Of a DNA stretch of 64,000 nt, positions 1 to 64,000 are shown in pieces. The stretch is from the NCBI RefSeq assembly GCF_024385465.1, contig NZ_JANFLS010000001.1, positions 310,001 through 374,000 on the forward strand. Reading direction: 5' to 3'. How positions within the stretch are numbered: the first letter of the stretch is position 1; every line of letters begins with the position of its first letter. The translations under genes and the position numbers were made by a program. Below the pieces are notes generated by a model that was given only the letters and a program-made list of their open reading frames with translations, made no database searches and was not told where the DNA came from. The stretch is from Arthrobacter sp. zg-Y844. Lineage in GTDB: Bacteria; Actinomycetota; Actinomycetes; Actinomycetales; Micrococcaceae.

Positions 1-559
1 TCATGGCCTCGAAAAGCTCATCCAGGGTGCCGAACCCGCCCGGCAGGACAATGAACCCCTGCGCGTACTTGACGAACATCGTCTTGCGCACGAAGAAGTA
101 CCGGAAATTGACCCCCAGATCCACCCACTCGTTCAGGCCGGTCTCGAAGGGAAGTTCTATCCCGAGGCCCACGGACAGGCCGTCCGCCCCCACAGCCCCC
201 TTGTTGGCGGCTTCCATGGAGCCGGGCCCTCCCCCGGTGATCACCGCGAGGCCCGCTTCAGCCAGCAGCCTGCCAACCTCTTCCCCGAGCTTGTAATAGC
301 GCGATCCCGGAACGCTGCGGGCAGAACCGAACACGCTTACGGCAGGACCCAGCTCGGACAGCGTACCGAAGCCTTCCACGAACTCACTCTGGATCCGCAG
401 CACCCGCCACGGGTCGGTATGCGTGAAATGGGTGGTGCCCGCCGAGTCCAGCAGGAAACGGTCCGACTGAGGGGTCAGGGCTGCGCCCCGGCGCAGCTCC
501 ACCGGCCCCCGCTTGCGCGGACGCTCGGACATGGGACTGGAGGCATCGCTGATAGGCAT
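1..559 (-). CDS. LOG-family (TIGR00730-type) nucleotide phosphoribohydrolase, 3' end beyond window
   Basis: 186 codons are visible and the C-terminus runs off the window. The Rossmann-like LOG fold is recognised from GGGPGSMEAANKG near residues 109-121 and the family motif PGGFGTLDE near residues 173-181, which forms the nucleotide-binding and catalytic site of lysine-decarboxylase-like/LOG enzymes that split a nucleoside monophosphate into base and ribose-5-phosphate. The ATG at 559 is chosen because a TAGCCT hexamer ends 6 nt upstream, which suits a leaderless transcript. A second in-frame ATG lies nine codons on. A LOG gene near dapE/dapD is also found in mycobacteria. Family is certain; the exact substrate is not. 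Confidence 0.88.
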   Translation of the reverse strand, partial: MPISDASSPMSERPRKRGPVELRRGAALTPQSDRFLLDSAGTTHFTHTDPWRVLRIQSEFVEGFGTLSELGPAVSVFGSARSVPGSRYYKLGEEVGRLLAEAGLAVITGGGPGSMEAANKGAVGADGLSVGLGIELPFETGLNEWVDLGVNFRYFFVRKTMFVKYAQGFIVLPGGFGTLDELFEAM

Positions 560-696
560 GCCTCTAGGCTAGCGGTGATGGCGCCGCTGGCAACGCGGCC
601 GGGCCCATCGCCGACGGTTAGCTCCGGGCAGGTTGCGCTTACGTCACAATTACGTGCCCGGGTGGCCCGTGACACACGCCGGCAATAATCAATGGT

Positions 697-702
697 TAGA
701 TT
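697..702 (+). promoter_or_regulatory. -10 hexamer TAGATT of the glutamate operon (leaderless)
   Basis: TAGATT ends 6 nt before the gluA ATG at 709, so transcription should start at or next to the start codon. No Shine-Dalgarno is present upstream of that ATG. Confidence 0.5.
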
Positions 703-708
703 TTCCTT

Positions 709-1488
709 ATGACCAGTGACACATCCCCAGGTAGATCCGTGCCTGAATCCGCTGCACCGCTCGTTTCGCTGAAGAACGTGAACAAGCATTTCGGGGACCT
801 CCATGTCCTGCAGAACATCAATCTCGACATCGCCCGCGGCGAGGTAGTGGTGGTGATCGGGCCTTCCGGGTCCGGCAAGTCAACGCTGTGCCGTGCCATC
901 AACCGCCTCGAAACCATCGACGACGGCGAAATCACCGTTGACGGCGCCGTCCTGCCGTCCGAGGGCAGGGCGCTTGCCAAGCTGCGCGCCGACGTCGGCA
1001 TGGTCTTCCAGTCGTTCAACCTTTTCGCGCATAAGTCCATCGTGGACAACGTCTCCCTCGGACCGGTCAAGGTCCGCAAGTCCAAGCCCGCCGAGGCCAA
1101 GAAACTGGCCATGGAACTGCTTGAGCGTGTGGGCGTTGCGAACCAGGCCAACAAGCTTCCGGCGCAGCTCTCCGGCGGCCAGCAGCAGCGCGTAGCCATT
1201 GCCCGCGCGCTGGCCATGAAGCCGAAGGTCATGCTCTTCGACGAGCCCACCTCCGCCCTCGATCCGGAAATGATCAACGAGGTGCTGGACACCATGGTGG
1301 GCCTGGCGAAGGACGGCATGACCATGGTGGTCGTCACGCACGAAATGGGCTTCGCCCGCAAGGCCGCGGACCGGGTGATCTTCATGGCCGACGGACAGAT
1401 CGTCGAAGAAGCCACTCCCCAGGAATTCTTTACGAACCCGAAGAGCGACCGCGCCAAGGACTTCCTGGGCAAGATCCTCTCCCACTAG
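709..1488 (+). CDS. gluA: glutamate ABC transporter ATP-binding protein
   Basis: 259-aa polar amino-acid-type ABC ATPase that powers glutamate import with the next three genes. Walker [10 protein letters not shown] is at 51-59, the Q-loop follows near 101, the signature LSGGQ is at 154-158, Walker B VMLFDEP is at 174-180 and the switch His is near 211. Length is normal for the GlnQ/GluA family. The start at 709 is leaderless; a GTG ten codons on (739) is the alternative, and homology to other ATPases only begins after it. It is the first gene of an ATPase, binding protein, permease, permease operon, the order of corynebacterial gluABCD. The substrate is inferred from that order. Confidence 0.93.
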
Positions 1489-1563
1489 AACCGTTCCAAG
1501 CACTACACGCTCCACCAGCAGTACCGGGGTTTCACCAGCAGGCAGCAACCCCTTATGAGGCTA

Positions 1564-1589
1564 GGTCCTCCGCTTTTGCGCGGAGGACC
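1564..1589 (+). repeat. perfect 10-bp hairpin in the gluA-gluB gap
   Basis: Arms ggtcctccgc (1564-1573) and gcggaggacc (1580-1589) enclose a 6-nt loop, directly before the gluB ribosome-binding site. No T-tract follows, so an RNA-processing or 5'-stabilising element is more likely than a terminator. Confidence 0.75.
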
Positions 1590-1607
1590 GCAATGCAAGG
1601 AGAAAAC

Positions 1608-2465
1608 ATGCGCAAGACCCGTTACGCCGCTGCGGCCATCGCCGCAGTTGCAGCCCTGACCCTGTCCGCCTGCGGCGGCGATTCCGGTTCCGAATCCGGC
1701 AGCAGCGAAGGCGCCACCGAAGGCTCCGGCGAGCAGATCCGTATCGGCATCAAGTTCGACCAGCCGGGCCTGGGCTTCGACGAGGGCGGCAACTACGCCG
1801 GCTTCGACGTCGACGTCGCCAAATACGTCGCCAACGAGCTGGGCTACCCCGAGGACCAGATCGAATTCATTTCCAGCCCCTCCGCCCAGCGCGAGAACAT
1901 GCTGGAAAATGACCAGCTGGACATGATCTTCGCAACCTACTCCATCACCGATGCCCGTAAGGAAAAGGTTGCTTTCGCAGGACCGTACTTCGTGGCCGGG
2001 CAGGACCTTCTGGTTCCCGTCGACAGCGACATCAGCGGTCCCGAGGACCTGGACGGCAAGAACCTCTGCTCCGTCACCGGCTCCACCTCCGCACAGAAGA
2101 TCAAGGACAACTACGCCGCCGGCGTGAACCTGCTGGAGCAGCCGAGCTACGCCGAGTGCGTGACCGCCATGCAGGGCGGCTCCATTGACGCCGTCACCAC
2201 TGACGACATCATCCTTGCCGGCCTGGCCTCCACTGACGCCAACAAGGGCCAGTTCAAGGTTGTCGGCAACACCTTCTCCGAGGAGAAGTACGGTGTCGGC
2301 CTGCCGAAGGAAGGCGGCATCGTCAAGTGCGAGGACATCAACGCCGCCATCACCAAGATGGTCCAGGACGGTGCGTGGGAGGAAGCCATCAAGAAGAACA
2401 CCGAAGGCGCCGACTACACCTTCAACGAAGACCTGAACCCGCCGACGCCTGACGCCTGCGCCTAG
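1608..2465 (+). CDS. gluB: glutamate ABC transporter substrate-binding lipoprotein
   Basis: 285 aa. The N-terminus has MRKTR, a hydrophobic stretch and the lipobox LSAC with Cys22 as the lipidated residue; an acidic Ser/Gly/Glu-rich linker then leads into an SBP_bac_3 fold. This is the extracytoplasmic receptor that delivers glutamate to the GluC/GluD permease. The ATG at 1608 is chosen over 1593 because AAGGAG sits 5-6 nt before it and it gives a proper signal peptide. Hairpins lie on both sides of the gene (1564-1589 and 2485-2521), which may raise its mRNA level over the transporter subunits. Confidence 0.92.
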   Translation: MRKTRYAAAAIAAVAALTLSACGGDSGSESGSSEGATEGSGEQIRIGIKFDQPGLGFDEGGNYAGFDVDVAKYVANELGYPEDQIEFISSPSAQRENMLENDQLDMIFATYSITDARKEKVAFAGPYFVAGQDLLVPVDSDISGPEDLDGKNLCSVTGSTSAQKIKDNYAAGVNLLEQPSYAECVTAMQGGSIDAVTTDDIILAGLASTDANKGQFKVVGNTFSEEKYGVGLPKEGGIVKCEDINAAITKMVQDGAWEEAIKKNTEGADYTFNEDLNPPTPDACA

Positions 2466-2484
2466 TTCCTGCACGTTCCACCCC

Positions 2485-2521
2485 AGCGGGGAAGCCGGCA
2501 ATAATCTCCGGCTTCCCCGCT
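2485..2521 (+). terminator. gluB-gluC intercistronic hairpin, partial terminator
   Basis: A 14-bp perfect stem (2485-2498 with 2508-2521) and 9-nt loop are followed by GCGGGTTTTCTT. It is terminator-like but lies inside the operon, so it probably attenuates read-through into the permease genes or protects the gluB 3' end. Confidence 0.75.
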
Positions 2522-2553
2522 GCGGGTTTTCTTCCACCGTAAAGAGGTGAAAC

Positions 2554-3231
2554 ATGGAGGGTTTTACTGCCCTCTTCGAGCAGTACGACGTCCTCGGCGC
2601 TTTCTGGGTCAATATCCAGCTTGCCTTCTGGGCGGCGCTCTGGTCGCTGATACTCGGTACCGTCCTGGCACTGATGCGGATCTCGCCGATCCCCAGCCTG
2701 CAGTGGTTCGGTGCTGCCTACGTCAACATTTTCCGCAACACCCCGCTGACCATCATCATGGTGTTCGGCTCGCTGGCGCTGTGGTCGCAGCTGAATGTCA
2801 GCCTGTCCAGCGACTTCACCACCAACTTCTTCCGCCTTGCCGTGCTGTCGCTGACTGTCTACCACGCAGCGTTCTTCTGCGAAGCCATCCGCAGCGGCGT
2901 CAACACGGTTCCGCTGGGACAGGCTGAGGCCGCCCGGGCCATCGGCCTGGGCTTCCTGGAAGCAGCCCGGCTGGTCATCATGCCGCAGGCCTTCCGCGGC
3001 GCCATCGCCCCGATGGGCAACGTGCTGATCGCCCTGGTGAAGAACACCACCGTGGCCGCCACGGCCGGCGTCGCCCTGGAGACCTCCAGCATGATGAAGA
3101 CCATGATCGAGTTCAATCCGAACCTGATGACGCAGATCTTCCTGACCTTTGCCATCGGCTACGTCATCATCGTTATCCCCATCGGCCTGCTCACCACCTG
3201 GGCCTCGAAGAAACTGGCGGTCGCACGATGA
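2554..3231 (+). CDS. gluC: glutamate ABC transporter permease
   Basis: 225-aa inner-membrane permease of the HisM/GlnP family. About five hydrophobic segments are visible, and an EAA-type loop (EAARAIGLGFLEAARLV, about residues 128-144) contacts the ATPase. The start has AGAGGTGA 5 nt upstream. The stop overlaps the next start as ATGA at 3228-3231, so the two permeases are translationally coupled and probably form a heterodimer. Confidence 0.92.
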   Translation: MEGFTALFEQYDVLGAFWVNIQLAFWAALWSLILGTVLALMRISPIPSLQWFGAAYVNIFRNTPLTIIMVFGSLALWSQLNVSLSSDFTTNFFRLAVLSLTVYHAAFFCEAIRSGVNTVPLGQAEAARAIGLGFLEAARLVIMPQAFRGAIAPMGNVLIALVKNTTVAATAGVALETSSMMKTMIEFNPNLMTQIFLTFAIGYVIIVIPIGLLTTWASKKLAVAR

Positions 3232-4133
3232 GCGCACAGAATGTCCTGTTTGATGCCCCCGGGCCCAAGGCCCGCCGGAACATCATGGTCGGCAACATCC
3301 TGGGCGTGCTGCTGATCGCAGCGCTGCTCTGGGTGGCGATCTCCGGGCTGGCGGACAAGGGCCAGTTCGACGCCGCCAAATGGACGCCCTTCCTGGAATG
3401 GCGGACCTGGGAGTACTTCATGCTCCCGGGACTGCTCTCCACGCTGAAGGCTGCCGCCGTGGCCGTGGTGACGTCGATTGTCTTCGGCCTGCTCTTCGGC
3501 ATCGGGCGCCTTTCGCCTTTCAAGCCGATCAGCTGGGCCTGCGGGCTCGTGGTGGAGTTCTTCCGCGCGGTTCCCGTGCTGCTGATGATGGTGTTCTTCT
3601 ACCAGTTCCTCTCCAAGTCCACTTCAGTGGAGCCCGCGCAGGTCCCCTTCTTCGCGGTTGTCATAGCCCTCACCCTGTACAACGGTTCGGTGATCGCGGA
3701 ACTGGTCCGCTCCGGCGTCTTCGGTCTCCCGAAGGGCCAGCGCGAGGCCGGACTGGCCATCGGCCTGACGCCGGGCCAGTCGCTGCGCAGCATCGAGATG
3801 CCGCAGGCGCTGGTGGCCATGCTGCCGGCGCTGCTGAGCCAGTTCGTGGTCATCCTGAAGGACTCCGCACTGGGTACCTTCATCGGCTACACCGAGCTGC
3901 TGGACTACGCACGCCGCCTGGCTGCGGGCGAAGGCAACATCCTGCCCGCGCTGCTGGTCACCGCCGCGATCTTCATTGCCCTCAACTGGCTGCTCACGTT
4001 TGCCGCCCAGCGCCTTTCCCGGCGCCTGGGTGCACGGGCCGGCAAAGTGCTGAAGATCGAAGACACGATCGAGCCCGAGGGCATCGAAGCCCCGGTTCCG
4101 GCTGCCGCACCGGCGAAGGGTGCCGGAAAGTAA
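3228..4133 (+). CDS. gluD: glutamate ABC transporter permease, second subunit
   Basis: 301-aa permease of the same family as the preceding gene but with extra N- and C-terminal cytoplasmic parts. One TM near residues 25-42 precedes the conserved permease core, and the EAA loop REAGLAIGLTPGQSLRSIE is near 174-192. The C-terminal ~35 residues are Pro/Ala/Glu-rich. It shares ATGA with gluC and is followed by a strong terminator at 4160-4201. It is the last gene of the glutamate operon. Confidence 0.92.
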   Translation: MSAQNVLFDAPGPKARRNIMVGNILGVLLIAALLWVAISGLADKGQFDAAKWTPFLEWRTWEYFMLPGLLSTLKAAAVAVVTSIVFGLLFGIGRLSPFKPISWACGLVVEFFRAVPVLLMMVFFYQFLSKSTSVEPAQVPFFAVVIALTLYNGSVIAELVRSGVFGLPKGQREAGLAIGLTPGQSLRSIEMPQALVAMLPALLSQFVVILKDSALGTFIGYTELLDYARRLAAGEGNILPALLVTAAIFIALNWLLTFAAQRLSRRLGARAGKVLKIEDTIEPEGIEAPVPAAAPAKGAGK

Positions 4134-4159
4134 CCGCACCCGGAACCACACAGCCAACG

Positions 4160-4201
4160 AAAAGAGGAGAGGACCGGCGCCTGCCGGTCCTCTCCTCTTT
4201 T
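4160..4201. terminator. bidirectional intrinsic terminator between gluD and dapE
   Basis: A 19-bp perfect inverted repeat (4160-4178 with 4183-4201) and a 4-nt loop carry an A-run on the left and a T-run on the right, so it works for both convergent genes. Confidence 0.92.
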
Positions 4202-4244
4202 GCTGCCTAAGCCCTCAATCGACGGGGCGGAACCCGCGGCCGAC

Positions 4245-5336
4245 CTAGCTCAGCCAGGACCGAAGTGCCGCCAGGCACTCCCTCACGGCGGCGGCGTGCA
4301 CGTGTTCGTTATCGGTGTGCGCCAGCAGCGCGTCCCCGGGGCCGAAGTTCACGGCGGGAATCCCCAGCGCACTGAAGCGGGCGACGTCGGTCCAGCCGTA
4401 TTTCGGTTTCGGTTCGGCGCCCACGGCGGCCACGAAGGACGCAGCAGCCGGCAGGGTCAGTCCCGGCCGGGCGCCGGCCGCCGCGTCGGTGCGCACGACG
4501 TCGAACCCCGAAAGCAGCTCCCGGACGTAGGCTTCGGCTTCCTCGATGCCCTTGTCCGGGGCAAAGCGGTAGTTGATTTCGACGGTGGCCGCATCCGGAA
4601 TCACGTTGCCCGCCGTCCCGCCCCAGATCCGGACGGCGTTCAGGGACTCACGGAAATCCAGGCCCTCGACGTTCACCGTGGCCGGTTTGTGGTCGCGCAG
4701 CCGCACGAGGATGTCCGCCGCGGCGTGGATGGCGTTCTCCCCCATCCAGGCCCGTGCGGAATGCGCGGCACGGCCCGTAGTGGTGGCATGGAAGCGCATG
4801 GTGCCGTTGCAGCCGCCCTCCACGGTCCCGTTGGTCGGCTCCAGGAGGACGGCGAAGTCCGCCTTCAGCCAGTCCGGATGGCTGCGCTCCAACCGGCCGA
4901 GTCCGCTGAGGGAAGCCTCGACTTCTTCGTGGTCGTAAAACACGTAGGTGACATCCCTGGCGGGCTCGGTGAGGGCGGCAGCCAGGGCCAGCTGGACCGC
5001 CACCCCGCCCTTCATGTCGGTGGCACCGCGGCCGTAGAGGACGTCCCCGTCCCACGTCGACGGTACGGTTCCGCGCGAGCCCGGCACCGTCGGCAGCGGC
5101 ACGGTGTCCAGGTGGCCGGCAAGGATGATCCGCTCCGCCCGGCCGAGCCGGGTCCGGGCCACCACGGAGTCCCCGTCACGGGACACTTCGAGGTGGGGGC
5201 AGGTACGGAGAGCGGTCTCGACGGCATCCGCCAGGGCGGTTTCGTTTCCGGAAACGCTCTCGAAGTCCATCAGGTCCGCGGTCAGGTCCGCGACGTCGCC
5301 GAAAAGATCCAAGGAGGGCACAGATGCATCAGTCAC
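4245..5336 (-). CDS. dapE: succinyl-diaminopimelate desuccinylase
   Basis: 363-aa M20-family metallohydrolase that releases succinate from N-succinyl-LL-diaminopimelate in lysine and peptidoglycan-precursor synthesis. Metal-ligand motifs are visible: AGHLDTVP near 73-80 (His75, Asp77), GATDMKGG near 104-111 (Asp107) and DHEEVE near 135-140. The GTG start at 5336 has GGGAGG just upstream, and a TACTGT hexamer ends 6 nt before it, so it may be leaderless. It is divergent from dapD, which makes an earlier step of the same pathway. The same arrangement is known in mycobacteria. Confidence 0.93.
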
Positions 5337-5342
5337 CCTCCC

Positions 5343-5362
5343 ACAGTACCGCTCGGTAGACT
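5343..5362. promoter_or_regulatory. overlapping divergent promoters of dapE and dapD
   Basis: TACTGT on the minus strand (5343-5348) lies 6 nt before the dapE GTG, and TAGACT on the plus strand (5357-5362) lies 7 nt before the dapD ATG. Only 8 bp separate the hexamers, and each -35 region would fall on or beyond the other gene's start. Confidence 0.5.
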
Positions 5363-5369
5363 GGGAACC

Positions 5370-6347
5370 ATGACTGTAAGCGCTGCCCCCACACCCGCTG
5401 AAACGCCCGACACCCGTACTGCCTCAGGCCTCGGCCTGGCCACCGTAACCTCCGACGGCGTCGTGCTCGATGTCTGGTTCCCCCAGCCCCTGCTGGGTGA
5501 TGCCGCTTTCGACGAGGCCCTGAAAGAGGATCTCGATGCCGCCGCCGTTGCCATGGCCGACGGTATCCGCGGCACCCACGGCGAAGTGCTGGAAACCCGG
5601 ATCGACCTCGACGCCGCCCCCGCCGACACCGCCGATGCCTACCTCCGCCTGCACCTGCTCTCGGCCCGCCTGGTCCAGCCGAACACCATCAACCTTGACG
5701 GCATCTTCGCCGCCCTGCCCAACGTGGTCTGGACCAACCACGGACCGTGCGCGGTGGCCGACTTCGAGGCGGTCCGCCTGCGGCTGCGCAGCCGCGGCAC
5801 CGTGACGGTCTACGGGGTGGACAAGTTCCCCCGCATGGCCGATTACGTACTGCCCTCCGGCGTCCGCATTGCCGACGCCGGCCGGGTCCGCCTCGGCGCC
5901 CACCTCGCCGAAGGCACCACCGTGATGCACGAAGGCTTCGTCAACTTCAACGCCGGCACCCTCGGCACCTCCATGGTCGAAGGCCGCATCTCCGCCGGAG
6001 TAGTGGTGGGCGACGGGACCGACGTCGGCGGCGGCGCCTCCATCATGGGCACCCTCTCCGGCGGCGGCAAGGAAAAGATCACCTTGGGCGAACGTGTCCT
6101 CCTGGGCGCGAACTCCGGCGTCGGCATCAGCATCGGTGACGACAGCGTGGTGGAGGCCGGGCTGTACGTGACGGCCGGCACCCGGGTCAGCGTCCTCGAC
6201 GGCGGCGAGCCCCGCCTGGTGAAGGCCGCTGAACTCTCGGGCGTGCCGAACCTGCTGTTCCGCCGCAATTCCGCCACCGGTGCGGTGGAGGCACTGCCCC
6301 GCAACGGACGCACCGTGGAACTGAACTCCGCGCTGCACGCGAACTAG
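5370..6347 (+). CDS. dapD: tetrahydrodipicolinate N-succinyltransferase
   Basis: 325 aa. The enzyme transfers succinyl from succinyl-CoA to tetrahydrodipicolinate in lysine/DAP synthesis. An N-terminal globular part is followed from about residue 165 by left-handed beta-helix hexapeptide repeats (Gly-rich turns such as [20 protein letters not shown]). The length and N-domain are typical of the actinobacterial DapD type. The ATG at 5370 is 7 nt behind TAGACT with no SD, hence probably leaderless. The reading frame stays open upstream to 4200, but that part lies antisense to dapE and is not coding. Confidence 0.93.
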
Positions 6348-6359
6348 CGGCCGGACGCC

Positions 6360-7229
6360 ATGCAACTGCTCCAGCAGCATGAAACCCGTTCCTTCCGGGT
6401 GCTGGTCCTGCTGCTGGTGCTTTGCGTGGCGGCGTTCGCCGCCTTGTTCGCTGTCTCCGCGCTCTCGGGAAAGAAGCAGGCACCGGTGATCACTGAACGC
6501 TGCGTGGCCGTCGTGGGCGGCGCGGAATACTGGCTGACGCTGGAACAGGCGGCGAACGCCTCGATCATCTCCGGGGTGGCGGTGGCCCGCGGGCTGCCGC
6601 CGCGCGCCGTCTCCATTGCCCTGGCCACTGCCCTGCAGGAATCGGGGCTGCGCAACGTGGATTACGGCGACGACGCCGGCCCGGACTCCCGGGGGCTCTT
6701 CCAGCAGCGCCCGTCGCAGGGTTGGGGCAGCGAGGCGCAGGTCATGGACCCCGCCTACGCCGCCACCGCCTTCTACAACGGCCTGGAGCAGGTCCCGGGG
6801 TACTTGGAGCTCCCGATCACGGAAGCGGCCCAGGCGGTCCAGCGCAGCGCCTTCCCGGACGCGTACGCGAAGCATGAGGGACCTGCCCGTGCCTTCGCTT
6901 CGGCGCTGACCGGGCAGACCCCCACCGCCCTCTCCTGCACCCTGCGGACGCCAGCCGAATCCGCCGATCCCGCGGTGAGCGCTGCCGCCGTCGAGGAAAT
7001 CTACGGACCGCTGAACGGGTCCGTGCTGGGCCCGCTCTACCTGGCCGACGTCGAGGGTGCCTACGGCTGGTCCGTGGCCCAGTGGTTCGTCGCCAATGCC
7101 AAAACGCTGGGGATCGAGTCCGTGGCCTACGACGGCCGGACCTGGCACCGGGGTACCGCCGTCTGGGCGGAGTCGGACGCCGTACCCGGCCAGGTGGCCG
7201 TCACCGCGTTCAGTCTCCCCGCCGAATAA
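6360..7229 (+). CDS. membrane-anchored lysozyme-like domain protein
   Basis: 289 aa. A single TM segment (about residues 13-34) is followed by an extracytoplasmic domain. ALATALQESGLRN (about 88-100) with Glu94, then DSRGLFQQRPSQGWG (about 109-123), are the hallmarks of the lysozyme/transglycosylase-like fold common in actinobacteria and often mis-annotated as a heavy-metal transporter. Cys48 and a later Cys in LSC might form a disulphide. It begins 12 nt after dapD and may be co-transcribed with it; a link to peptidoglycan is plausible, because dapD makes a wall precursor. Catalytic activity is unproven. Confidence 0.72.
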   Translation: MQLLQQHETRSFRVLVLLLVLCVAAFAALFAVSALSGKKQAPVITERCVAVVGGAEYWLTLEQAANASIISGVAVARGLPPRAVSIALATALQESGLRNVDYGDDAGPDSRGLFQQRPSQGWGSEAQVMDPAYAATAFYNGLEQVPGYLELPITEAAQAVQRSAFPDAYAKHEGPARAFASALTGQTPTALSCTLRTPAESADPAVSAAAVEEIYGPLNGSVLGPLYLADVEGAYGWSVAQWFVANAKTLGIESVAYDGRTWHRGTAVWAESDAVPGQVAVTAFSLPAE

Positions 7230-7276
7230 ACGGTCCCGCCGGGCACCACCGCCGCGGATACGGACGAGGAAGCGTT

Positions 7277-7282
7277 TAGGCT
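7277..7282 (+). promoter_or_regulatory. -10 hexamer TAGGCT of galE (leaderless)
   Basis: The hexamer ends 7 nt before the galE ATG at 7290, and no SD lies between them. Confidence 0.5.
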
Positions 7283-7289
7283 TAGAACC

Positions 7290-8306
7290 ATGCGCATTCT
7301 AGTCACCGGTGGCACCGGCTATATCGGATCCCACACCACTCTCGCCCTCCTCGAAGCGGGCCACGATGTGGTGGTCCTGGACAACCTCCAGAATTCAAAC
7401 GAGGAATCGCTGCGGCGGGTCCAGGAATTGTCCGGCCGCAAGGCGGAATTCATCAAGGCCGACCTGCTGGATGAAGCGGCGCTCGAAGCGGCCTTCAACG
7501 GCCGCTCCATCGATGCGGTCATCCACTTCGCCGGGTTGAAGGCAGTGGGAGAATCGGTGGCTAAGCCGCTGTACTACTACACCAACAACGTGGTCGGCAC
7601 CATCAACCTCCTCCATGCCATGGACCGGCATAACGTCCGGACCATCGTCTTCAGCTCGTCCGCCACCGTCTACGGCGCATCCGAAGAGGTTCCCCTCACC
7701 GAGGACTCTCCCATGGATGCCGTGAACCCCTACGGGCGCACCAAGGAACAGATCGAGGACATCCTCAGTGACCTCGGTGCCGCCGACGAACGCTGGAGCG
7801 TCGCCCTGCTGCGGTACTTCAACCCTGCCGGGGCCCACGAGTCCGGCCGGATCGGCGAGGATCCCACCGGAGTCCCGAACAACCTGCTGCCGTTCGTGGC
7901 GCAGGTTGCCGTCGGCCGCCGCGAAAAGGTCATGGTCTTCGGCAATGACTACCCCACACCGGACGGCACCGGCGTCCGCGACTACATCCATGTAGTGGAC
8001 CTCGCCGCAGGCCACCTCGCCGCGCTCAACTACCTGGGCGAGGCCCCCGGCGTGCACCGCTGGAACCTGGGCACGGGCAACGGCTCTTCCGTCCTGGAAG
8101 TCCTCTCCGCCTTCTCCGCCGCCGCAGGCAAGGAAATCCCGTACGAGTTCGCCGAGCGCCGCCCGGGAGATGCCGCCGTAAGCTACGCCGACCCTGCCGC
8201 AGCGCACGCCGACCTCGGCTGGCGGGCCGAACGCACGCTGGAAAGCATGTGCGAGGACCACTGGCGCTGGCAGAAGAACAACCCCGAGGGCTACACCGCC
8301 CCGTAG
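7290..8306 (+). CDS. galE: UDP-glucose 4-epimerase
   Basis: 338-aa extended SDR that interconverts UDP-glucose and UDP-galactose. The NAD-binding motif TGGTGYIG is at 6-13, SSSATVYG at 122-129 supplies the catalytic Ser/Thr, and the catalytic pair Tyr148/Lys152 sits in YGRTK. Length matches GalE. It is probably monocistronic: it has its own leaderless promoter and is followed by two stacked inverted repeats ending in a strong terminator shared with gltA. Confidence 0.94.
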   Translation: MRILVTGGTGYIGSHTTLALLEAGHDVVVLDNLQNSNEESLRRVQELSGRKAEFIKADLLDEAALEAAFNGRSIDAVIHFAGLKAVGESVAKPLYYYTNNVVGTINLLHAMDRHNVRTIVFSSSATVYGASEEVPLTEDSPMDAVNPYGRTKEQIEDILSDLGAADERWSVALLRYFNPAGAHESGRIGEDPTGVPNNLLPFVAQVAVGRREKVMVFGNDYPTPDGTGVRDYIHVVDLAAGHLAALNYLGEAPGVHRWNLGTGNGSSVLEVLSAFSAAAGKEIPYEFAERRPGDAAVSYADPAAAHADLGWRAERTLESMCEDHWRWQKNNPEGYTAP

Positions 8307-8308
8307 GG

Positions 8309-8371
8309 CTTACAGTCCGTCAGCACCGCTGCCCGGCCTGCGCGCAGAAACCGTGCTGACGGGGCTGTAAG
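8309..8371 (+). repeat. long-armed inverted repeat after galE
   Basis: CTTACAG..CCGTCAGCAC (8309-8326) pairs with GTGCTGACGG..CTGTAAG (8353-8371) around a 26-nt loop. It lies between the galE stop and the main terminator and would protect the 3' end or act as a first stop. Confidence 0.55.
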
Positions 8372-8378
8372 CGTTCAA

Positions 8379-8430
8379 CACGAAAAAGGGAAGGTCCCCG
8401 GAATTCTCCGGGGACCTTCCCTTTTTCGTG
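8379..8430. terminator. bidirectional terminator between galE and gltA
   Basis: A 24-bp perfect stem (8379-8402 with 8407-8430) and a 4-nt loop, with A5 and T5 tracts in the arms, separates two convergent genes. Confidence 0.95.
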
Positions 8431-8445
8431 TGTCTTACAAACCGA

Positions 8446-9738
8446 TCAGCGCTGCGGGTAGTTGCGCTCCGGGGCGCCCGTGTAGAGCTGGCGCGGGCGG
8501 CCGATCTTCGTCTGCGGGTCCTGCATCATTTCACGCCACTGGGCAATCCAGCCCGGCAGGCGGCCAATGGCGAACAGGACCGTGAACATCTTCTCCGGGA
8601 AGCCCATGGCCTTGTAGATCAGGCCGGTGTAGAAGTCCACGTTCGGGTAGAGCTTGCGCTCGATGAAGTAGTCATCCGCCAGTGCCTTCTCTTCCAGGCG
8701 CATGGCGATGTCCAGCAGCTCGTCGTTGCCGCCGAGCTTGGCCAGGATGTCGTGGGCGGTGGCCTTGACGATCTTGGCACGCGGGTCGTAGTTCTTGTAG
8801 ACGCGGTGCCCGAAGCCCATGAGCTTCACGCCGTCTTCCTTGTTCTTGACCTTTTCCATGAAGGTCTCCGGCTGCATGCCGGTGGCCTGGATGTCGCGCA
8901 GCATGTTCAGCACTGCCTCGTTGGCCCCGCCGTGCAGCGGCCCGAAGAGGGCGCTGATGCCGGCCGAAACCGAAGCGAACATGTTGGCGTTGGAGCTGCC
9001 CACCAGACGGACCGTGGAGGTGGAGCAGTTCTGCTCATGGTCCGCGTGCAGGATCAGCAGCAGGTCCAGGGCCTTGACCAGGTCCGGATCGATTTCGTAC
9101 GGCTCTGCCGGCAGGCCGAAGGACAGCCGCATGAAGTTCTCTACGAGGTTCATGGAGTTGTCCGGGTAGAGCATCGGCTGGCCGATGGACTTCTTGTGCG
9201 CGTAGGCCGCGATCACGGGCAGCTTTGCCATCAGGCGGACCGTGGAGAGCTCCACCTGTTCTTCGTCGAACGGGTCCAGGGAGTCCTGGTAGAAGGTGGA
9301 CAACGCACTGACCGCCGAGGACAGGACCGGCATCGGGTGCGCGTCGCGCGGGAATCCGCCGAAGAAGCCCTTGAGGTCCTCATGGAGCATGGTGTGGCGA
9401 CGGATCCGCTGGTCGAAGTTCTCCAGCTCGGTGGGCGTCGGCAGTTCCCCGTAAATCAGCAGGTACGAGGTCTCGAGGAAGCTCGAGTGCTTTGCCAGTT
9501 GCTCAATGGGGTACCCGCGGTAGCGCAGGATGCCCTCGTCGCCGTCGATGTAGGTGATCGCGGAGGTGGTGGCCGCCGTGTTCATGAAGCCGGGGTCAAA
9601 AGTGACGGTGCCGGTCTGCTTCAGCAGCTTGGAAACGTCGTAACCGTTGTTTCCTTCAGCTGCGGCAACGCGGGGCAGTACAAGCTCGTCTTCCGGGTTT
9701 GGCCCGTACTGGAGCTTGGCACTTGGTTGCTCAGTCAT
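8446..9738 (-). CDS. gltA: citrate synthase
   Basis: 430-aa type II citrate synthase condensing oxaloacetate and acetyl-CoA. Catalytic regions are visible as GPLHGGANEAVLNML and GFGHRVYKNYDPRA. The ATG at 9738 is chosen because AAAGGAG precedes it at the right distance. The frame is open for another 22 codons upstream, but that part has no SD and looks like leader. The upstream region is about 235 bp and also receives the end of dapC. Confidence 0.94.
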   Translation of the reverse strand: MTEQPSAKLQYGPNPEDELVLPRVAAAEGNNGYDVSKLLKQTGTVTFDPGFMNTAATTSAITYIDGDEGILRYRGYPIEQLAKHSSFLETSYLLIYGELPTPTELENFDQRIRRHTMLHEDLKGFFGGFPRDAHPMPVLSSAVSALSTFYQDSLDPFDEEQVELSTVRLMAKLPVIAAYAHKKSIGQPMLYPDNSMNLVENFMRLSFGLPAEPYEIDPDLVKALDLLLILHADHEQNCSTSTVRLVGSSNANMFASVSAGISALFGPLHGGANEAVLNMLRDIQATGMQPETFMEKVKNKEDGVKLMGFGHRVYKNYDPRAKIVKATAHDILAKLGGNDELLDIAMRLEEKALADDYFIERKLYPNVDFYTGLIYKAMGFPEKMFTVLFAIGRLPGWIAQWREMMQDPQTKIGRPRQLYTGAPERNYPQR

Positions 9739-9974
9739 TAATTCTCCTTTAGGAGTTTTCGAAACCGCCGCTATGTACATCCGCTTCCGGCGGACATAGT
9801 GCATTCCACTAAACTATTTCGCTAAAACGCTACCGGTTTCAGTGCCCTTACCACTAATCGAGGCGGGCACTGTTGTACAAGCGCAACATCGCTGGGCGCA
9901 GTATTTACGGTGCAGTGCCCAATACTATTCCTCCGCGGCACCTCCGCCGTCCGGGGGGTGTCCGGGCACCGGGC

Positions 9975-11150
9975 CTATGCGCGCAGCAGGCCGCCCGGCG
10001 CGGACCCCGCGTGCAGGCGCTGTGCGGCTGCCCGGATGCCCTCGTCCGTGCCGGTGAGGGCAATCCGGACGAAGCCGGCACCGGCGTCGCCGTAGAAAAC
10101 GCCGGGGCCCACCACTATTCCCAGTTCCGCGAAACGGGCCACGGTGGTCCAGGTGTCCTCGCCGGCACTCGCCCAGAGGTACAACCCGGCTTCCGAGTGC
10201 TCGATTTTCAGGCCGAACGCCTCCAGTGCCGGGACGAGCAGGTTGCGGCGGGCGCGGTAGCGGTCCTTCTGCGCCGCCACATGCGCGTCGTCGCGCAGCG
10301 CTGCGGCCATGGCGGCCTGCACCGGCGCGGGGACGATCATTCCGGCGTGCTTGCGGCTGTTGACCAGGTTGGCGATCAGCGCCGGATCTCCGGCTGTGAA
10401 CGCGGCGCGGTAACCGGCCATGTTGGACTGCTTGCTCAGGGAGTACACCGCGAGCAGGTTCTCGGTGCTTCCGCCGCTGATCCGCGGATCCAGGATGCTG
10501 GGGACGGGTTCGCCGCCTTCAGCCGGATCCCACTGGCCCCAGCCCAGTTCGGCATAGCATTCGTCCGAGGCAACCACTGCGCCCAGGGCGCGGGCCTCTT
10601 CGACGAGGGTGCGCAGCGACTGGGCGGAACGCACAATGCCGGTGGGGTTGCCCGGTGAGTTCACCCAGACCAGCCGTACGCGGGAACGCGTCTGCTCGTC
10701 CAGGTCGGAGAGGTGGTCCGCCGCTACCGCCGTCGCGCCGGCGAAGACCGCCCCCATATCGTAGGTGGGGTAAGCGACCACGGGGCGGACAACGACGTCG
10801 CCCTCCCCCAGCCCGAGCAGCAGCGGGAGCCAGGCCACGAGTTCCTTCGAACCCACGGTGGGCAGCACGGCGGCCGGATCCAGCCCGGACACGTTCCGGC
10901 GGCGGGCAAACCAGTCAACGACGGCGGCGCGCAGGTCCGCGGTGCCGTGCGTAGTGGGATAGCCCGGGGCATCCGAAGCCGCTGCCAGCGCGTCACGGAC
11001 GACGGCGGGCGTCGGGTCCACGGGGGTGCCGATGGACAGGTTCACCGCACCGTCAGGGTGCTCGGCTGCCCGGCGCTGGTAGGGCGCCATGGCGTCCCAG
11101 GGGTATTCCGGCAGGTCCAGCCCGAAGGCCCGGGACGCCGCGGCGCTCAT
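9975..11150 (-). CDS. dapC: succinyldiaminopimelate transaminase
   Basis: 391-aa fold-type I PLP aminotransferase. The N-succinyl-2-amino-6-ketopimelate aminotransferase assignment rests on its place behind a 7Fe-8S ferredoxin, as in mycobacteria, and on the dapD/dapE genes 5 kb away. Visible elements are NSPGNPTG in the substrate-binding loop and SLSKQSNMAGYR with the PLP lysine. The ATG at 11150 overlaps the fdxA stop (ATGA), so translation is coupled. The frame is open further upstream only because it lies inside fdxA. Confidence 0.88.
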   Translation of the reverse strand: MSAAASRAFGLDLPEYPWDAMAPYQRRAAEHPDGAVNLSIGTPVDPTPAVVRDALAAASDAPGYPTTHGTADLRAAVVDWFARRRNVSGLDPAAVLPTVGSKELVAWLPLLLGLGEGDVVVRPVVAYPTYDMGAVFAGATAVAADHLSDLDEQTRSRVRLVWVNSPGNPTGIVRSAQSLRTLVEEARALGAVVASDECYAELGWGQWDPAEGGEPVPSILDPRISGGSTENLLAVYSLSKQSNMAGYRAAFTAGDPALIANLVNSRKHAGMIVPAPVQAAMAAALRDDAHVAAQKDRYRARRNLLVPALEAFGLKIEHSEAGLYLWASAGEDTWTTVARFAELGIVVGPGVFYGDAGAGFVRIALTGTDEGIRAAAQRLHAGSAPGGLLRA

Positions 11151-11470
11151 GCCTGGTTCTGCGGCGGCAGGGCCGCGATGATCGGGTGGTCCGTGTGCGT
11201 GTTGCCTACCTTGGCGGCGCCGCCGGGCGAGCCCAGGACGTCGAAGAACTCGACATTGGCCTTGTAGTACTCGGCCCATTCCTCGGGAGTGTCATCTTCG
11301 TAGTAGATGGCCTCCACCGGGCAGACAGGTTCGCAGGCCCCGCAGTCAACACATTCGTCCGGGTGGATGTAGAGGGAGCGTTCGCCTTCATAGATGCAGT
11401 CCACGGGGCATTCTTCGATACATGCCTTGTCTTTTACATCCACGCACGGCTGCGCAATTACGTACGTCAC
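11147..11470 (-). CDS. fdxA: 7Fe-8S ferredoxin
   Basis: 107 aa with the GTG start at 11470, which has GGAAGG upstream and gives the usual FdxA length and N-terminus TYVIAQPC. An ATG 29 codons earlier is in frame but would add an atypical Pro/Ser/Glu-rich extension. Cys9, Cys17, Cys21 and Cys25 with Cys40, Cys43, Cys46 and Cys50 supply the 3Fe-4S and 4Fe-4S clusters. It is a small soluble electron carrier, translationally coupled to dapC by ATGA. Confidence 0.9.
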   Translation of the reverse strand: MTYVIAQPCVDVKDKACIEECPVDCIYEGERSLYIHPDECVDCGACEPVCPVEAIYYEDDTPEEWAEYYKANVEFFDVLGSPGGAAKVGNTHTDHPIIAALPPQNQA

Positions 11471-11610
11471 GTCCCTTGCCTTCCTGATCTGCGGACCGTC
11501 GGCCTCAAGGGACGGCGGATCGCTGGGTGTTGGTTCCACGTTAGTAGCCTTGTCCATTATCTCCCAGCCGGAGCGTCCCGGTGACGCCGGTGCCGCCGTA
11601 GGATGGAGGG

Positions 11611-11853
11611 ATGACGCCCGAAGACCCTGCCGCGCTGCTGCGCGGCCTGCAGCCCGGCGTCCGCGTGGTGGTCCGCTACCGGATCGACGGCGGCTTCACG
11701 GACGCGCTGGGCACCCTCAGCGACGTCGGGACGGACGGCTGTACGGTCTCCACCCGGCGCGGCGAGGTCCCCATCGCGTATCCGCTGGTTACGGCGGCCA
11801 AAACCGTCCCGCCCGCTCCCCCGCGCCGAGCTGCGCGTACACGTCCGCTGTAA
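11611..11853 (+). CDS. small conserved beta-rich protein (acetyltransferase N-domain-like)
   Basis: 80 aa, soluble, with alternating beta-type patterns: GVRVVVRYRI, LGTLSDVG, CTVSTRRGEV, YPLVTAAKTVP. This SH3-like pattern occurs as the N-terminal part of some actinobacterial acetyltransferases and as free-standing small proteins next to fdxA. The rest of an acetyltransferase is absent. The ATG is 6 nt behind TAGGAT and GGAGG also falls just before it. It is divergent from fdxA, and the function is unknown. Confidence 0.68.
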   Translation: MTPEDPAALLRGLQPGVRVVVRYRIDGGFTDALGTLSDVGTDGCTVSTRRGEVPIAYPLVTAAKTVPPAPPRRAARTRPL

Positions 11854-11872
11854 CCCCGTGAAAATCCCATGC

Positions 11873-11911
11873 AAAAAGGCCGCCGGAACACAATGTTCCA
11901 GCGGCCTTTTT
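11873..11911. terminator. bidirectional terminator after the 80-aa gene
   Basis: AAAAAGGCCGC with an inner GGAACA/TGTTCC pair, closing with GCGGCCTTTTT, lies between two convergent genes. Confidence 0.92.
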
Positions 11912-11938
11912 ACACACTCTTGAAGTTCTGCGGATGCC

Positions 11939-12382
11939 TTAGGCGGCGGTGCCGGCTGCCCGGTCCCGGCCGAGCACGCGTGCGCAGACCAGCACAGCTG
12001 CGACGGTGGCCAAAGCCTGCCCGAAGAGCCACACCAGTCCGGCGGTCACTACCGACGGCTGCTCCGGAGCGGAGGAACCGGTCACGATCAGCGGTACCTC
12101 ACTGACGAGGTCCAGGGAAAAGAGCCCCAGCACCAGGTAGGTGATCACGCCGGTGACGGCACTCAGCAGTGCACTGCGCTGCCAGAGGCCGACCAGCAAG
12201 GCGACGGCACCGCTGAACACTACGGCCAGCAACGCACCGACGGGCAGTCCGTCGTCGCCCGCATACACCACGTGGCCGTGCAGGGACGTGCCCAGCAGCG
12301 CGGCCAGGATCCCGCCGGCAACGGCCGCAAGAGGCCCCCGCCAGCGCGGGGACCTCTTGCCGGTCTCAGCCGTGGTGGAAAT
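11939..12382 (-). CDS. small membrane protein with apparent ATT start
   Basis: About 147 aa with four hydrophobic segments, no recognised domain, and a short charged N-terminus STTAETGKRSPRW before TM1. It follows typA with 2 nt between. No ATG, GTG or TTG lies in frame between the typA stop and TM1; the first usable GTG is inside or after TM1. The codon in the expected position is ATT (12382-12380). Starts upstream in this frame would lie inside typA. Translation from ATT, or by coupling to typA termination, is inferred. Function unknown. Confidence 0.62.
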   Translation of the reverse strand: MSTTAETGKRSPRWRGPLAAVAGGILAALLGTSLHGHVVYAGDDGLPVGALLAVVFSGAVALLVGLWQRSALLSAVTGVITYLVLGLFSLDLVSEVPLIVTGSSAPEQPSVVTAGLVWLFGQALATVAAVLVCARVLGRDRAAGTAA

Positions 12383-12384
12383 GA

Positions 12385-14307
<1,923 letters not shown>

Positions 14308-14644
14308 GCGTGAGGACTCAATTCATAGGAGATCAGTTCGGGGTGTATCTTTTTCGGCCGGATTGGTACCGGCGTTTCCGGCTGTTCTGTACGAATGCTG
14401 ATTCAATCGCTTGCTCAATCACCAGTCAGAATCCACCGAAGGCCCCGCCGTCAGCGGGCACGCTAACATTCTAGTCGCAATACCATACGATCCCTAATGC
14501 GTGCCTTTGAGGGGCGGACCCGACTGCGTGGTTTCGGGTCGCGGACAGGGCCCGGGACAGGCGCAAACCCGGGGCCGTGCCGGACACACTGAAGGCGGGG
14601 AACCTGTCCGGTTCCCCGCCTTCAGCGCAGGTGCTGCGAGGCCG
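14308..14644. other. 337-bp non-coding gap: typA leader and opp operon 3' hairpin
   Basis: No convincing gene is seen. On the minus strand a TAGAAT (14468-14473) with TTAGGG 18 bp upstream could be the typA promoter, giving a leader of about 150 nt. The hairpin at 14591-14623 closes the ABC operon. Confidence 0.6.
14591..14623 (-). terminator. hairpin after the peptide ABC operon
   Basis: A 14-bp perfect stem and 5-nt loop lie about 20 nt after the last stop of the operon. There is no clear U-tract. Confidence 0.6.
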
Positions 14645-16339
14645 CTAGGCGACTTCGGGCGGCAGTTCCAGGCGTGAGCCCGGGATGGCCGCCAGCAGTG
14701 CCTGCGTGTAGGCCTGCTGAGGGGCGTCGAACACCTCGTCCGTGGTGCCGGTCTCCACGAGCTTGCCCTTTTCCATCACGCAGACGAAGTCCGCGATCTG
14801 CCGGACCACCGCCAGGTCATGGGTAATGAACAGGTAGCTCAGTCCCAGCTCCGACTGCAGGTCCGCCAGCAGGTTCAGGATCTGGGCCTGCACCAGGACG
14901 TCCAGCGCCGAAACCGCTTCGTCGCAGATGACCACCTCGGGATCCAGTGCCAGGGCCCGCGCAATGGCCACGCGCTGGCGCTGGCCGCCGGAGAGCTCGT
15001 TCGGGAAGCGGCGCATCACCGACGACGGCAGGGCAACCTGGTCAAGGAGCTCGCGCACCTTGGCCTCGCGGCTCTTGGACGTGCCGATCTTGTGCACCCG
15101 AAGCGGCTCTTCGATGGTGCGGAAGATGTTGTACATCGGGTCCAGGGAACCGTACGGATCCTGGAAGATCGGCTGTACCCGGCGGCGGAACTCGAACATC
15201 CGCTTGCTGTTCAGCGTGGTCATATCCACCCCGTTGAACAGGATGGAGCCGCTGGTGGGCGTCTCCAGGTTCAGCACCATGCGGGCCACTGTGGATTTGC
15301 CCGAGCCGGACTCCCCCACGACGGCGGTGGTGGTGCCGCGCTTGATGTCGAAGGAGACGTTGTCCACGGCGGTGAAATCCGTCGACTTGCCGAGCCCGCT
15401 GCGGAGCTTGAAGACCTTCGTCAGGTCCTTCACCTCAATGACGTTATCCGCAGCCTTCAGCTTGGCATCGTCTTCGGAGGTGAGCAGGTCTGCGCTCTCC
15501 AGGCCGCGGCTCTTCGCAGAGTCGATGCGCTTGGAGGCCAGTGAGGGCGCCGATTCCACGAGCTTGCGTGTGTAGGGGTGGCGGGGGTTGGTAAGGATTT
15601 CCAGGGCCGGCCCGGATTCCACCACGCGTCCCTTGTACATCACAACGACCTTCTGGGCACGTTCCGCGGCCAGGCCGAGGTCGTGCGTGATCAGCAGTAC
15701 CGCGGTGCCCAGTTCCTCCGTGAGGGTGCCCAGGTGGTCCAGGATCTGGCGCTGGACGGTGACGTCCAGCGCCGACGTCGGCTCATCGGCGATGAGCAGT
15801 CGGGGCCGGCAGGACAGGCCAATGGCAATCAGTGCACGCTGGCGCATGCCGCCGGAGAACTCGTGCGGGTACTGCTTGGCGCGGCTTGCCGCATCCGGCA
15901 GGCCGGCCTGCTCCAGGACCTTGGCGATGTCCGCCGAGGAGTGGGGCAGCCCGTTGGCGCGCAGGGTTTCCTTGACCTGGAAACCGATCTTCCACACCGG
16001 GTTCAGGTTGGACATCGGATCCTGCGGAACCATGCCGATCGAGTTGCCGCGCAGCTCCTGGATCCGCTTGGCGCTGGCATTGGAAATGTCCTCGCCGTCA
16101 AAGAGGATCTGGCCTGCGCTGACCCTGCCGTTGCCGGGCAGCAGGCCGATGGCCGCCAGCGCCGTCGTCGACTTGCCCGAGCCGGACTCGCCCACGATGG
16201 CCACGGTTTCGCCGGGCATGATCGTCAGGTGTGCGTCACGGACTGCTTCCACGTCGCCGTTTGCGGTGGCAAAGGTGATTGCCAGGTCGCGGACTTCCAG
16301 CAGGGGCTTCACAGCCGCATTTTGTGTATTGATGGTCAT
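14645..16339 (-). CDS. dipeptide/nickel-type ABC transporter, fused double ATPase
   Basis: 564 aa made of two complete ABC ATPase halves (DppD-like then DppF-like). The first Walker A GESGSGKST is near 50-58 with signature FSGGMRQR. The second half has another GESGSGKST and LSGGQRQR, and Walker B DEAVSALD. One polypeptide thus supplies both nucleotide-binding sites, which are separate genes in the E. coli Opp/Dpp systems. The ATG at 16339 overlaps the previous stop (ATGA). It energises uptake of peptides or similar solutes bound by the lipoprotein at 18344. Confidence 0.92.
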   Translation of the reverse strand: MTINTQNAAVKPLLEVRDLAITFATANGDVEAVRDAHLTIMPGETVAIVGESGSGKSTTALAAIGLLPGNGRVSAGQILFDGEDISNASAKRIQELRGNSIGMVPQDPMSNLNPVWKIGFQVKETLRANGLPHSSADIAKVLEQAGLPDAASRAKQYPHEFSGGMRQRALIAIGLSCRPRLLIADEPTSALDVTVQRQILDHLGTLTEELGTAVLLITHDLGLAAERAQKVVVMYKGRVVESGPALEILTNPRHPYTRKLVESAPSLASKRIDSAKSRGLESADLLTSEDDAKLKAADNVIEVKDLTKVFKLRSGLGKSTDFTAVDNVSFDIKRGTTTAVVGESGSGKSTVARMVLNLETPTSGSILFNGVDMTTLNSKRMFEFRRRVQPIFQDPYGSLDPMYNIFRTIEEPLRVHKIGTSKSREAKVRELLDQVALPSSVMRRFPNELSGGQRQRVAIARALALDPEVVICDEAVSALDVLVQAQILNLLADLQSELGLSYLFITHDLAVVRQIADFVCVMEKGKLVETGTTDEVFDAPQQAYTQALLAAIPGSRLELPPEVA

Positions 16340-17289
16340 CGTTTGCGCGCCTTCGGATCAAGAGCATCACGGACCGCGTCGCCGAGCATGATGAAGCTCA
16401 GCACGGTGATGGAGAGGGCGGCCGCAGGCCAGAGCAGCGTTGAGGGATTGGACCGCAACGAAGACTGGGCGGCCGAGATGTCATTGCCCCAGGACATGAT
16501 GCCCGGCGGGAGCCCGATGCCCAGGAAGGACAGCGTGGCTTCCGCAACGATGAACGTGCCCAGCGAGATGGTGGCGATCACGATCACGGGGGCGGTGGAG
16601 TTGGGAATAACGTGCTTCACCAGTGCCGAGAACCGCGAAACGCCGAGGGAGCGGGATGCCACCACGAAGTCCGCGTTGCGGACCGAGATGACGGCGCTGC
16701 GGGTGATGCGGGCCACCTGGGGCCACCCGAAGATCAGCAGCGTGAAGACCACCGTCATGACGGTGCGGTTCTCGCGGAAGGTCGGCAGCTGCATGATGAT
16801 GATGGCGCCGAGGATCAGCGGCAGGGCGAAGAAGATATCGCCGACCCGGGCGAGGATGGCGTCGAGCCATCCGCCGTAGTAGCCGGCCAGTGCTCCCGCG
16901 ATGCCGCCGATGATCACGACTGCCAGTGTGGTCAGCACTCCCACCATCAGGGATGCGCGCGTGCCGTAGATGACGCGGGCGTAAACGTCGCAGCCCTGGA
17001 AGGTGAAGCCCAGCGGGTGACCCGCCGAGGGTGCGCCGTTGGAGTTGGCCAGCAGGCAGTTTTCATCCGGTGACGCATTCGTGAACAGGCCCGGGAAAGC
17101 CGCGACCGTGAGGATCAGCAGGATAAGCAGTGCGGAAATGACGAACAGCGGCTGGGTGCGCAGGTTGCGCCAGGCCTCCCCCCAGAGGCTCAGCGGCTGG
17201 ACGTCGTCCTTGACGCTGTCGGTCGCCGCCAGAGGGGTTTCCTCCAGCGGAGCGACGTAGTGCTCGATGTTTGTGGTGTCTTTATGCAT
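16336..17289 (-). CDS. peptide-type ABC transporter permease (DppC/OppC family)
   Basis: 317-aa membrane protein with a cytoplasmic N-terminus rich in acidic residues, TM1 near residue 45, a periplasmic loop with two cysteines and the BPD_transp_1 core with SLGVSRFSALVKHVIPN as the EAA loop. The ATG at 17289 is chosen because GAGGAT lies 7 nt upstream and it overlaps the previous stop by 8 nt; an earlier ATG six codons up is possible. It pairs with the DppB-like permease before it. Confidence 0.9.
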   Translation of the reverse strand: MHKDTTNIEHYVAPLEETPLAATDSVKDDVQPLSLWGEAWRNLRTQPLFVISALLILLILTVAAFPGLFTNASPDENCLLANSNGAPSAGHPLGFTFQGCDVYARVIYGTRASLMVGVLTTLAVVIIGGIAGALAGYYGGWLDAILARVGDIFFALPLILGAIIIMQLPTFRENRTVMTVVFTLLIFGWPQVARITRSAVISVRNADFVVASRSLGVSRFSALVKHVIPNSTAPVIVIATISLGTFIVAEATLSFLGIGLPPGIMSWGNDISAAQSSLRSNPSTLLWPAAALSITVLSFIMLGDAVRDALDPKARKR

Positions 17290-18208
17290 AACGGATCCTC
17301 GGATCAAGCCAGGCGTACAGGAGGTCTACCAGGAGGTTGGCGATGACGTAGACGAAGACGAGGACACTCACGATCGACACGATCGTCGGCCCCTCTCCCC
17401 TGATGACTGACTGGTAAAGTCGCTGTCCCACTCCGGGGACGTTAAAGATGCCTTCGGTGACGATGGCGCCGCCCATCAGCGCGCCCAGGTCCGCCCCGAG
17501 GAAGGTCACCACGGGGATCAGGGAGTTGCGCAGGATGTGCACGGTGACCACGCGCGGCCGGGAAAGCCCCTTCGCGGTGGCGGTGCGGACGTAGTCGGCG
17601 TTCATGTTCTCGATGACCGAGGTGCGCGTCAGGCGCAGCACGTAGGCGAAGGACGCCAGGCCCAGGACCACTGCCGGCAGTATCAGGTCCGCCCAGCTGG
17701 CGTCGCCGCCGACTGTTGGGCTGGTCCATTGGAGCTTGACGCCCACCAGGAACTGCAGCAGGAAGCCGAGTACGAACACCGGGATCGCGATCACGATCAG
17801 GGAGACAACCAGGACGGTGCTGTCGAAGATCTTGCCCTTCTTCAGGCCGGCCATGAGGCCGAACGCAATACCGAAGACCGCTTCGAAAAGCAGGGCCAGC
17901 ACGGCAAGGCGCATGGTCACCGGGAAGGCCTGGGCCAGGACGGCCGAAACCTCGCGGCCGGAGAAGTCGACCCCCAGGTTAAAGGTGACCAGGTTCTTCA
18001 GGTACAGCAGGTACTGGACGATGAAGGGCTGGTCCAGGTTGTACTGGCTGCGCAGCTGCGCGGCGACGGCCTCGTTAACCGGCTTATCGCCGAAGAGTGC
18101 GGCAATGGGGTCTCCCGGGAGGGAGAACACGAGGAAATAAACGAGGAATGTTGCCCCGAAGAAAACGGGGATCATTTGGAGGAAGCGTCGAATGACGTAG
18201 CCGGCCAT
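17282..18208 (-). CDS. peptide-type ABC transporter permease (DppB/OppB family)
   Basis: 308 aa with the classical OppB start: MAGYVIRRFLQMIPVFFGA, TM1, then a large extracytoplasmic loop (PGDPIAALFGDKP) and five further TMs. The EAA loop TATAKGLSRPRVVTVHILRN is present. The stop overlaps the start of the next permease. It lies 135 bp downstream of the binding-protein gene, with a strong hairpin in the gap. Confidence 0.92.
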   Translation of the reverse strand: MAGYVIRRFLQMIPVFFGATFLVYFLVFSLPGDPIAALFGDKPVNEAVAAQLRSQYNLDQPFIVQYLLYLKNLVTFNLGVDFSGREVSAVLAQAFPVTMRLAVLALLFEAVFGIAFGLMAGLKKGKIFDSTVLVVSLIVIAIPVFVLGFLLQFLVGVKLQWTSPTVGGDASWADLILPAVVLGLASFAYVLRLTRTSVIENMNADYVRTATAKGLSRPRVVTVHILRNSLIPVVTFLGADLGALMGGAIVTEGIFNVPGVGQRLYQSVIRGEGPTIVSIVSVLVFVYVIANLLVDLLYAWLDPRIRYA

Positions 18209-18293
18209 TAGGGGTGGCCTCCTGCCAGCTGTGGGGGATTGGAGTCTCGCATCTTTTTTCTATGCCTGTTCTTGATAGAACCCGAAATACAAG

Positions 18294-18323
18294 CCGGGGC
18301 CCGGCCTTCTGGCCGGGCCCCGG
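18294..18323 (-). terminator. GC-rich hairpin between the binding-protein gene and the permeases
   Basis: A 13-bp perfect stem (18294-18306 with 18311-18323) and a 4-nt loop lie about 20 nt after the stop of the binding-protein gene. It probably limits read-through so that the receptor is made in excess. Confidence 0.65.
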
Positions 18324-18343
18324 ATCGGTCGGTCTAGATACTG

Positions 18344-19996
18344 CTACTTGGCCGTGACGTTGTAGTACACAGGGACGCCGTTCCAGCCGGTTTCAACGTT
18401 GTCCACGTTTTCACTCCAGCCGGACTGTGCAACCTGGTACCACAGCGGGATGACGGGGAGGTCCTTCAGCAGGACTTCCTGGGCCTGGTTGAAGATTTCG
18501 GCTCCGTCTTCCGGGGTGGAAGCGGCAAGGCCTTCGCCCAGGAGCTTGTCGAACTCTTCACTCGAGTATTCGCCGTCGTTGGAACCTGCCCCGGTGCCGT
18601 ACAGCGGGCCGAGGAAGTTGTTCAGGGACGGGTAGTCAGCCTGCCAGCCGGTGCGGATAGCACCGGACAAGGTCTTGGCGGTAGCGTCTGCGCGCAGTTC
18701 CTTGAACGTTGCGTAGGGCTTGCCTTCGGCCTTGATACCAAGGTTGTTCTTCAGACCGTTGGCTACGGCGTCAACCCATTCCTTGTGGTTGGCGTCGGCG
18801 TTGTAGCCGATGGTGAAGGCCTGGTCGGCGGGCCAGGGTGAAACCTTCTCGGCTTCTTCCCAGAGTTCCTTGGCCTTCTCGGGGTTAAACTCGAGCACCT
18901 CGTTGCCGGGGATGCTGTCGCTGTAGCCCTCGATGACCGGAGCGGTGAATTCGGTGGCCGGTTCACGGGATCCCGAGAAGACGACGTCGGTGATTTCGTC
19001 CCGGTCGATGGCCATGGAGATGGCCTGGCGGCGCAGTTCTCCGGCTTCGCCCGAGAACTCCGGCAGGTAGCCGGGGATCGTGATGGTCTGGTTGCCTGCA
19101 TACGCCTTTTCGGAGAAGCGGCCCTCGCCCAGATCGGTCTTGAACGTCTTCAACGCCATGTTGGGAATGGTGTCGAGGATGTCCAGCTCGTTCGACTGCA
19201 GGTCTGCGTAGGCTGCGTCGAAGGAGGAGTAGAACTTGAAGGTTACTCCGCCGTTCTGCGGTACGCGGGTTCCGGTGTAATCCGGGTTGGCGACCAGGTC
19301 GATCTGGATTTCGTGCTGCCAGGCGTCGTCCCCGGCCAGCTTGTACGGTCCGTTGCCGACCGGATTCTCGCCGAACGCGGCGGGATCTTCCAGTGCACCG
19401 GCGGGCAGCGGGAAGAAGGCGGTGTAGCCAAGTCGCTGCGGGAAGTCGGATTCCGGCTGGCTGAGCTTGACGGTGAACGTGGTGTCATCCACCACGGCCA
19501 GTCCGCTCATGGTGTCGGCTGTGGCACCTTCTGCACTGACTTCGTCGTAGCCTTCGATGCTCTCGAAGAAGTACGAGTTCAGCTGGGCATTCTTGGCGGC
19601 TGCACCGAAGTTCCAGGCGTCAACGAAGGACTTGGCCGTGATGGCCTCGCCGTTGGTGAACTTCTGGTCCGCCTTCACCTTGATGGTGTAGGTCTGGGAA
19701 TCTTCGGTCTCGATGGACTCGGCGAGTTCGTTGACCGTGTTGCCGTCAGCGTCGTAGCTGACCAGGCCTTCGAAGAGCAGGTCCATGATGCGTCCGCCGC
19801 CAACTTCGTTGGTGTTGACCGGCATCAGCGGGTTCTGCGGTTCGGTGCCGTTAGCGGTGATGATCACGGCGTTGTTGCTGCCTTCGGTCTCACCCGAGCC
19901 TTCGGCCGATTCGTCGGATCCCCCACCGCAGGCGCTCAGCGTAAGTGCGGCAAGTGCCGCTACGCTCAGCATTTTGGAAGTGCGTGTGACGCGCAT
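18344..19996 (-). CDS. peptide-type ABC transporter substrate-binding lipoprotein
   Basis: 550 aa, SBP_bac_5 family. The signal peptide MRVTRTSKML with hydrophobic core and lipobox LSAC gives Cys23 as lipidation site, followed by an acidic Gly/Ser/Glu linker. The ATG at 19996 has a perfect AGGAGG 5 nt upstream. An open frame of 86 more codons upstream has none and would bury the signal peptide. It is the receptor of the peptide-type ABC system encoded downstream; substrate not determinable. Confidence 0.92.
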   Translation of the reverse strand: MRVTRTSKMLSVAALAALTLSACGGGSDESAEGSGETEGSNNAVIITANGTEPQNPLMPVNTNEVGGGRIMDLLFEGLVSYDADGNTVNELAESIETEDSQTYTIKVKADQKFTNGEAITAKSFVDAWNFGAAAKNAQLNSYFFESIEGYDEVSAEGATADTMSGLAVVDDTTFTVKLSQPESDFPQRLGYTAFFPLPAGALEDPAAFGENPVGNGPYKLAGDDAWQHEIQIDLVANPDYTGTRVPQNGGVTFKFYSSFDAAYADLQSNELDILDTIPNMALKTFKTDLGEGRFSEKAYAGNQTITIPGYLPEFSGEAGELRRQAISMAIDRDEITDVVFSGSREPATEFTAPVIEGYSDSIPGNEVLEFNPEKAKELWEEAEKVSPWPADQAFTIGYNADANHKEWVDAVANGLKNNLGIKAEGKPYATFKELRADATAKTLSGAIRTGWQADYPSLNNFLGPLYGTGAGSNDGEYSSEEFDKLLGEGLAASTPEDGAEIFNQAQEVLLKDLPVIPLWYQVAQSGWSENVDNVETGWNGVPVYYNVTAK

Positions 19997-20322
19997 TCCG
20001 CCTCCTAGTTCTATTCGGTGCCGGCGATGATGACGCCGGCGTTGCGGCTCTGCCAAATGGTGAACCGACTCACAAGGCCAAAAGCATAAGCCCACTTTGT
20101 TGCCGTCAGGTAACCAAGTCCGGCATGTGGCGCCGGTATGGACACCGTGTGGTGGATCACATTGCATCAAAGACGCTGATGACGTGGGGAAAGACCGGCC
20201 CATACCGCCTGGTAACGATTTGGCATACGTGGGATGTATTACATGCAATGACATGTCATATTGCGTGCTCGGCGGCGAAAATCACCTGCGCCGTACTTAG
20301 GCCGGGCAGGCCGAGCGGGACG
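19997..20322. other. 326-bp regulatory gap upstream of the peptide ABC operon
   Basis: No gene is seen. It holds a GCCGGCG/CGCCGGC hairpin (20020-20040) in the mRNA leader and a perfect 10-bp palindrome TGACATGTCA (20249-20258) with a partly repeated ACATGCAATGACATG context. The base composition is lower in GC than the neighbouring genes. Confidence 0.5.
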
Positions 20323-20925
20323 CTATTGAGGCTGCCGCGCATCCCGTCCGGCCAGCATCTCCGGCAGCCCGTCCACCTGGGCCAGGGCCTGCTCCCGGTT
20401 GCCAAGTGCAACGCTGACGTGGTGGCCGATGTAACCGCGGACTTCGGCGGAGAACTCGTGCCTGGCCGCGGATGCGACGGCGGCGTTTGCCTGGTTCCGC
20501 AGAGTGATGAGAACGGGATTGTTCTGCAGTGTGCGGTCAACCCACTCCGGATGGCCGAAGACGCGACCCATCTGAATAGTCCCGTCGTCGAGGTATCCAG
20601 CTGCATAGACCGCCGCGGCACCGAAGGCTGCCTGCTTGCCCAGATCACTCCCGAGCTCGGTTGCGTAATAGGAGCGGATCTCCCTGGCGAGGTAGTCGAC
20701 CACCGGGCGCATGGCCTCGACGTCGGGCTCACTGACTGTTTTGGTCTCGCTGGCCCGTTGGATGGCCTCGCCAACCAGGTCGAGCTGCGTGGTGAGCTCT
20801 GTGCGCAGGTCAGGGTCCAGTTGCTTGCCTTCGCTCACGGCGACGGCGTTATGGAAAACCATCAGTCGCTGGAGGTTGGCGAAGATGAGCGCAAGGGCGT
20901 TGAAGCGGTGTTCTTCCGGAGTCAT
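20323..20925 (-). CDS. hypothetical alpha-helical protein
   Basis: 200 aa, no family recognised. It is predicted soluble and mostly helical (MTPEEHRFNALALIFANLQR, then amphipathic stretches), with no signal peptide or metal motif. The ATG at 20925 is 6 nt behind TACATT, so it is likely leaderless. The frame upstream is open but Arg/Pro-rich and unlikely to be coding. It is divergent from the SDR-like gene. Composition looks native. Function unknown. Confidence 0.65.
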   Translation of the reverse strand: MTPEEHRFNALALIFANLQRLMVFHNAVAVSEGKQLDPDLRTELTTQLDLVGEAIQRASETKTVSEPDVEAMRPVVDYLAREIRSYYATELGSDLGKQAAFGAAAVYAAGYLDDGTIQMGRVFGHPEWVDRTLQNNPVLITLRNQANAAVASAARHEFSAEVRGYIGHHVSVALGNREQALAQVDGLPEMLAGRDARQPQ

Positions 20926-21039
20926 CGGGCCAATGTAGCGGGGCGTTTGCTGGGGGTTCCACGGCGCGCCGAACCATTTCCGCCTTGCCTCTGATGCGGG
21001 CGAGGGGCGGCTTCTCCCCCGCGGGGTAAATTGGGCTGT

Positions 21040-21651
21040 ATGAGAATCACCATTATCGGCGGCTCGAAGGGCACCGGCGCCCGGCTGGCTTCCCTCGCCC
21101 AAGAGGCAGGCCACGAAGTATCCGTCCTCTCACGCAGCGGTACCGCACCCGAAGGTGTCCGGAGCGTCACCGGAAACGCAACCGACCCGGAGGCAGCCGC
21201 CCGGGCAGTTGCGGGGGCCGACGCCGTCGTAGTGACCGTGGGAGGGGCCAAGGGTGTCCATCATCAGCGCGGCGCCGTTACTCGGACCGTTATCGGCGCG
21301 ATGCGGGCAGAAGGCGTACGGCGGCTTGTGGTGCAGTCTTCGCTGGGCGCAGGAGACTCGGCGTCCCAGCTTCCCGGACCGCTGGGACTGATTACCCGGA
21401 TCGTGCTTGCGAAAGCCTTGGCGGATCACAACGCCCAGGAGTCCGCCGTCCAAGGCTCCGGCCTGGACTGGACCATCCTCCGACCCACCGGCCTGACAGA
21501 CAAGGAACCGTCCGGCACCTGGCGGATGCTCGAGACGACGGACAACGGAAAACTCAAGGGCTCCATTCCGCGGGCCGACCTTGCCGCCTGCATGCTCAGC
21601 CTCCTGACGGACGAGTCCGCCGTCGGCAGGGCCTTTGGCGTCAGCAGCTAG
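21040..21651 (+). CDS. NAD(P)-binding atypical SDR (NmrA/BVR-B-like)
   Basis: 203 aa. A Rossmann nucleotide motif is at the very N-terminus (MRITIIGGSKGTGARLA), and LDWTILRPTGLTD near 143-155 matches the atypical SDR_a5-like family. The catalytic YxxxK of classical SDRs is absent, so it may be a flavin/biliverdin-reductase-like enzyme or a redox sensor. The ATG at 21040 follows TAAATT by 7 nt. The stop TAG sits in a CTAG palindrome that is also the stop of the convergent GNAT gene. Confidence 0.78.
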   Translation: MRITIIGGSKGTGARLASLAQEAGHEVSVLSRSGTAPEGVRSVTGNATDPEAAARAVAGADAVVVTVGGAKGVHHQRGAVTRTVIGAMRAEGVRRLVVQSSLGAGDSASQLPGPLGLITRIVLAKALADHNAQESAVQGSGLDWTILRPTGLTDKEPSGTWRMLETTDNGKLKGSIPRADLAACMLSLLTDESAVGRAFGVSS

Positions 21652-22088
21652 GGCCCCGGAGCCAGCGGCTTCACCATGATCAGGCACGGCGTGGCTTCTC
21701 CCCAGAGATCCGTCTCCTCCAAGGGCAGGAATCCCCGCTTCTCATAGAAGTGCCGGGTTCGCGCGTAGCCGGAGTCCGGATGGGACGGACCGAGCGCCTT
21801 CACCTCAAGGAGGTGTACGCCGCGGCTGATCGCGTCGGCCTCGATGGCCGCCAGCATCGTGGTTCCGACGCCGGAGCCGTGAGCTGCGCGGTCCACCACG
21901 GTGAGGTGGATCTCGGCCACATGCGGAAAGTGCCGGTCGACCAGGGTGACTCCGATGACGGAACCGCCGACGTCGCGCACGGTCCAGGTTTCCTTGGTTC
22001 GGGCGGCGTCGATGTACTCGGCATTCGAGTCCGGCTGCCCGAACCATTCGGGCACGGTGGCGAGCAGGCGGGCGACGTCGTCGGGCAC
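21648..22088 (-). CDS. GNAT acetyltransferase, N-terminus possibly frameshifted
   Basis: 146 aa from GTG at 22088. Motif A (AAHGSGVGTTMLAAIE) for acetyl-CoA binding and the C-terminal HFYEKRGFLPLEET are intact. The usual first beta-strand is missing in this frame: an in-frame TAG lies eight codons upstream of the GTG. The neighbouring frame reads VRATPRT just ahead, which looks like the lost first strand. No SD precedes the GTG. It could be a frameshifted gene or one with a shortened N-terminus. Confidence 0.7.
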   Translation of the reverse strand: MPDDVARLLATVPEWFGQPDSNAEYIDAARTKETWTVRDVGGSVIGVTLVDRHFPHVAEIHLTVVDRAAHGSGVGTTMLAAIEADAISRGVHLLEVKALGPSHPDSGYARTRHFYEKRGFLPLEETDLWGEATPCLIMVKPLAPGP

Positions 22089-22160
22089 GGGGTGGTCCTG
22101 GGCGTGGCTCTAACTTCTCCCTGTGCCGTGGAGTCGACGCCGCTACCCTGCCGATCACGC

Positions 22161-22691
22161 CTAGGCAATTTCGGCCTGGATCTCACGGATCGCCGCCCCC
22201 AGGATGCCGCGCGACAGCAGCCCCTCGCCCAGTGGGCCGGAGGAGTCCGTACCCACAGACGGCAGCAATCTCAGCACGGCCCGTTCGCCGTCGCTCAGGT
22301 TGGCCAACTGCCACTGGATCTCCTGCCGGACCGCCTCCGGTTGTTCCGGATTCGAGAGCGAGACTGCCTTCGCCGCGTAGGCGGCCGCGCCCAGGGCATG
22401 GGCGCCCATGTGGGCGACGGCGGCGGCCTGGGCGACGGCGCGGGCCGCGGCAGCGCCGGCCGGCGTCGTCGCGGCATTCGCGATCTTCACGACGATGAGC
22501 CGCTTGCTGATTTCGTCTGCAGCGGTTCCCGATCCTGAGCTGTACGCACGGGTGCGGGCGAGTGCGGCCCGGGCTGTTTCTTCCGCGGCTTCATCTGCTT
22601 TGTAGAGCGGCAGGACACGTTCAGCGCATGCTGCCGCCCAGCGCGCGATGGTGCGCCGGTTCGGATCGCTGAGGGTCTGGGGTGAGGCCAT
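22161..22691 (-). CDS. Imm-5-like putative immunity protein
   Basis: 176 aa, Ala-rich and helical. RRTIARWAAACAERVLPLY near residues 12-30, HMGAHALGAAAYAAKAVSL near 103-121, and a C-terminal IQWQLANL segment match the pattern of the putative immunity protein/Imm-5-like family found in actinobacteria. Such proteins are thought to neutralise partner toxins of polymorphic-toxin systems. The ATG at 22691 gives the usual N-terminus. No toxin gene lies beside it, so it is an orphan. Assignment is from pattern memory and not from a search. Confidence 0.68.
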   Translation of the reverse strand: MASPQTLSDPNRRTIARWAAACAERVLPLYKADEAAEETARAALARTRAYSSGSGTAADEISKRLIVVKIANAATTPAGAAAARAVAQAAAVAHMGAHALGAAAYAAKAVSLSNPEQPEAVRQEIQWQLANLSDGERAVLRLLPSVGTDSSGPLGEGLLSRGILGAAIREIQAEIA

Positions 22692-22828
22692 CCCCAGATG
22701 ATGCCACACCGGCTTGCGGGCGCGGCCTGATGCTGGTTGACGACACCACGGGATGCTGAGCAGGAACGCACCGACCTGTCGCCGTCGTGCTCTACAAAGC
22801 TGCCGTCCTCATGCGTTCCCGAGCTGAC

Positions 22829-23842
22829 TCAGGCCGTCGCCAGTGCCCCCTCTTTCTGAGCCTTGGCGGCCGCGATGCGCGGCCCGCTAAACCACAGCAC
22901 GATCCCCGCCAAGACCCACACGCCCAGGGTCAGGGCCGCAGCCCCTCCGCCGGCGCCGTCGAAATAGGCCGCGGCACGCACAAGGGTGCCGGCAGCGCCG
23001 GGTGGCAGAAGCTGGCCGATCATAGCCACTCCGGCGGAAAGCCACTGTGCGCTGGTCGAGATGCCGGCGAAGGGGTTGCCCACAAACATCATGGACATGG
23101 CGGCAATGGTGAAGCCTTTGGTGCCAAAGCACTCATAGAGGCCGGCGAGCGGCAGTGCCAGCGCTGCGATGCCCAGGGCGACGCTTGCCGCGACCGGGAC
23201 CAGCGGACCCTCAATGCTGCCGAAGACGTGCTTCAAAACTGCAGCGACCACGAACCCGCCGGCGATTGAAAAGCCGGTAAGGCCGGCCAAGATCCACCAG
23301 CGTTTCCCGGACAGCATGGAGCGGAACGCCACGGCGGGCACGATACCGCCGAAGACCAGGGGGAAGGCCAGGCCACCGATGCCCACGCCCGTCGGGTCGC
23401 CCGCGGGAAGCGGAACCACGTCCACAATCTCGGCCGTCTGCCCCGTGCTGCCCGCCATCGTGGCGCCGACGTTGCTGACGGTCCCGGATACGGCTGTTGA
23501 CCCGGCGCTCGCCACGTAGACCTGCATGTCTTCCGGATCTGAGAAGTCGAAACCGCCGACGATGTCCCGGTCCCGGATTCCCTGCTCCAGGTCGTCGGCA
23601 CTTTCATAGGCCTGGACAACGAAGGCGCCCGGCGACTGGGACTCCAGGGTTTCCGAGACCGTCTCGGCCTTCTCCTGCGCACCAACTACACCCAGGCCCA
23701 GGTCCCGCGGTCCGGAAAGGAGTGAGGGTGAGATGAAGAGCATCAGGAGTGCAAGCAGAATGACCGAGAGTCCGACGGTCAGGCCCGCCCAAATGGCTGC
23801 ATGCTTTCGATGGGAGCCGGTTGCCGGCGTTTGAGCTGTCAT
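22829..23842 (-). CDS. YhgE/Pip-like or ABC-2-like membrane protein
   Basis: 337 aa. TM1 is near residues 18-38, then comes an extracytoplasmic domain of about 130 residues, then five hydrophobic segments (KRWWILAGLTGFSIAGG onwards) and a short basic tail. This layout, one TM then a large loop then a membrane block, resembles ABC-2/YhgE-type exporters. The ATG at 23842 has AAGGAT upstream. It is divergent from a TetR gene with an operator between them, so it is probably repressed by that TetR and induced by a toxic compound. Confidence 0.75.
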   Translation of the reverse strand: MTAQTPATGSHRKHAAIWAGLTVGLSVILLALLMLFISPSLLSGPRDLGLGVVGAQEKAETVSETLESQSPGAFVVQAYESADDLEQGIRDRDIVGGFDFSDPEDMQVYVASAGSTAVSGTVSNVGATMAGSTGQTAEIVDVVPLPAGDPTGVGIGGLAFPLVFGGIVPAVAFRSMLSGKRWWILAGLTGFSIAGGFVVAAVLKHVFGSIEGPLVPVAASVALGIAALALPLAGLYECFGTKGFTIAAMSMMFVGNPFAGISTSAQWLSAGVAMIGQLLPPGAAGTLVRAAAYFDGAGGGAAALTLGVWVLAGIVLWFSGPRIAAAKAQKEGALATA

Positions 23843-23855
23843 GGATCCTTCGTTT

Positions 23856-23874
23856 GTGGAGGAACTTCCTCCAC
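23856..23874. promoter_or_regulatory. TetR operator between the membrane protein and tetR genes
   Basis: A perfect 9-bp inverted repeat GTGGAGGAA-C-TTCCTCCAC has a second half-site TTCCTCC at 23890-23896. A candidate TAGACT -10 for tetR lies at 23900-23905. Confidence 0.72.
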
Positions 23875-23929
23875 TTCTACGGATGATATTCCTCCGGTTT
23901 AGACTGAAGGTCAACTTGAAGGGGGCCGG

Positions 23930-24496
23930 ATGAGAGCTGACGCTGCGCGGCGAAGAGAAGCGATCGTCGCCCATGCGAGGCACCTTTTTGCCGAGCGGGG
24001 CGGCGATGTTGCGCTGGAGACGGTAGCCGCGGCGAGCGGAGTCGGCATTGCTACCCTGTACCGCAATTTCCCCTCCCGCGATGAACTGGTCCGAGCCGTA
24101 GTGCAGGACACTGTCGAGGGCATCTTGGAAGCGGCAAACGAGGCCCGCGCCGGGCTGGAAACGGACGCTGCGGCGTCATGGGAGCGGCTCTTATCGCACC
24201 TGATGTCCATGGAGTTGGGTGCGCTGACCGATGGCCTCGCGCTGCAGCCCGGTGCCGTCCGCGATTTGAACGCCACTCCCCTGGCGCAGGTGCAACAGCC
24301 TGCACTTCACGCCCTTGACGAGGTGCTGTCTGCACTGAAAACCCAGGGGGTGGTACGCCAGGAGCTCACCGCGCTGGACGTGATCGTTGCGGTGGCGACG
24401 ATCACCCGTCCGCAGATCTCGCCCATCCGTGAAGCGGCGCCGGAGGTGCAGGCCCAGCTGGCGCATGCGTACCTGCTGTGGACCCGCACCTCGTAG
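23930..24496 (+). CDS. TetR/AcrR-family transcriptional regulator
   Basis: 188 aa. The N-terminal helix-turn-helix domain runs over about residues 6-52 (REAIVAHARHLFAERG, LETVAAASGVGIATLYRNFP, the classical TetR recognition helix ending), followed by a helical ligand domain. The ATG at 23930 has a purine-rich GAAGGGGG upstream. It most likely binds the palindrome at 23856-23874 and represses both itself and the divergent membrane-protein gene. Confidence 0.9.
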   Translation: MRADAARRREAIVAHARHLFAERGGDVALETVAAASGVGIATLYRNFPSRDELVRAVVQDTVEGILEAANEARAGLETDAAASWERLLSHLMSMELGALTDGLALQPGAVRDLNATPLAQVQQPALHALDEVLSALKTQGVVRQELTALDVIVAVATITRPQISPIREAAPEVQAQLAHAYLLWTRTS

Positions 24497-24511
24497 GGTA
24501 GCCAGAAAAAT

Positions 24512-24551
24512 AAAAAGCGCCTCTCGGGTCGAAATCCGGGAAGCGCTTTTT
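24512..24551. terminator. bidirectional terminator: tetR 3' end and ancestral ychF 3' end
   Basis: AAAAAGCGC (24512-24520) pairs with GCGCTTTTT (24543-24551) with an inner GGG/CCC pair. Reading the minus strand, it follows the displaced ychF tail by 10 nt and ends in TTTTTATTTTT, as expected for the original ychF terminator. Confidence 0.88.
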
Positions 24552-24561
24552 CGGAGCACGA

Positions 24562-24588
24562 CTAGACGTTGAAGCGGAACTCCACCAC
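24562..24588 (-). pseudogene. ychF: displaced original 3' tail of ychF
   Basis: On the minus strand this reads V-V-E-F-R-F-N-V-stop, the exact C-terminus of the YchF encoded at 25730-26815, in host-like GC-rich codons (TTC CGC TTC AAC GTC TAG). Nothing upstream of VV matches ychF, so only the last eight codons remain here. Confidence 0.75.
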
Positions 24589-24808
24589 GTTCCGTAGCCA
24601 ATCAACCTCTTACATTCGCAGTCAGATTACCTTCGAGGTAGGGGAAGCCGAGCGCTACGTCCCGGGTGATCTGAGGAATGTCTCCGGCGGCGGCAGCATG
24701 GGCCGCTGACGGAACCCCGCTCCCACGTCGGAGGTCCTGCCGCCGGCGCGCGGCACCGGACCCTGCCAGCGGCGCCGCCGTCCTTTGCCACCTGGGCGCT
24801 TCTTGGTA
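24589..24808. other. 220-bp non-coding stretch inside the ychF insert
   Basis: No gene is supported. The left third is AT-richer and the rest is GC-rich with many GCC/GGC runs. It may hold decayed coding sequence but nothing was recognised. Together with 24497-24588 it forms the 312-bp gap between tetR and the next gene. Confidence 0.4.
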
Positions 24809-25420
24809 TCAGTGACTGGTTTGGAGTGCCTCAGTGTAGAGTTTCGGGTCGTTCCTGGTTTCAGCTGAGATGACAAGATGACTGCCGTTGAGACGCTGCG
24901 CAAAGTACCCCAAATAGGGCAGTACGATGATCGTCGTGAGCCCGTCTTGCCATGCCTTAACCAGCACCGGAAGGCTATCTTGTTCGGACCGGGAAGGAAA
25001 GTTCGGCGTTGTCTGTTTATCCCACGTATTGAAGGCCACCAGATCTACCCCATCCTCGCCGTATTCGACGGGCCAGAACGGTGGCACAATCGGGTGGAGT
25101 TCCTGTCCAGGGCTCGAGAGTTTTTGCATCTCTTCCTGTGAGATCGGTTCGTTTTGAACTGTGCTTACGTTGAACCAGTCCCAGCTGCGGTCCCATTGCT
25201 GCTTCCAGCGTTCATCCCATACCTCACGGCTTGCTGACGCCGGGATCTTCGATGCACCCGTCGCAGGCACAGGGCTGAGTTCCGGAATTTCGATGTCCTG
25301 GGCGATCATCCATGCCTGTCGGATAAAGAGAAGCATCTTCAGGTTCTGCGCGTGGTCATCAATCCGGATGGTCATTTCCTTTGGCCAAACAGCCCGCCGT
25401 CTAAGCCCTATTCCCCACAT
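24809..25420 (-). CDS. hypothetical protein, cargo of the ychF insert
   Basis: 203 aa with no recognised family. The ATG at 25420 has a strong AAGGAG 6 nt upstream. It is soluble and Trp-rich (REVWDERWKQQWDRSWDWFN near 67-86), with no signal peptide or TM. Base composition is visibly lower in GC than in neighbouring genes and it uses codons such as AGA and ATA that are rare around it, suggesting transfer. It is the only intact gene inside the insert. A structural or defence role cannot be judged from sequence alone. Confidence 0.68.
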   Translation of the reverse strand: MWGIGLRRRAVWPKEMTIRIDDHAQNLKMLLFIRQAWMIAQDIEIPELSPVPATGASKIPASASREVWDERWKQQWDRSWDWFNVSTVQNEPISQEEMQKLSSPGQELHPIVPPFWPVEYGEDGVDLVAFNTWDKQTTPNFPSRSEQDSLPVLVKAWQDGLTTIIVLPYLGYFAQRLNGSHLVISAETRNDPKLYTEALQTSH

Positions 25421-25729
25421 AGTGACTCCTTGATTTGTCGGCCGGACGGAGAACAGTGGTTGGTGCCAAGCATCGCATTCGACCTGCCTTCAGTAAATGG
25501 TTCGCTCAAAGCTTGAGGCCCCGATCGGAAATGTCCGCTGGGATCGGGGCCTCCGGAGGCGAACTAAGTCGTGACCCGTGCTGGCTATTCTTCTTCAAAG
25601 GCCCGTGGGCGGTACCGCGCGAGATCCACGAGGGCTGGTGACGGTACAACCCTCGATCCATAAACAAGAAATGCCGCCCTCAGACGCTTTCGCTGAGGGC
25701 GGCATTTCGATTGATTCAGGCGAAATAAT
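25421..25729. other. 309-bp non-coding right part of the ychF insert
   Basis: It contains the leader of the 203-aa gene, a 12-bp stem-loop with arms GAGGCCCCGATC at 25515-25526 and 25542-25553, and the ychF terminator at 25669-25707. Short open frames here have no SD or recognisable product. Confidence 0.5.
25669..25707 (-). terminator. current terminator of ychF
   Basis: A 15-bp perfect stem AAATGCCGCCCTCAG/CTGAGGGCGGCATTT closes with a T-run on both strands and lies 23 nt after the ychF stop. It is unlike the displaced terminator at 24512-24551, so it came with the insert. Confidence 0.9.
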
Positions 25730-26815
25730 CTAAACGTTGAATCTAAACTCCACCACATCGCCGTCGGCCATAACGTAGTCCTTGCCTTCGATGCGGACCT
25801 TGCCGCGGGATTTGGCCTCGGCCATGGAGCCGGCGTCGACCAGGTCGTCGAAGGAGACAACTTCGGCCTTGATGAAGCCACGCTGGAAGTCGGAGTGGAT
25901 GACGCCGGCAGCCTGGGGCGCGGTGTCGCCCTTGCGGATGGTCCAGGCGCGGGTTTCCTTGGGGCCGGCAGTCAGGTAGGTCTGCAGGCCGAGGGTGTGG
26001 AAGCCGACGCGTGCCAGCTGGTCCAGGCCGGATTCTTCCTGGCCGTTCATTTCCAGCATTTCGCGGGCTTCTTCTTCGTCCAGCTCCACCAGGTCGGCTT
26101 CGAGCTTGGCGTCGAGGAAGATCGCGTCTGCCGGTGCCACCAGTTCACGCAGTTCGGCCTGGCGGTCCGGGTTGCCCAGCACGGCGTCGTCCACGTTAAA
26201 CACGTAGATGAACGGCTTGGCGGTGAGCAGGCTCAGCTCGCGCAGGTGCTCCATGTCCAGCTTGTCGCTGGCCACGGAAGAGAAGATCGTGTCGCCGCGT
26301 TCCAGGACGGTGCGGGCGGCCTCCATGGCGGCCAGCTGCGCGGCGTCGCGCTTCTTGATCTTGACTTCCTTCTCCACCCGCGGGATCGCCTTTTCCAGCG
26401 TCTGCAGGTCAGCCAGGATCAGCTCGGTGTTGATGGTTTCCATGTCCGACCGCGGGTCCACCTTGCCGTCCACGTGGATGACGTCGGGGTCATCGAACAC
26501 GCGGATAACCTGGGCAATGGCTTCGGCTTCACGGATGTTGGCGAGGAACTGGTTGCCCAGCCCTTCGCCCTCGGAAGCGCCCTTGACGATCCCGGCGATG
26601 TCCACGAAGGACACCGTTGCCGGAAGGATGCGCGCCGAACCGTGGATTTCGGCCAGCTTGGCCAGCCGCGGATCGGGAAGGGACACGACGCCGACGTTCG
26701 GTTCGATGGTGGCGAACGGATAGTTCGCCGCCAGCACGTTGTTGCGGGTCAGCGCATTGAACAGGGTTGATTTGCCGACGTTGGGCAGGCCGACGATGCC
26801 AATAGTAAGAGCCAC
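25730..26815 (-). CDS. ychF: redox-regulated ATPase YchF (Obg family)
   Basis: 361-aa ribosome-associated P-loop NTPase that prefers ATP. GLPNVGKS is at 9-16, and FNVDD replaces the canonical NKxD of GTPases, as known for YchF. A coiled-coil insert and C-terminal TGS domain follow. The GTG start at 26815 sits 21 nt after ispH, with TATCAT just upstream. The final six codons are atypically AT-rich (TTT AGA ... GTT), because the 3' end was replaced by an insert; the protein sequence is unchanged. Confidence 0.94.
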   Translation of the reverse strand: MALTIGIVGLPNVGKSTLFNALTRNNVLAANYPFATIEPNVGVVSLPDPRLAKLAEIHGSARILPATVSFVDIAGIVKGASEGEGLGNQFLANIREAEAIAQVIRVFDDPDVIHVDGKVDPRSDMETINTELILADLQTLEKAIPRVEKEVKIKKRDAAQLAAMEAARTVLERGDTIFSSVASDKLDMEHLRELSLLTAKPFIYVFNVDDAVLGNPDRQAELRELVAPADAIFLDAKLEADLVELDEEEAREMLEMNGQEESGLDQLARVGFHTLGLQTYLTAGPKETRAWTIRKGDTAPQAAGVIHSDFQRGFIKAEVVSFDDLVDAGSMAEAKSRGKVRIEGKDYVMADGDVVEFRFNV

Positions 26816-26836
26816 GTTAGTAAATGATACCGGGCG

Positions 26837-27922
26837 CTAGGACTCGTCCGCACGACGGCGGCCGCCAAGGCCGAGGGTGGAGTCCCCCATGGCCTTCAGC
26901 GTGGCGCGGATTTCCTTCGGCAGGGAGAAGATAATGTCCTCTTCGGCCGTCACTACCTCTTCGACGTCGCCGTAACCGTACTGGGACAGCAGGTGCAGCA
27001 CGTCCTGGACCAGGTTTTCGGGAACGGAGGCACCGGACGTGACGCCGACCGTGGCCACGCCCTCGAACCAGCTTTCGTCCACCTCGTTGGCAAAGTCCAC
27101 GCGGTAGGAGGCCTTGGCGCCGTACTCCAGCGCCACTTCCACCAGCCGGACGGAGTTGGAGGAGTTCGCCGAACCCAGCACCAGCACCAGGTCCGCTTCC
27201 GGAGCGATCTTCTTGATGGCTGCCTGGCGGTTGGAGGTTGCGTAGCAAATGTCGTCGCTGGGCGGGTCCTGCAGGGAGGGGAAGCGTTCGCGCAGCAGGT
27301 TGACGGTGTGCATGGCTTCATCCACGCTCAGCGTGGTCTGGGAGAGCCAGATGACCTTGTCCGGGTTCCGGACGGTGACCTTGTCCACGTCTTCGGGGCC
27401 GTTGACGATCTGCATGTGTTCCGGCGCTTCGCCGTAGGTGCCTTCGACCTCTTCGTGGCCTTCGTGACCGATCAGCAGGATGTCGAAGTCGTCGCGGGCA
27501 AACCGGACGGCTTCGCGGTGCACCTTGGTGACCAGCGGGCAGGTGGCGTCGATGGTCTGCAGGTTCCGGTCCTTGGCGGACTGGACGACGGCGGGTGAGA
27601 CGCCGTGCGCGGAGAAGATCAGCCGTGCGCCCTCGGGAACCTCGTCGGTTTCATCCACGAAGATCGCACCCTTTTCCTCCAAAGTGGTGACCACGTGGAG
27701 GTTGTGGACGATCTGCTTGCGGACGTACACGGGCGGGCCGTAGGCTTCCAGCGCCTTTTCGACGGCAATGACAGCCCGGTCCACTCCCGCGCAGTAGCCC
27801 CGCGGTGCAGCCAGCAGCACGCGCCGCGGACCGAAAACGGGAGCCGCAGCTGCCACTTCCTCGGGGGTGCGGCGCCGCCGGGGCACGGTGGGCATAGGCA
27901 CGGAGATAACTGTGCTGGTCAT
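26837..27922 (-). CDS. ispH: 4-hydroxy-3-methylbut-2-enyl diphosphate reductase
   Basis: 361-aa [4Fe-4S] enzyme of the last MEP-pathway step, yielding IPP and DMAPP. The three cluster cysteines are visible in [25 protein letters not shown] and ICYATSNRQ; the acid-base motif [10 protein letters not shown] is present. An N-terminal extension of about 30 residues ([11 protein letters not shown]) precedes the family core. It lies between a membrane-protein gene and ychF, all on the minus strand, as in other actinobacteria. Confidence 0.94.
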
Positions 27923-27989
27923 GCACCCATGCTATCGGGTGGGCCATGGGTTCCCGTCCCCGCAGACCGTGGGTACGCTCACAGCGGAG

Positions 27990-28817
27990 CTACCGCCGGG
28001 AGCCCCTCAGGACCCGTGCCAGCATCCCGGCCACGAACGCGGCGGCTCCGGCCAGCATCAGGCCGATGGTCCAGGTGCGCAGGCTTGCCGAGGCCTCTCC
28101 GGCAAAGGCCTCGGCGAACGCGGACGCCACGGGACTGCTGAACTGCTGTGCGGAGACCTGGCCCGGCAGCATCCCCGCTCCCAGCCACAGCACTCCCCCG
28201 GCGAGCGCCACACCCAGGCCGATCAGCGCAAAGGTGGTAGACCGGCGTCGTGCGGCCAGCAGTGCCAGAAGACCGGCGACGGCGGCAGCGAGCGCCAGTA
28301 CCGGCCAGGCCTCGCCCGCCCGCTCGGCGTTTCGCATCAGCTCCGCGTGCCCGGCTCCGCCGATTTCCACGGGGACCTGCTCCGCAGCCGGCACGTCCAC
28401 GGACAGTTCGTTCCCCACGCTGCCCGTGACAAGCGAGACCAGGGGTGCGACGTCGAGCGTCAGCGCCGCTCCTGACCCCTCCGCGGCGTCCCCGAAGGTG
28501 AGCGCATGCGAGCGGCGCAGCGTTTCGCTCCACGCCTCGGGATATTCGGGCAGTGCCTGGACCTGTTCCACGGCCGAGGTGATCAGCGGCTCCACCACGG
28601 AGGCCAGCGGAGCAGGCACGTCCACCGCACCGACGGCCTCTGCGGACAGGGCCGTGGCGAGTTCGCGCTGGAAGGTTTCGTCCCGGGCCAGCGGTTCGCC
28701 GAGGGAGGCAAAGCCGTTTTCCGAAACCACGTTCGTGTTCAGCCACGCCCCGCAGAAGGCCGCCGCAGTCAGGAGGACGGCGAGCAGGCCGAAGACGGCT
28801 GAGACGAATGTGCGCAT
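27990..28817 (-). CDS. hypothetical membrane protein, upstream of ispH
   Basis: 275 aa. TM1 is near residues 5-27 and opens with MRTFVSAVFGLLAVLLTAAAF; an extracytoplasmic domain of ~140 residues follows, then three TMs in the last 110 residues and a basic tail RVLRGSRR. The start has AAGGA 9 nt upstream. The layout recalls other actinobacterial TM-loop-TM proteins of unknown role beside ispH. It is divergent from xseA across 146 bp that contain an imperfect GC-rich inverted repeat (28861-28874 with 28910-28926). Confidence 0.7.
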   Translation of the reverse strand: MRTFVSAVFGLLAVLLTAAAFCGAWLNTNVVSENGFASLGEPLARDETFQRELATALSAEAVGAVDVPAPLASVVEPLITSAVEQVQALPEYPEAWSETLRRSHALTFGDAAEGSGAALTLDVAPLVSLVTGSVGNELSVDVPAAEQVPVEIGGAGHAELMRNAERAGEAWPVLALAAAVAGLLALLAARRRSTTFALIGLGVALAGGVLWLGAGMLPGQVSAQQFSSPVASAFAEAFAGEASASLRTWTIGLMLAGAAAFVAGMLARVLRGSRR

Positions 28818-28963
28818 AAAGAAATTCCTTGTCCGTTGGGATCCGCGGGCGTTGAGGACGGCCGGCGGAACCGGACCGGGGGAAGCACCTGATAGACATT
28901 AAGCCTGGGCCGGTTCCTCCGCCGGCCCGAGAGCCAGTTCCAATCCACCGCGGGAGCATCCTC

Positions 28964-30232
28964 ATGCAAGACGACAGCGGACCGTTGAGTCCCGAGAATA
29001 CCCCGGAGCAGTCCACGCTGCCCGCCACTGCCGCGCAGACGACCCCGGAGAACCCCTGGCCCCTGGCACTGCTCTCGAAGAACCTCAAGAGCTACATCGA
29101 CCGTGCCCCCGCCACCTGGGTGGAGGGCCAGGTGATCGAGCTGAACCGCCGGGCCAACGCCTCCTACATCACACTGCGCGACGTCGACGCCGAAGTGTCG
29201 CTCTCCCTGACCGCGTGGAGCACGGTCATGAACCGGCTGGAGCTGCCGCTGGAGCGCGGTGCGCGGGTGGTGGCCCTGGTGAAGCCGGACTTCTGGGTCA
29301 AGACCGGACGGCTGTCCATGCAGACCCGCGACATCCGGCCGGTGGGGCTGGGCGACCTCCTGGCACGGATTGAACGGCTGCGGCATGCCCTCGCCGCGGA
29401 AGGCCTCTTCCGGGAGGACCGCAAGCTGCCGCTGCCGCTGCTGCCGGGCCGGATCGGCCTGATCACCGGACGGAACTCCGATGCCATGAAGGACGTGATG
29501 CGCAACGCCGCACTGCGCTGGCCCGCCGTCGAGTTCGAGGTCAGGGAGGTGGCGGTCCAGGGCGTGAACGCCGTCGCCGAAGTGAGCCGCGCACTGGCCG
29601 AACTCGACGCCATGCCCGAAGTGGATGTCATCATCATTGCCCGCGGCGGCGGCTCGCTGGAAGACCTCCTGGCCTTCAGCCATGAGGACCTGGTCCGCGC
29701 GGTATCGGCAGCGCAGACTCCGGTGGTCAGCGCCATCGGGCACGAAGCGGACCGTCCCCTGCTCGACGACGTAGCCGACCTGCGCGCCTCCACGCCCACC
29801 GACGCCGCGAAGCGGGTGGTACCGGATGTCGGCGAGGAGCTGGCCCGGATCCGCCAGTCCCGTCAGCAGCTGCGCCGGGTCCTCAACACCCTGGTGGGCA
29901 GGGAAACGGACCGGTTGAACCACATCCGGTCCCGTCCCGCCCTGGCGGCGCCGCAGTCCATGGTGGAGCGGCGCCAGGAAGAGATCTCCCGGCTGCGCTC
30001 CCGGGCCATGTCCGCTATCACCGCGGAGGTCCGCCGGGACGCGGACCGGATCGGGCACCTGCGCGCCCAGGTCCGCGCGCTTTCCCCGCAGAACACCCTG
30101 GACCGCGGTTACGCGGTGGTCCAGTTGCAGGACGGCTCCGTGGTGCGCGACGCCGGCACGGTGCCGGCCGCCGCACAGCTGCGGATCCGCGTTGCCGTCG
30201 GTGAGCTGACCGCCACCGAAGGCACCCGCTAG
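28964..30232 (+). CDS. xseA: exodeoxyribonuclease VII large subunit
   Basis: 422 aa. An N-terminal OB-fold (about 35-130, WPLALLSKNLKSYID, VEGQVIELN) for single-stranded DNA is followed by the catalytic domain with ITGRNSDAMKDV and IIARGGGSLEDLLAFS, and a helical C-terminal half that carries the small subunits. The first ~30 residues are variable. It forms the nuclease with XseB, encoded 48 nt downstream. Confidence 0.93.
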   Translation: MQDDSGPLSPENTPEQSTLPATAAQTTPENPWPLALLSKNLKSYIDRAPATWVEGQVIELNRRANASYITLRDVDAEVSLSLTAWSTVMNRLELPLERGARVVALVKPDFWVKTGRLSMQTRDIRPVGLGDLLARIERLRHALAAEGLFREDRKLPLPLLPGRIGLITGRNSDAMKDVMRNAALRWPAVEFEVREVAVQGVNAVAEVSRALAELDAMPEVDVIIIARGGGSLEDLLAFSHEDLVRAVSAAQTPVVSAIGHEADRPLLDDVADLRASTPTDAAKRVVPDVGEELARIRQSRQQLRRVLNTLVGRETDRLNHIRSRPALAAPQSMVERRQEEISRLRSRAMSAITAEVRRDADRIGHLRAQVRALSPQNTLDRGYAVVQLQDGSVVRDAGTVPAAAQLRIRVAVGELTATEGTR

Positions 30233-30280
30233 CCTGCACCGCTCCCCCGATCATTTACCAAAGACCGAAAAGGACAAGAC

Positions 30281-30517
30281 ATGAGTGAAACACCGGCAGT
30301 TCCCGCAGTACCCGCAGACATCGAGGCCATGAGCTACGAGCAGGCCCGCGACGAACTCCTGACCGTAGTAGGACGGCTCGAAACCGGCGGCGCCAGCCTG
30401 GAGGAATCCCTGGCCCTGTGGGAGCGCGGCGAGCACCTGGCCAGCCGCTGCGAATCCTGGCTCGAGGGCGCCCGCCAGCGCCTGGACGCTGCCCGCAGCT
30501 CAGCCACCGGCGAGTAA
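30281..30517 (+). CDS. xseB: exodeoxyribonuclease VII small subunit
   Basis: 78 aa. The core [21 protein letters not shown] and [22 protein letters not shown] forms the helical hairpin that packs on XseA. A short Pro/Ala-rich N-terminus precedes it. Length is normal. It converges with the aminotransferase gene, with 20 bp between. Confidence 0.93.
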
Positions 30518-30537
30518 GGCACCAGCGGGGTCACCCC

Positions 30538-31755
30538 CTACGGCTTGTAGCTGCTCAGGAACTCGCCCAGCCGCGTCATGGCGTCTTCGATGTCCTCGAC
30601 GTTGGGCAGGGTCACCATCCGGAAATGGTCCGGCCGCACCCAGTTGAACGCGGTACCCACGGACACCAGGATCTTCTGCTGCTTCAGCAGGTCCAGGGCG
30701 AACTGCTCGTCGTCCTTGATCGGATAGACCTCCGGGTCCAGGCGCGGGAACAGATACAGGGCACCCTGCGCCAGCTCGCACGTGACGCCGGGGATGTCGT
30801 TGAGCATCTGGTGCGCCTTGTCGCGCTGGGCGCGCAGCCGTCCGCCGGGCAGGATCAGGTCATTGATGCTCTGGTACCCGCCGAGCGCGGTCTGGATGGC
30901 GTGCTGTGCCGGCACATTCGCGCACAGGCGCATGTTCGCCAGGAGGTTGATGCCTTCGATGTAGTCCGCTGCGTCCTGTTTCGGACCGGAGATGGCCATC
31001 CAGCCGCTGCGGTAACCGGCTATCCGATAGGCCTTCGACAGGCCGCTGAACGTCAGGCAGAGGACGTCGTCGCCGGTGACCGTGGCCGAGTTAACGTGCA
31101 CGGCGTCGTCGTACAGGATCTTTTCGTAGATTTCGTCCGAGAAGATGATCAGGCCGTGCTTGCGGGCCAGGTCCACGATCGACTTCACCACATGCTCCGG
31201 GTAGACGGCGCCGGTGGGGTTGTTGGGGTTGATCAGGACAATGCCCTTGGTCCGGTCGGTGATCTTGGAGGCAAGGTCCTCCACGTCCGGCCACCAGTGC
31301 TCGGATTCGTCGCACAGGTAGTGCACCGCCGTGCCGCCGGCCAGCGAGACCGAAGCGGTCCACAGCGGATAGTCCGGGGCGGGGACGAGGATCTCGTCGC
31401 CGTTGTTCAGCAGCGCCTGCATCGAGAGCGTGATCAGTTCGCTGACCCCGTTGCCCAGGTATACGTCGTCGACGTCGATGTTGTTGATCCCGCGGCCCTG
31501 GTAGTACTGCACCACTGCGGTGCGGGCGGAGAAAATGCCGCGGGAATCGCTGTAGCCCTGGGCCTTGGGCAGGTGCCGCATCATGTCGACCAGGATCGCT
31601 TCCGGCGCTTCGAAGCCGAACGGCGCGGGATTGCCGATGTTCAGCTTGAGGATCCGGTGGCCTGCTGCTTCCATCCGCTGCGCGTGCTCGAGCAACGGTC
31701 CACGGATGTCATACAGGACGTTGTGGAGTTTATGCGACTGCTTGAATTCTGCCAT
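30538..31755 (-). CDS. alanine/other PLP-dependent aminotransferase (AlaA-like)
   Basis: 405-aa fold-type I aminotransferase. LNIGNPAPFGFE near 39-50, INPNNPTGAVY for cofactor and substrate binding, SDEIYEKILYD and the PLP lysine in FSGLSKAYRIAGYRSGW are clear. The opening matches the AlaA/YfbQ group that makes alanine from pyruvate and glutamate. It is probably monocistronic, with a terminator of the osmoprotectant operon just upstream. Confidence 0.88.
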   Translation of the reverse strand: MAEFKQSHKLHNVLYDIRGPLLEHAQRMEAAGHRILKLNIGNPAPFGFEAPEAILVDMMRHLPKAQGYSDSRGIFSARTAVVQYYQGRGINNIDVDDVYLGNGVSELITLSMQALLNNGDEILVPAPDYPLWTASVSLAGGTAVHYLCDESEHWWPDVEDLASKITDRTKGIVLINPNNPTGAVYPEHVVKSIVDLARKHGLIIFSDEIYEKILYDDAVHVNSATVTGDDVLCLTFSGLSKAYRIAGYRSGWMAISGPKQDAADYIEGINLLANMRLCANVPAQHAIQTALGGYQSINDLILPGGRLRAQRDKAHQMLNDIPGVTCELAQGALYLFPRLDPEVYPIKDDEQFALDLLKQQKILVSVGTAFNWVRPDHFRMVTLPNVEDIEDAMTRLGEFLSSYKP

Positions 31756-31770
31756 TTCTTTAGGATGCCA

Positions 31771-31819
31771 CAGGCGGCGTTCCGGGCAGGGTATGTGTCA
31801 CTGCCCGGAACGCCGCCTG
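31771..31819 (-). terminator. terminator of the osmoprotectant operon
   Basis: A 19-bp perfect stem (31771-31789 with 31801-31819) and an 11-nt loop lie 25 nt after the last stop. There is no strong U-tract. It overlaps the likely promoter region of the aminotransferase gene. Confidence 0.75.
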
Positions 31820-31843
31820 CGTAACGCAGGGGCGGCCCGCAGG

Positions 31844-32797
31844 TCAGGCCAGGCCCTTTTCCTCCAGCCAGTCCTGGGCTGCGTCTGCCGGGTCGAGTTT
31901 CTGGTCACCGCTGACCGCCTGGTTCAGGGCAATCAGGTCCTCCGTGGTCAGCTGCGCGGAGACCTCATTCAGTACGTCCCGGGCCTCGTCACTCACGCGG
32001 TCGTCGGCGATCAGCGGGATAACCTGCTGGGCCGGCCAGTTCTGCTTCGGGTCCTCCAGGACCACCAGTCCGTTTTCCTCGATGGCGGGAGTGGTGGTGT
32101 AGATGTCGGCCACCTGGACGTCGTCGTTCAGCAGGGCATCAACGGTCAAGGGGCCGCCGCTGTCGCCGATGGCGGTGAATTCCTTGAACTCGCAGCCGTA
32201 CTTCTCCTTCAGCCCGGCGAGGCCCTGGGTGCGCTCCGCGAACTCGGCAGGTGCGCCGAGGGTCAGTTCACCGCAGACCTTTGCCAGATCCTCGATGGAC
32301 TCCAGCTGATACTTCTCGGCGGTGGCCGCGGTGACCACCATGGCGTCCTTGTCCTCGGCGTCCGAAGGCTCCAGGACCACCAGGTTCTCCGGCAGCTTCT
32401 CCTCGAGGGAATCCACGATCTCGCCGGCGTCCACCAGGTCCGTTTCCGGGTCGGTGTGGACCAGCAGGGCTCCGGTGTACTCGGGAATCAGGTCGATCGA
32501 GCCGTCTTCCAGGGCCGGGATGTAGACCTCGCGGGATCCGATGCCGAGCCGGGTCTCGGCCTCGATGCCGGCCGCGTTGAGGGCGCCGGCATAGATCTCG
32601 GCGATGGTGCTGCTCTCCGGGAAGTCTGCTGAGCCCACCACCAGCGTCTGCCCGGTGCTGCTGCCGGAAGCTTCCGCCGTGGTTTCGTTCTCCAGCGGAT
32701 CCCCTCCTCCGCTGCAGCCGGCCAGGGCCAGGGCCATTCCGCCGGCCAGGACGGCCAGCGCCTTCCGCCGTGCATTGGGGCGCGGGTGCTGCATCAT
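31844..32797 (-). CDS. glycine betaine/osmoprotectant ABC substrate-binding lipoprotein
   Basis: 317 aa, OpuAC/ProX-like. The signal peptide has ARRKALAVLAGGMALALAG with lipobox Cys28; the family segments LVVGSADFPESSTIAEIYAG and LIPEYTGALLVH follow. GGAGGAAAACA precedes the ATG at 32797, which overlaps the stop of the upstream permease (ATGA). It is the receptor for betaine, choline or ectoine-like solutes, working with the two permeases and the CBS-ATPase upstream in the operon. It is unusual only in being last. Confidence 0.9.
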   Translation of the reverse strand: MMQHPRPNARRKALAVLAGGMALALAGCSGGGDPLENETTAEASGSSTGQTLVVGSADFPESSTIAEIYAGALNAAGIEAETRLGIGSREVYIPALEDGSIDLIPEYTGALLVHTDPETDLVDAGEIVDSLEEKLPENLVVLEPSDAEDKDAMVVTAATAEKYQLESIEDLAKVCGELTLGAPAEFAERTQGLAGLKEKYGCEFKEFTAIGDSGGPLTVDALLNDDVQVADIYTTTPAIEENGLVVLEDPKQNWPAQQVIPLIADDRVSDEARDVLNEVSAQLTTEDLIALNQAVSGDQKLDPADAAQDWLEEKGLA

Positions 32798-33555
32798 TGT
32801 TTTCCTCCTTGTGCGCCGACGGCGGGTACTCCGCTGCCGGTCGGTTTACCGGCCGCTTCGAGGCGGCCGAGTCCTGACGGGATCAGAAAGCGTGATCCCA
32901 ACGCAATCACGGCGTCCACGGCGAGCGCCAGCAGGGCGATGATGACCGCTCCGCCGAAGACCCGCCCGTAGTCCCCCAGTGCCAGGCCGTCGATCAGGTA
33001 GCGGCCCAGCCCGCCCAGGTTGATCGTCGCCACCACGGCCGCCGTCGCCACCACCTGCAGGGTGGCTCCGCGCAGTCCGCCCAGGATCACCCGCATCCCG
33101 TTGGGGACCTCCACCCGGAACAGCACCTGCAATTCGCTCATGCCCAGGCTGCGGGCGGCGTCGACGACGGTGCGGTCCACCGAGGCAACTCCGGCGTAGG
33201 TGCCGGCCAGCAGGGGCGGGACGGCAAGGAGGACCAGCGACCAGATGGGCGGCATCAGGCCCAGCCCGGCCAGCAGGACGAACAGGGTGAGCATGCCCAG
33301 GGTGGGCAGTGCGCGCAGCAGCCCGGAGACGGCCACAACCGCCACCTGCCCGCGGCCGGTGTGCCCGATGAACAGACCCAGCGGCACCGCGATGAGTGCG
33401 GCGATCAGCAGTGCGAGCCCGGTGTACTGCAGGTGCTCCAGGGTCCGCACCGGGATGCCGGCCGGGCCGCTCCAGTTGGCCGGATCCATCAGCCATTCGA
33501 GGCCCTGCCCGAGGGGGTTGGTGCTGGTGTAGTCGGTGCGCGGAATGCCAACCAT
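32794..33555 (-). CDS. osmoprotectant ABC transporter permease
   Basis: 253 aa, six hydrophobic segments, ProW/OpuCB family. LFIGHTGRGQVAVVAVSGLLRALPTLGML is preserved at about 66-94, and the EAA-like loop DAARSLGMSELQVLFRVEVPN near 133-153. It has a basic C-terminus. The start is 3 nt after the other permease gene's stop, and its own stop overlaps the lipoprotein start. Confidence 0.9.
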   Translation of the reverse strand: MVGIPRTDYTSTNPLGQGLEWLMDPANWSGPAGIPVRTLEHLQYTGLALLIAALIAVPLGLFIGHTGRGQVAVVAVSGLLRALPTLGMLTLFVLLAGLGLMPPIWSLVLLAVPPLLAGTYAGVASVDRTVVDAARSLGMSELQVLFRVEVPNGMRVILGGLRGATLQVVATAAVVATINLGGLGRYLIDGLALGDYGRVFGGAVIIALLALAVDAVIALGSRFLIPSGLGRLEAAGKPTGSGVPAVGAQGGKQ

Positions 33556-33557
33556 TC

Positions 33558-34316
33558 CTACGCCCCCTTCAGTGCGACGTCGGGTGCGGCCGCCGCCGGC
33601 ACCGGCCGGGCGGTGGCTGCCGGGCCCCCGCCGTCCGTGCCGCGGCTGCGGTTGGCGCGGCGTCGCCCCGCCCTGCCGGTTACGCCGGCGCGGGTCCAGG
33701 GCGTGAGCAGCCGCAGCGCCAGGACCAGGACCAGGTCCATCAGGAAGGCGAGGACCAGGGTGGCGATGATCCCCACTACGATCTCGGTGAGGAAGAAGCG
33801 GCGCAGGCCGTCGGTGAAGAAGAACCCGAGGTTTTCGACGCCGATCAGGGCGCCCACGCTGACCATGGAGATGTTGCTGACCGAAACCACCCGCAGCCCG
33901 GCGATGAGTACCGGAACGGACAGCGGCAGGTCCACCGTGAGGAACCGGCGCAGCGGCCGGTAGCCCATGGCCACCGCGGCCTGGCGGACGCCGTCGTCAA
34001 CGGAGTCGAACGCGTCGATGCCCACCCGCAGCATCAGGGCCACGGCATAGATGGTCAGGGCCACGATGATGTTGGCGATATCCAGGATGCGGGTGCCCAG
34101 GATGGCCGGGAGCGTGACGAACAGGGCCAGCGACGGAATGGTGTACAGCAGCGAGCCTGCGGACAGGACGAAGCCCCGGATCTTCCGCCGGCCCCGCACC
34201 AGCTGTGCGAGGGGAAGGGCAATCAGGACGCCGATGACCAGGGGCAGTACCGACTGGTAGAGGTGCAGCCCGCCGAGCCGAAAGACGTCGTCGGTGTGGG
34301 CGAGGAACCATTCCAT
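33558..34316 (-). CDS. osmoprotectant ABC transporter permease
   Basis: 252 aa, same family as the next gene. Five to six TMs are visible with the EAA loop DDGVRQAAVAMGYRPLRRF near 130-148. The C-terminal ~45 residues are Arg/Gly/Ala-rich and low complexity. The start is separated from the ATPase stop by a single nucleotide, which implies coupled translation. The two permeases should form the heterodimeric channel. Confidence 0.9.
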   Translation of the reverse strand: MEWFLAHTDDVFRLGGLHLYQSVLPLVIGVLIALPLAQLVRGRRKIRGFVLSAGSLLYTIPSLALFVTLPAILGTRILDIANIIVALTIYAVALMLRVGIDAFDSVDDGVRQAAVAMGYRPLRRFLTVDLPLSVPVLIAGLRVVSVSNISMVSVGALIGVENLGFFFTDGLRRFFLTEIVVGIIATLVLAFLMDLVLVLALRLLTPWTRAGVTGRAGRRRANRSRGTDGGGPAATARPVPAAAAPDVALKGA

Positions 34317-34317
34317 G

Positions 34318-35493
34318 TCAGCTCCCGGTCCGCTGCAGGCGGGCGGCCTCGATCAGCGCCAGGATTTCCGTGGCCTGTACGACGCCGGTTACGCGCCCGT
34401 CCGCGTCCACGGCCACGCCCAGCCCGGACGGGGAGGACAGGGCGGCGTCCAGTGCCCGGCGCAGGCTGGTGCCCGCCGGGTAGAGGGAGCCGCCCGGCAC
34501 CAGGTCCGCGGTAGTGGTGACCGCGTCGCGGCGTCCCGGCGGCACCCAGCCCAGCGGCGCGCCGTCGGCATCCACGCACAGCGCCCAGCCGCCGTCGAGC
34601 GTTGCGCTCCGGTCCGCGAGCCGGTCGGCGGCAATCACCTGCACCGGGTGCAGGGGCACCGCGTTTCCATCCTGGAAGGACAGGTGCCGGAAGCCGCGGT
34701 CCCTCCCCACGAAACCCGCCACGAAGTCATCGACCGGTGCCCGGAGGATCTCCTCGGGGGCGGCATACTGCGCGAGCCGGCCGCCGGTGGCGAAGACGGC
34801 CACCTTGTCCCCCAGGATGGTGGCTTCGTCAATGTCGTGGGTGACAAACACGATGGTCTTGGACAGTTCCTGCTGCAGCCGCAGCAGCTCATCCTGCAGC
34901 TCGGCCCGGACCACCGGGTCCACGGCGCTGAAGGGTTCGTCCATCAGCAGCACCGGCGGATCCGCAGCCAGGGCACGGGCAACCCCCACGCGCTGCTGCT
35001 GGCCGCCGGAAAGCTGGGCGGGATACCGGCTGCCGAGGCTGGACGCCAGCCCGACGACATCGAGCAGTTCCGCGGCCCGGCGGCGGGCATCCCGCCGCGG
35101 AGTGCCGTTGAGGCGCGGCACCGTGGCCACGTTGTCCAGCACCGTCCGGTGCGGCAGCAGGCCGGAGGACTGCATGACGTACCCCATGGACCGCCGCAGC
35201 TGCGCGGCCTTGACGGTGGAGATGTCCTGGCCGTCGACTTCGATGGTGCCCGACGTCGGCTCCACCATCCGGTTGATCATGCGCAGGGAGGTGGTTTTCC
35301 CGCATCCGGACGGGCCGACGAAGACCGTAATGGAACCGCGCTCAATGTCCAGGTCAAGGTTCCGGACCGCCGGCGCAGCATCACCGTAGGTCTTGGTCAC
35401 CGCACGGAACCGGATCATCGGCTGTCCGGCAGCGCTGGATCGCGTGTCGGGTTCGGTTCGTCGGCCGGTAGCGGGTTCTCGCGGCTCAGTCAT
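34318..35493 (-). CDS. osmoprotectant ABC transporter ATP-binding protein with CBS domain
   Basis: 391 aa. The ABC domain has Walker [14 protein letters not shown], signature [15 protein letters not shown] and Walker [13 protein letters not shown]. The C-terminal ~120 residues hold a CBS-type segment ([20 protein letters not shown]), the ionic-strength sensor in OpuA/OpuC ATPases. The ATG at 35493 precedes a ~25-residue charged leader. A GTG or the ATG at [10 protein letters not shown] are alternatives. It heads the four-gene operon. Confidence 0.9.
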
Positions 35494-35589
35494 GGTGCAT
35501 GCCTTCCGTGGGGATTCCGGTGTGCAGGGGCAGCTCGCGACGTGCCGTGAAGCATCACGGTATTTCACACGTGCGGGGGTAGTCCAGCG

Positions 35590-36027
35590 TCAAACAGGTC
35601 GGGCGTCCAGCAGGCGCAGTCCCGCGTCCACCAGTTCGGTCCGGTCCAGGGCCGGGACCTCGGTCAACGGTATCCAGGCGGCCTGGTCCGTGCTGCCGCT
35701 TTGTTCGTGGCGCAGGGAGCCGCCGGTGAGCGTGGCCCGGTAAATGATCCGCAGGGCATGCAGCATGCGGGGCTCCCCGCGCATGCGCTTTTCCGCAGGA
35801 ATGAAAATGCTGTCCACTCCCAGCAGCCCGTCGAGCTGCGCCTCGTAGCCGGTTTCCTCCCGGACCTCCCGTACGGCCGCGGCCGGGGCGTCCTCGCCCA
35901 GTTCCAATCCGCCGCCGGGAAGGGTCCAGCGCTGGTTGCCGTGCTGGTTCCAGTGCGCCAGGAGCAGCTGCCCGTCACGGACGATCACCGCGTAGGCCCC
36001 GACGCGGACATCGAAGTCAGCGGACAT
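35590..36027 (-). CDS. NUDIX hydrolase
   Basis: 145 aa. The Nudix box is complete: GGLELGEDAPAAAVREVREE then TGYE (about 39-62), with the metal-binding Glu residues present. The beta-strand opening VRVGAYAVIVRDGQLLLAHW is typical of MutT/ADP-ribose-type hydrolases. Substrate unknown. The start overlaps the end of the upstream sugar-kinase gene by 11 nt, so they form an operon. Confidence 0.88.
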   Translation of the reverse strand: MSADFDVRVGAYAVIVRDGQLLLAHWNQHGNQRWTLPGGGLELGEDAPAAAVREVREETGYEAQLDGLLGVDSIFIPAEKRMRGEPRMLHALRIIYRATLTGGSLRHEQSGSTDQAAWIPLTEVPALDRTELVDAGLRLLDARPV

Positions 36028-36949
36028 TGCCGGCGCCCAGCAGGTAAGCCACCCCGAAAACGGGATCTACAGCGAGGAAGCGGATGTCCGTCAGCCCCGC
36101 TGCGGACAGGCGGCTGCGCAGCAGGTCCTGCAGCAGCGGCTGGTGCATGCCCAGCCCGCCGCCGATCACTACGGGACCGCCGATGCGCAGCAGGCGGGCC
36201 ACATCGAGGATGAGCCCGGCCAGGTGGTCCGCGGATTGGTTGACGATGTCGATGGCCGGCTGGTTCCCTTCCAGCGCTGCCTGGAAAACCAGTCCCGCCT
36301 TCCCGGCCCAGTAGCGGCGGTCGGTGGCGCCGTGGAACAGGCCGATCAGCGAGTCGGGGTCCTCGACGCCGCAGGCCTTCAGCAGGGCAAGGCTGAGGGA
36401 ATCCGGTGCGAGTTCCAGGTTGCTGCGGCGGAGTGCGTGGCGGGCGGCTTCGCGGCCAACCCAGTAGCCGCTGCCCTCGTCGCCGAGGAGATAGCCCCAG
36501 CCACCCGAACGGGCCTGCCGCCCGGAGCCGTTGATGCCCCAGGCCACGGAGCCGGTGCCGGCAATGACGGCAATGCCCTCCGAGGCTTGCCCTGCCGCAA
36601 GGATCAGCCGGGTGTCATGGATGACTTCCACGACGGCGCCGGGGACGTGCTCGGCGATGAGTGCGCGCAGGGCGGCTTCATCCTGTGCAGTGTCCACTCC
36701 CCCGGACCCGGCAATGACCCGGCCCACGCCGTCGGTCCCCAGCGCAGCGAAAACTTCCGCGAGGCACTCCCGTGCCGTCTGCACCGGGACGTTCTGCACG
36801 TTGGCGCTGCCGGCAACGGTCTCGGCGGTGACGGTGCCGCCGTGCAGCCGGATGCCGTGGGTCTTGGTACCGCCGATATCGAGGCCGATGGTGTCGTGGC
36901 CGACGTCGTGGCCGACGTCGTTGGTGGCCGGAGGAGGGAATGCTTGCAT
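36017..36949 (-). CDS. BadF/BadG/BcrA/BcrD-type ATPase, probable N-acetylglucosamine kinase
   Basis: 310-aa ASKHA-fold kinase. The phosphate-1 loop TIGLDIGGTKT is near 21-31; AVIAGTGSVAWG near 131-142 is phosphate-2, and VVIGGGLG near 271-278 is the adenosine motif. This set is typical of GlcNAc/glucosamine kinases. A 12-bp tandem repeat near the 5' end gives the doubled VGHD-VGHD at residues 13-20. It lies upstream of the NUDIX gene and overlaps it. Confidence 0.8.
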   Translation of the reverse strand: MQAFPPPATNDVGHDVGHDTIGLDIGGTKTHGIRLHGGTVTAETVAGSANVQNVPVQTARECLAEVFAALGTDGVGRVIAGSGGVDTAQDEAALRALIAEHVPGAVVEVIHDTRLILAAGQASEGIAVIAGTGSVAWGINGSGRQARSGGWGYLLGDEGSGYWVGREAARHALRRSNLELAPDSLSLALLKACGVEDPDSLIGLFHGATDRRYWAGKAGLVFQAALEGNQPAIDIVNQSADHLAGLILDVARLLRIGGPVVIGGGLGMHQPLLQDLLRSRLSAAGLTDIRFLAVDPVFGVAYLLGAGNVR

Positions 36950-36985
36950 TCGTCCACCCTACTTTCCCGCGGCCGCCGGACGAAC

Positions 36986-38233
36986 CTAGCCGGCGGCGTT
37001 CCGGCGCCGGTTCCGCCGCAGGCTCAGGACAGCCAGGGTCAGGCAGGCGGCCGTGATCAGTCCCGAGAACCAGGCCACGGAGACGTCCAGCCCCCAGATC
37101 CCGCCTGCCACTCCGAGCCCCAGCACCGGGATGGCGCTGCCGAGGTAGGTGATGACATAGACCGTGCTGATGATCCGCGCGTGTTCAGCAGCCTCTACGG
37201 CTGCGGCCACCTCGTTGAACACCACGCGGAACGCCATGCCCTGCCCGAACCCGGCCATCAGGCAGGCAACCGTAAGGAGCACCAGGCTTCCGGTGGCTCC
37301 GGCCACCGGGATCAACGCGATGCCGGTGCCCATGGCCGCAAGGCCCACGGGTGCCGTGTACCGCCCGCGGATGCCGGTGAGCTGGCTGACTGCAGACGCT
37401 CCGAGAGCAAGTGCGGCCAGCAGCCCGATGGCGGGCCGCCACGTGGTGCCCGCGATGGAGGAAAAGTAAGTGGGTGCCAGGGACAGGCAGAACCCGAAGG
37501 CCGCGAAGCTGAGGAACCCGGTGGTGGAGGCAATCCAGAACTGGGTACGCGCGCGGTGGGAGACGGCGGGCTTGCGGGGGCGCAGCATGGCCAGCGGCCG
37601 GCCCTCGGCCAGGGAAATGGCCGGGCGGGCCTTCAGCATGCAGAGCGGAATCAGAAGCGCCGCCAGGACCGCCGAGTGGATCAGGAAGGGCGTCATGGTG
37701 GGTGCGGGCAGCAGGGACAGGAGCCCGCCGATGACCGGCCCGGCCGCCACGCCGCCCGCCGAAACCAGCAGGGTAAAGCGGGTGGCCCATTCCGGTCGAT
37801 GCGGCAGCAGTTCCCGCAGCGCAGCCGAGCTGGCTCCGGTGGCCAGGGCAACCGAGGCGCCTTGGAGGGCCCGTCCGAGCATCAGGGTGCCGACTCCGGT
37901 GGCGGTGCCGAAAATCAATCCGCCGGCCAGGGAAACGACGCCGGCCAGCACCAGTGCGGCGCGGCGGCCGATGTAGTCGGACCAGTGGCCCACCAGCAGC
38001 AGGCCTGCAACCAGGACCAGCACGTAGGAGGTGAACGCCAGCGTTACGCCGAAGTAGGACAGGCCGAGGGACTGGCCCAGCAGCGGATACAGCGGGGTCG
38101 CGAGGTTGGCGCCGATCAGCAGCGTGCTCATTACGGCCAGCGTCAGGAGCAGCCGGGGCCGGATGGCCGCGTCCCACTCCTTCCGCCTGGTGCGGGCGGC
38201 GGGCTGCATGCGCAGCTCACTGAGCACTGTCAA
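36986..38233 (-). CDS. MFS transporter
   Basis: 415 aa with 12 hydrophobic segments. The MFS motif A loop GHWSDYIGRRAALV near 82-95 identifies a drug/proton antiporter-like exporter. The start is TTG at 38233 or GTG two codons later; GGAAG lies upstream but inside one arm of a 15-bp inverted repeat. It is divergent from an Lrp gene, its likely regulator. Confidence 0.86.
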   Translation of the reverse strand: MTVLSELRMQPAARTRRKEWDAAIRPRLLLTLAVMSTLLIGANLATPLYPLLGQSLGLSYFGVTLAFTSYVLVLVAGLLLVGHWSDYIGRRAALVLAGVVSLAGGLIFGTATGVGTLMLGRALQGASVALATGASSAALRELLPHRPEWATRFTLLVSAGGVAAGPVIGGLLSLLPAPTMTPFLIHSAVLAALLIPLCMLKARPAISLAEGRPLAMLRPRKPAVSHRARTQFWIASTTGFLSFAAFGFCLSLAPTYFSSIAGTTWRPAIGLLAALALGASAVSQLTGIRGRYTAPVGLAAMGTGIALIPVAGATGSLVLLTVACLMAGFGQGMAFRVVFNEVAAAVEAAEHARIISTVYVITYLGSAIPVLGLGVAGGIWGLDVSVAWFSGLITAACLTLAVLSLRRNRRRNAAG

Positions 38234-38235
38234 GG

Positions 38236-38283
38236 GGCACTTCCATCCTATTTGTAGCTAATGCCTCTATAGGATGAAGTGCC
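38236..38283. promoter_or_regulatory. inverted repeat over the MFS ribosome-binding site
   Basis: GGCACTTC(C)ATCCTAT (38236-38251) and ATAGGATGAAGTGCC (38269-38283) pair over 15 bp with one bulged base and a 17-nt loop. In MFS mRNA the hairpin would hide GGAUGGAAG. As DNA it could be a regulator site. Confidence 0.6.
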
Positions 38284-38366
38284 ACGGAGCACGGCAGACA
38301 CATTAGAGTGTTCTTTTGATCGAATCGCTCAATATCGTTGCGGGCAAATGACAGGAGATGCGCTAG

Positions 38367-38843
38367 ATGGCCAATCTGGACCCGTTGGACCGCCGGCTGC
38401 TGCTGGAACTGGTGCGCGATCCCCGGGCGCAGATCAGCGAACTGAGCGAGCGGCTCGGTGTTGCCCGCAACACCGCCCAGGCCCACGTCCGGCACCTGCT
38501 GCGGGCCGGGGTCATCCGCAGGTCGGGGCGTGACGTCGATCTGACCCAGCTGGGTTATGACGTTCAGGCATTCGTCACCATCGAGGTGAACCACCGCGAA
38601 CTCGACGGCGTCATCTCCGGGCTGCGCACCCTCCCCCAGGTGCTGGAAGTGCACGAGATCTCCGGCCGCGGCGACGTGTGGTGCCGCCTGACCGCCACGG
38701 ATACCCAGCAGCTGCAGCAGGCCCTGCGCTCCGTCCTGCGGATCAAGGGCGTGATCCGTACGGAAACGGTCCTGGCCCTGCATGAGCACATCCCCTACCG
38801 CACCGAACCGCTGCTGGAAAAACTGGTTCCGCCGGCTCCCTGA
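38367..38843 (+). CDS. Lrp/AsnC-family transcriptional regulator
   Basis: 158 aa. The N-terminal helix-turn-helix (DRRLLLELVRDPRAQISELSE, then RLGVARNTAQAHVRHLLRAGVI) is followed by the RAM/AsnC ligand domain (ISGRGDVWCRLTATD). The start has AGGAG 10 nt upstream. TTGATCGAATCGCTCAATAT just upstream may be autoregulatory. It is divergent from the MFS gene, hence the obvious target. Confidence 0.92.
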   Translation: MANLDPLDRRLLLELVRDPRAQISELSERLGVARNTAQAHVRHLLRAGVIRRSGRDVDLTQLGYDVQAFVTIEVNHRELDGVISGLRTLPQVLEVHEISGRGDVWCRLTATDTQQLQQALRSVLRIKGVIRTETVLALHEHIPYRTEPLLEKLVPPAP

Positions 38844-38862
38844 CTCCGCCCGGCTGCTGCTC

Positions 38863-40113
38863 CTATCGATCAGCGGCGCGAAGCAGTCGCTGCGCGGCTG
38901 CGAGCCGGATCCCGGCATTCTGCGTCCGGCTCCTGCCGTTGGCGGCGGGGGCACCGGACACGAGGGTCAGTACGACGCCGGCCGCCCTCGCGTTCAGCGC
39001 GGACGGGTCCGCGGTGTCCTCGAAGACCCGGCGGAAATCGGCCAGTGCCTGCCCCAGCTGCGGCCGGGATGGATTCGCTGCCGCAAGGACGGCCAGGTGC
39101 CCCAGCAGGCAGGCCAGGTCGTCGACCCGGCGGCCGGGGCCCAGACCGTCAATGTCGAGCAGCCCGGTGACCCTGCCTCCGCTGAGCAGCAGGTTTCCTT
39201 CATGGAAGTCGCCGTGGACCGGCACCAGGGGGCCGGCCGGGGCCGATTCCACCACCTCCCGGATACCACCCGCGAGTTCGAAGATACTGTCCCGTTCCCT
39301 GGGCAGGGCGGCCGCGGCAGCTGCGGCATAGTCTTCGGCCCGCTCGGCCCAGGACCGGCGCAGCGGCAGGTCCAGCGCACCGGACGGCAATGCCTCCAGC
39401 AGATCCAGCAGGACTTCGGGCCTTAACGGGGCTGCGTCGTCCTCAACCAGCAGCCGGAAGAGGGAGGTACCGGGCAGTGCGCTGAGGATGACCGCCTCAG
39501 GGACGGCTGCGGAAGCGCCGGGCAGGAGACGCGGGGCAGGCACGCCGCTGTCCTCGAGGAGCCGGTGGCGCCGGCGCAGGGCAGGCAGCTGCTCCCGCGG
39601 GAGGAGCTTCAGATAGGCCGCATCGTCCAGGTGCCGCGCCCGGATTACTGCCCGGCGCAGCGGCCGGTAGGCAACGAGCGATAAGCTCGCCGGTCCGCCT
39701 GCGCCAAACACGTCCCTCGCCACGGCGTCGGCGTCGGTGGCCCAGGGCAGGGACCGGAGAACGGGGTCATGGGGGTGGAACCACAGGCGCAGGTCCAGCC
39801 CGGCAATCCGTGCCGGGGCAACGTCGGGACCGGCGGATGCGGCATCCGCGGCAACGTCGCCTGTCGTGGCACCGAGGTGAAGGGTCAGGGCGGCATCGGC
39901 TGCGGATCCAGGCCCGGTCCGGCGGCACTGGACCCGGTAAAGGGCCGAAACAGCGCCTCCCGGCCGGTGGTGGCTTCTCAGGTGTTCCCAGCGCTGAAGC
40001 CTCAGCCCGCGGGACCGAAGCAGGTCCTGCAGGGGTCCCCGCATCGCGGGGCCGGCCAGGACGGCGACAGCCTCCGCGGCCCGTCCAAGGCGGGGCCTGG
40101 GCTCGACCGGCAC
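38863..40113 (-). CDS. APH/ChoK-type phosphotransferase
   Basis: 416 aa. The C-terminal kinase-like half has the Brenner motif VHGDFHEGNLLL (about 292-303) and the metal-binding DIDGLGPGRRVDDLA (about 315-329), both intact. The N-terminal half is Arg/Ala-rich. The substrate may be a sugar, aminoglycoside or maltose-type compound. The GTG start is used, 30 nt after the GlpR-like gene, so it may be in the same transcript. Confidence 0.78.
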   Translation of the reverse strand: MPVEPRPRLGRAAEAVAVLAGPAMRGPLQDLLRSRGLRLQRWEHLRSHHRPGGAVSALYRVQCRRTGPGSAADAALTLHLGATTGDVAADAASAGPDVAPARIAGLDLRLWFHPHDPVLRSLPWATDADAVARDVFGAGGPASLSLVAYRPLRRAVIRARHLDDAAYLKLLPREQLPALRRRHRLLEDSGVPAPRLLPGASAAVPEAVILSALPGTSLFRLLVEDDAAPLRPEVLLDLLEALPSGALDLPLRRSWAERAEDYAAAAAAALPRERDSIFELAGGIREVVESAPAGPLVPVHGDFHEGNLLLSGGRVTGLLDIDGLGPGRRVDDLACLLGHLAVLAAANPSRPQLGQALADFRRVFEDTADPSALNARAAGVVLTLVSGAPAANGRSRTQNAGIRLAAAQRLLRAADR

Positions 40114-40143
40114 GGCAGGCGCCGCGGCCTTGCCTCGGTGTGC

Positions 40144-41163
40144 CTAGGCCCGCCGGCGCTGCAGGACGTCATCGAGGTTGATTTTGCCGGTTTCCGGGCG
40201 TGCCTGCTCCGCCTGCACGGAGGCGGGAGCGGTGGCGGGACGCAACGGAGTCTTGGTCAGGGACCGGGGCGTTTCAGGAAGGACGATCGGTTCGGGTGCC
40301 GGACGCTCTGCCTTGGGTGCATCTACATAAATGGGCTTGGGGAGCTCTACGGGCTGCCACGGCGTGGTGCTGGGCCGGGCCGGGGGCTGGACGGCGGCTG
40401 CTGCCACCTTCAGGGCCTCGGTGCGCAGTTCCTCGGCGGTAACGCGGGCAGGGACTCCTGCCGCCGCTGGGCTTTCGCCAGGTACGGCGGCGGACTCGCG
40501 GTCAAAGAGCACGGTTTCGGGCTGCGGTTCAGTCTCCGGCGCCTGGACTGCGGGTGCCGGAACCTCATCGGGTTCGACGGCGGCCCGGTTCTGCGTGCGG
40601 CGGGGCTCCGGACCCATGGCGGCACGGAAAGCGTCTTCCATCCGGCGTCGGCGGTCCCGCAGGGCGATCGTGCGGAGCATCGCAACCACCGCTGCCACAG
40701 CGGCCAGGCCGGCGGCGGGAACGAGCCAGGACACTGAGGTGAAGGCTGCAAGCAGTGTCCCGACCACAACGGCAAGGACGCCAAGGAGGCCGGTGGCCGC
40801 CAGGACTGTCCGGCCGGTGCGGATCCGGAAAGCCGGTGCCTGCTGCGCCGGGCGCAGGGCTGGCTGGTCATGGCTCTGGAACTGTGTTGCCCCGCCCCCG
40901 CTGGGTGTAGTGCTGATGTTGTTCATGATGATCCCCTGGGACCCCTTGTCCGGTGAGGCGGGCGGGCGGATGGTATTAGCTGTCTGTGCTGCCGTTTGTG
41001 TGGCGGGCCGGGCGGTTGCCTCGGCCCCGGAAGCAGCTGGACGGCGGAAGAAATACGGACCTACCCACACCAGCCAGAGTGCAACGGCCAGCGCCAGCAC
41101 CAGTGAGCTGTTCAGTGACCCGAGCAGTGACCAGAGCAGTGAGCTGTTAAGAGGGAAGTCCAC
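40144..41163 (-). CDS. SepX/GlpR-like divisome membrane protein
   Basis: 339 aa. TM1 is near 20-38 (LVLALAVALWLVWVGPYFFR), two further TMs are near 118-162, then follows a long Pro/Ala/Glu-rich disordered tail. The GTG start at 41163 is chosen because it directly precedes TM1. Position beside a RimJ-type acetyltransferase and galU, the same order as Rv0993-Rv0996 in mycobacteria and sepX in Streptomyces, identifies it as the SepX/GlpR family that recruits gephyrin-like Glp to the division site. Confidence 0.72.
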   Translation of the reverse strand: MDFPLNSSLLWSLLGSLNSSLVLALAVALWLVWVGPYFFRRPAASGAEATARPATQTAAQTANTIRPPASPDKGSQGIIMNNISTTPSGGGATQFQSHDQPALRPAQQAPAFRIRTGRTVLAATGLLGVLAVVVGTLLAAFTSVSWLVPAAGLAAVAAVVAMLRTIALRDRRRRMEDAFRAAMGPEPRRTQNRAAVEPDEVPAPAVQAPETEPQPETVLFDRESAAVPGESPAAAGVPARVTAEELRTEALKVAAAAVQPPARPSTTPWQPVELPKPIYVDAPKAERPAPEPIVLPETPRSLTKTPLRPATAPASVQAEQARPETGKINLDDVLQRRRA

Positions 41164-41244
41164 ACTTATGACCGTAGAAGCTCCGGGCGCCCGGTACGCG
41201 CATTACGTTCGGTGTGTCGGCGTGTCTGCTGTGAAAGTTGTTGC

Positions 41245-41859
41245 CTATTGTGCCCGGCGGGACTTCCAGCGGTTCAACAGCCCCTCCGGCACCTCCTCCG
41301 CCGTGAGCGCAAAGCTCCGGTGGTCGGCCCATTTGCCGTCGATATGCAGGTACCGCTCGCGCAGTCCCTCGTCCCGGAATCCGAGTTTTTCCACCACCCG
41401 GAGACTCGGGCCGTTCTCCGGCCGGATGTTGATTTCCATCCGGTGCAGGGCCAGGGCCTGGAAGCAGTGGTCGGTGGCCAGCGCCACCGCAGTGGGCACA
41501 ATTCCGAGCCCTGCCCTCCCCTGGTCCACCCAGTATCCGAGGGTTGCCATGCGCGCGGACCCCCACACGATGGTGGACACGGTCAGCTGCCCCACAATTG
41601 CCGGCTGCCGCGCGGGATCCTGCCGCTCCGTGATGAGGAACGGCAGGGCAGAGTCCTGCCGTGCCTGGCGGTTGAGGCTGCGCACCATGTCACCGTAGGT
41701 CGGCGGTTCGCCGCCCGGGACGGGATTGCTGGCCTCCCACGGGCCTACCCAGCGGGCGTTCCGGGAACGGACCTCTGTCCATTCCCGCCGGTCCCGGTGC
41801 CGGATCGGCCGGAGAATGACATCGTCACTCTCCAGCGTCACCGGCCATGACGCCCGCAT
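41245..41859 (-). CDS. RimJ/RimL-type GNAT N-acetyltransferase
   Basis: 204 aa. ESDDVILRPIRHRDRREW near 10-27 is the RimJ/RimL opening; GYWVDQGRAGLGIVPTAVALA near 112-132 is the acetyl-CoA loop, and EKLGFRDEGLRERYLHI is present. It probably acetylates an N-terminus of a ribosomal or other protein. It follows galU by 6 nt. In mycobacteria moeA1/glp lies between them; here it does not. Confidence 0.85.
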   Translation of the reverse strand: MRASWPVTLESDDVILRPIRHRDRREWTEVRSRNARWVGPWEASNPVPGGEPPTYGDMVRSLNRQARQDSALPFLITERQDPARQPAIVGQLTVSTIVWGSARMATLGYWVDQGRAGLGIVPTAVALATDHCFQALALHRMEINIRPENGPSLRVVEKLGFRDEGLRERYLHIDGKWADHRSFALTAEEVPEGLLNRWKSRRAQ

Positions 41860-41865
41860 GGGGTA

Positions 41866-42771
41866 TTAGTCTTCGAGCGTGTTGGTGAAATCCTTCAGCC
41901 AGTCCCGAAGGGCCGGGCCGAGGTCTTCACGTTCGGAAGCCAGTGACACCACTGCCTTGAGGTAGCTCAGCTTGTCACCGGTGTCATAGCGGCGGCCGCG
42001 GAAGACCACGCCGTAGACTCCGGACCCTTCGCCGTCGGCGGCGGCCAGCGTCTGCAGCGCATCCGTAAGCTGGATTTCCCCGCCGCGGCCGGGGCCGGTT
42101 TCTTCGAGGACTCCGAAGACCGAGGGGTGAAGCACATAACGGCCGATCACGGCCAGGTTGGAGGGAGCGTCGTCGACGTCGGGCTTCTCTACCAGTTTGT
42201 TGACCCGGACATAGTCCTCGCCCTCGACCACGGAGATGTCCGCGCAGCCGTAGGCACTGATCTGTTCCGGATCAACCTCGATCAGGGCAATGACGGATCC
42301 GCCCGTCTTTGCCTGGACCTCGACCATCTTTCCCAGCAGTTCGTCGCGGGCATCGATCAGGTCATCGCCCAGCAGGACGGCAAAGGGCTCGTCGCCGATA
42401 TGCAGCTTGGCCCGCAGCACCGCGTGGCCCAGGCCCTTGGGATCACCCTGGCGGAGGTAGTGGATTTCGCCCAGTTCGGAGGCCGCACGCACCATCGCCA
42501 GCTTTTCGTGGTCGCCCTTGTCTTCCAGCGTCTTCTCGATGAAGGGGACGCGGTCGAAGTGATCCTCGAGGGAGCGCTTGTTCCGCCCCGTGATCATCAG
42601 GATGTCCGGCATGCCCGCGTTAACGGCTTCTTCAACCACGTACTGAATCGCCGGCTTGTCCACCACCGGGAGCATTTCCTTCGGCATCGCCTTGGTGGCA
42701 GGGAGGAAGCGGGTACCCAGACCTGCTGCGGGGATTACGGCTTTGGTTATGGAGGGGCGTGACGTCGTCAT
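41866..42771 (-). CDS. galU: UTP-glucose-1-phosphate uridylyltransferase
   Basis: 301-aa nucleotidyltransferase that makes UDP-glucose for envelope polymers. The signature AAGLGTRFLPATKAMPKEMLP near 16-36 carries the G-x-G-T-R-x-L-P-x-T-K nucleotide loop. VEKPDVDDAPS, and FRGRRYDTGDKLSYL near the C-terminus, match GalU. It is divergent from the formyl-THF cyclo-ligase gene, with nested inverted repeats in the gap. It supplies galE's substrate. Confidence 0.94.
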   Translation of the reverse strand: MTTSRPSITKAVIPAAGLGTRFLPATKAMPKEMLPVVDKPAIQYVVEEAVNAGMPDILMITGRNKRSLEDHFDRVPFIEKTLEDKGDHEKLAMVRAASELGEIHYLRQGDPKGLGHAVLRAKLHIGDEPFAVLLGDDLIDARDELLGKMVEVQAKTGGSVIALIEVDPEQISAYGCADISVVEGEDYVRVNKLVEKPDVDDAPSNLAVIGRYVLHPSVFGVLEETGPGRGGEIQLTDALQTLAAADGEGSGVYGVVFRGRRYDTGDKLSYLKAVVSLASEREDLGPALRDWLKDFTNTLED

Positions 42772-42776
42772 AGTCG

Positions 42777-42822
42777 TAAGCGTACCTAAGAGGTCTTAGA
42801 TTGCACCAAATAAGCACGCTTA
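42777..42822. promoter_or_regulatory. nested inverted repeats between galU and the cyclo-ligase gene
   Basis: The inner pair CTAAGA-GG-TCTTAG is at 42786-42799. The outer pair TAAGCGT (42777-42783) and ACGCTTA (42816-42822) flanks both presumed starts of transcription. Confidence 0.45.
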
Positions 42823-42836
42823 TAGAGAATGGGGGT

Positions 42837-43454
42837 ATGTGTGCGCTTGCGAAGGACCAGGCCCGAAAGGACTTCCTGCGGCTGCGGCGGGAGTTGACCG
42901 CGGAGGACAGGGCCGAAGCGGTTCAGGGACTGGCCCGCATCGGGCTGCGGGGGGTCCGGCAACGGGTACCCAGGGGCGGAACCGTGGCCGGCTACCTCTC
43001 CGTGGGGAACGAGCCGGGCATGGATGCGCTGCTCCCCGGACTGGTGAGGGCCGGGTACCGAGTGGTGGTCCCCGTGTGCGAACCCGAATGGCAGCTGTCA
43101 TGGGCGGATTGGACCCCCGAGACCGAGTTGGTGCCTGGACTGCATGCTTCCCTGCTGGAACCGGCTGGACAACGCTATGCCGCCTCCGACCTGCCGGAGC
43201 TGGGCCTGGTCCTTGTCCCCGCGCTGGCCGCCGATGCCGCGGGCGGACGGATGGGCAAGGGCGGTGGCTACTATGACCGGTTCCTGGCCAAGCTGCGGGC
43301 GGACGGCAATCCTGCCGCTGCCGTGGCAGTGGTTTTCGAGCACGAATACGTTCCTGCCGGCAGCTTCGAAACCACTCCCCTGGACGCTGCCGTGGACGCC
43401 GTGCTCACCCCCGAAGCCTGGCGGCCTGTGCCGTCGGAGCCCATGTATACTTAG
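42837..43454 (+). CDS. 5-formyltetrahydrofolate cyclo-ligase
   Basis: 205 aa. The family motif GGRMGKGGGYYDRFL near 139-153 binds ATP and folate; KDQARKDFLRLRREL opens the helix. It converts 5-formyl-THF to methenyl-THF. The ATG at 42837 follows GAGAAT by 6 nt; an in-frame ATG 12 codons up is less likely because it lies over the promoter. The stop codon is embedded in a CIRCE element for the next gene. Confidence 0.88.
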   Translation: MCALAKDQARKDFLRLRRELTAEDRAEAVQGLARIGLRGVRQRVPRGGTVAGYLSVGNEPGMDALLPGLVRAGYRVVVPVCEPEWQLSWADWTPETELVPGLHASLLEPAGQRYAASDLPELGLVLVPALAADAAGGRMGKGGGYYDRFLAKLRADGNPAAAVAVVFEHEYVPAGSFETTPLDAAVDAVLTPEAWRPVPSEPMYT

Positions 43455-43477
43455 CACTCAAGGCTTGAGAGTGCCAG
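43451..43477 (+). promoter_or_regulatory. CIRCE (HrcA operator) upstream of the fmdB/ruc-type gene
   Basis: TTAGCACTC-N9-GAGTGCCAG has the canonical 9-9-9 spacing. Both arms are identical to the upstream CIRCE of groES at 59520-59546. It overlaps the stop codon of the cyclo-ligase gene and ends about 30 nt before the GTG of the next gene. Confidence 0.82.
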
Positions 43478-43508
43478 CTTTGAGAGTGCCCCAAGGAGGA
43501 TTACCAGA

Positions 43509-43808
43509 GTGCCCACGTATGCCTACGCCTGCAAGGATTGCTCCCATTCGTTCGATATCCAGCAGTCCTTCAGTGAAGACTCCCTGACGGTCTGCCCCGA
43601 GTGCGGCGGCCGCCTGCGCAAGAAGTTCAACAGCGTCGGAGTTGTCTTCAAGGGCTCCGGTTTCTACCGCACCGATTCACGCGAAGCTGCCTCCACTGTT
43701 CCTGCAGCCCCCTCCAAGACCGAGAGCTCCTCGGCACCGGCCACAACTTCCGGCAGCGGGACGTCCACGCCTGCAGCCGCCGCAGGCTCCGGCAGCGCCC
43801 AGCCGTAA
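43509..43808 (+). CDS. FmdB-family zinc-ribbon protein, likely Ruc-type redox-regulated chaperone
   Basis: 99 aa. The N-terminal zinc ribbon has four Cys, CKDC (8, 11) and CPEC (29, 32), followed by KKFNSVGVVFKGSGFYRTD; residues 58-99 are a Ser/Ala/Thr/Gly-rich disordered tail. This two-part layout, the position after the formyl-THF cyclo-ligase and a CIRCE box match mycobacterial Rv0991c (Ruc), a heat-shock-induced chaperone activated by oxidation of its zinc cysteines. The GTG start has AAGGAGGA 8-9 nt upstream. The ribbon is certain; the chaperone role is inferred. Confidence 0.85.
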   Translation: MPTYAYACKDCSHSFDIQQSFSEDSLTVCPECGGRLRKKFNSVGVVFKGSGFYRTDSREAASTVPAAPSKTESSSAPATTSGSGTSTPAAAAGSGSAQP

Positions 43809-44009
43809 GCCCTGCCGCCGGGCCTGCTTCCCCGGCAGCACAGCCTCCAGGCACTGCGGTCCCGCACCGGCCCGTACGGTTCGCCTGCCCGTGTATCCAC
43901 TGTGCACTGCGCCTCCACACCGGCCTTTCCGGCCGGGCCGTTCCCGTGTGCGTTGAGCCTTGCGCAGGGCCGCCCCTGTTACGCGGCGTAAAGCCGCTAG
44001 CGTCGTGCC

Positions 44010-44753
44010 ATGCCTTTTCGCCGCCGCTCTGCCAAGGCGTCCCCCGGCGCTGCCGCCTACCCGGGACAGCCGTCCGTTTCCGGCGGTCCCCTCTCAGGGA
44101 TGCGCCGCTTTATTGTCCGCCACCGCCGCCTCCTTGCTGCCCTGGCCTGCTGCGCCGCCGCGGGGTCTGCGGTCGAAGCGCTGGTACCGGCGGCTGCGGA
44201 ACGGACCGTGATTGTGCGCGCGGCCCGGGATTTGCCTGCCGGTACGGTGCTGGACTCCGGGACACTGGAAACTGTCCGCCTACCGGCTGAAGCCGTCCCA
44301 CCGGGCGCCCACGAACAGCCGGACGCGCTGGTGGGCAGGCGCCTCGCCACGCCGCTGTTGCGCGGCAGCCCGGTCACGGACATTTCCCTGGCCGGTGCCG
44401 GACTTTTGGCCGGTGCCCCGCCCGGTTCCGTGGCCGTGCCGCTGCGCCCGGCTGACCCGTCCGTCCTCGATCTGCTGGGTCCCGGACAACTCGTCAACGT
44501 TGTAGCGGGTGGCGAAGCCGCGTGGGCGGGGGCCGAGCCGGGGCACTATGCGGAGGACGGCAGCAGCGCGGTGGTGCTGGCAGCCTCGGTGCCGGTGCTG
44601 TGGGTGTCCGGCGGCGAGCCCGCGGGCGGCGGCTGGCCAGGCAACGGCGGCGGCGAGGGCCTGGTGGTGGTGGCCGCGGACCGGGAGAACGCTGCCCGGC
44701 TCACAGCCGCTTCGGGGAACGAAGGGATCTATCTTGTCCTGACGGGCGGCTAG
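44010..44753 (+). CDS. SAF-domain protein (CpaB/RcpC-like)
   Basis: 247 aa. A basic N-terminus is followed by a short TM (HRRLLAALACCAAAGSAVEAL, about 38-58) and a SAF domain with VIVRAARDLPAGTVLDSGTLE (about 68-88). The C-terminal part resembles RcpC. Such proteins stabilise Flp/Tad pili or act as envelope assembly factors, but no pilus gene is in this window. The ATG is 6 nt behind TAGCGT and probably leaderless. Confidence 0.75.
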   Translation: MPFRRRSAKASPGAAAYPGQPSVSGGPLSGMRRFIVRHRRLLAALACCAAAGSAVEALVPAAAERTVIVRAARDLPAGTVLDSGTLETVRLPAEAVPPGAHEQPDALVGRRLATPLLRGSPVTDISLAGAGLLAGAPPGSVAVPLRPADPSVLDLLGPGQLVNVVAGGEAAWAGAEPGHYAEDGSSAVVLAASVPVLWVSGGEPAGGGWPGNGGGEGLVVVAADRENAARLTAASGNEGIYLVLTGG

Positions 44754-44776
44754 CCGCGGCCGGGCGGGCCGGCCGC

Positions 44777-45061
44777 TTACCCCCAGTGCGGAGGCCGCTG
44801 CTCCCGGAGCCAGGATTCGCTGTCTTCCGTGCTGTCGCCCCAGGCCCGGGGATCATCTTCCTTGGCGACGACGGGCAGCAGCCCGGCCGGCCCGCCGGGC
44901 CCGGGCGAAACCGCCCGGCGGTTTCCGCGCCTGCGGGTTCCGCTGCTGCCGCTGGTGCTGCCATCCGTGGACTGGCGTTCGCCCGCTGCTGCCGTTGTGC
45001 CGGTCCCCGAGGCCGCGGCGGTTTCCTCCGCCGCGGCCTTCCCTGTGGGTTCCTTAGTCAT
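44777..45061 (-). CDS. small acidic protein with C-terminal PPHW motif
   Basis: 94 aa, low complexity (Thr/Ala/Gly/Ser) in the first half, ending DDPRAWGDSTEDSESWLREQ then RPPHWG. Short actinobacterial proteins with this D-rich GD...PPHW tail are common and uncharacterised. It starts 3 nt after the helicase stop with GGAG upstream, so it is probably co-translated with the helicase gene. Function unknown. Confidence 0.65.
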   Translation of the reverse strand: MTKEPTGKAAAEETAAASGTGTTAAAGERQSTDGSTSGSSGTRRRGNRRAVSPGPGGPAGLLPVVAKEDDPRAWGDSTEDSESWLREQRPPHWG

Positions 45062-45064
45062 CGC

Positions 45065-48000
45065 TCATTCTCCTGCTGCGTTGTCCGGGACGGATCCCGA
45101 CCTCCGTTCACGCATCCGGCTGCTTCCGTGCGGAGTCACCGTGACCTGGGCTGCCGGGCGGGCAGCCTCATCCGTGCCTGCCTCGGGAGTAACCGTGCTG
45201 CGGGGCACGGGCTGCTGCCCGACCGGAGGATCCGGCAGCTCGAGGTAGCGGCTCACCAGGTCGGCGCAGGCGGACGGGTCGCTGAAGACCTCAATGGTCC
45301 ACAGCGGCATGTACCGCCAGCCGCGCCGTTCAAGCAGCTGCGGCCGGAGCCGGCTGCGTTCGCGCACGGACATCGCCCGGTAGCGTTCGGTGCCGTCGGA
45401 CTCGATGGCCAGCGGCGCCGGCGTACCGGTCGGACCGGCCGAATGGGGAGCCGCTGCGACAATGTCGATGGCGCCGTCGTAGTGGTCCCAGACCTTCGCG
45501 CCGCGTTCCCGCAGGCGGCCGACCAGATCCGCGACCAGCGGATCCTCCTCCATGATGCCTCCGGCAGCAGGGATTTCCTCCCTGGCGGTTTCCGGATCGA
45601 GCTCCCGCTTGATGAGTTCGTAGAAGTCCAGGGCGCCGTAGCCCAGCCGCGTGCGGTCCAGGTCTGCCGGCTGGAAGCAGGTCAGCACATGCTGCTTGTA
45701 ACGGGCCCGGGTCATGGCCGTGACGAATTTCTTGCGTCCGTCAGGTGCCGACAACGGGCCGAAGTTGTGCAGGGCACGCCCGTGCGGGGTACGCCCGAAG
45801 CCGAGGGAGAAGATCACGCAGTCCCGGACCATGCCCACGGCGCGGTCCACCGGCACGACCCGGAAGGACTCGGACTTCGCCGTGAAGAAGTCCGCGGCCC
45901 AGGGGAAGTTGGCCATCTGGACACGGATTGCCTCGGCCACCCGCACGGCGTGGCGCGGGCTGGCGGTGATGACGCCGAGGGACTGGTGCGGGCGGCGGCG
46001 GATGTGTTCGAAGACCAGGTCAACTACGCGGTTGACCTCGGCCGCGACACTCTCCACGCCCTCATGGTCAGCGCTGGGCATGCCGGTGCCGTCCGGCAGG
46101 TATTCCACGGAGAGTGCGCGGTGGCCGGTGGTGACCTCGTCTGCACTCGGGACCATGGAAAGGCGTCCGCCGTAGAAGGACTCGCTGAGCTGGCGCAGCA
46201 GTGCCTTGTCGGTGCCGCGGTAAACGGTGGAGAGGCAGCGCGTGGGCAGGACGCGTTCCAGCGCTTCGAAGGCGCTGAGCAGCTCAACGTGCTGCGGTGC
46301 TGTTCCGGCCGGCTCAACACCGATCGTGAAGGGCCGCGGCCCGCCCAGGCAGCTGTCACCGAAGGCGATAACCTGCGAAGCGCGTGCCAGTGCCGGGACG
46401 GCAGACTGCAGGCTGGTGGACTCGGCATCAAGGAGGACCACGGTGTCGAAGCGGCGGTGTTCGGGCAGTACCATCGGCAGCACCAGGGGGCTGGCAGCCC
46501 ACACCGGCAGCAGCGAGGACACGAGTTCCTCGGACTGCAGGCCCAGGCTGTCCAGGGACAGCTCGCCGTCCTTGAGCAGCTCGCGCAGGTCTTCGGCAGC
46601 ACCCTTCGCGGCCTGGACGCCCGAGCGCCAGCGCGACGCAAGGCTCCAGCGCAGCCGGGCTGCGCCCGAGGCAATGTGGGCGTTGTCCGCCAGCCGGTAC
46701 TCCGCTTCCAGGCGGCGCAGGCTGTTGCCGTCGGACATGGCAAGGTAATCGTCGCCGCTGATCATGGCTTCGAGGGCGGACTGCCACCATGCCAGTTCCA
46801 GCTCGTAACCCACGTGGCGGGGCTGGACTTCGCGTGCGCTCAGGTCATCCAGCAGTTCGCCCAGGCCCTGGGCTCGCATCTCGTCGAGCAGCAGGGTCCG
46901 TTCGGGCAGCGTTTCCAGGGTTTCCCGGTCCCCCGCGAGCTGGCTGAGCTGCTTCTCAAGTTCATCGAGCGGCAGGGATGCCAGGTCAGGATGGAGCGGC
47001 GTCTCGGCCAGGATGCCGGTCAGGGTATCCAGCTGGCGCTTGACCAGCAGGTAGGAACGGTTGATCTCGGCCAGGCCGGTGGGCACCGAGGGGTGGCGCT
47101 GGGTGGTGGCGTAGCGGGTCCAGACGGCACGCTGCTGCTGGACTTCTGCCAGGGAGGCGTGCAGGTCGGAAATATGCACACCGGGCCGGACGTATTCCTT
47201 GGCCACGCGCCGCAGGCGGGAGCGGGTCATGGAGCTCATATCGATGCCGCGTTCCCGCCGCCAGGACGAAGACGCGGTTGCCGAGATCAGGTCCGTCACC
47301 GGGCGGTCGAAAATGTCCGGGGTGAACTTGTCCAGGCTTTCGCGCACGGCAACCAGCAGTTCCAGCTGTTCGCCCCACTGGGCAAATGTTTCGCCGAGGC
47401 GGATTTCCGAATGCTCGGCCACGTCCTGGACCTTGGCGCGCAGCGCCGGCAGGTCCGCCGCAAGGGTCTGGGTCAGCGCGTACGCTTCTTCCGTTTCCTT
47501 GCGGTTGAGCAGCTTGGCTCCGTACCACGGGCTGGTGGTAGCTGCCCGGCTGAAGCTGCCGAGTTCGGCGGCCCGGCGCAGGCGGCCGGAGAGTTCGGTG
47601 CGGTCGGTGATGCTGTCCAGGACGCTCCGCTTGAGCCGGACGGTGGTGGCCGGCGCCGGGTTCATGGAGGTCAGCTCGGCCAGGGACTGCATGGCCTGGT
47701 AGGGCGAGCATCCCCAGCGGCGGCGGACGTTGTGCAGCGACTTCACGTGGTCGCGGAGCTGGTGGCGGTTTTCGAGCAGGACCTTGTGCAGGCTGTCCAG
47801 TTCCGGGGCCTGCGCCTTTTCGTTGCGCACGATGGCCCGGACCAGCTGGTCCTTCAACTGCTGCTGGGTGAGGCCGGCGTTGGCCTGCAGGACCAGGGAG
47901 CCAAGCTGCATCGCGTCCAGCTCGGAGACGAACTGGTTCAGGGTGCTGCGCCGTTCCGCCACTACCAGGACGGATTTGCCGGCATTGGCCAGCGCCGCCA

Positions 48001-48910
48001 CGGCGTTCAGCGCGGTCTGGGTCTGGCCCGTACCGGCCGGCGCGGAGACTACCAGCGACTGGCCTGCGTTGATCAGGTCCAGGACTTCCTGCTGCTGGCG
48101 GTCGGCGTCGAGGATGAGCAGCTCATCCGCGGGATCCCGCTCGTCCAGGGCCGGCAGGTCCAGCGGTTCGGGGATGGCCGGACCGGTGGAGCCGTCCCGG
48201 GCGGCGTCGATCAGTGCGCGGAGGATCGGATGGGCCGGGTCCAGCGCCGGATCCTCGCTGAGGTCGGACAGGTCGGCGAAGGTGGAAACCAGCAGGCGGT
48301 GTTCAATGTTGATTCCGCGGACGCTGCCGGTGACGGCGCGGAGCTTTTCCAGCACGGGGTGGGGATCAAAGCGGGCGGTGCCGTAGGCGAGGCGGGTGAG
48401 CGCGTCGACGTCGATGTCCAGGCCCTGCTCATGCTGCAGGTGGCGGACCAGGGCGGGGTTCAGCGCCGCCTTTTCGGTCAGCTGCAGCTCATAGTCATCC
48501 TGTGAGGCGTGGACCGTCAGCGCCACGGGCGTGAGCAGCACGGGGGCCGTCAGTGACTCGGGACGCAGTGCTTCATCCGAGGCATAGCGCCAGGACGCGG
48601 TTCCCGCAGCCATGTAGCCGACGTCGATGCCGCGGTCGGTGCCCAGCTCGTAGATCTTCGCGCGCAGCAGGCGGCCGGCCTTCATGGCGGCACCGTACTG
48701 GTCCGGGTCCCGCAGCAGGGTCGACAGGCGGGTACGCCGGCCGGCGAGCAACTGGGCCAGGCCGGAGGGATGCGCGTGCGTCAGGTCGATGCTGTTGGCG
48801 GCGGACGGCGTGAAATGGAGCAGTGTGTCCGTTCCGGCGTGCTGTCCCAATTGTCCCAGCCACGGCAGCAGGAAGTCCGAGGGATTCTCCCCGGTATTCT
48901 GCTCAGACAC
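45065..48910 (-). CDS. large DUF4011-type helicase/nuclease with degenerate Walker A
   Basis: 1281 aa from GTG at 48910 (AGAGGG upstream). An N-terminal DUF4011-like domain spans ~1-250. The P-loop position (~290-297) reads APAGTGQT with Gln296 in place of the essential Lys, and Walker B-like VVLLDAEST lacks the Glu. The SF1 motif VI-like VTAMTRARYKQH is kept. The C-terminal ~110 residues (AIDIVAAAPH, LAIESDGTERY, then VRERSRLRPQLLERRGW) look like a VSR/PD-(D/E)XK nuclease. The long frame on the other strand is only a shadow. It lies downstream of guaA. Confidence 0.82.
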   Translation of the reverse strand: MSEQNTGENPSDFLLPWLGQLGQHAGTDTLLHFTPSAANSIDLTHAHPSGLAQLLAGRRTRLSTLLRDPDQYGAAMKAGRLLRAKIYELGTDRGIDVGYMAAGTASWRYASDEALRPESLTAPVLLTPVALTVHASQDDYELQLTEKAALNPALVRHLQHEQGLDIDVDALTRLAYGTARFDPHPVLEKLRAVTGSVRGINIEHRLLVSTFADLSDLSEDPALDPAHPILRALIDAARDGSTGPAIPEPLDLPALDERDPADELLILDADRQQQEVLDLINAGQSLVVSAPAGTGQTQTALNAVAALANAGKSVLVVAERRSTLNQFVSELDAMQLGSLVLQANAGLTQQQLKDQLVRAIVRNEKAQAPELDSLHKVLLENRHQLRDHVKSLHNVRRRWGCSPYQAMQSLAELTSMNPAPATTVRLKRSVLDSITDRTELSGRLRRAAELGSFSRAATTSPWYGAKLLNRKETEEAYALTQTLAADLPALRAKVQDVAEHSEIRLGETFAQWGEQLELLVAVRESLDKFTPDIFDRPVTDLISATASSSWRRERGIDMSSMTRSRLRRVAKEYVRPGVHISDLHASLAEVQQQRAVWTRYATTQRHPSVPTGLAEINRSYLLVKRQLDTLTGILAETPLHPDLASLPLDELEKQLSQLAGDRETLETLPERTLLLDEMRAQGLGELLDDLSAREVQPRHVGYELELAWWQSALEAMISGDDYLAMSDGNSLRRLEAEYRLADNAHIASGAARLRWSLASRWRSGVQAAKGAAEDLRELLKDGELSLDSLGLQSEELVSSLLPVWAASPLVLPMVLPEHRRFDTVVLLDAESTSLQSAVPALARASQVIAFGDSCLGGPRPFTIGVEPAGTAPQHVELLSAFEALERVLPTRCLSTVYRGTDKALLRQLSESFYGGRLSMVPSADEVTTGHRALSVEYLPDGTGMPSADHEGVESVAAEVNRVVDLVFEHIRRRPHQSLGVITASPRHAVRVAEAIRVQMANFPWAADFFTAKSESFRVVPVDRAVGMVRDCVIFSLGFGRTPHGRALHNFGPLSAPDGRKKFVTAMTRARYKQHVLTCFQPADLDRTRLGYGALDFYELIKRELDPETAREEIPAAGGIMEEDPLVADLVGRLRERGAKVWDHYDGAIDIVAAAPHSAGPTGTPAPLAIESDGTERYRAMSVRERSRLRPQLLERRGWRYMPLWTIEVFSDPSACADLVSRYLELPDPPVGQQPVPRSTVTPEAGTDEAARPAAQVTVTPHGSSRMRERRSGSVPDNAAGE

Positions 48911-49016
48911 TAGTGCCCTCTTTTCTGCACTTCCGCGCGTTCTCGACCAAATTGGCATACCTTCAAAACTATCGCGTCGGGGCGGGTTTCCCGAACATAG
49001 CAACGCGGGGGACAAA

Positions 49017-49047
49017 ACCGAGGACGGCCGAAACGGCCGTCCTCGGT
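49017..49047 (-). terminator. terminator of guaA
   Basis: A 14-bp perfect stem ACCGAGGACGGCCG/CGGCCGTCCTCGGT and 3-nt loop are followed on the minus strand by TTTTGT, right after the guaA stop. Confidence 0.9.
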
Positions 49048-49057
49048 CCCCTTTACG

Positions 49058-50647
49058 CTATTCCCACTCGATTGTTCCCGGCGGCTTGCTGGTTACATCC
49101 AGCACCACGCGGTTGATTCCGTCCACTTCGTTGGTGATGCGGTTGGAAATGCGGGCCAGCAGATCGTACGGTAGCCGCGACCAATCAGCGGTCATCGCGT
49201 CTTCGCTGGAGACCGGACGAAGCACGATGGGGTGCCCGTAGGTACGGCCGTCGCCCTGGACGCCGACACTGCGGACATCAGCCAGGAGCACTACCGGCAT
49301 CTGCCACACTTCGTCGTCGAGGCCTGCGCTGGTCAGTTCGGCGCGGGCGATGGCGTCTGCCCGGCGCAGCAGTTCCAGCCGCTCGTGCGTGACCTCGCCG
49401 ACAATCCGGATGCCCAGCCCGGGGCCCGGGAAGGGCTGGCGGCCCACGATCTCGGCCGGCAGGCCGAGTTCGGCGCCGACCGCACGGACCTCGTCCTTGA
49501 AGAGCGCCCGCAGGGGTTCCACCAGTTCGAACTTCATGTCCTCCGGCAGGCCGCCCACGTTGTGGTGGCTCTTGATGTTGGCTGCGCCTTCACCGCCGCC
49601 GGACTCGACAACGTCCGGGTACAGGGTGCCCTGCACCAGGAAGCGGATCGGCTCGCCCTCTGCTTCGGCCTGGGCCATGATGGCCCGCTCGGCTTCTTCG
49701 AAGGCGCGGATGAATTCGCGGCCGATGATCTTGCGCTTGGTCTCGGGATCGGAGACCCCGGCCAGGGCGCTCAGGAAGCGTTCCTGCTCGTTGGCGACGT
49801 AGAGGTTAACGCCGGTGGCTGCCACGAAATCGCGTTCCACCTGCTCTGCTTCGCCTTCGCGGAGCAGCCCGTGGTCCACGAAGACACAGGTCAGCTGGTC
49901 CCCGACGGCGCGCTGCACCAGGGCGGCGGCTACGGCGGAGTCGACGCCGCCGGACAGGCCGCAGATAACCCGCGAGTTGCCTACCTGTGCGCGGATGCGT
50001 GCAACCTGCTCTTCGACGATGTTGCCGGTGGTCCAGCTGCGTTCGAGCTTGGCGCCCTTGAAGAGGAAGTTTTCCAGGACGGCCTGGCCGTGCGCGGAGT
50101 GCTTGACCTCGGGGTGCCACTGCACGCCGTAAAGGCCTTTTGCCTCGTTGGCGAAGGCAGCGACGGGTGCGCCGGCGGTGCTGGCCAGGACGTCGAAGCC
50201 CTCGGGGGCTTCCTGCACGCTGTCGCCGTGGCTCATCCAGGTGTTCTGCTCGTCCGGGGTGCCTTCCAGGATGGACCGGGCGCCGCCGATGACGCGTGCG
50301 TCGGTGGAACCGTACTCCCGCAGTCCCGTCTTGGCGACCTTGCCGCCCATGGCGGCAGCCATTGCCTGGAAGCCGTAGCAGATGCCGAAGACCGGAACAC
50401 CGGATTCGAACAGGTCTGCGTCAACCTTGGGGGCGCCTTCGGCGTACACGCTGGAGGGGCCGCCGGAGAGAATAATGGCAGCTGGGTTCTTCGCGAGCAG
50501 CTGCTCGGTGCTGTAGGTGTGGGGAACCACCTCGGAGTAGACATCTGCTTCGCGCACCCGGCGGGCAATCAACTGGGCGTACTGCGCTCCGTAGTCCACT
50601 ACAAGGACGGGCCGCTCTTCAATGGGATCTGTCGCGGGATTAGTCAC
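49058..50647 (-). CDS. guaA: GMP synthase (glutamine-hydrolysing)
   Basis: 529 aa. The class I glutamine amidotransferase domain has the nucleophile Cys90 in FGICYGFQ and a catalytic His in [12 protein letters not shown]. The ATP-pyrophosphatase domain has [13 protein letters not shown]. The C-terminal dimerisation domain ends with [12 protein letters not shown]. It converts XMP to GMP and works directly after GuaB, which is encoded about 5 kb upstream on the same strand. Confidence 0.96.
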
Positions 50648-50730
50648 GTTTCAAGGATAGTCGGCCCGCCCCCGGCCATGCACACCGGGCCGGTTCCGCG
50701 GGACGCGGGCGGCCGGCGGAACCCTCTCCC

Positions 50731-51147
50731 CTAGTAGCGCTTGGCCGCTTCAGGGTGCGCTTCGAGCTCCGCCAGGACCTGTTTGTGGATCCGTCCTTCG
50801 ACCACAAAGGAGAGGAACGGCACAACGCCGCCGAGCGCAATCAGGATGAACTTGGAGAACGGCCAGCGCATCAGCTGCCAGAGCCGGAAGTCGGACAGCA
50901 GGTACACCACGTACATCCAGCCGTGCAGGATGAGCACGCCGATGGAGAGGTTGACGCTGCCGACGATGATCTCCGTGTCAAAGCCGTACTTGGCGATCAT
51001 CTCCACGACGAGGGCGAGCAGCAGCACGCCGGTCACGTAGGAAAAGACCTTGTAGAACTTCAGGGCTGAACGAATCTGGGCGTGGGTACCGCCGAACCGG
51101 CGCTTCTTTTTCCTCGGTGCCTTGGCGGTGCTTGCGGATTCGTTCAC
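50731..51147 (-). CDS. DUF3817 membrane protein
   Basis: 138 aa. The basic N-terminus KAPRKKKRRFGG is followed by LKFYKVFSYVTGVLLLALVVEMI, a second TM with LHGWMYVVYLLSDFRLW, and a third near VVPFLSFVVEGR, the DUF3817 layout. The ATG overlaps the SURF1 stop (ATGA), so it is coupled to a gene of respiratory assembly. Function unknown, but association with terminal oxidase biogenesis is plausible. Confidence 0.85.
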   Translation of the reverse strand: MNESASTAKAPRKKKRRFGGTHAQIRSALKFYKVFSYVTGVLLLALVVEMIAKYGFDTEIIVGSVNLSIGVLILHGWMYVVYLLSDFRLWQLMRWPFSKFILIALGGVVPFLSFVVEGRIHKQVLAELEAHPEAAKRY

Positions 51148-51962
51148 TTGGTTACCTCACTGCTGGGATGATCGTGGTCGGGTTCGGTTGCGTCGGTGTA
51201 GTCGTCGTCGTACTCGTCCTCATATTCGTCGTCCTCAAGGCTGCGGTTGTGCTCGTCGGCGACCAGGCGCCACCACAGGAAGACGGAGAAGCCGGCGAAG
51301 ACGATCCATTCCAGGGCGTAGAAGATGTTGAGCCAGTTGACCGGGGTTTCCTCGGGCTGGGCACCCACCTCCACGGTTTCCATGCCACCGTTGTCCACGG
51401 GCTCGCCGTCGACGGTGATTTCCGAAGCCGTGACGAACGCCGAGTAGGCGGGGGCGTCCCAGAGGTTGATCAGTTCGGCAGTGGAGAGGGCGGTAACCCG
51501 TCCGTCCTCGGGCGTCGCGGGCAGCGGGGCCTCGGAAGGCAGCAGGCGCCCGACGACGGCGGCCTGACCGGCCGGGGCCTTCGTGACGTCTTCCGGGTCG
51601 GAGACCCAGCCGCGGACCACCGGGATGAATTCGCCCGAGGGTGCGCCGTCGACGTTGAAGGCGGTGACCGCCCAGTAGCCCATCTCGCCGTCCTGGAGCC
51701 GCTCCTGAACGAGGACGGACCGATCCGGGTCAAAGGACCCGGTGAGGGAAACCATCTGGTCCGCTTCGGTTTCATACATCGGCTTACCCGGGGTGAAAGC
51801 CTCGGTCAGCGGCCGGACGTCTTCGGTGGCGCGGGGCTCGCCGGTCTCCTCCGATTCGGCACTGGAAAACTGCCATTGGCTCAACAGCACGAAGACCGTC
51901 GAGATGACGAGGGCAAAGAGCAGGCCGGCGATCCAGCGCGGCTGCAGGGCAGTTTTGAGCAC
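51144..51962 (-). CDS. SURF1 family cytochrome oxidase assembly protein
   Basis: 272 aa. TM1 is near 11-28 (IAGLLFALVISTVFVLLSQWQF), then come extracytoplasmic beta segments including VSDPEDVTKAPAGQAAVVGRLLPSE, and TM2 (LNIFYALEWIVFAGFSVFLWW) near the C-terminus. A Asp/Glu-rich tail follows. It belongs to the SURF1 superfamily that helps insert haem into cytochrome oxidase. It overlaps the DUF3817 gene. Confidence 0.85.
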   Translation of the reverse strand: MLKTALQPRWIAGLLFALVISTVFVLLSQWQFSSAESEETGEPRATEDVRPLTEAFTPGKPMYETEADQMVSLTGSFDPDRSVLVQERLQDGEMGYWAVTAFNVDGAPSGEFIPVVRGWVSDPEDVTKAPAGQAAVVGRLLPSEAPLPATPEDGRVTALSTAELINLWDAPAYSAFVTASEITVDGEPVDNGGMETVEVGAQPEETPVNWLNIFYALEWIVFAGFSVFLWWRLVADEHNRSLEDDEYEDEYDDDYTDATEPDHDHPSSEVTK

Positions 51963-52017
51963 TCGTTAACGGTACTTCGTCAAGCTGTAGAAAACCCAAT
52001 GCCGGTGTGCGGCCGCT

Positions 52018-52560
52018 TCAGTGGTCGAAAAAGACCAGGGACGAATTGATCAGCTCGGCAATCACCTCTGCGTCATTGGCCCGGCGCAGGGAATCCCGGA
52101 AGGACGGGCGGAACAGGGACCGGGCCAGGGTGGCAAGGACTTCCAGGTGCTGGGAGAAGGAAGCCGCCGGCGTGGCAATGAGCAGGATCACGGTCGCCGG
52201 TCCGTCTGCTGCTCCGAAATCCACGCTGTGCCCGTAGCGGGTGATGCCCACTGCGATGGAGGTTTTGTGCACGAATTCGCTGCGGGCATGCGGGAGTCCG
52301 ATTCCGCCCGGCAGGCCGGTGGCCATTTGGTGTTCCCTGGCGCTGACCTGTTCGAGGAACCCCTCCAAGTTGCTGATCCGGCCGGCACGGTACAACCGCT
52401 CGGCCAACTGGGCGGCGGCGTCGTACCGGTCTGCCGCCTCCATGCCGAGGATCACCGTCCCGGGTTCGGTCAGCACCGCCCCGGCTTCGTTCAGGGTGAG
52501 TTCTTCGTTCCGGGACGGTTCCGAGGGGTGTTCAGCGTTCGGGGACGGGTGTTCGTTCAA
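52018..52560 (-). CDS. PTS EIIA component (fructose/PtsN type)
   Basis: 180 aa. The EIIA type-2 domain carries the phosphorylated His in GIGLPHARSEF near residue 90, and FSQHLEVLATLARSLF at the end. The start at 52560 is TTG with no clear SD; the region ahead also reads a 7-codon frame MEMQKAP-stop that overlaps it as TTGA. The EIIB/EIIC partners are not in the window, so it could be a stand-alone regulator. Confidence 0.8.
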   Translation of the reverse strand: MNEHPSPNAEHPSEPSRNEELTLNEAGAVLTEPGTVILGMEAADRYDAAAQLAERLYRAGRISNLEGFLEQVSAREHQMATGLPGGIGLPHARSEFVHKTSIAVGITRYGHSVDFGAADGPATVILLIATPAASFSQHLEVLATLARSLFRPSFRDSLRRANDAEVIAELINSSLVFFDH

Positions 52561-52596
52561 GGGGCTTTCTGCATTTCCATTAGTCCGTGTGCCGCA

Positions 52597-54321
52597 CTAG
52601 ATGCGCGGTGCTATGTCCTCGGCCGCCAGGCGGGCGGTGTCGGCGCTCTTGTCATCGGGCTGTTCCTGGCTGCGGCGTTCCGCGTCGACCCGTGCAAGGT
52701 AGTGGGCGACTTCGCTTTCCACGCGTTCAAGGTCCCAGCCCAGCAGCGGCGCCATCAGTTCGGCTACCACCGGTGCGGCCGAGACGCCCCGGTCAAAGGT
52801 TTCGATGGAGATCCGGGTCCGCCGGGCGAGGACGTCCTCGACGTGCCGGGCGCCTTCGTGCGTGGTGGCATACACGGCTTCCGCGCGCAGGTAGTCGTCG
52901 GCGCCGGGCAGCGGTTCCGCGAGCGTCGGGTCCGCCTTGATGAGCTCGAGCAGGTCGTCGCTCATGGAGCCGTAGCGGTTGAGCAGATGCTCCACCCGCA
53001 CCACGTGCACCCCGTACTCGTCGGCGGTGCGGTGCCGGCGGTTCCAGGCCGCCTTGTAACCCACCGCGCCCAGGAGGGGGATGGTCTGCGTGCAGCTCTC
53101 GGGAACCTTTTCGTCCAGGGCCCGGGCTGCCTCATCCACGGCGTCCTTGGCCATGACCCGGTAGGTGGTCCATTTACCGCCGGCAACCACCACGAGTCCC
53201 GGTACCGGGTGGGCCACCACGTGTTCACGCGAGAGTTTGGCGGTGGAATCGTTTTCCCCGGCGAGCAGCGGCCGAAGCCCCGCGTAGACCCCTTCCACGT
53301 CCTCCCGGGTCAGCGGTGTCTTCAGCACCAGGTTCACGTGCTCGAGGATGTAGTCGATGTCCGCCGAGGTGGCCGCCGGGTGGGCCTTGTCCAGGTTCCA
53401 GTCCGTGTCGGTGGTGCCGATGATCCAGTGCCGCCCCCACGGGATGACGAAGAGCACGGATTTTTCCGTCCGCAGGATCATGCCGACGGTGGACTGGATC
53501 CGGTCCTTGGGAACCACCAGGTGGACGCCCTTGGAGGCGCGCACCTTCAGCTGCCCGCGGTCGGTCACCATGGCCTGGGTTTCATCCGTCCAGACGCCGG
53601 TGGCATTGACCACCTGGCTTGCCGCGATGTCGAACTCGTTGCCGGTTTCCTGGTCGCGGACGCGGGCCCCGACCACGCGTTCGCCCTCGCGCAGGAAGTC
53701 GACGACGGCGAGCCGGTTCACCACTGCGGCGCCGTAATGCGCGGCGGTGCGGACCATGTTGGCCACGTACCGGGCGTCATCCACCTGGCCGTCGTAGTAG
53801 CGGATGGCCCCCACCATCGCGTCATCCTTCAGGCTCGGCGCCATCCGCAGTGTCTGGCGCCGGGTCAGGTGCTTCTGCATGGGCACGCCGCGGGAGTTCC
53901 CCGAGGTCATGCCCATGGTGTCGTACAGGAAGATGCCGGCGCCCACGTACGGCCGCTCGATGAACCGCTTCGTCAGCGGGTACAGGAACGCCACGGGCTT
54001 CACCAGGTGCGGGGCGATCCGCTGCAGCAGCAGCCCCCGCTCCTTCAACGCCTCCTGGACCAACGCAAAATCGAGCATCTCCAGGTAGCGCAGGCCGCCG
54101 TGGATGAGCTTGGAGGAACGCGATGACGTTCCCGACGCCCAGTCCCGGGCCTCCACCATGCCTACGTTCAGCCCGCGCGTCACCGCGTCCAGCGCGGCGC
54201 CGGCGCCCACCACGCCGCCGCCGACGATCAGGATGTCCAGCTCATTGCCCGGCGCGGTGGTTGCCCGGAGCTTGTCCATGGCTTCTGTCCGGTACTCGGG
54301 GCTCAGGGCGTCTGCAGTCAT
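52597..54321 (-). CDS. glpD: aerobic glycerol-3-phosphate dehydrogenase
   Basis: 574 aa, FAD-dependent and membrane-associated. The dinucleotide motif GGGVVGAGAALDAVTRGL is near 33-50, and DWASGTSSRSSKLIHGGLRY is the family signature. A C-terminal GlpD cap domain is included. It oxidises glycerol-3-phosphate to DHAP and passes electrons to quinone. Starts at ATG 54321, 64 nt after guaB3. Confidence 0.94.
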   Translation of the reverse strand: MTADALSPEYRTEAMDKLRATTAPGNELDILIVGGGVVGAGAALDAVTRGLNVGMVEARDWASGTSSRSSKLIHGGLRYLEMLDFALVQEALKERGLLLQRIAPHLVKPVAFLYPLTKRFIERPYVGAGIFLYDTMGMTSGNSRGVPMQKHLTRRQTLRMAPSLKDDAMVGAIRYYDGQVDDARYVANMVRTAAHYGAAVVNRLAVVDFLREGERVVGARVRDQETGNEFDIAASQVVNATGVWTDETQAMVTDRGQLKVRASKGVHLVVPKDRIQSTVGMILRTEKSVLFVIPWGRHWIIGTTDTDWNLDKAHPAATSADIDYILEHVNLVLKTPLTREDVEGVYAGLRPLLAGENDSTAKLSREHVVAHPVPGLVVVAGGKWTTYRVMAKDAVDEAARALDEKVPESCTQTIPLLGAVGYKAAWNRRHRTADEYGVHVVRVEHLLNRYGSMSDDLLELIKADPTLAEPLPGADDYLRAEAVYATTHEGARHVEDVLARRTRISIETFDRGVSAAPVVAELMAPLLGWDLERVESEVAHYLARVDAERRSQEQPDDKSADTARLAAEDIAPRI

Positions 54322-54385
54322 GGTCCAGGTTCCTCTCTAGGGTCCTGCCGTAGCTGCGTCCACTCTATGGGCTGGGCGCCGGGAT

Positions 54386-55525
54386 TTACAGGCTGTACTG
54401 GTAGGGGGACACCAGCACTTCGATGCGCTGGAACGCTTTCAGGTCCGAGTAGCCGGTGGTGGCCATTGCCCGGCGCAGCGCACCCATGAGGTTGGAGGTG
54501 CCGTTGGTGTGGTGGGACGGCCCCCAAAGGACCTCTTTGAGCGGTCCCACGGTGTCCAAGCGGACCCTGTCGCCGCGCGGCAGCTCGCTGTGGTGTGCTT
54601 CCTGCCCCCAGTGCCAGCCGTGGCCCGGTGCCTCTTCGGCACGGGCCAGCGCGGAACCGAGCATCACGGCGTCGGCGCCCATCGCGAACGCCTTGATGAT
54701 GTCGCCGCTGGTGCCCATGCCGCCGTCGGCGATCACGTGCACGTACCGTCCGCCGGACTCGTCCATGTAGTCCCGGCGCGCCTCGGCGATGTCGGAGATG
54801 GCCGTGGCCATGGGCGCGTGGATGCCCAGCGCACGCCGGGTGGTGGTGGTCGCGCCGCCGCCGAACCCGACGAGGACGCCGGCCGCGCCGGTACGCATCA
54901 GGTGCAGGGCCGGGGTGTAGCCGGCGGCTCCGCCGACGATCACCGGAACATCGAGTTCGTAGATGAACTGCTTCAGGTTCAGCGGTTCCACGGTCTTGGA
55001 CACGTGCTCGGCGGAAACGGTGGTGCCGCGGATGACGAAGACGTCGACGCCGGCGGCGAGGACGGTCTTGTAGAACTCCTGGGTGCGCTGCGGGGTGAGC
55101 GAGCCGGCAACAGTCACGCCGGCGTCGCGCATTTCGGCCAGGCGCGAGCTGATCAGTTCGGCCTGGATCGGTGCGTTGTAGATTTCCTGCAGGCGGCGGG
55201 TGGCGGCGGGGTTGAAGTTGTCGCTGCTGAGGGCGGCGATTTCGTCCAGCAGCGGTTCCGGATTCTCGTACCGGGTCCACAGGCCCTCAAGGTTCAGCAC
55301 GCCGAGGCCGCCGAGCCTGCCGAGGGCAATGGCTGATGCCGGAGACATCACCGAGTCCATCGGGGCGCCGATGACCGGCATCTCGAACTGGTAGGCATCG
55401 ATCTGCCAGTTGATGGAAACATCCTGGGGATCGCGGGTGCGCCGCGAGGGCACAATCGCCACGTCATCCAGGGAGTAGGCTCTGCGCCCATGCTTGCCAC
55501 GGCCAATTTCTATCTCGTTACTCAC
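54386..55525 (-). CDS. guaB3: GuaB3 family IMP-dehydrogenase-like protein
   Basis: 379 aa of the IMPDH/GMPR barrel fold. The opening YSLDDVAIVPSRRTRDPQDV and PVIGAPMDSVMSPASA match. It has no CBS pair and lacks the catalytic Cys: the loop equivalent to GxxSICxTR is GFGGGATTTTRRA. In actinobacteria GuaB3 is always next to GuaB and its role (GMP/XMP handling or regulation) is unclear. It follows guaB by 139 bp that include a hairpin. Confidence 0.9.
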   Translation of the reverse strand: MSNEIEIGRGKHGRRAYSLDDVAIVPSRRTRDPQDVSINWQIDAYQFEMPVIGAPMDSVMSPASAIALGRLGGLGVLNLEGLWTRYENPEPLLDEIAALSSDNFNPAATRRLQEIYNAPIQAELISSRLAEMRDAGVTVAGSLTPQRTQEFYKTVLAAGVDVFVIRGTTVSAEHVSKTVEPLNLKQFIYELDVPVIVGGAAGYTPALHLMRTGAAGVLVGFGGGATTTTRRALGIHAPMATAISDIAEARRDYMDESGGRYVHVIADGGMGTSGDIIKAFAMGADAVMLGSALARAEEAPGHGWHWGQEAHHSELPRGDRVRLDTVGPLKEVLWGPSHHTNGTSNLMGALRRAMATTGYSDLKAFQRIEVLVSPYQYSL

Positions 55526-55610
55526 GCTCCCTAGGTTATCCCAGTGCGCGGCGCCGGCCCGAAAGCTGCCGGCAACGGGCCGCCGTGAGTGCAGAACAGG
55601 CCCTTAAAGC

Positions 55611-55651
55611 CCAAGGGCAGCTCCAGCGCAGTGCGCAGGGGCTGCCCTTGG
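55611..55651 (-). terminator. hairpin after guaB
   Basis: CCAAGGGCAGC (55611-55621) and GCTGCCCTTGG (55641-55651) pair over 11 bp. On the minus strand it is followed by GCTTTAAG. Confidence 0.55.
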
Positions 55652-55664
55652 CAGGGAGGACGGG

Positions 55665-57236
<1,572 letters not shown>

Positions 57237-57318
57237 CTATCGTAAAACGAAAGCGGTCCCGCCCCTATTCCGTCCCGAAGGTATCTGCTGCCTGTGAGGG
57301 ATGCCACGGAAAACAGCG

Positions 57319-57357
57319 AGGCCCCGCCCCCGGAAACGTGTTCCGGGGGCGGGGCCT
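57319..57357. terminator. terminator after groEL
   Basis: A 17-bp perfect GC-rich stem (57319-57335 with 57341-57357) and 5-nt loop lie about 40 nt after the groEL stop and upstream of guaB. Confidence 0.85.
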
Positions 57358-57395
57358 GGGCCGATTTCCGCACGTAAGGCGCGGATCAGGGCTGA

Positions 57396-59379
<1,984 letters not shown>

Positions 59380-59473
59380 TCGGGCTCTCCTTTGCGTAGT
59401 TTCTAACGGAATGGGGCCGTTGGTCTGGCGCTGGCCGTCGTCGCGGTGCCGGTTCGCGCTTTCCCTTCGGGAG

Positions 59474-59500
59474 TTAGCACCCTCACGTTCGGAGTGCTAA
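59474..59500 (-). promoter_or_regulatory. proximal CIRCE of groES (HrcA site)
   Basis: TTAGCACCC-N9-GAGTGCTAA with 9-9-9 spacing lies downstream of the promoter and differs from the consensus by one base in one arm. Confidence 0.9.
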
Positions 59501-59505
59501 CTCAG

Positions 59506-59534
59506 ACTTTATGCAACGGTTAGCACTCGGTCAA
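59506..59534 (-). promoter_or_regulatory. groES promoter
   Basis: On the minus strand, TTGACC (59534-59529) and TAAAGT (59511-59506) are 17 bp apart, a near-consensus sigma-A promoter. The -35 box lies inside the distal CIRCE. Confidence 0.72.
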
Positions 59535-59546
59535 GGTGAGTGCCAG
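59520..59546 (-). promoter_or_regulatory. distal CIRCE of groES (HrcA site)
   Basis: TTAGCACTC-N9-GAGTGCCAG with 9-9-9 spacing overlaps the -35 box. Its arms are identical to the CIRCE at 43451-43477. Confidence 0.85.
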
Positions 59547-59611
59547 CGCGCGCCGCCTGTCCACCCCTCTCCCCCGTACCGGCGGGCAGGTAAATGAAGA
59601 AGGGGATTTGC

Positions 59612-59637
59612 TTAGGTTCCCCTAACCGGGATAGTTT
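59612..59637 (+). promoter_or_regulatory. DtxR/IdeR-type iron box in the siderophore promoter
   Basis: TTAGGTTCCCCTAACCGGG at 59612-59630 resembles the TTAGGTTAGGCTAACCTAA box, with the inner TTAGGT/CTAACC half-sites conserved. It lies between TTGCTT (59608-59613) and TAGTTT (59632-59637). Confidence 0.72.
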
Positions 59638-59713
59638 TCATCTGCGCATCATTAGAAAACATTTCTGTGACCTAATCCCCCGGATAGGCACATCGACTCT
59701 CACCGGAGCCCCC

Positions 59714-60655
59714 ATGATCACGAAGTCCCGCCTGTTGGCCGGAACCGCCCTTGTGTCCCTCCTCGCGCTCAGCGCCTGCTCCACTGAAGCAGCAGATGCG
59801 GACGTCGAGTCCGCGCAGGACTCAACCGTGACGGTCGAGCACGCCCAGGGAAGCACCGAAGTTCCGGTGAACCCGGAGATCGTGTACACCTTCGACCTCG
59901 GCGCCCTCGACACGATGGATGCCCTCGACATTGACGTCGACGGCGTGCCTGCCGCCAATTTCCCGGCGAGCCTCTCCCAGTACGGCGCCGAAGAGATCAC
60001 CAAGATCGGCAGCATGAAAGAGCCCGACTTCGAAGCGATCAACGCCGGCGCTCCGGACCTGATCATCATTTCCGGCCGGGTTGCCGATTCTTACGAAGAG
60101 TTGAGCAAGATTGCCCCCACCGTCGACCTCAGCGTCGATAACGGCGATTCCTGGAACTCCTTCAAGGAAAACACCCGGACCCTCGGCACGATCTTCGAGA
60201 AGGAAGACCTGGTTGAAGAGAAGCTGGGCGCCCTGGAAGGCAAGGTCGAAGACACCAAGGAACTGGCCGCCGACGCCGGCAACGGCCTGATCGTTATGAC
60301 CAGCGGCGGGGAAATGACCGCCTACGGCGCAGGCTCGCGCTTCGGCATCATCCACGACGTCCTCGGCCTGGAACCGGCCGCCGAGGTTCAGGGCGAGGGT
60401 AAGCACGGCGAATCCGTTTCCTTTAACTACATTGCGGATACCGATCCGGACCACCTGTTCGTCATTGACCGCGACGTAGCCGTCGGCACCTCCGGCGAAG
60501 CCGCCTCCGCCGTGCTCGACAACGAGCTGGTCAAGAGCACCAAGGCTGCCCGGAACGGAAACATCACCATGCTGGATTCCGCCAGCTGGTACCTGGTCGG
60601 ATACGGCCTGAACAACGTGGACACCATGGTTAACACCGTCCACGACGCTCTCTAG
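59714..60655 (+). CDS. siderophore ABC transporter substrate-binding lipoprotein (FatB/YclQ-like)
   Basis: 313 aa. The signal peptide MITKSRLLAG with lipobox LSAC (Cys22) precedes a class III helix-backbone SBP fold with VEHAQGSTEVPVNPEIVYTF, GALDTMDALDID and IGSMKEPDFEAINAGAPDLI. These are typical of petrobactin/catecholate-type siderophore receptors. The ATG at 59714 has GGAG 8 nt upstream; an open frame upstream crosses the iron box. It heads a four-gene iron-uptake operon. Confidence 0.88.
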   Translation: MITKSRLLAGTALVSLLALSACSTEAADADVESAQDSTVTVEHAQGSTEVPVNPEIVYTFDLGALDTMDALDIDVDGVPAANFPASLSQYGAEEITKIGSMKEPDFEAINAGAPDLIIISGRVADSYEELSKIAPTVDLSVDNGDSWNSFKENTRTLGTIFEKEDLVEEKLGALEGKVEDTKELAADAGNGLIVMTSGGEMTAYGAGSRFGIIHDVLGLEPAAEVQGEGKHGESVSFNYIADTDPDHLFVIDRDVAVGTSGEAASAVLDNELVKSTKAARNGNITMLDSASWYLVGYGLNNVDTMVNTVHDAL

Positions 60656-60722
60656 CCGCCCCTCTGCGCTCCGTGGCCCGGCACCGGCCGTGCCGGGCCA
60701 CGGAGGAACTGGATACCGATAT

Positions 60723-61763
60723 ATGACTGCCCCCGCCGTGCCGGCGAATAAACCGGCCCCCGCGTCCGCCGCCGCTCCCCCGGAACGGCGGCGCTTCGTG
60801 CGTTCAACCGCCGCACTGGTCCTGGGGGTCTGCGTTGTGGTTCTGCTGGCGGCCGTAAGCCTTTTCGTCGGCGTCGGTGACCTTTCGCTCGCCTCGCTGC
60901 TGTCCGGGGATCCCACCACGCACATGCTGTTCTGGGTCAGCCAGCTCCCCCGCACGCTGAGTATTGTCCTGGCGGGCATGGCCCTGAGCGTGGCCGGACT
61001 GATCATGCAGCTGATGGCCCGGAACAAGTTCGTGGAACCCTCCACCGTCGGCACGGTGGAGTCGGCCCAACTGGGGATCCTGGCGGTGACCGTGCTGCTG
61101 CCGGGCGCCTCCATGTTCCTGAAGATGTCCACGGCTTCGGTCTTCGCCGCTGCAGGAACCGCACTCTTCCTGCTCATCCTGCGCCGGATCCCGCTGCGCA
61201 ACACACTGATCGTGCCCCTGGTGGGCATCATGCTCGGCGGCGTGATTTCCGCCGTCACCACTTTCTTCGCCTACCGCACCGACCTCCTCCAGACGTTGAA
61301 CAGCTGGATGATCGGCGACTTCTCCGGCGTCCTGCGCGGCCGCTACGAACTGCTCTGGATTGTCGGCGCCCTGACCCTGATCGGCTACCTGGCCGCGGAC
61401 CGTTTCACCGTTGCAGGCATGGGGCAGGACTTCACCACCAACCTCGGCCTGAACTACAACCGGGTCATGGCGCTCGGACTGGCGATCGTCTCGCTCATCA
61501 GCGCCGTGGTGGTGGTCAGCGTCGGCTCCATTCCGTTCCTGGGCCTGATCGTGCCCAACCTGGTGTCCCTGCTGATCGGTGACAACGTCCGCCGCGCGGT
61601 GCCCTGGGTCGCCGTCTTCGGAGCGGGCTTCGTCCTGCTCTGCGACATCATCGGACGCACCATCCGCTACCCGTATGAAATCCCGGTGGGCGTAGTGGTT
61701 TCCGCCGTAGGCAGCGTCATCTTCCTGTACCTCCTCCTACGCAAGCGCGGTTCCCATGCCTGA
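60723..61763 (+). CDS. siderophore ABC transporter permease (FecCD family)
   Basis: 346 aa with 9-10 hydrophobic segments. RLPRTLSIVLAGMAL-type motif (here QLPRTLSIVLAGMALSVAG) near 90-108 identifies a FecCD permease; GLIVPNLVSLLIGDNVR near 279-295 is the conserved loop. The ATG at 60723 gives a Pro/Ala-rich cytoplasmic start. Its stop overlaps the next gene by 8 nt. Confidence 0.9.
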   Translation: MTAPAVPANKPAPASAAAPPERRRFVRSTAALVLGVCVVVLLAAVSLFVGVGDLSLASLLSGDPTTHMLFWVSQLPRTLSIVLAGMALSVAGLIMQLMARNKFVEPSTVGTVESAQLGILAVTVLLPGASMFLKMSTASVFAAAGTALFLLILRRIPLRNTLIVPLVGIMLGGVISAVTTFFAYRTDLLQTLNSWMIGDFSGVLRGRYELLWIVGALTLIGYLAADRFTVAGMGQDFTTNLGLNYNRVMALGLAIVSLISAVVVVSVGSIPFLGLIVPNLVSLLIGDNVRRAVPWVAVFGAGFVLLCDIIGRTIRYPYEIPVGVVVSAVGSVIFLYLLLRKRGSHA

Positions 61764-62772
61764 TCCATCCACCAGCGCACTGCCCGCAGCGCTTACCGAG
61801 CACCGCCGGCGTCCCGTCCGGACCGTTCCCGCCCGCTTCTGGATCATCGCCCTGGGCCTGGTCGCGGCGGCACTGGTTGCGGTGTTCATGACCATTGAGC
61901 TGCGCGGAAACCTGGGCTACGCCCTGCCGCGCCGCGCGATCAAGGTGGGCTCCATGATCCTGGTGGCCTACGCCGTCGGGGTTTCCACCGTCCTGTTCCA
62001 GACCGTCACCGCCAACCGGATCCTCACGCCATCGATCATGGGCTTCGATGCCCTCTATGTGCTGATCCAGACGGTCCTGGTGTTTGCCTTGGGCGGCGGT
62101 GCCCTGCTGTCCCTGGGCGCGCCGATCCGCTTCTGCCTCGAAGTGCTGCTGATGGTCGGGTTCTCGTTCCTGCTGTACCGGTGGCTTTTCACCGGCGGCG
62201 GGAAATCCCTGCACTTGATGCTGCTGGTCGGAATTGTCTTCGGCACCATGTTCCGCGGCTTCTCCTCGCTGCTGCAGCGGCTGATCGACCCGAGCGAATT
62301 CATCATCCTGCAGGACCTGTTCTTTGCCAGTTTCAACAATGTCGACGCCGCCCTGCTGGGCTACTCCGCCGCCGCCGTCGCGCTTGTCAGTGCCGTCGCC
62401 TGGCGGATGCGCCACTCCTTCGATGTCCTGGCCCTGGGCCGCGAGACCGCGGTGAACCTGGGGGTGGACCACAAGCGGGCGGTCACCGCCACGCTGATCA
62501 TCTGCTCGGTGCTCGTCGCGGTGTCCACGGCCCTGATCGGGCCGGTGACCTTCTTCGGGCTCCTCATTGCGTCCCTGGCCTACCAGCTCTGCGCGAAGTT
62601 CCGGCATGCCTCGGTGCTGCCGATTGCCGTTCTGCTGGGAATCATCGCCCTGGTGGGCGGCCAGCTGGTGCTGGAGCGGATCTTCGACTTCGACACTGCG
62701 CTGAGTATCGTCATCGAGTTCGTGGGCGGCATCGTGTTCCTCATCCTGCTCCTTAGGGGAAACGTGAAATGA
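61756..62772 (+). CDS. siderophore ABC transporter permease (FecCD family)
   Basis: 338 aa with about nine TMs. TANRILTPSIMGFDALYVLIQT and GPVTFFGLLIASLAYQL match the second permease of FatCD/YclNO-type systems. It has an N-terminal cytoplasmic stretch PSTSALPAALTEHRRRPV. The overlap with the previous gene implies coupled translation. It forms the permease heterodimer with the gene before. Confidence 0.9.
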   Translation: MPDPSTSALPAALTEHRRRPVRTVPARFWIIALGLVAAALVAVFMTIELRGNLGYALPRRAIKVGSMILVAYAVGVSTVLFQTVTANRILTPSIMGFDALYVLIQTVLVFALGGGALLSLGAPIRFCLEVLLMVGFSFLLYRWLFTGGGKSLHLMLLVGIVFGTMFRGFSSLLQRLIDPSEFIILQDLFFASFNNVDAALLGYSAAAVALVSAVAWRMRHSFDVLALGRETAVNLGVDHKRAVTATLIICSVLVAVSTALIGPVTFFGLLIASLAYQLCAKFRHASVLPIAVLLGIIALVGGQLVLERIFDFDTALSIVIEFVGGIVFLILLLRGNVK

Positions 62773-62809
62773 CCGTCCTCCCCCTGCACCGCCCGAAAGG
62801 CCCCTGTTC

Positions 62810-63568
62810 ATGATCTCCGTCAACGGCGTCACCAAGCGCTACTCCTCCACCGTCGTCGTGGACGGGGTGAGCTGCGAGATCAAGGAAGGCGGCATCACCT
62901 CGATCATCGGGCCCAACGGTGCGGGCAAATCCACGCTGCTCTCCATGATCAGCCGGCTGCTGCCCATGGATTCCGGCACGGTTGCCGTGGACGGGCTCGA
63001 CGTCGTTTCCACCCCCGGCCGGGACCTCGCCCGGAAAATGGCGATCCTGCGCCAGGACAACCAGCTCACCGTCCGCCTGACCGTTCGGGACCTGGTGGGC
63101 TTCGGCCGCTACCCCCACAACGGCGGCCGGCCGGGACCCGAAGACAAGGTCCACATCGAGCAGGCAATGGCGTACCTGGACCTGACGGCGCTGGCGGACC
63201 GGTTTGTGGACGAGCTCTCCGGCGGGCAGCGGCAGCGGGCGTTCATTGCCATGGTGCTGGCGCAGGACACGGACTACCTGCTCCTGGATGAGCCGCTGAA
63301 CAACCTGGACATGAAACACTCCGTGGAAATGATGCGGCTGCTGCGCCGGCTCACGGACGACTTCGGGAAGACCGTGGTACTGGTCATCCACGACATCAAC
63401 TTTGCCTCCTGCTACTCGGACGACATCATTGCCATGTGCGACGGCCGGCTGATCCACCAGGGACCGCCGTCGGCCATCATGCAGCCGGACGTGTTGAGGG
63501 ATATCTATGAAATCGATATCCGGATCGAGGAGATCGACGGAAACCGGATCGGCGTCTATTTCGCCTAG
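62810..63568 (+). CDS. siderophore ABC transporter ATP-binding protein
   Basis: 252 aa of the FepC/FecE type. Walker A GPNGAGKST is at 34-42, signature LSGGQRQRAFIAM near 139-151 and Walker B YLLLDEPLNNLD near 158-169. GFGRYPHNGGRPG near 97-109 is typical of the iron-siderophore subfamily. It follows the second permease by 37 nt. No terminator hairpin is obvious after its stop. Confidence 0.92.
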   Translation: MISVNGVTKRYSSTVVVDGVSCEIKEGGITSIIGPNGAGKSTLLSMISRLLPMDSGTVAVDGLDVVSTPGRDLARKMAILRQDNQLTVRLTVRDLVGFGRYPHNGGRPGPEDKVHIEQAMAYLDLTALADRFVDELSGGQRQRAFIAMVLAQDTDYLLLDEPLNNLDMKHSVEMMRLLRRLTDDFGKTVVLVIHDINFASCYSDDIIAMCDGRLIHQGPPSAIMQPDVLRDIYEIDIRIEEIDGNRIGVYFA

Positions 63569-63761
63569 CTTCGTATAGGGAACCGAAACAACCTCGTCAG
63601 GAACAATGCGCCCTACGAACTTTTTCCGGTAGAGCAGTAATCCGCCGATGAAGAGCATCTCCCGGAGGGGCAGTATCCGCCCGGCACATTGCGCAGAGGG
63701 GAAAGGCACTCCTAGGTTGGAATCCGCCGCACTTTCTTAACCCCTTCCAGGAAGGTCTCCC

Positions 63762-64000
63762 ATGGAGCCCAAGCTGCGCGTTGCCATCCGGCTCGACGTC
63801 GACCTGCGCCAGGCGCGGCTGGTGGTGCGCGGGAAGATCACGGAAGGGAACTGCAGGGTGCTGTACGTGCTCGCCCGCCGCACCAACGCTGCCCTGCCGG
63901 GCCTCAACGTGCTCCTGGACCTGAGGAAGGCCACCATCACTGAAGCTGCAATGGCGGGATTGATCCGCAGTGCGGAGACCGGCGAACTGCCGGTGCTTAC
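63762..64000 (+). CDS. STAS-like hypothetical protein, 3' end beyond window
   Basis: 79 codons are visible. MEPKLRVAIRLDVDLRQARL, VVRGKITEGNCRVLYVLARR and LNVLLDLRKATI have the beta-alpha-beta pattern of a small STAS/anti-sigma-antagonist-like domain, seen in other Micrococcaceae proteins. AGGAAGG lies 8-9 nt before the ATG. It may regulate a sigma factor, but no partner is visible here. Confidence 0.68.
   Translation, partial: MEPKLRVAIRLDVDLRQARLVVRGKITEGNCRVLYVLARRTNAALPGLNVLLDLRKATITEAAMAGLIRSAETGELPVL

Follow-up and report, generated by a model that had tools for sequence, protein, structure and literature searches.

The closest known counterpart of the locus described here is SCC/SCCmec at rlmH. 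Elements of the staphylococcal cassette chromosome (SCC) and of the enterococcal cassette (ECC) use a large serine recombinase to enter the 3′ end of rlmH, with repeats that contain the last codons; composites carry the repeat more than once or contain several attR sites, and the size of ECC is given as 21-78 kb (PMC6222049, PMC3956370, PMC10061031). The same combination of a large serine recombinase (CcrA, CcrB or CcrC in SCC/ECC), tandem elements and repeats of the last codons of the target is found in the relatives of the DNA analysed here. Yet while this system works like SCC, it is not a member. The target is ychF and not the end of rlmH, the recombinase is a phage-type large serine integrase (LSI) and not a ccr product, and the hosts are Actinomycetales, with cassettes that have a median size of 1.7 kb compared with the range cited for ECC.

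Two other kinds of element invite comparison. CIMEs are flanked by att sites, lack a recombinase and accumulate beside an autonomous element. The ychF cassettes are likewise att-flanked and without recombinase, there is a likeness to the tandem accretion of ICEs and IMEs, and one LSI element (in genome G172) carries relaxase genes; the differences are the serine integrase and a protein-coding target that is restored at the level of its codons. In integrons, cassettes that are short and often hold a single gene line up in one orientation behind a fixed site, and a tyrosine integrase acting on a folded attC mobilizes them in trans. The ychF cassettes are also short and arrayed in one orientation behind a fixed site, but they carry a serine-integrase half-site and restore the end of the host gene, and no IntI tyrosine integrase lies beside the arrays, there being no PF00589 match inside them in 29 genomes of the genus. 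Elements that exploit Xer insert at dif, and the site here is a coding sequence within ychF. Among the matches listed in a search of open-access full text, we found no paper that describes ychF as such an attachment site. A paper combining ychF with 'serine integrase' concerns pneumococcal prophages near ychF that use a different site (PMC8637289).

A doubled ychF end in the window

The window, by which we mean the whole 64,000-nucleotide stretch of Arthrobacter sp. zg-Y844 DNA that was analysed, contains the following features.

25730-26815, minus strand: ychF (361 aa), the host gene, with the attachment site at its 3′ end (open reading frame list; PF06071 132.9 bits, MMR_HSR1 78.3 bits)
25730-25756, minus strand: proximal tail, VVEFRFNV and stop in AT-rich synonymous codons, comprising the host arm and the cassette's own B′ arm (tail search, alignment with seven relatives)
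25668-25708, minus strand: terminator-like hairpin that arrived with the cassette, with 16-bp arms that are 100% complementary (hairpin analysis; a module of this kind follows 36 of 109 tails)
24585-25752, minus strand: the 1,168-bp cassette, if its ends are set at the probable crossover, the symmetric centre of GTGGTGGA (comparison of relatives)
24809-25420, minus strand: 203-aa protein (open reading frame list; an alternative start at 25375 gives 188 aa)
24589-24612, minus strand: P arm, the half-site on the right, which we assign to the ychF serine integrase (GTTCCGTAGCCAATCAACCTCTTA; one of 49 such arms, consensus GTTCCGTAGCCGAatAACCTcT)
24562-24588, minus strand: displaced ychF tail with host-like codons, abutting the P arm at an attR-type junction (tail search)
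24512-24551, minus strand: original ychF terminator-like hairpin (flank common to G010, G020 and G021)
23930-24496, plus strand: TetR-family gene, the chromosomal neighbour past the insertion site (PF00440; same neighbour in G010, G020, G021 and G025)

According to the initial annotation, an insert had integrated site-specifically at the 3′ end of ychF and the reading frame had been restored, and the comparison of relatives supports this. The doubled tail on which it was based is present on the minus strand as described, both copies encoding VVEFRFNV and stop; they are 85% identical over 27 bp, with a start-to-start spacing of 1,168 bp, and the copy joined to ychF is the AT-rich one. The 11-bp direct repeat seen at both edges is AACTCCACCAC, located at 24578-24588 and 25746-25756. 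The displaced tail is followed by its own terminator, as had been noted, and so is the proximal tail. The lower-GC interior gene is the 203-aa open reading frame, in DNA of 54-56% GC compared with mostly 60-70% around it. The interior also contains the conserved 24-bp P arm, which is absent from that annotation. In the 3.37-Mb genome a degenerate tail pattern matches at two places, both at this ychF, and the reversed control pattern at none (0); thus the two-tail arrangement is not a matter of chance.

Tandem cassettes in the genus and beyond

The insertion in the window is one instance of a larger system at the end of ychF. The tail is present in all 29 Arthrobacter genomes (29/29), and 15 of these have two to five exact tails in tandem, on one strand and within 14 kb, among which a spacing of 1,165-1,168 bp is recurrent. 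Sites with a single ychF tail, without which the proposed insertion would have been in difficulty, exist in G006, G012, G023 and G024, where the tail has host-like codons and the cassette arm is absent; in G013 and G026 the one tail has AT-rich codons, again without the arm. The expectation that ychF would elsewhere run directly into the exact terminator at 24512-24551 fared less well. This was seen in no genome examined, and the three that share the flank (G010, G020 and G021) are all filled.

The segments between neighbouring tails number 75 in the genus and further family members, requiring tails with at most three mismatches at both ends. They range from 524 to 14,842 bp, with a median of 1,724 bp. 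Thirty-eight are unrelated to any other, and the remainder fall into families whose members occupy different places in the arrays; one family spans three genera. The left ends of the cassettes consist of a ychF tail plus terminator, and the cassettes end in a conserved arm, GTTCCGTAGCCGAATAACCT. Among 109 tail flanks (tails with at most two mismatches) one type of hairpin follows 36 tails in 22 genomes, and another follows nine tails in nine genomes, single-tail ones included. The AT-rich tail TTTAGRTTTAAYGT recurs in many cassettes, host-like tails also occupy internal array positions, and decayed tails or arms occur in G014, G017 and G022. The 1.17-kb cassette encoding the 203-aa protein is in eight of the 29 genus genomes, representing seven species; had the spacing and gene been common to all relatives, this would have told against the insertion. 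Genome G020 belongs to the species of the window, and has an extra 12-kb segment between this cassette and the displaced tail.

Allowing up to two mismatches, a scan of the order found the cassette junction in 65 of 347 genomes and 17 of 104 genera, 18 of the 65 having two-mismatch matches only (those of G349 and G467 read like native ychF ends); 47 genomes match at one mismatch or fewer, and the reversed junction pattern gave 0 matches in the 347. Within the family the pattern is present in 59 of 295 genomes and 14 of 32 genera at up to two mismatches, with 0 for the reversed pattern. The maximum is seven matches in one genome, reached in G172 (on two contigs) and G587. From these comparisons the end of ychF is evidently a hotspot both for serine-integrase elements and for non-autonomous cassettes in tandem, and this in several families within one order. 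That the ychF end was duplicated in tandem, or is repeated by chance, with no mobile element involved, might be entertained on the ground that the repeat in the window is only 27 bp. We give this a negligible probability, contradicted as it is by the single-tail and multiply filled sites, the shared cassettes, and the P arms conserved across genera.

A large serine integrase beside ychF

A search with PF00239 gave no match in the genome of the window, which is thus without a serine recombinase, as are seven others of the 29 genus genomes, including G028. Any movement of its cassette would therefore have to occur in trans. Of 35 tail-bearing genomes searched with PF07508, 24 match somewhere and seven match near ychF (G002, G011, G063, G123, G143, G172 and G228). 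Insertions at these ychF codons that have an integrase next to them, as the initial annotation had anticipated, do exist. In G002, G011, G172 and G123 the LSI has ychF on one side and a later tail on the other, and in G228 it follows ychF. The integrase of G143 differs from the other five, and that of G063 is apparently different as well.

A profile constructed from these five integrases, used to scan one genome per species, gave 34 relatives, all from Actinomycetota by their titles except L103 (24% identical). In 20 of the 34, ychF lies within the 10-kb flanks, and in five more it is on the same contig (25/34 together). Three further relatives, in Gordonia, Nonomuraea and Pseudonocardia, have a ychF tail beside the LSI, two of these with two mismatches; for the other six there is no link to ychF within the DNA examined. 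In 12 of the 20 the LSI match starts no more than about 100 bp from the stop codon of ychF. One such LSI is that of Arthrobacter hankyongi (L056, 12171-13685), and an HTH_17 protein beside the integrase is a candidate directionality factor. A representative of 508 aa (L060) has the Resolvase and Recombinase domains that define the LSI family (PF00239 85.9 bits, PF07508 49.1 bits). It is assigned to PHROG 95 (277 bits) and scores only 62 bits on the CcrB model, for which the cut-off is 900.

The LSI element of G172 contains MobA/VirD2-like relaxase and NikA-like genes, and the element of G123 has genes with similar first residues. In a phage collection 31 records have LSI relatives at E up to 1e-20, all below 60% identity, and in a plasmid collection one record has a distant relative at the same threshold; an att query matched four plasmid records. 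Neither the LSI nor the att queries revealed a carrier of the integrase in these two collections.

The attachment site

Where an LSI element adjoins ychF the gene has not regained the FNV ending; the C-terminus becomes VVEFR-HGITSA..KK or a relative of this end. Such a non-native tail is found at 25 of the 27 loci gathered for an LSI or P′ tail, the exceptions being L092 and L102. By comparison, the entry point in ychF is GTGGTGGA. The left arm of the element (P′) replaces the last ychF codons, and the right arm (P) abuts the displaced tail. In the Arthrobacter-type elements the P′ DNA reads GTTCCGTCACGGAATAACCTCTG outward from GTGGTGGA, and the more distant integrases have more divergent left arms. 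The P arm (n = 49, of which at least one, in G015, is an apparent chance match) has the outward consensus GTTCCGTAGCCGAATAACCTCT, and together with P′ from the 27 loci it forms an inverted repeat around GTGGTGGA. P and P′ thus look like the arms of one inverted-repeat site, with the two inverted arms and short crossover of an attP, deduced here from junctions rather than from a circular form.

The cassette arm GTTCCGTAGCCGAATAACCT mirrors GTTCCGTCACGGAATAACCT, the arm at which the LSI element entered ychF, and therefore the cassettes would carry half of the site of the LSI. It is mainly because the P arm and P′ look like parts of one inverted-repeat site that we assign the cassettes to the ychF LSI family. 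We consider it probable that the insert in the window is a mobile cassette, itself non-autonomous, and that it occupies the attachment site of large serine integrases that form a family with specificity for the 3′ end of ychF. The crossover is likely to lie inside GTGGTGGAG, with arm symmetry placing it between GTGG and TGGA. Tail variants of the 203-aa cassette suggest a position between 6 and 9; however, left-tail positions 6 and 15 vary among near-identical 203-aa cassettes, and a single fixed crossover point is for this reason doubtful.

Could the insertions have been made by a tyrosine recombinase, either host XerC/XerD or a phage integrase since lost? Tyrosine recombinases are present in all 29 genus genomes, and eight of the genomes, including G028, are now without a serine recombinase. 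Moreover, five of the 15 multi-tail genomes (G003, G004, G009, G020 and G028) have just two, conserved, which we take to be XerC- and XerD-like; it was these that raised the possibility of Xer-mediated insertion, which was set aside after the link to the LSI was found. The P arm matches the arm of ychF elements that encode a serine integrase, and by coordinates the number of PF00589 matches inside arrays is 0 in the 29 genomes. We regard this explanation as very improbable.

Probable selection on the tails and transfer between species

The sites following a P arm provide a view of tails that are detached from ychF. They were sought as the arm plus GTGGT in 43 spans, so the first five tail bases are fixed by the search and were not counted. 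The spans comprise the 29 genus genomes and 14 further ones (G035, G045, G063, G065, G114, G123, G143, G167, G172, G197, G220, G228, G253 and G286), the same set being used for the arm alignment; L039, L042, L043, L045, L046, L048, L049 and L050, whose tails are away from ychF in the DNA examined, were left out. All 44 sites found are on the ychF strand. Despite their detachment, exact EFRFNV and stop follows the arm in 36 of the 44, a count that takes in host tails displaced to the end of the array, which raise the match; the other eight have decayed. Over codons 3-9 the changed codons include 114 synonymous and 30 non-synonymous, where 13% synonymous is expected at random. With this excess and the 36 intact ends, the tails look as if selected as ends of ychF. 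The left arm of the integrase follows at none of the 44 sites.

In 24 of the 28 pairs of genomes that share the 203-aa cassette, the cassette is more similar than the adjoining ychF. Among G009, G010, G018 and G020 the cassettes are 99.2-99.8% identical and ychF 96.5-97.8%, and between G025 and these four the figures are 98.1-98.2% and 92.6-93.4%. This points to transfer between species. The trend is reversed in four pairs (cassette 96.5-96.7%, ychF 97.0-98.2%), those of the window with G009, G010, G018 and G020. Since all four involve its copy, the cassette of the window is a distinct allele, and the reversal fits a separate acquisition and not recent sharing.

The four reversed pairs, in which the cassette of the window is no more alike than ychF, might be taken as a sign of static relics, that is, old immobile insertions that are inherited and reshaped by homologous recombination. 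The decay of some tails and arms (8/44 P-arm sites, and in G014, G017 and G022), the lack of an LSI in the genome of the window, and the variation at tail positions 6 and 15 in near-identical cassettes are all in keeping with this. Relics should not, however, be more alike than the neighbouring gene in 24 of 28 pairs, nor still encode EFRFNV and stop at 36 of 44 P-arm tails detached from ychF, and we consider that the cassettes are quite unlikely to be static.

Cassette cargo

The cassette proteins examined were hand-picked, with large ones first, so the following counts do not represent a rate. In Pfam, 14 of 20 match one or more families at E up to 0.01, in some cases weakly. Against a defence library six of 10 match something. 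Clear matches are to PifA (7.8e-76), DrmD (1.7e-119), a TmtA-like sacsin domain (2.4e-49) and GmrSD-type restriction (Orf5, 1.2e-130); those of an SMC-like ATPase and one 632-aa protein are weaker. The four without a defence match include a PIN_8 protein and a NACHT protein, both recognized from Pfam. Other cargo comprises lipoproteins, proteins without assignment, and a hydrolase, the gene adjoining which presumably encodes a WXG100-like protein, judging from its sequence.

The 203-aa gene is cassette cargo. Searches of Pfam, NCBIfam and PHROGs place its product in no family, a profile built from five homologues matches nothing in the PDB up to E = 1, and AlphaFold2 on the single sequence gives a mean pLDDT of 33. 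Homologues are present in 22 of 295 family genomes, some away from ychF; three of the latter (L111-L113) have no common neighbour. A distant homologue (31.6%) occurs on eight Clavibacter plasmid records.

How the cassettes may move

Most likely the cassettes are moved by an integrase on a separate element, the LSI acting on them in trans. In each cassette the ychF tail and terminator (B′) come first and the P arm last, and ychF is thereby restored in synonymous codons. With a ychF-type arm at the left end of the cassettes and the integrase arm at the right end, the inner junctions belong to the attR type. This raises a difficulty for the reading of the insert as an LSI-dependent cassette: with B′ and P, a free cassette circle would have an attR-type site, which is not normally joined to attB. 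Serine integrases join attP with attB, and attL with attR given a helper (PMC3783163).

One solution might resemble the integron, the LSI inserting a cassette circle, in which P is joined to the cassette's own tail arm, directly at ychF. The AT-rich tail would then be a P′-like arm that also encodes EFRFNV. The shortness of the 75 segments, the way in which families turn up singly, their array position and genome varying, and the recurrence of TTTAGRTTTAAYGT in many cassettes would all be accommodated. But the left arm of the cassettes is unlike P′ (GTTCCGTCACGGAATAACC) and resembles B′, host-like tails are found at internal positions too, and the reaction of attR with attB is excluded by the rule for serine integrases (PMC3783163). 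We think direct insertion of this kind unlikely.

Within the LSI-cassette framework we tentatively propose instead that cassettes are ferried, a route we can accept about as readily as doubt, with some leaning towards doubt. An LSI element next to ychF would excise by recombining its left junction with the junction beyond the first cassette, giving a circle that includes the cassette. The circle would integrate at ychF in another cell, whereupon the LSI element would excise again at the inner junction, and the cassette would stay behind, linked to ychF by the B′ arm that it carries. In this way the cargo, which in several cassettes consists of defence-like genes, could pass between species. 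Ferrying fits the known chemistry because it uses only the attP × attB and attL × attR reactions. It predicts that the LSI element always adjoins ychF, and this holds except in L092, L102 and G143. In L092 (Rothia aeria) there is an FNV tail with the LSI 103 bp away, in L102 an FNV tail with an LSI fragment further down, and in G143 the LSI is a different one (27.6-29.3% identical) and comes after five further tails. L092 had been considered as an autonomous element with an AT-rich restoring tail; however, a whole-genome search at one mismatch or fewer found one tail only, which may thus be the native end, and it was dropped as evidence and counted as an exception. Ferrying leaves the first origin of the cassettes and of their right arm unexplained. 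The evidence for LSI-dependent cassettes and for ferrying is comparative throughout.

Implications

The findings point to the end of ychF, a widely conserved gene, as a new hotspot of integration for which a candidate integrase and a deduced attP are at hand, and the bacteria concerned are a group in want of integration tools. They suggest how anti-phage genes could travel from species to species one at a time, in very small cassettes. YchF itself becomes the subject of a natural experiment, since in many genera the attachment arm has given the protein of integrase-bearing strains a different C-terminus. More speculatively, and held more loosely than ferrying as such, there may be a system throughout the Actinomycetales in which an LSI element ferries small cassettes, defence genes among them, with YchF always rebuilt. 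If the cassettes are indeed ferried, this would be the serine-integrase counterpart of integrons.

Elements carrying the large serine integrase

Across many genera YchF ends not in FNV but in a basic sequence, of which HGITSAAQGKK and TGLTSKK are examples (loci L085-L087, L089, L091, L094 and L096, and genomes G002, G011 and G172, among others). The replacement arises because the attachment arm is translated as part of YchF. Genome G220 (locus L065) has a ychF that ends as in the integrase elements, with HGITSAAQGKK, and no match to the Recombinase domain PF07508 was found anywhere in that genome. The element may thus have shed its integrase.

Gene content is described for integrase elements at these positions:

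L060, 2314-8925: integrase element
L056 (Arthrobacter hankyongi), 7122-11793: integrase element

In these the integrase is adjoined by an HTH_17 protein, which is a candidate directionality factor. The integrase elements also encode a small resolvase and a large protein with a weak match to DNA polymerase, and that of G172 encodes a MobA/VirD2-like relaxase together with a NikA-like protein.

The window's own genome has a pair of neighboring tyrosine integrases on a separate contig (C5, 30709-35952), perhaps another mobile element.

Gene content of the cassettes

Several cassettes open with a common gene of the 118-aa type that overlaps the ychF stop codon (L032, L033 and L037, in G172 and G035), as if native DNA downstream of ychF had been captured. 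Other cassettes, at L005 and L006 (genomes G007 and G008), contain a lipoprotein-like gene in several tandem copies, in G008 beside a gene for a 689-aa hydrolase-domain protein and what we take to be a WXG100-like gene. The tandem copies could be toxin and immunity repeats.

The 203-aa protein of the window cassette (24809-25420, minus strand) has a homolog of 31.6% identity, annotated as hypothetical, on predicted conjugative plasmids of Clavibacter michiganensis (NZ_CP080439.1 and seven related records).
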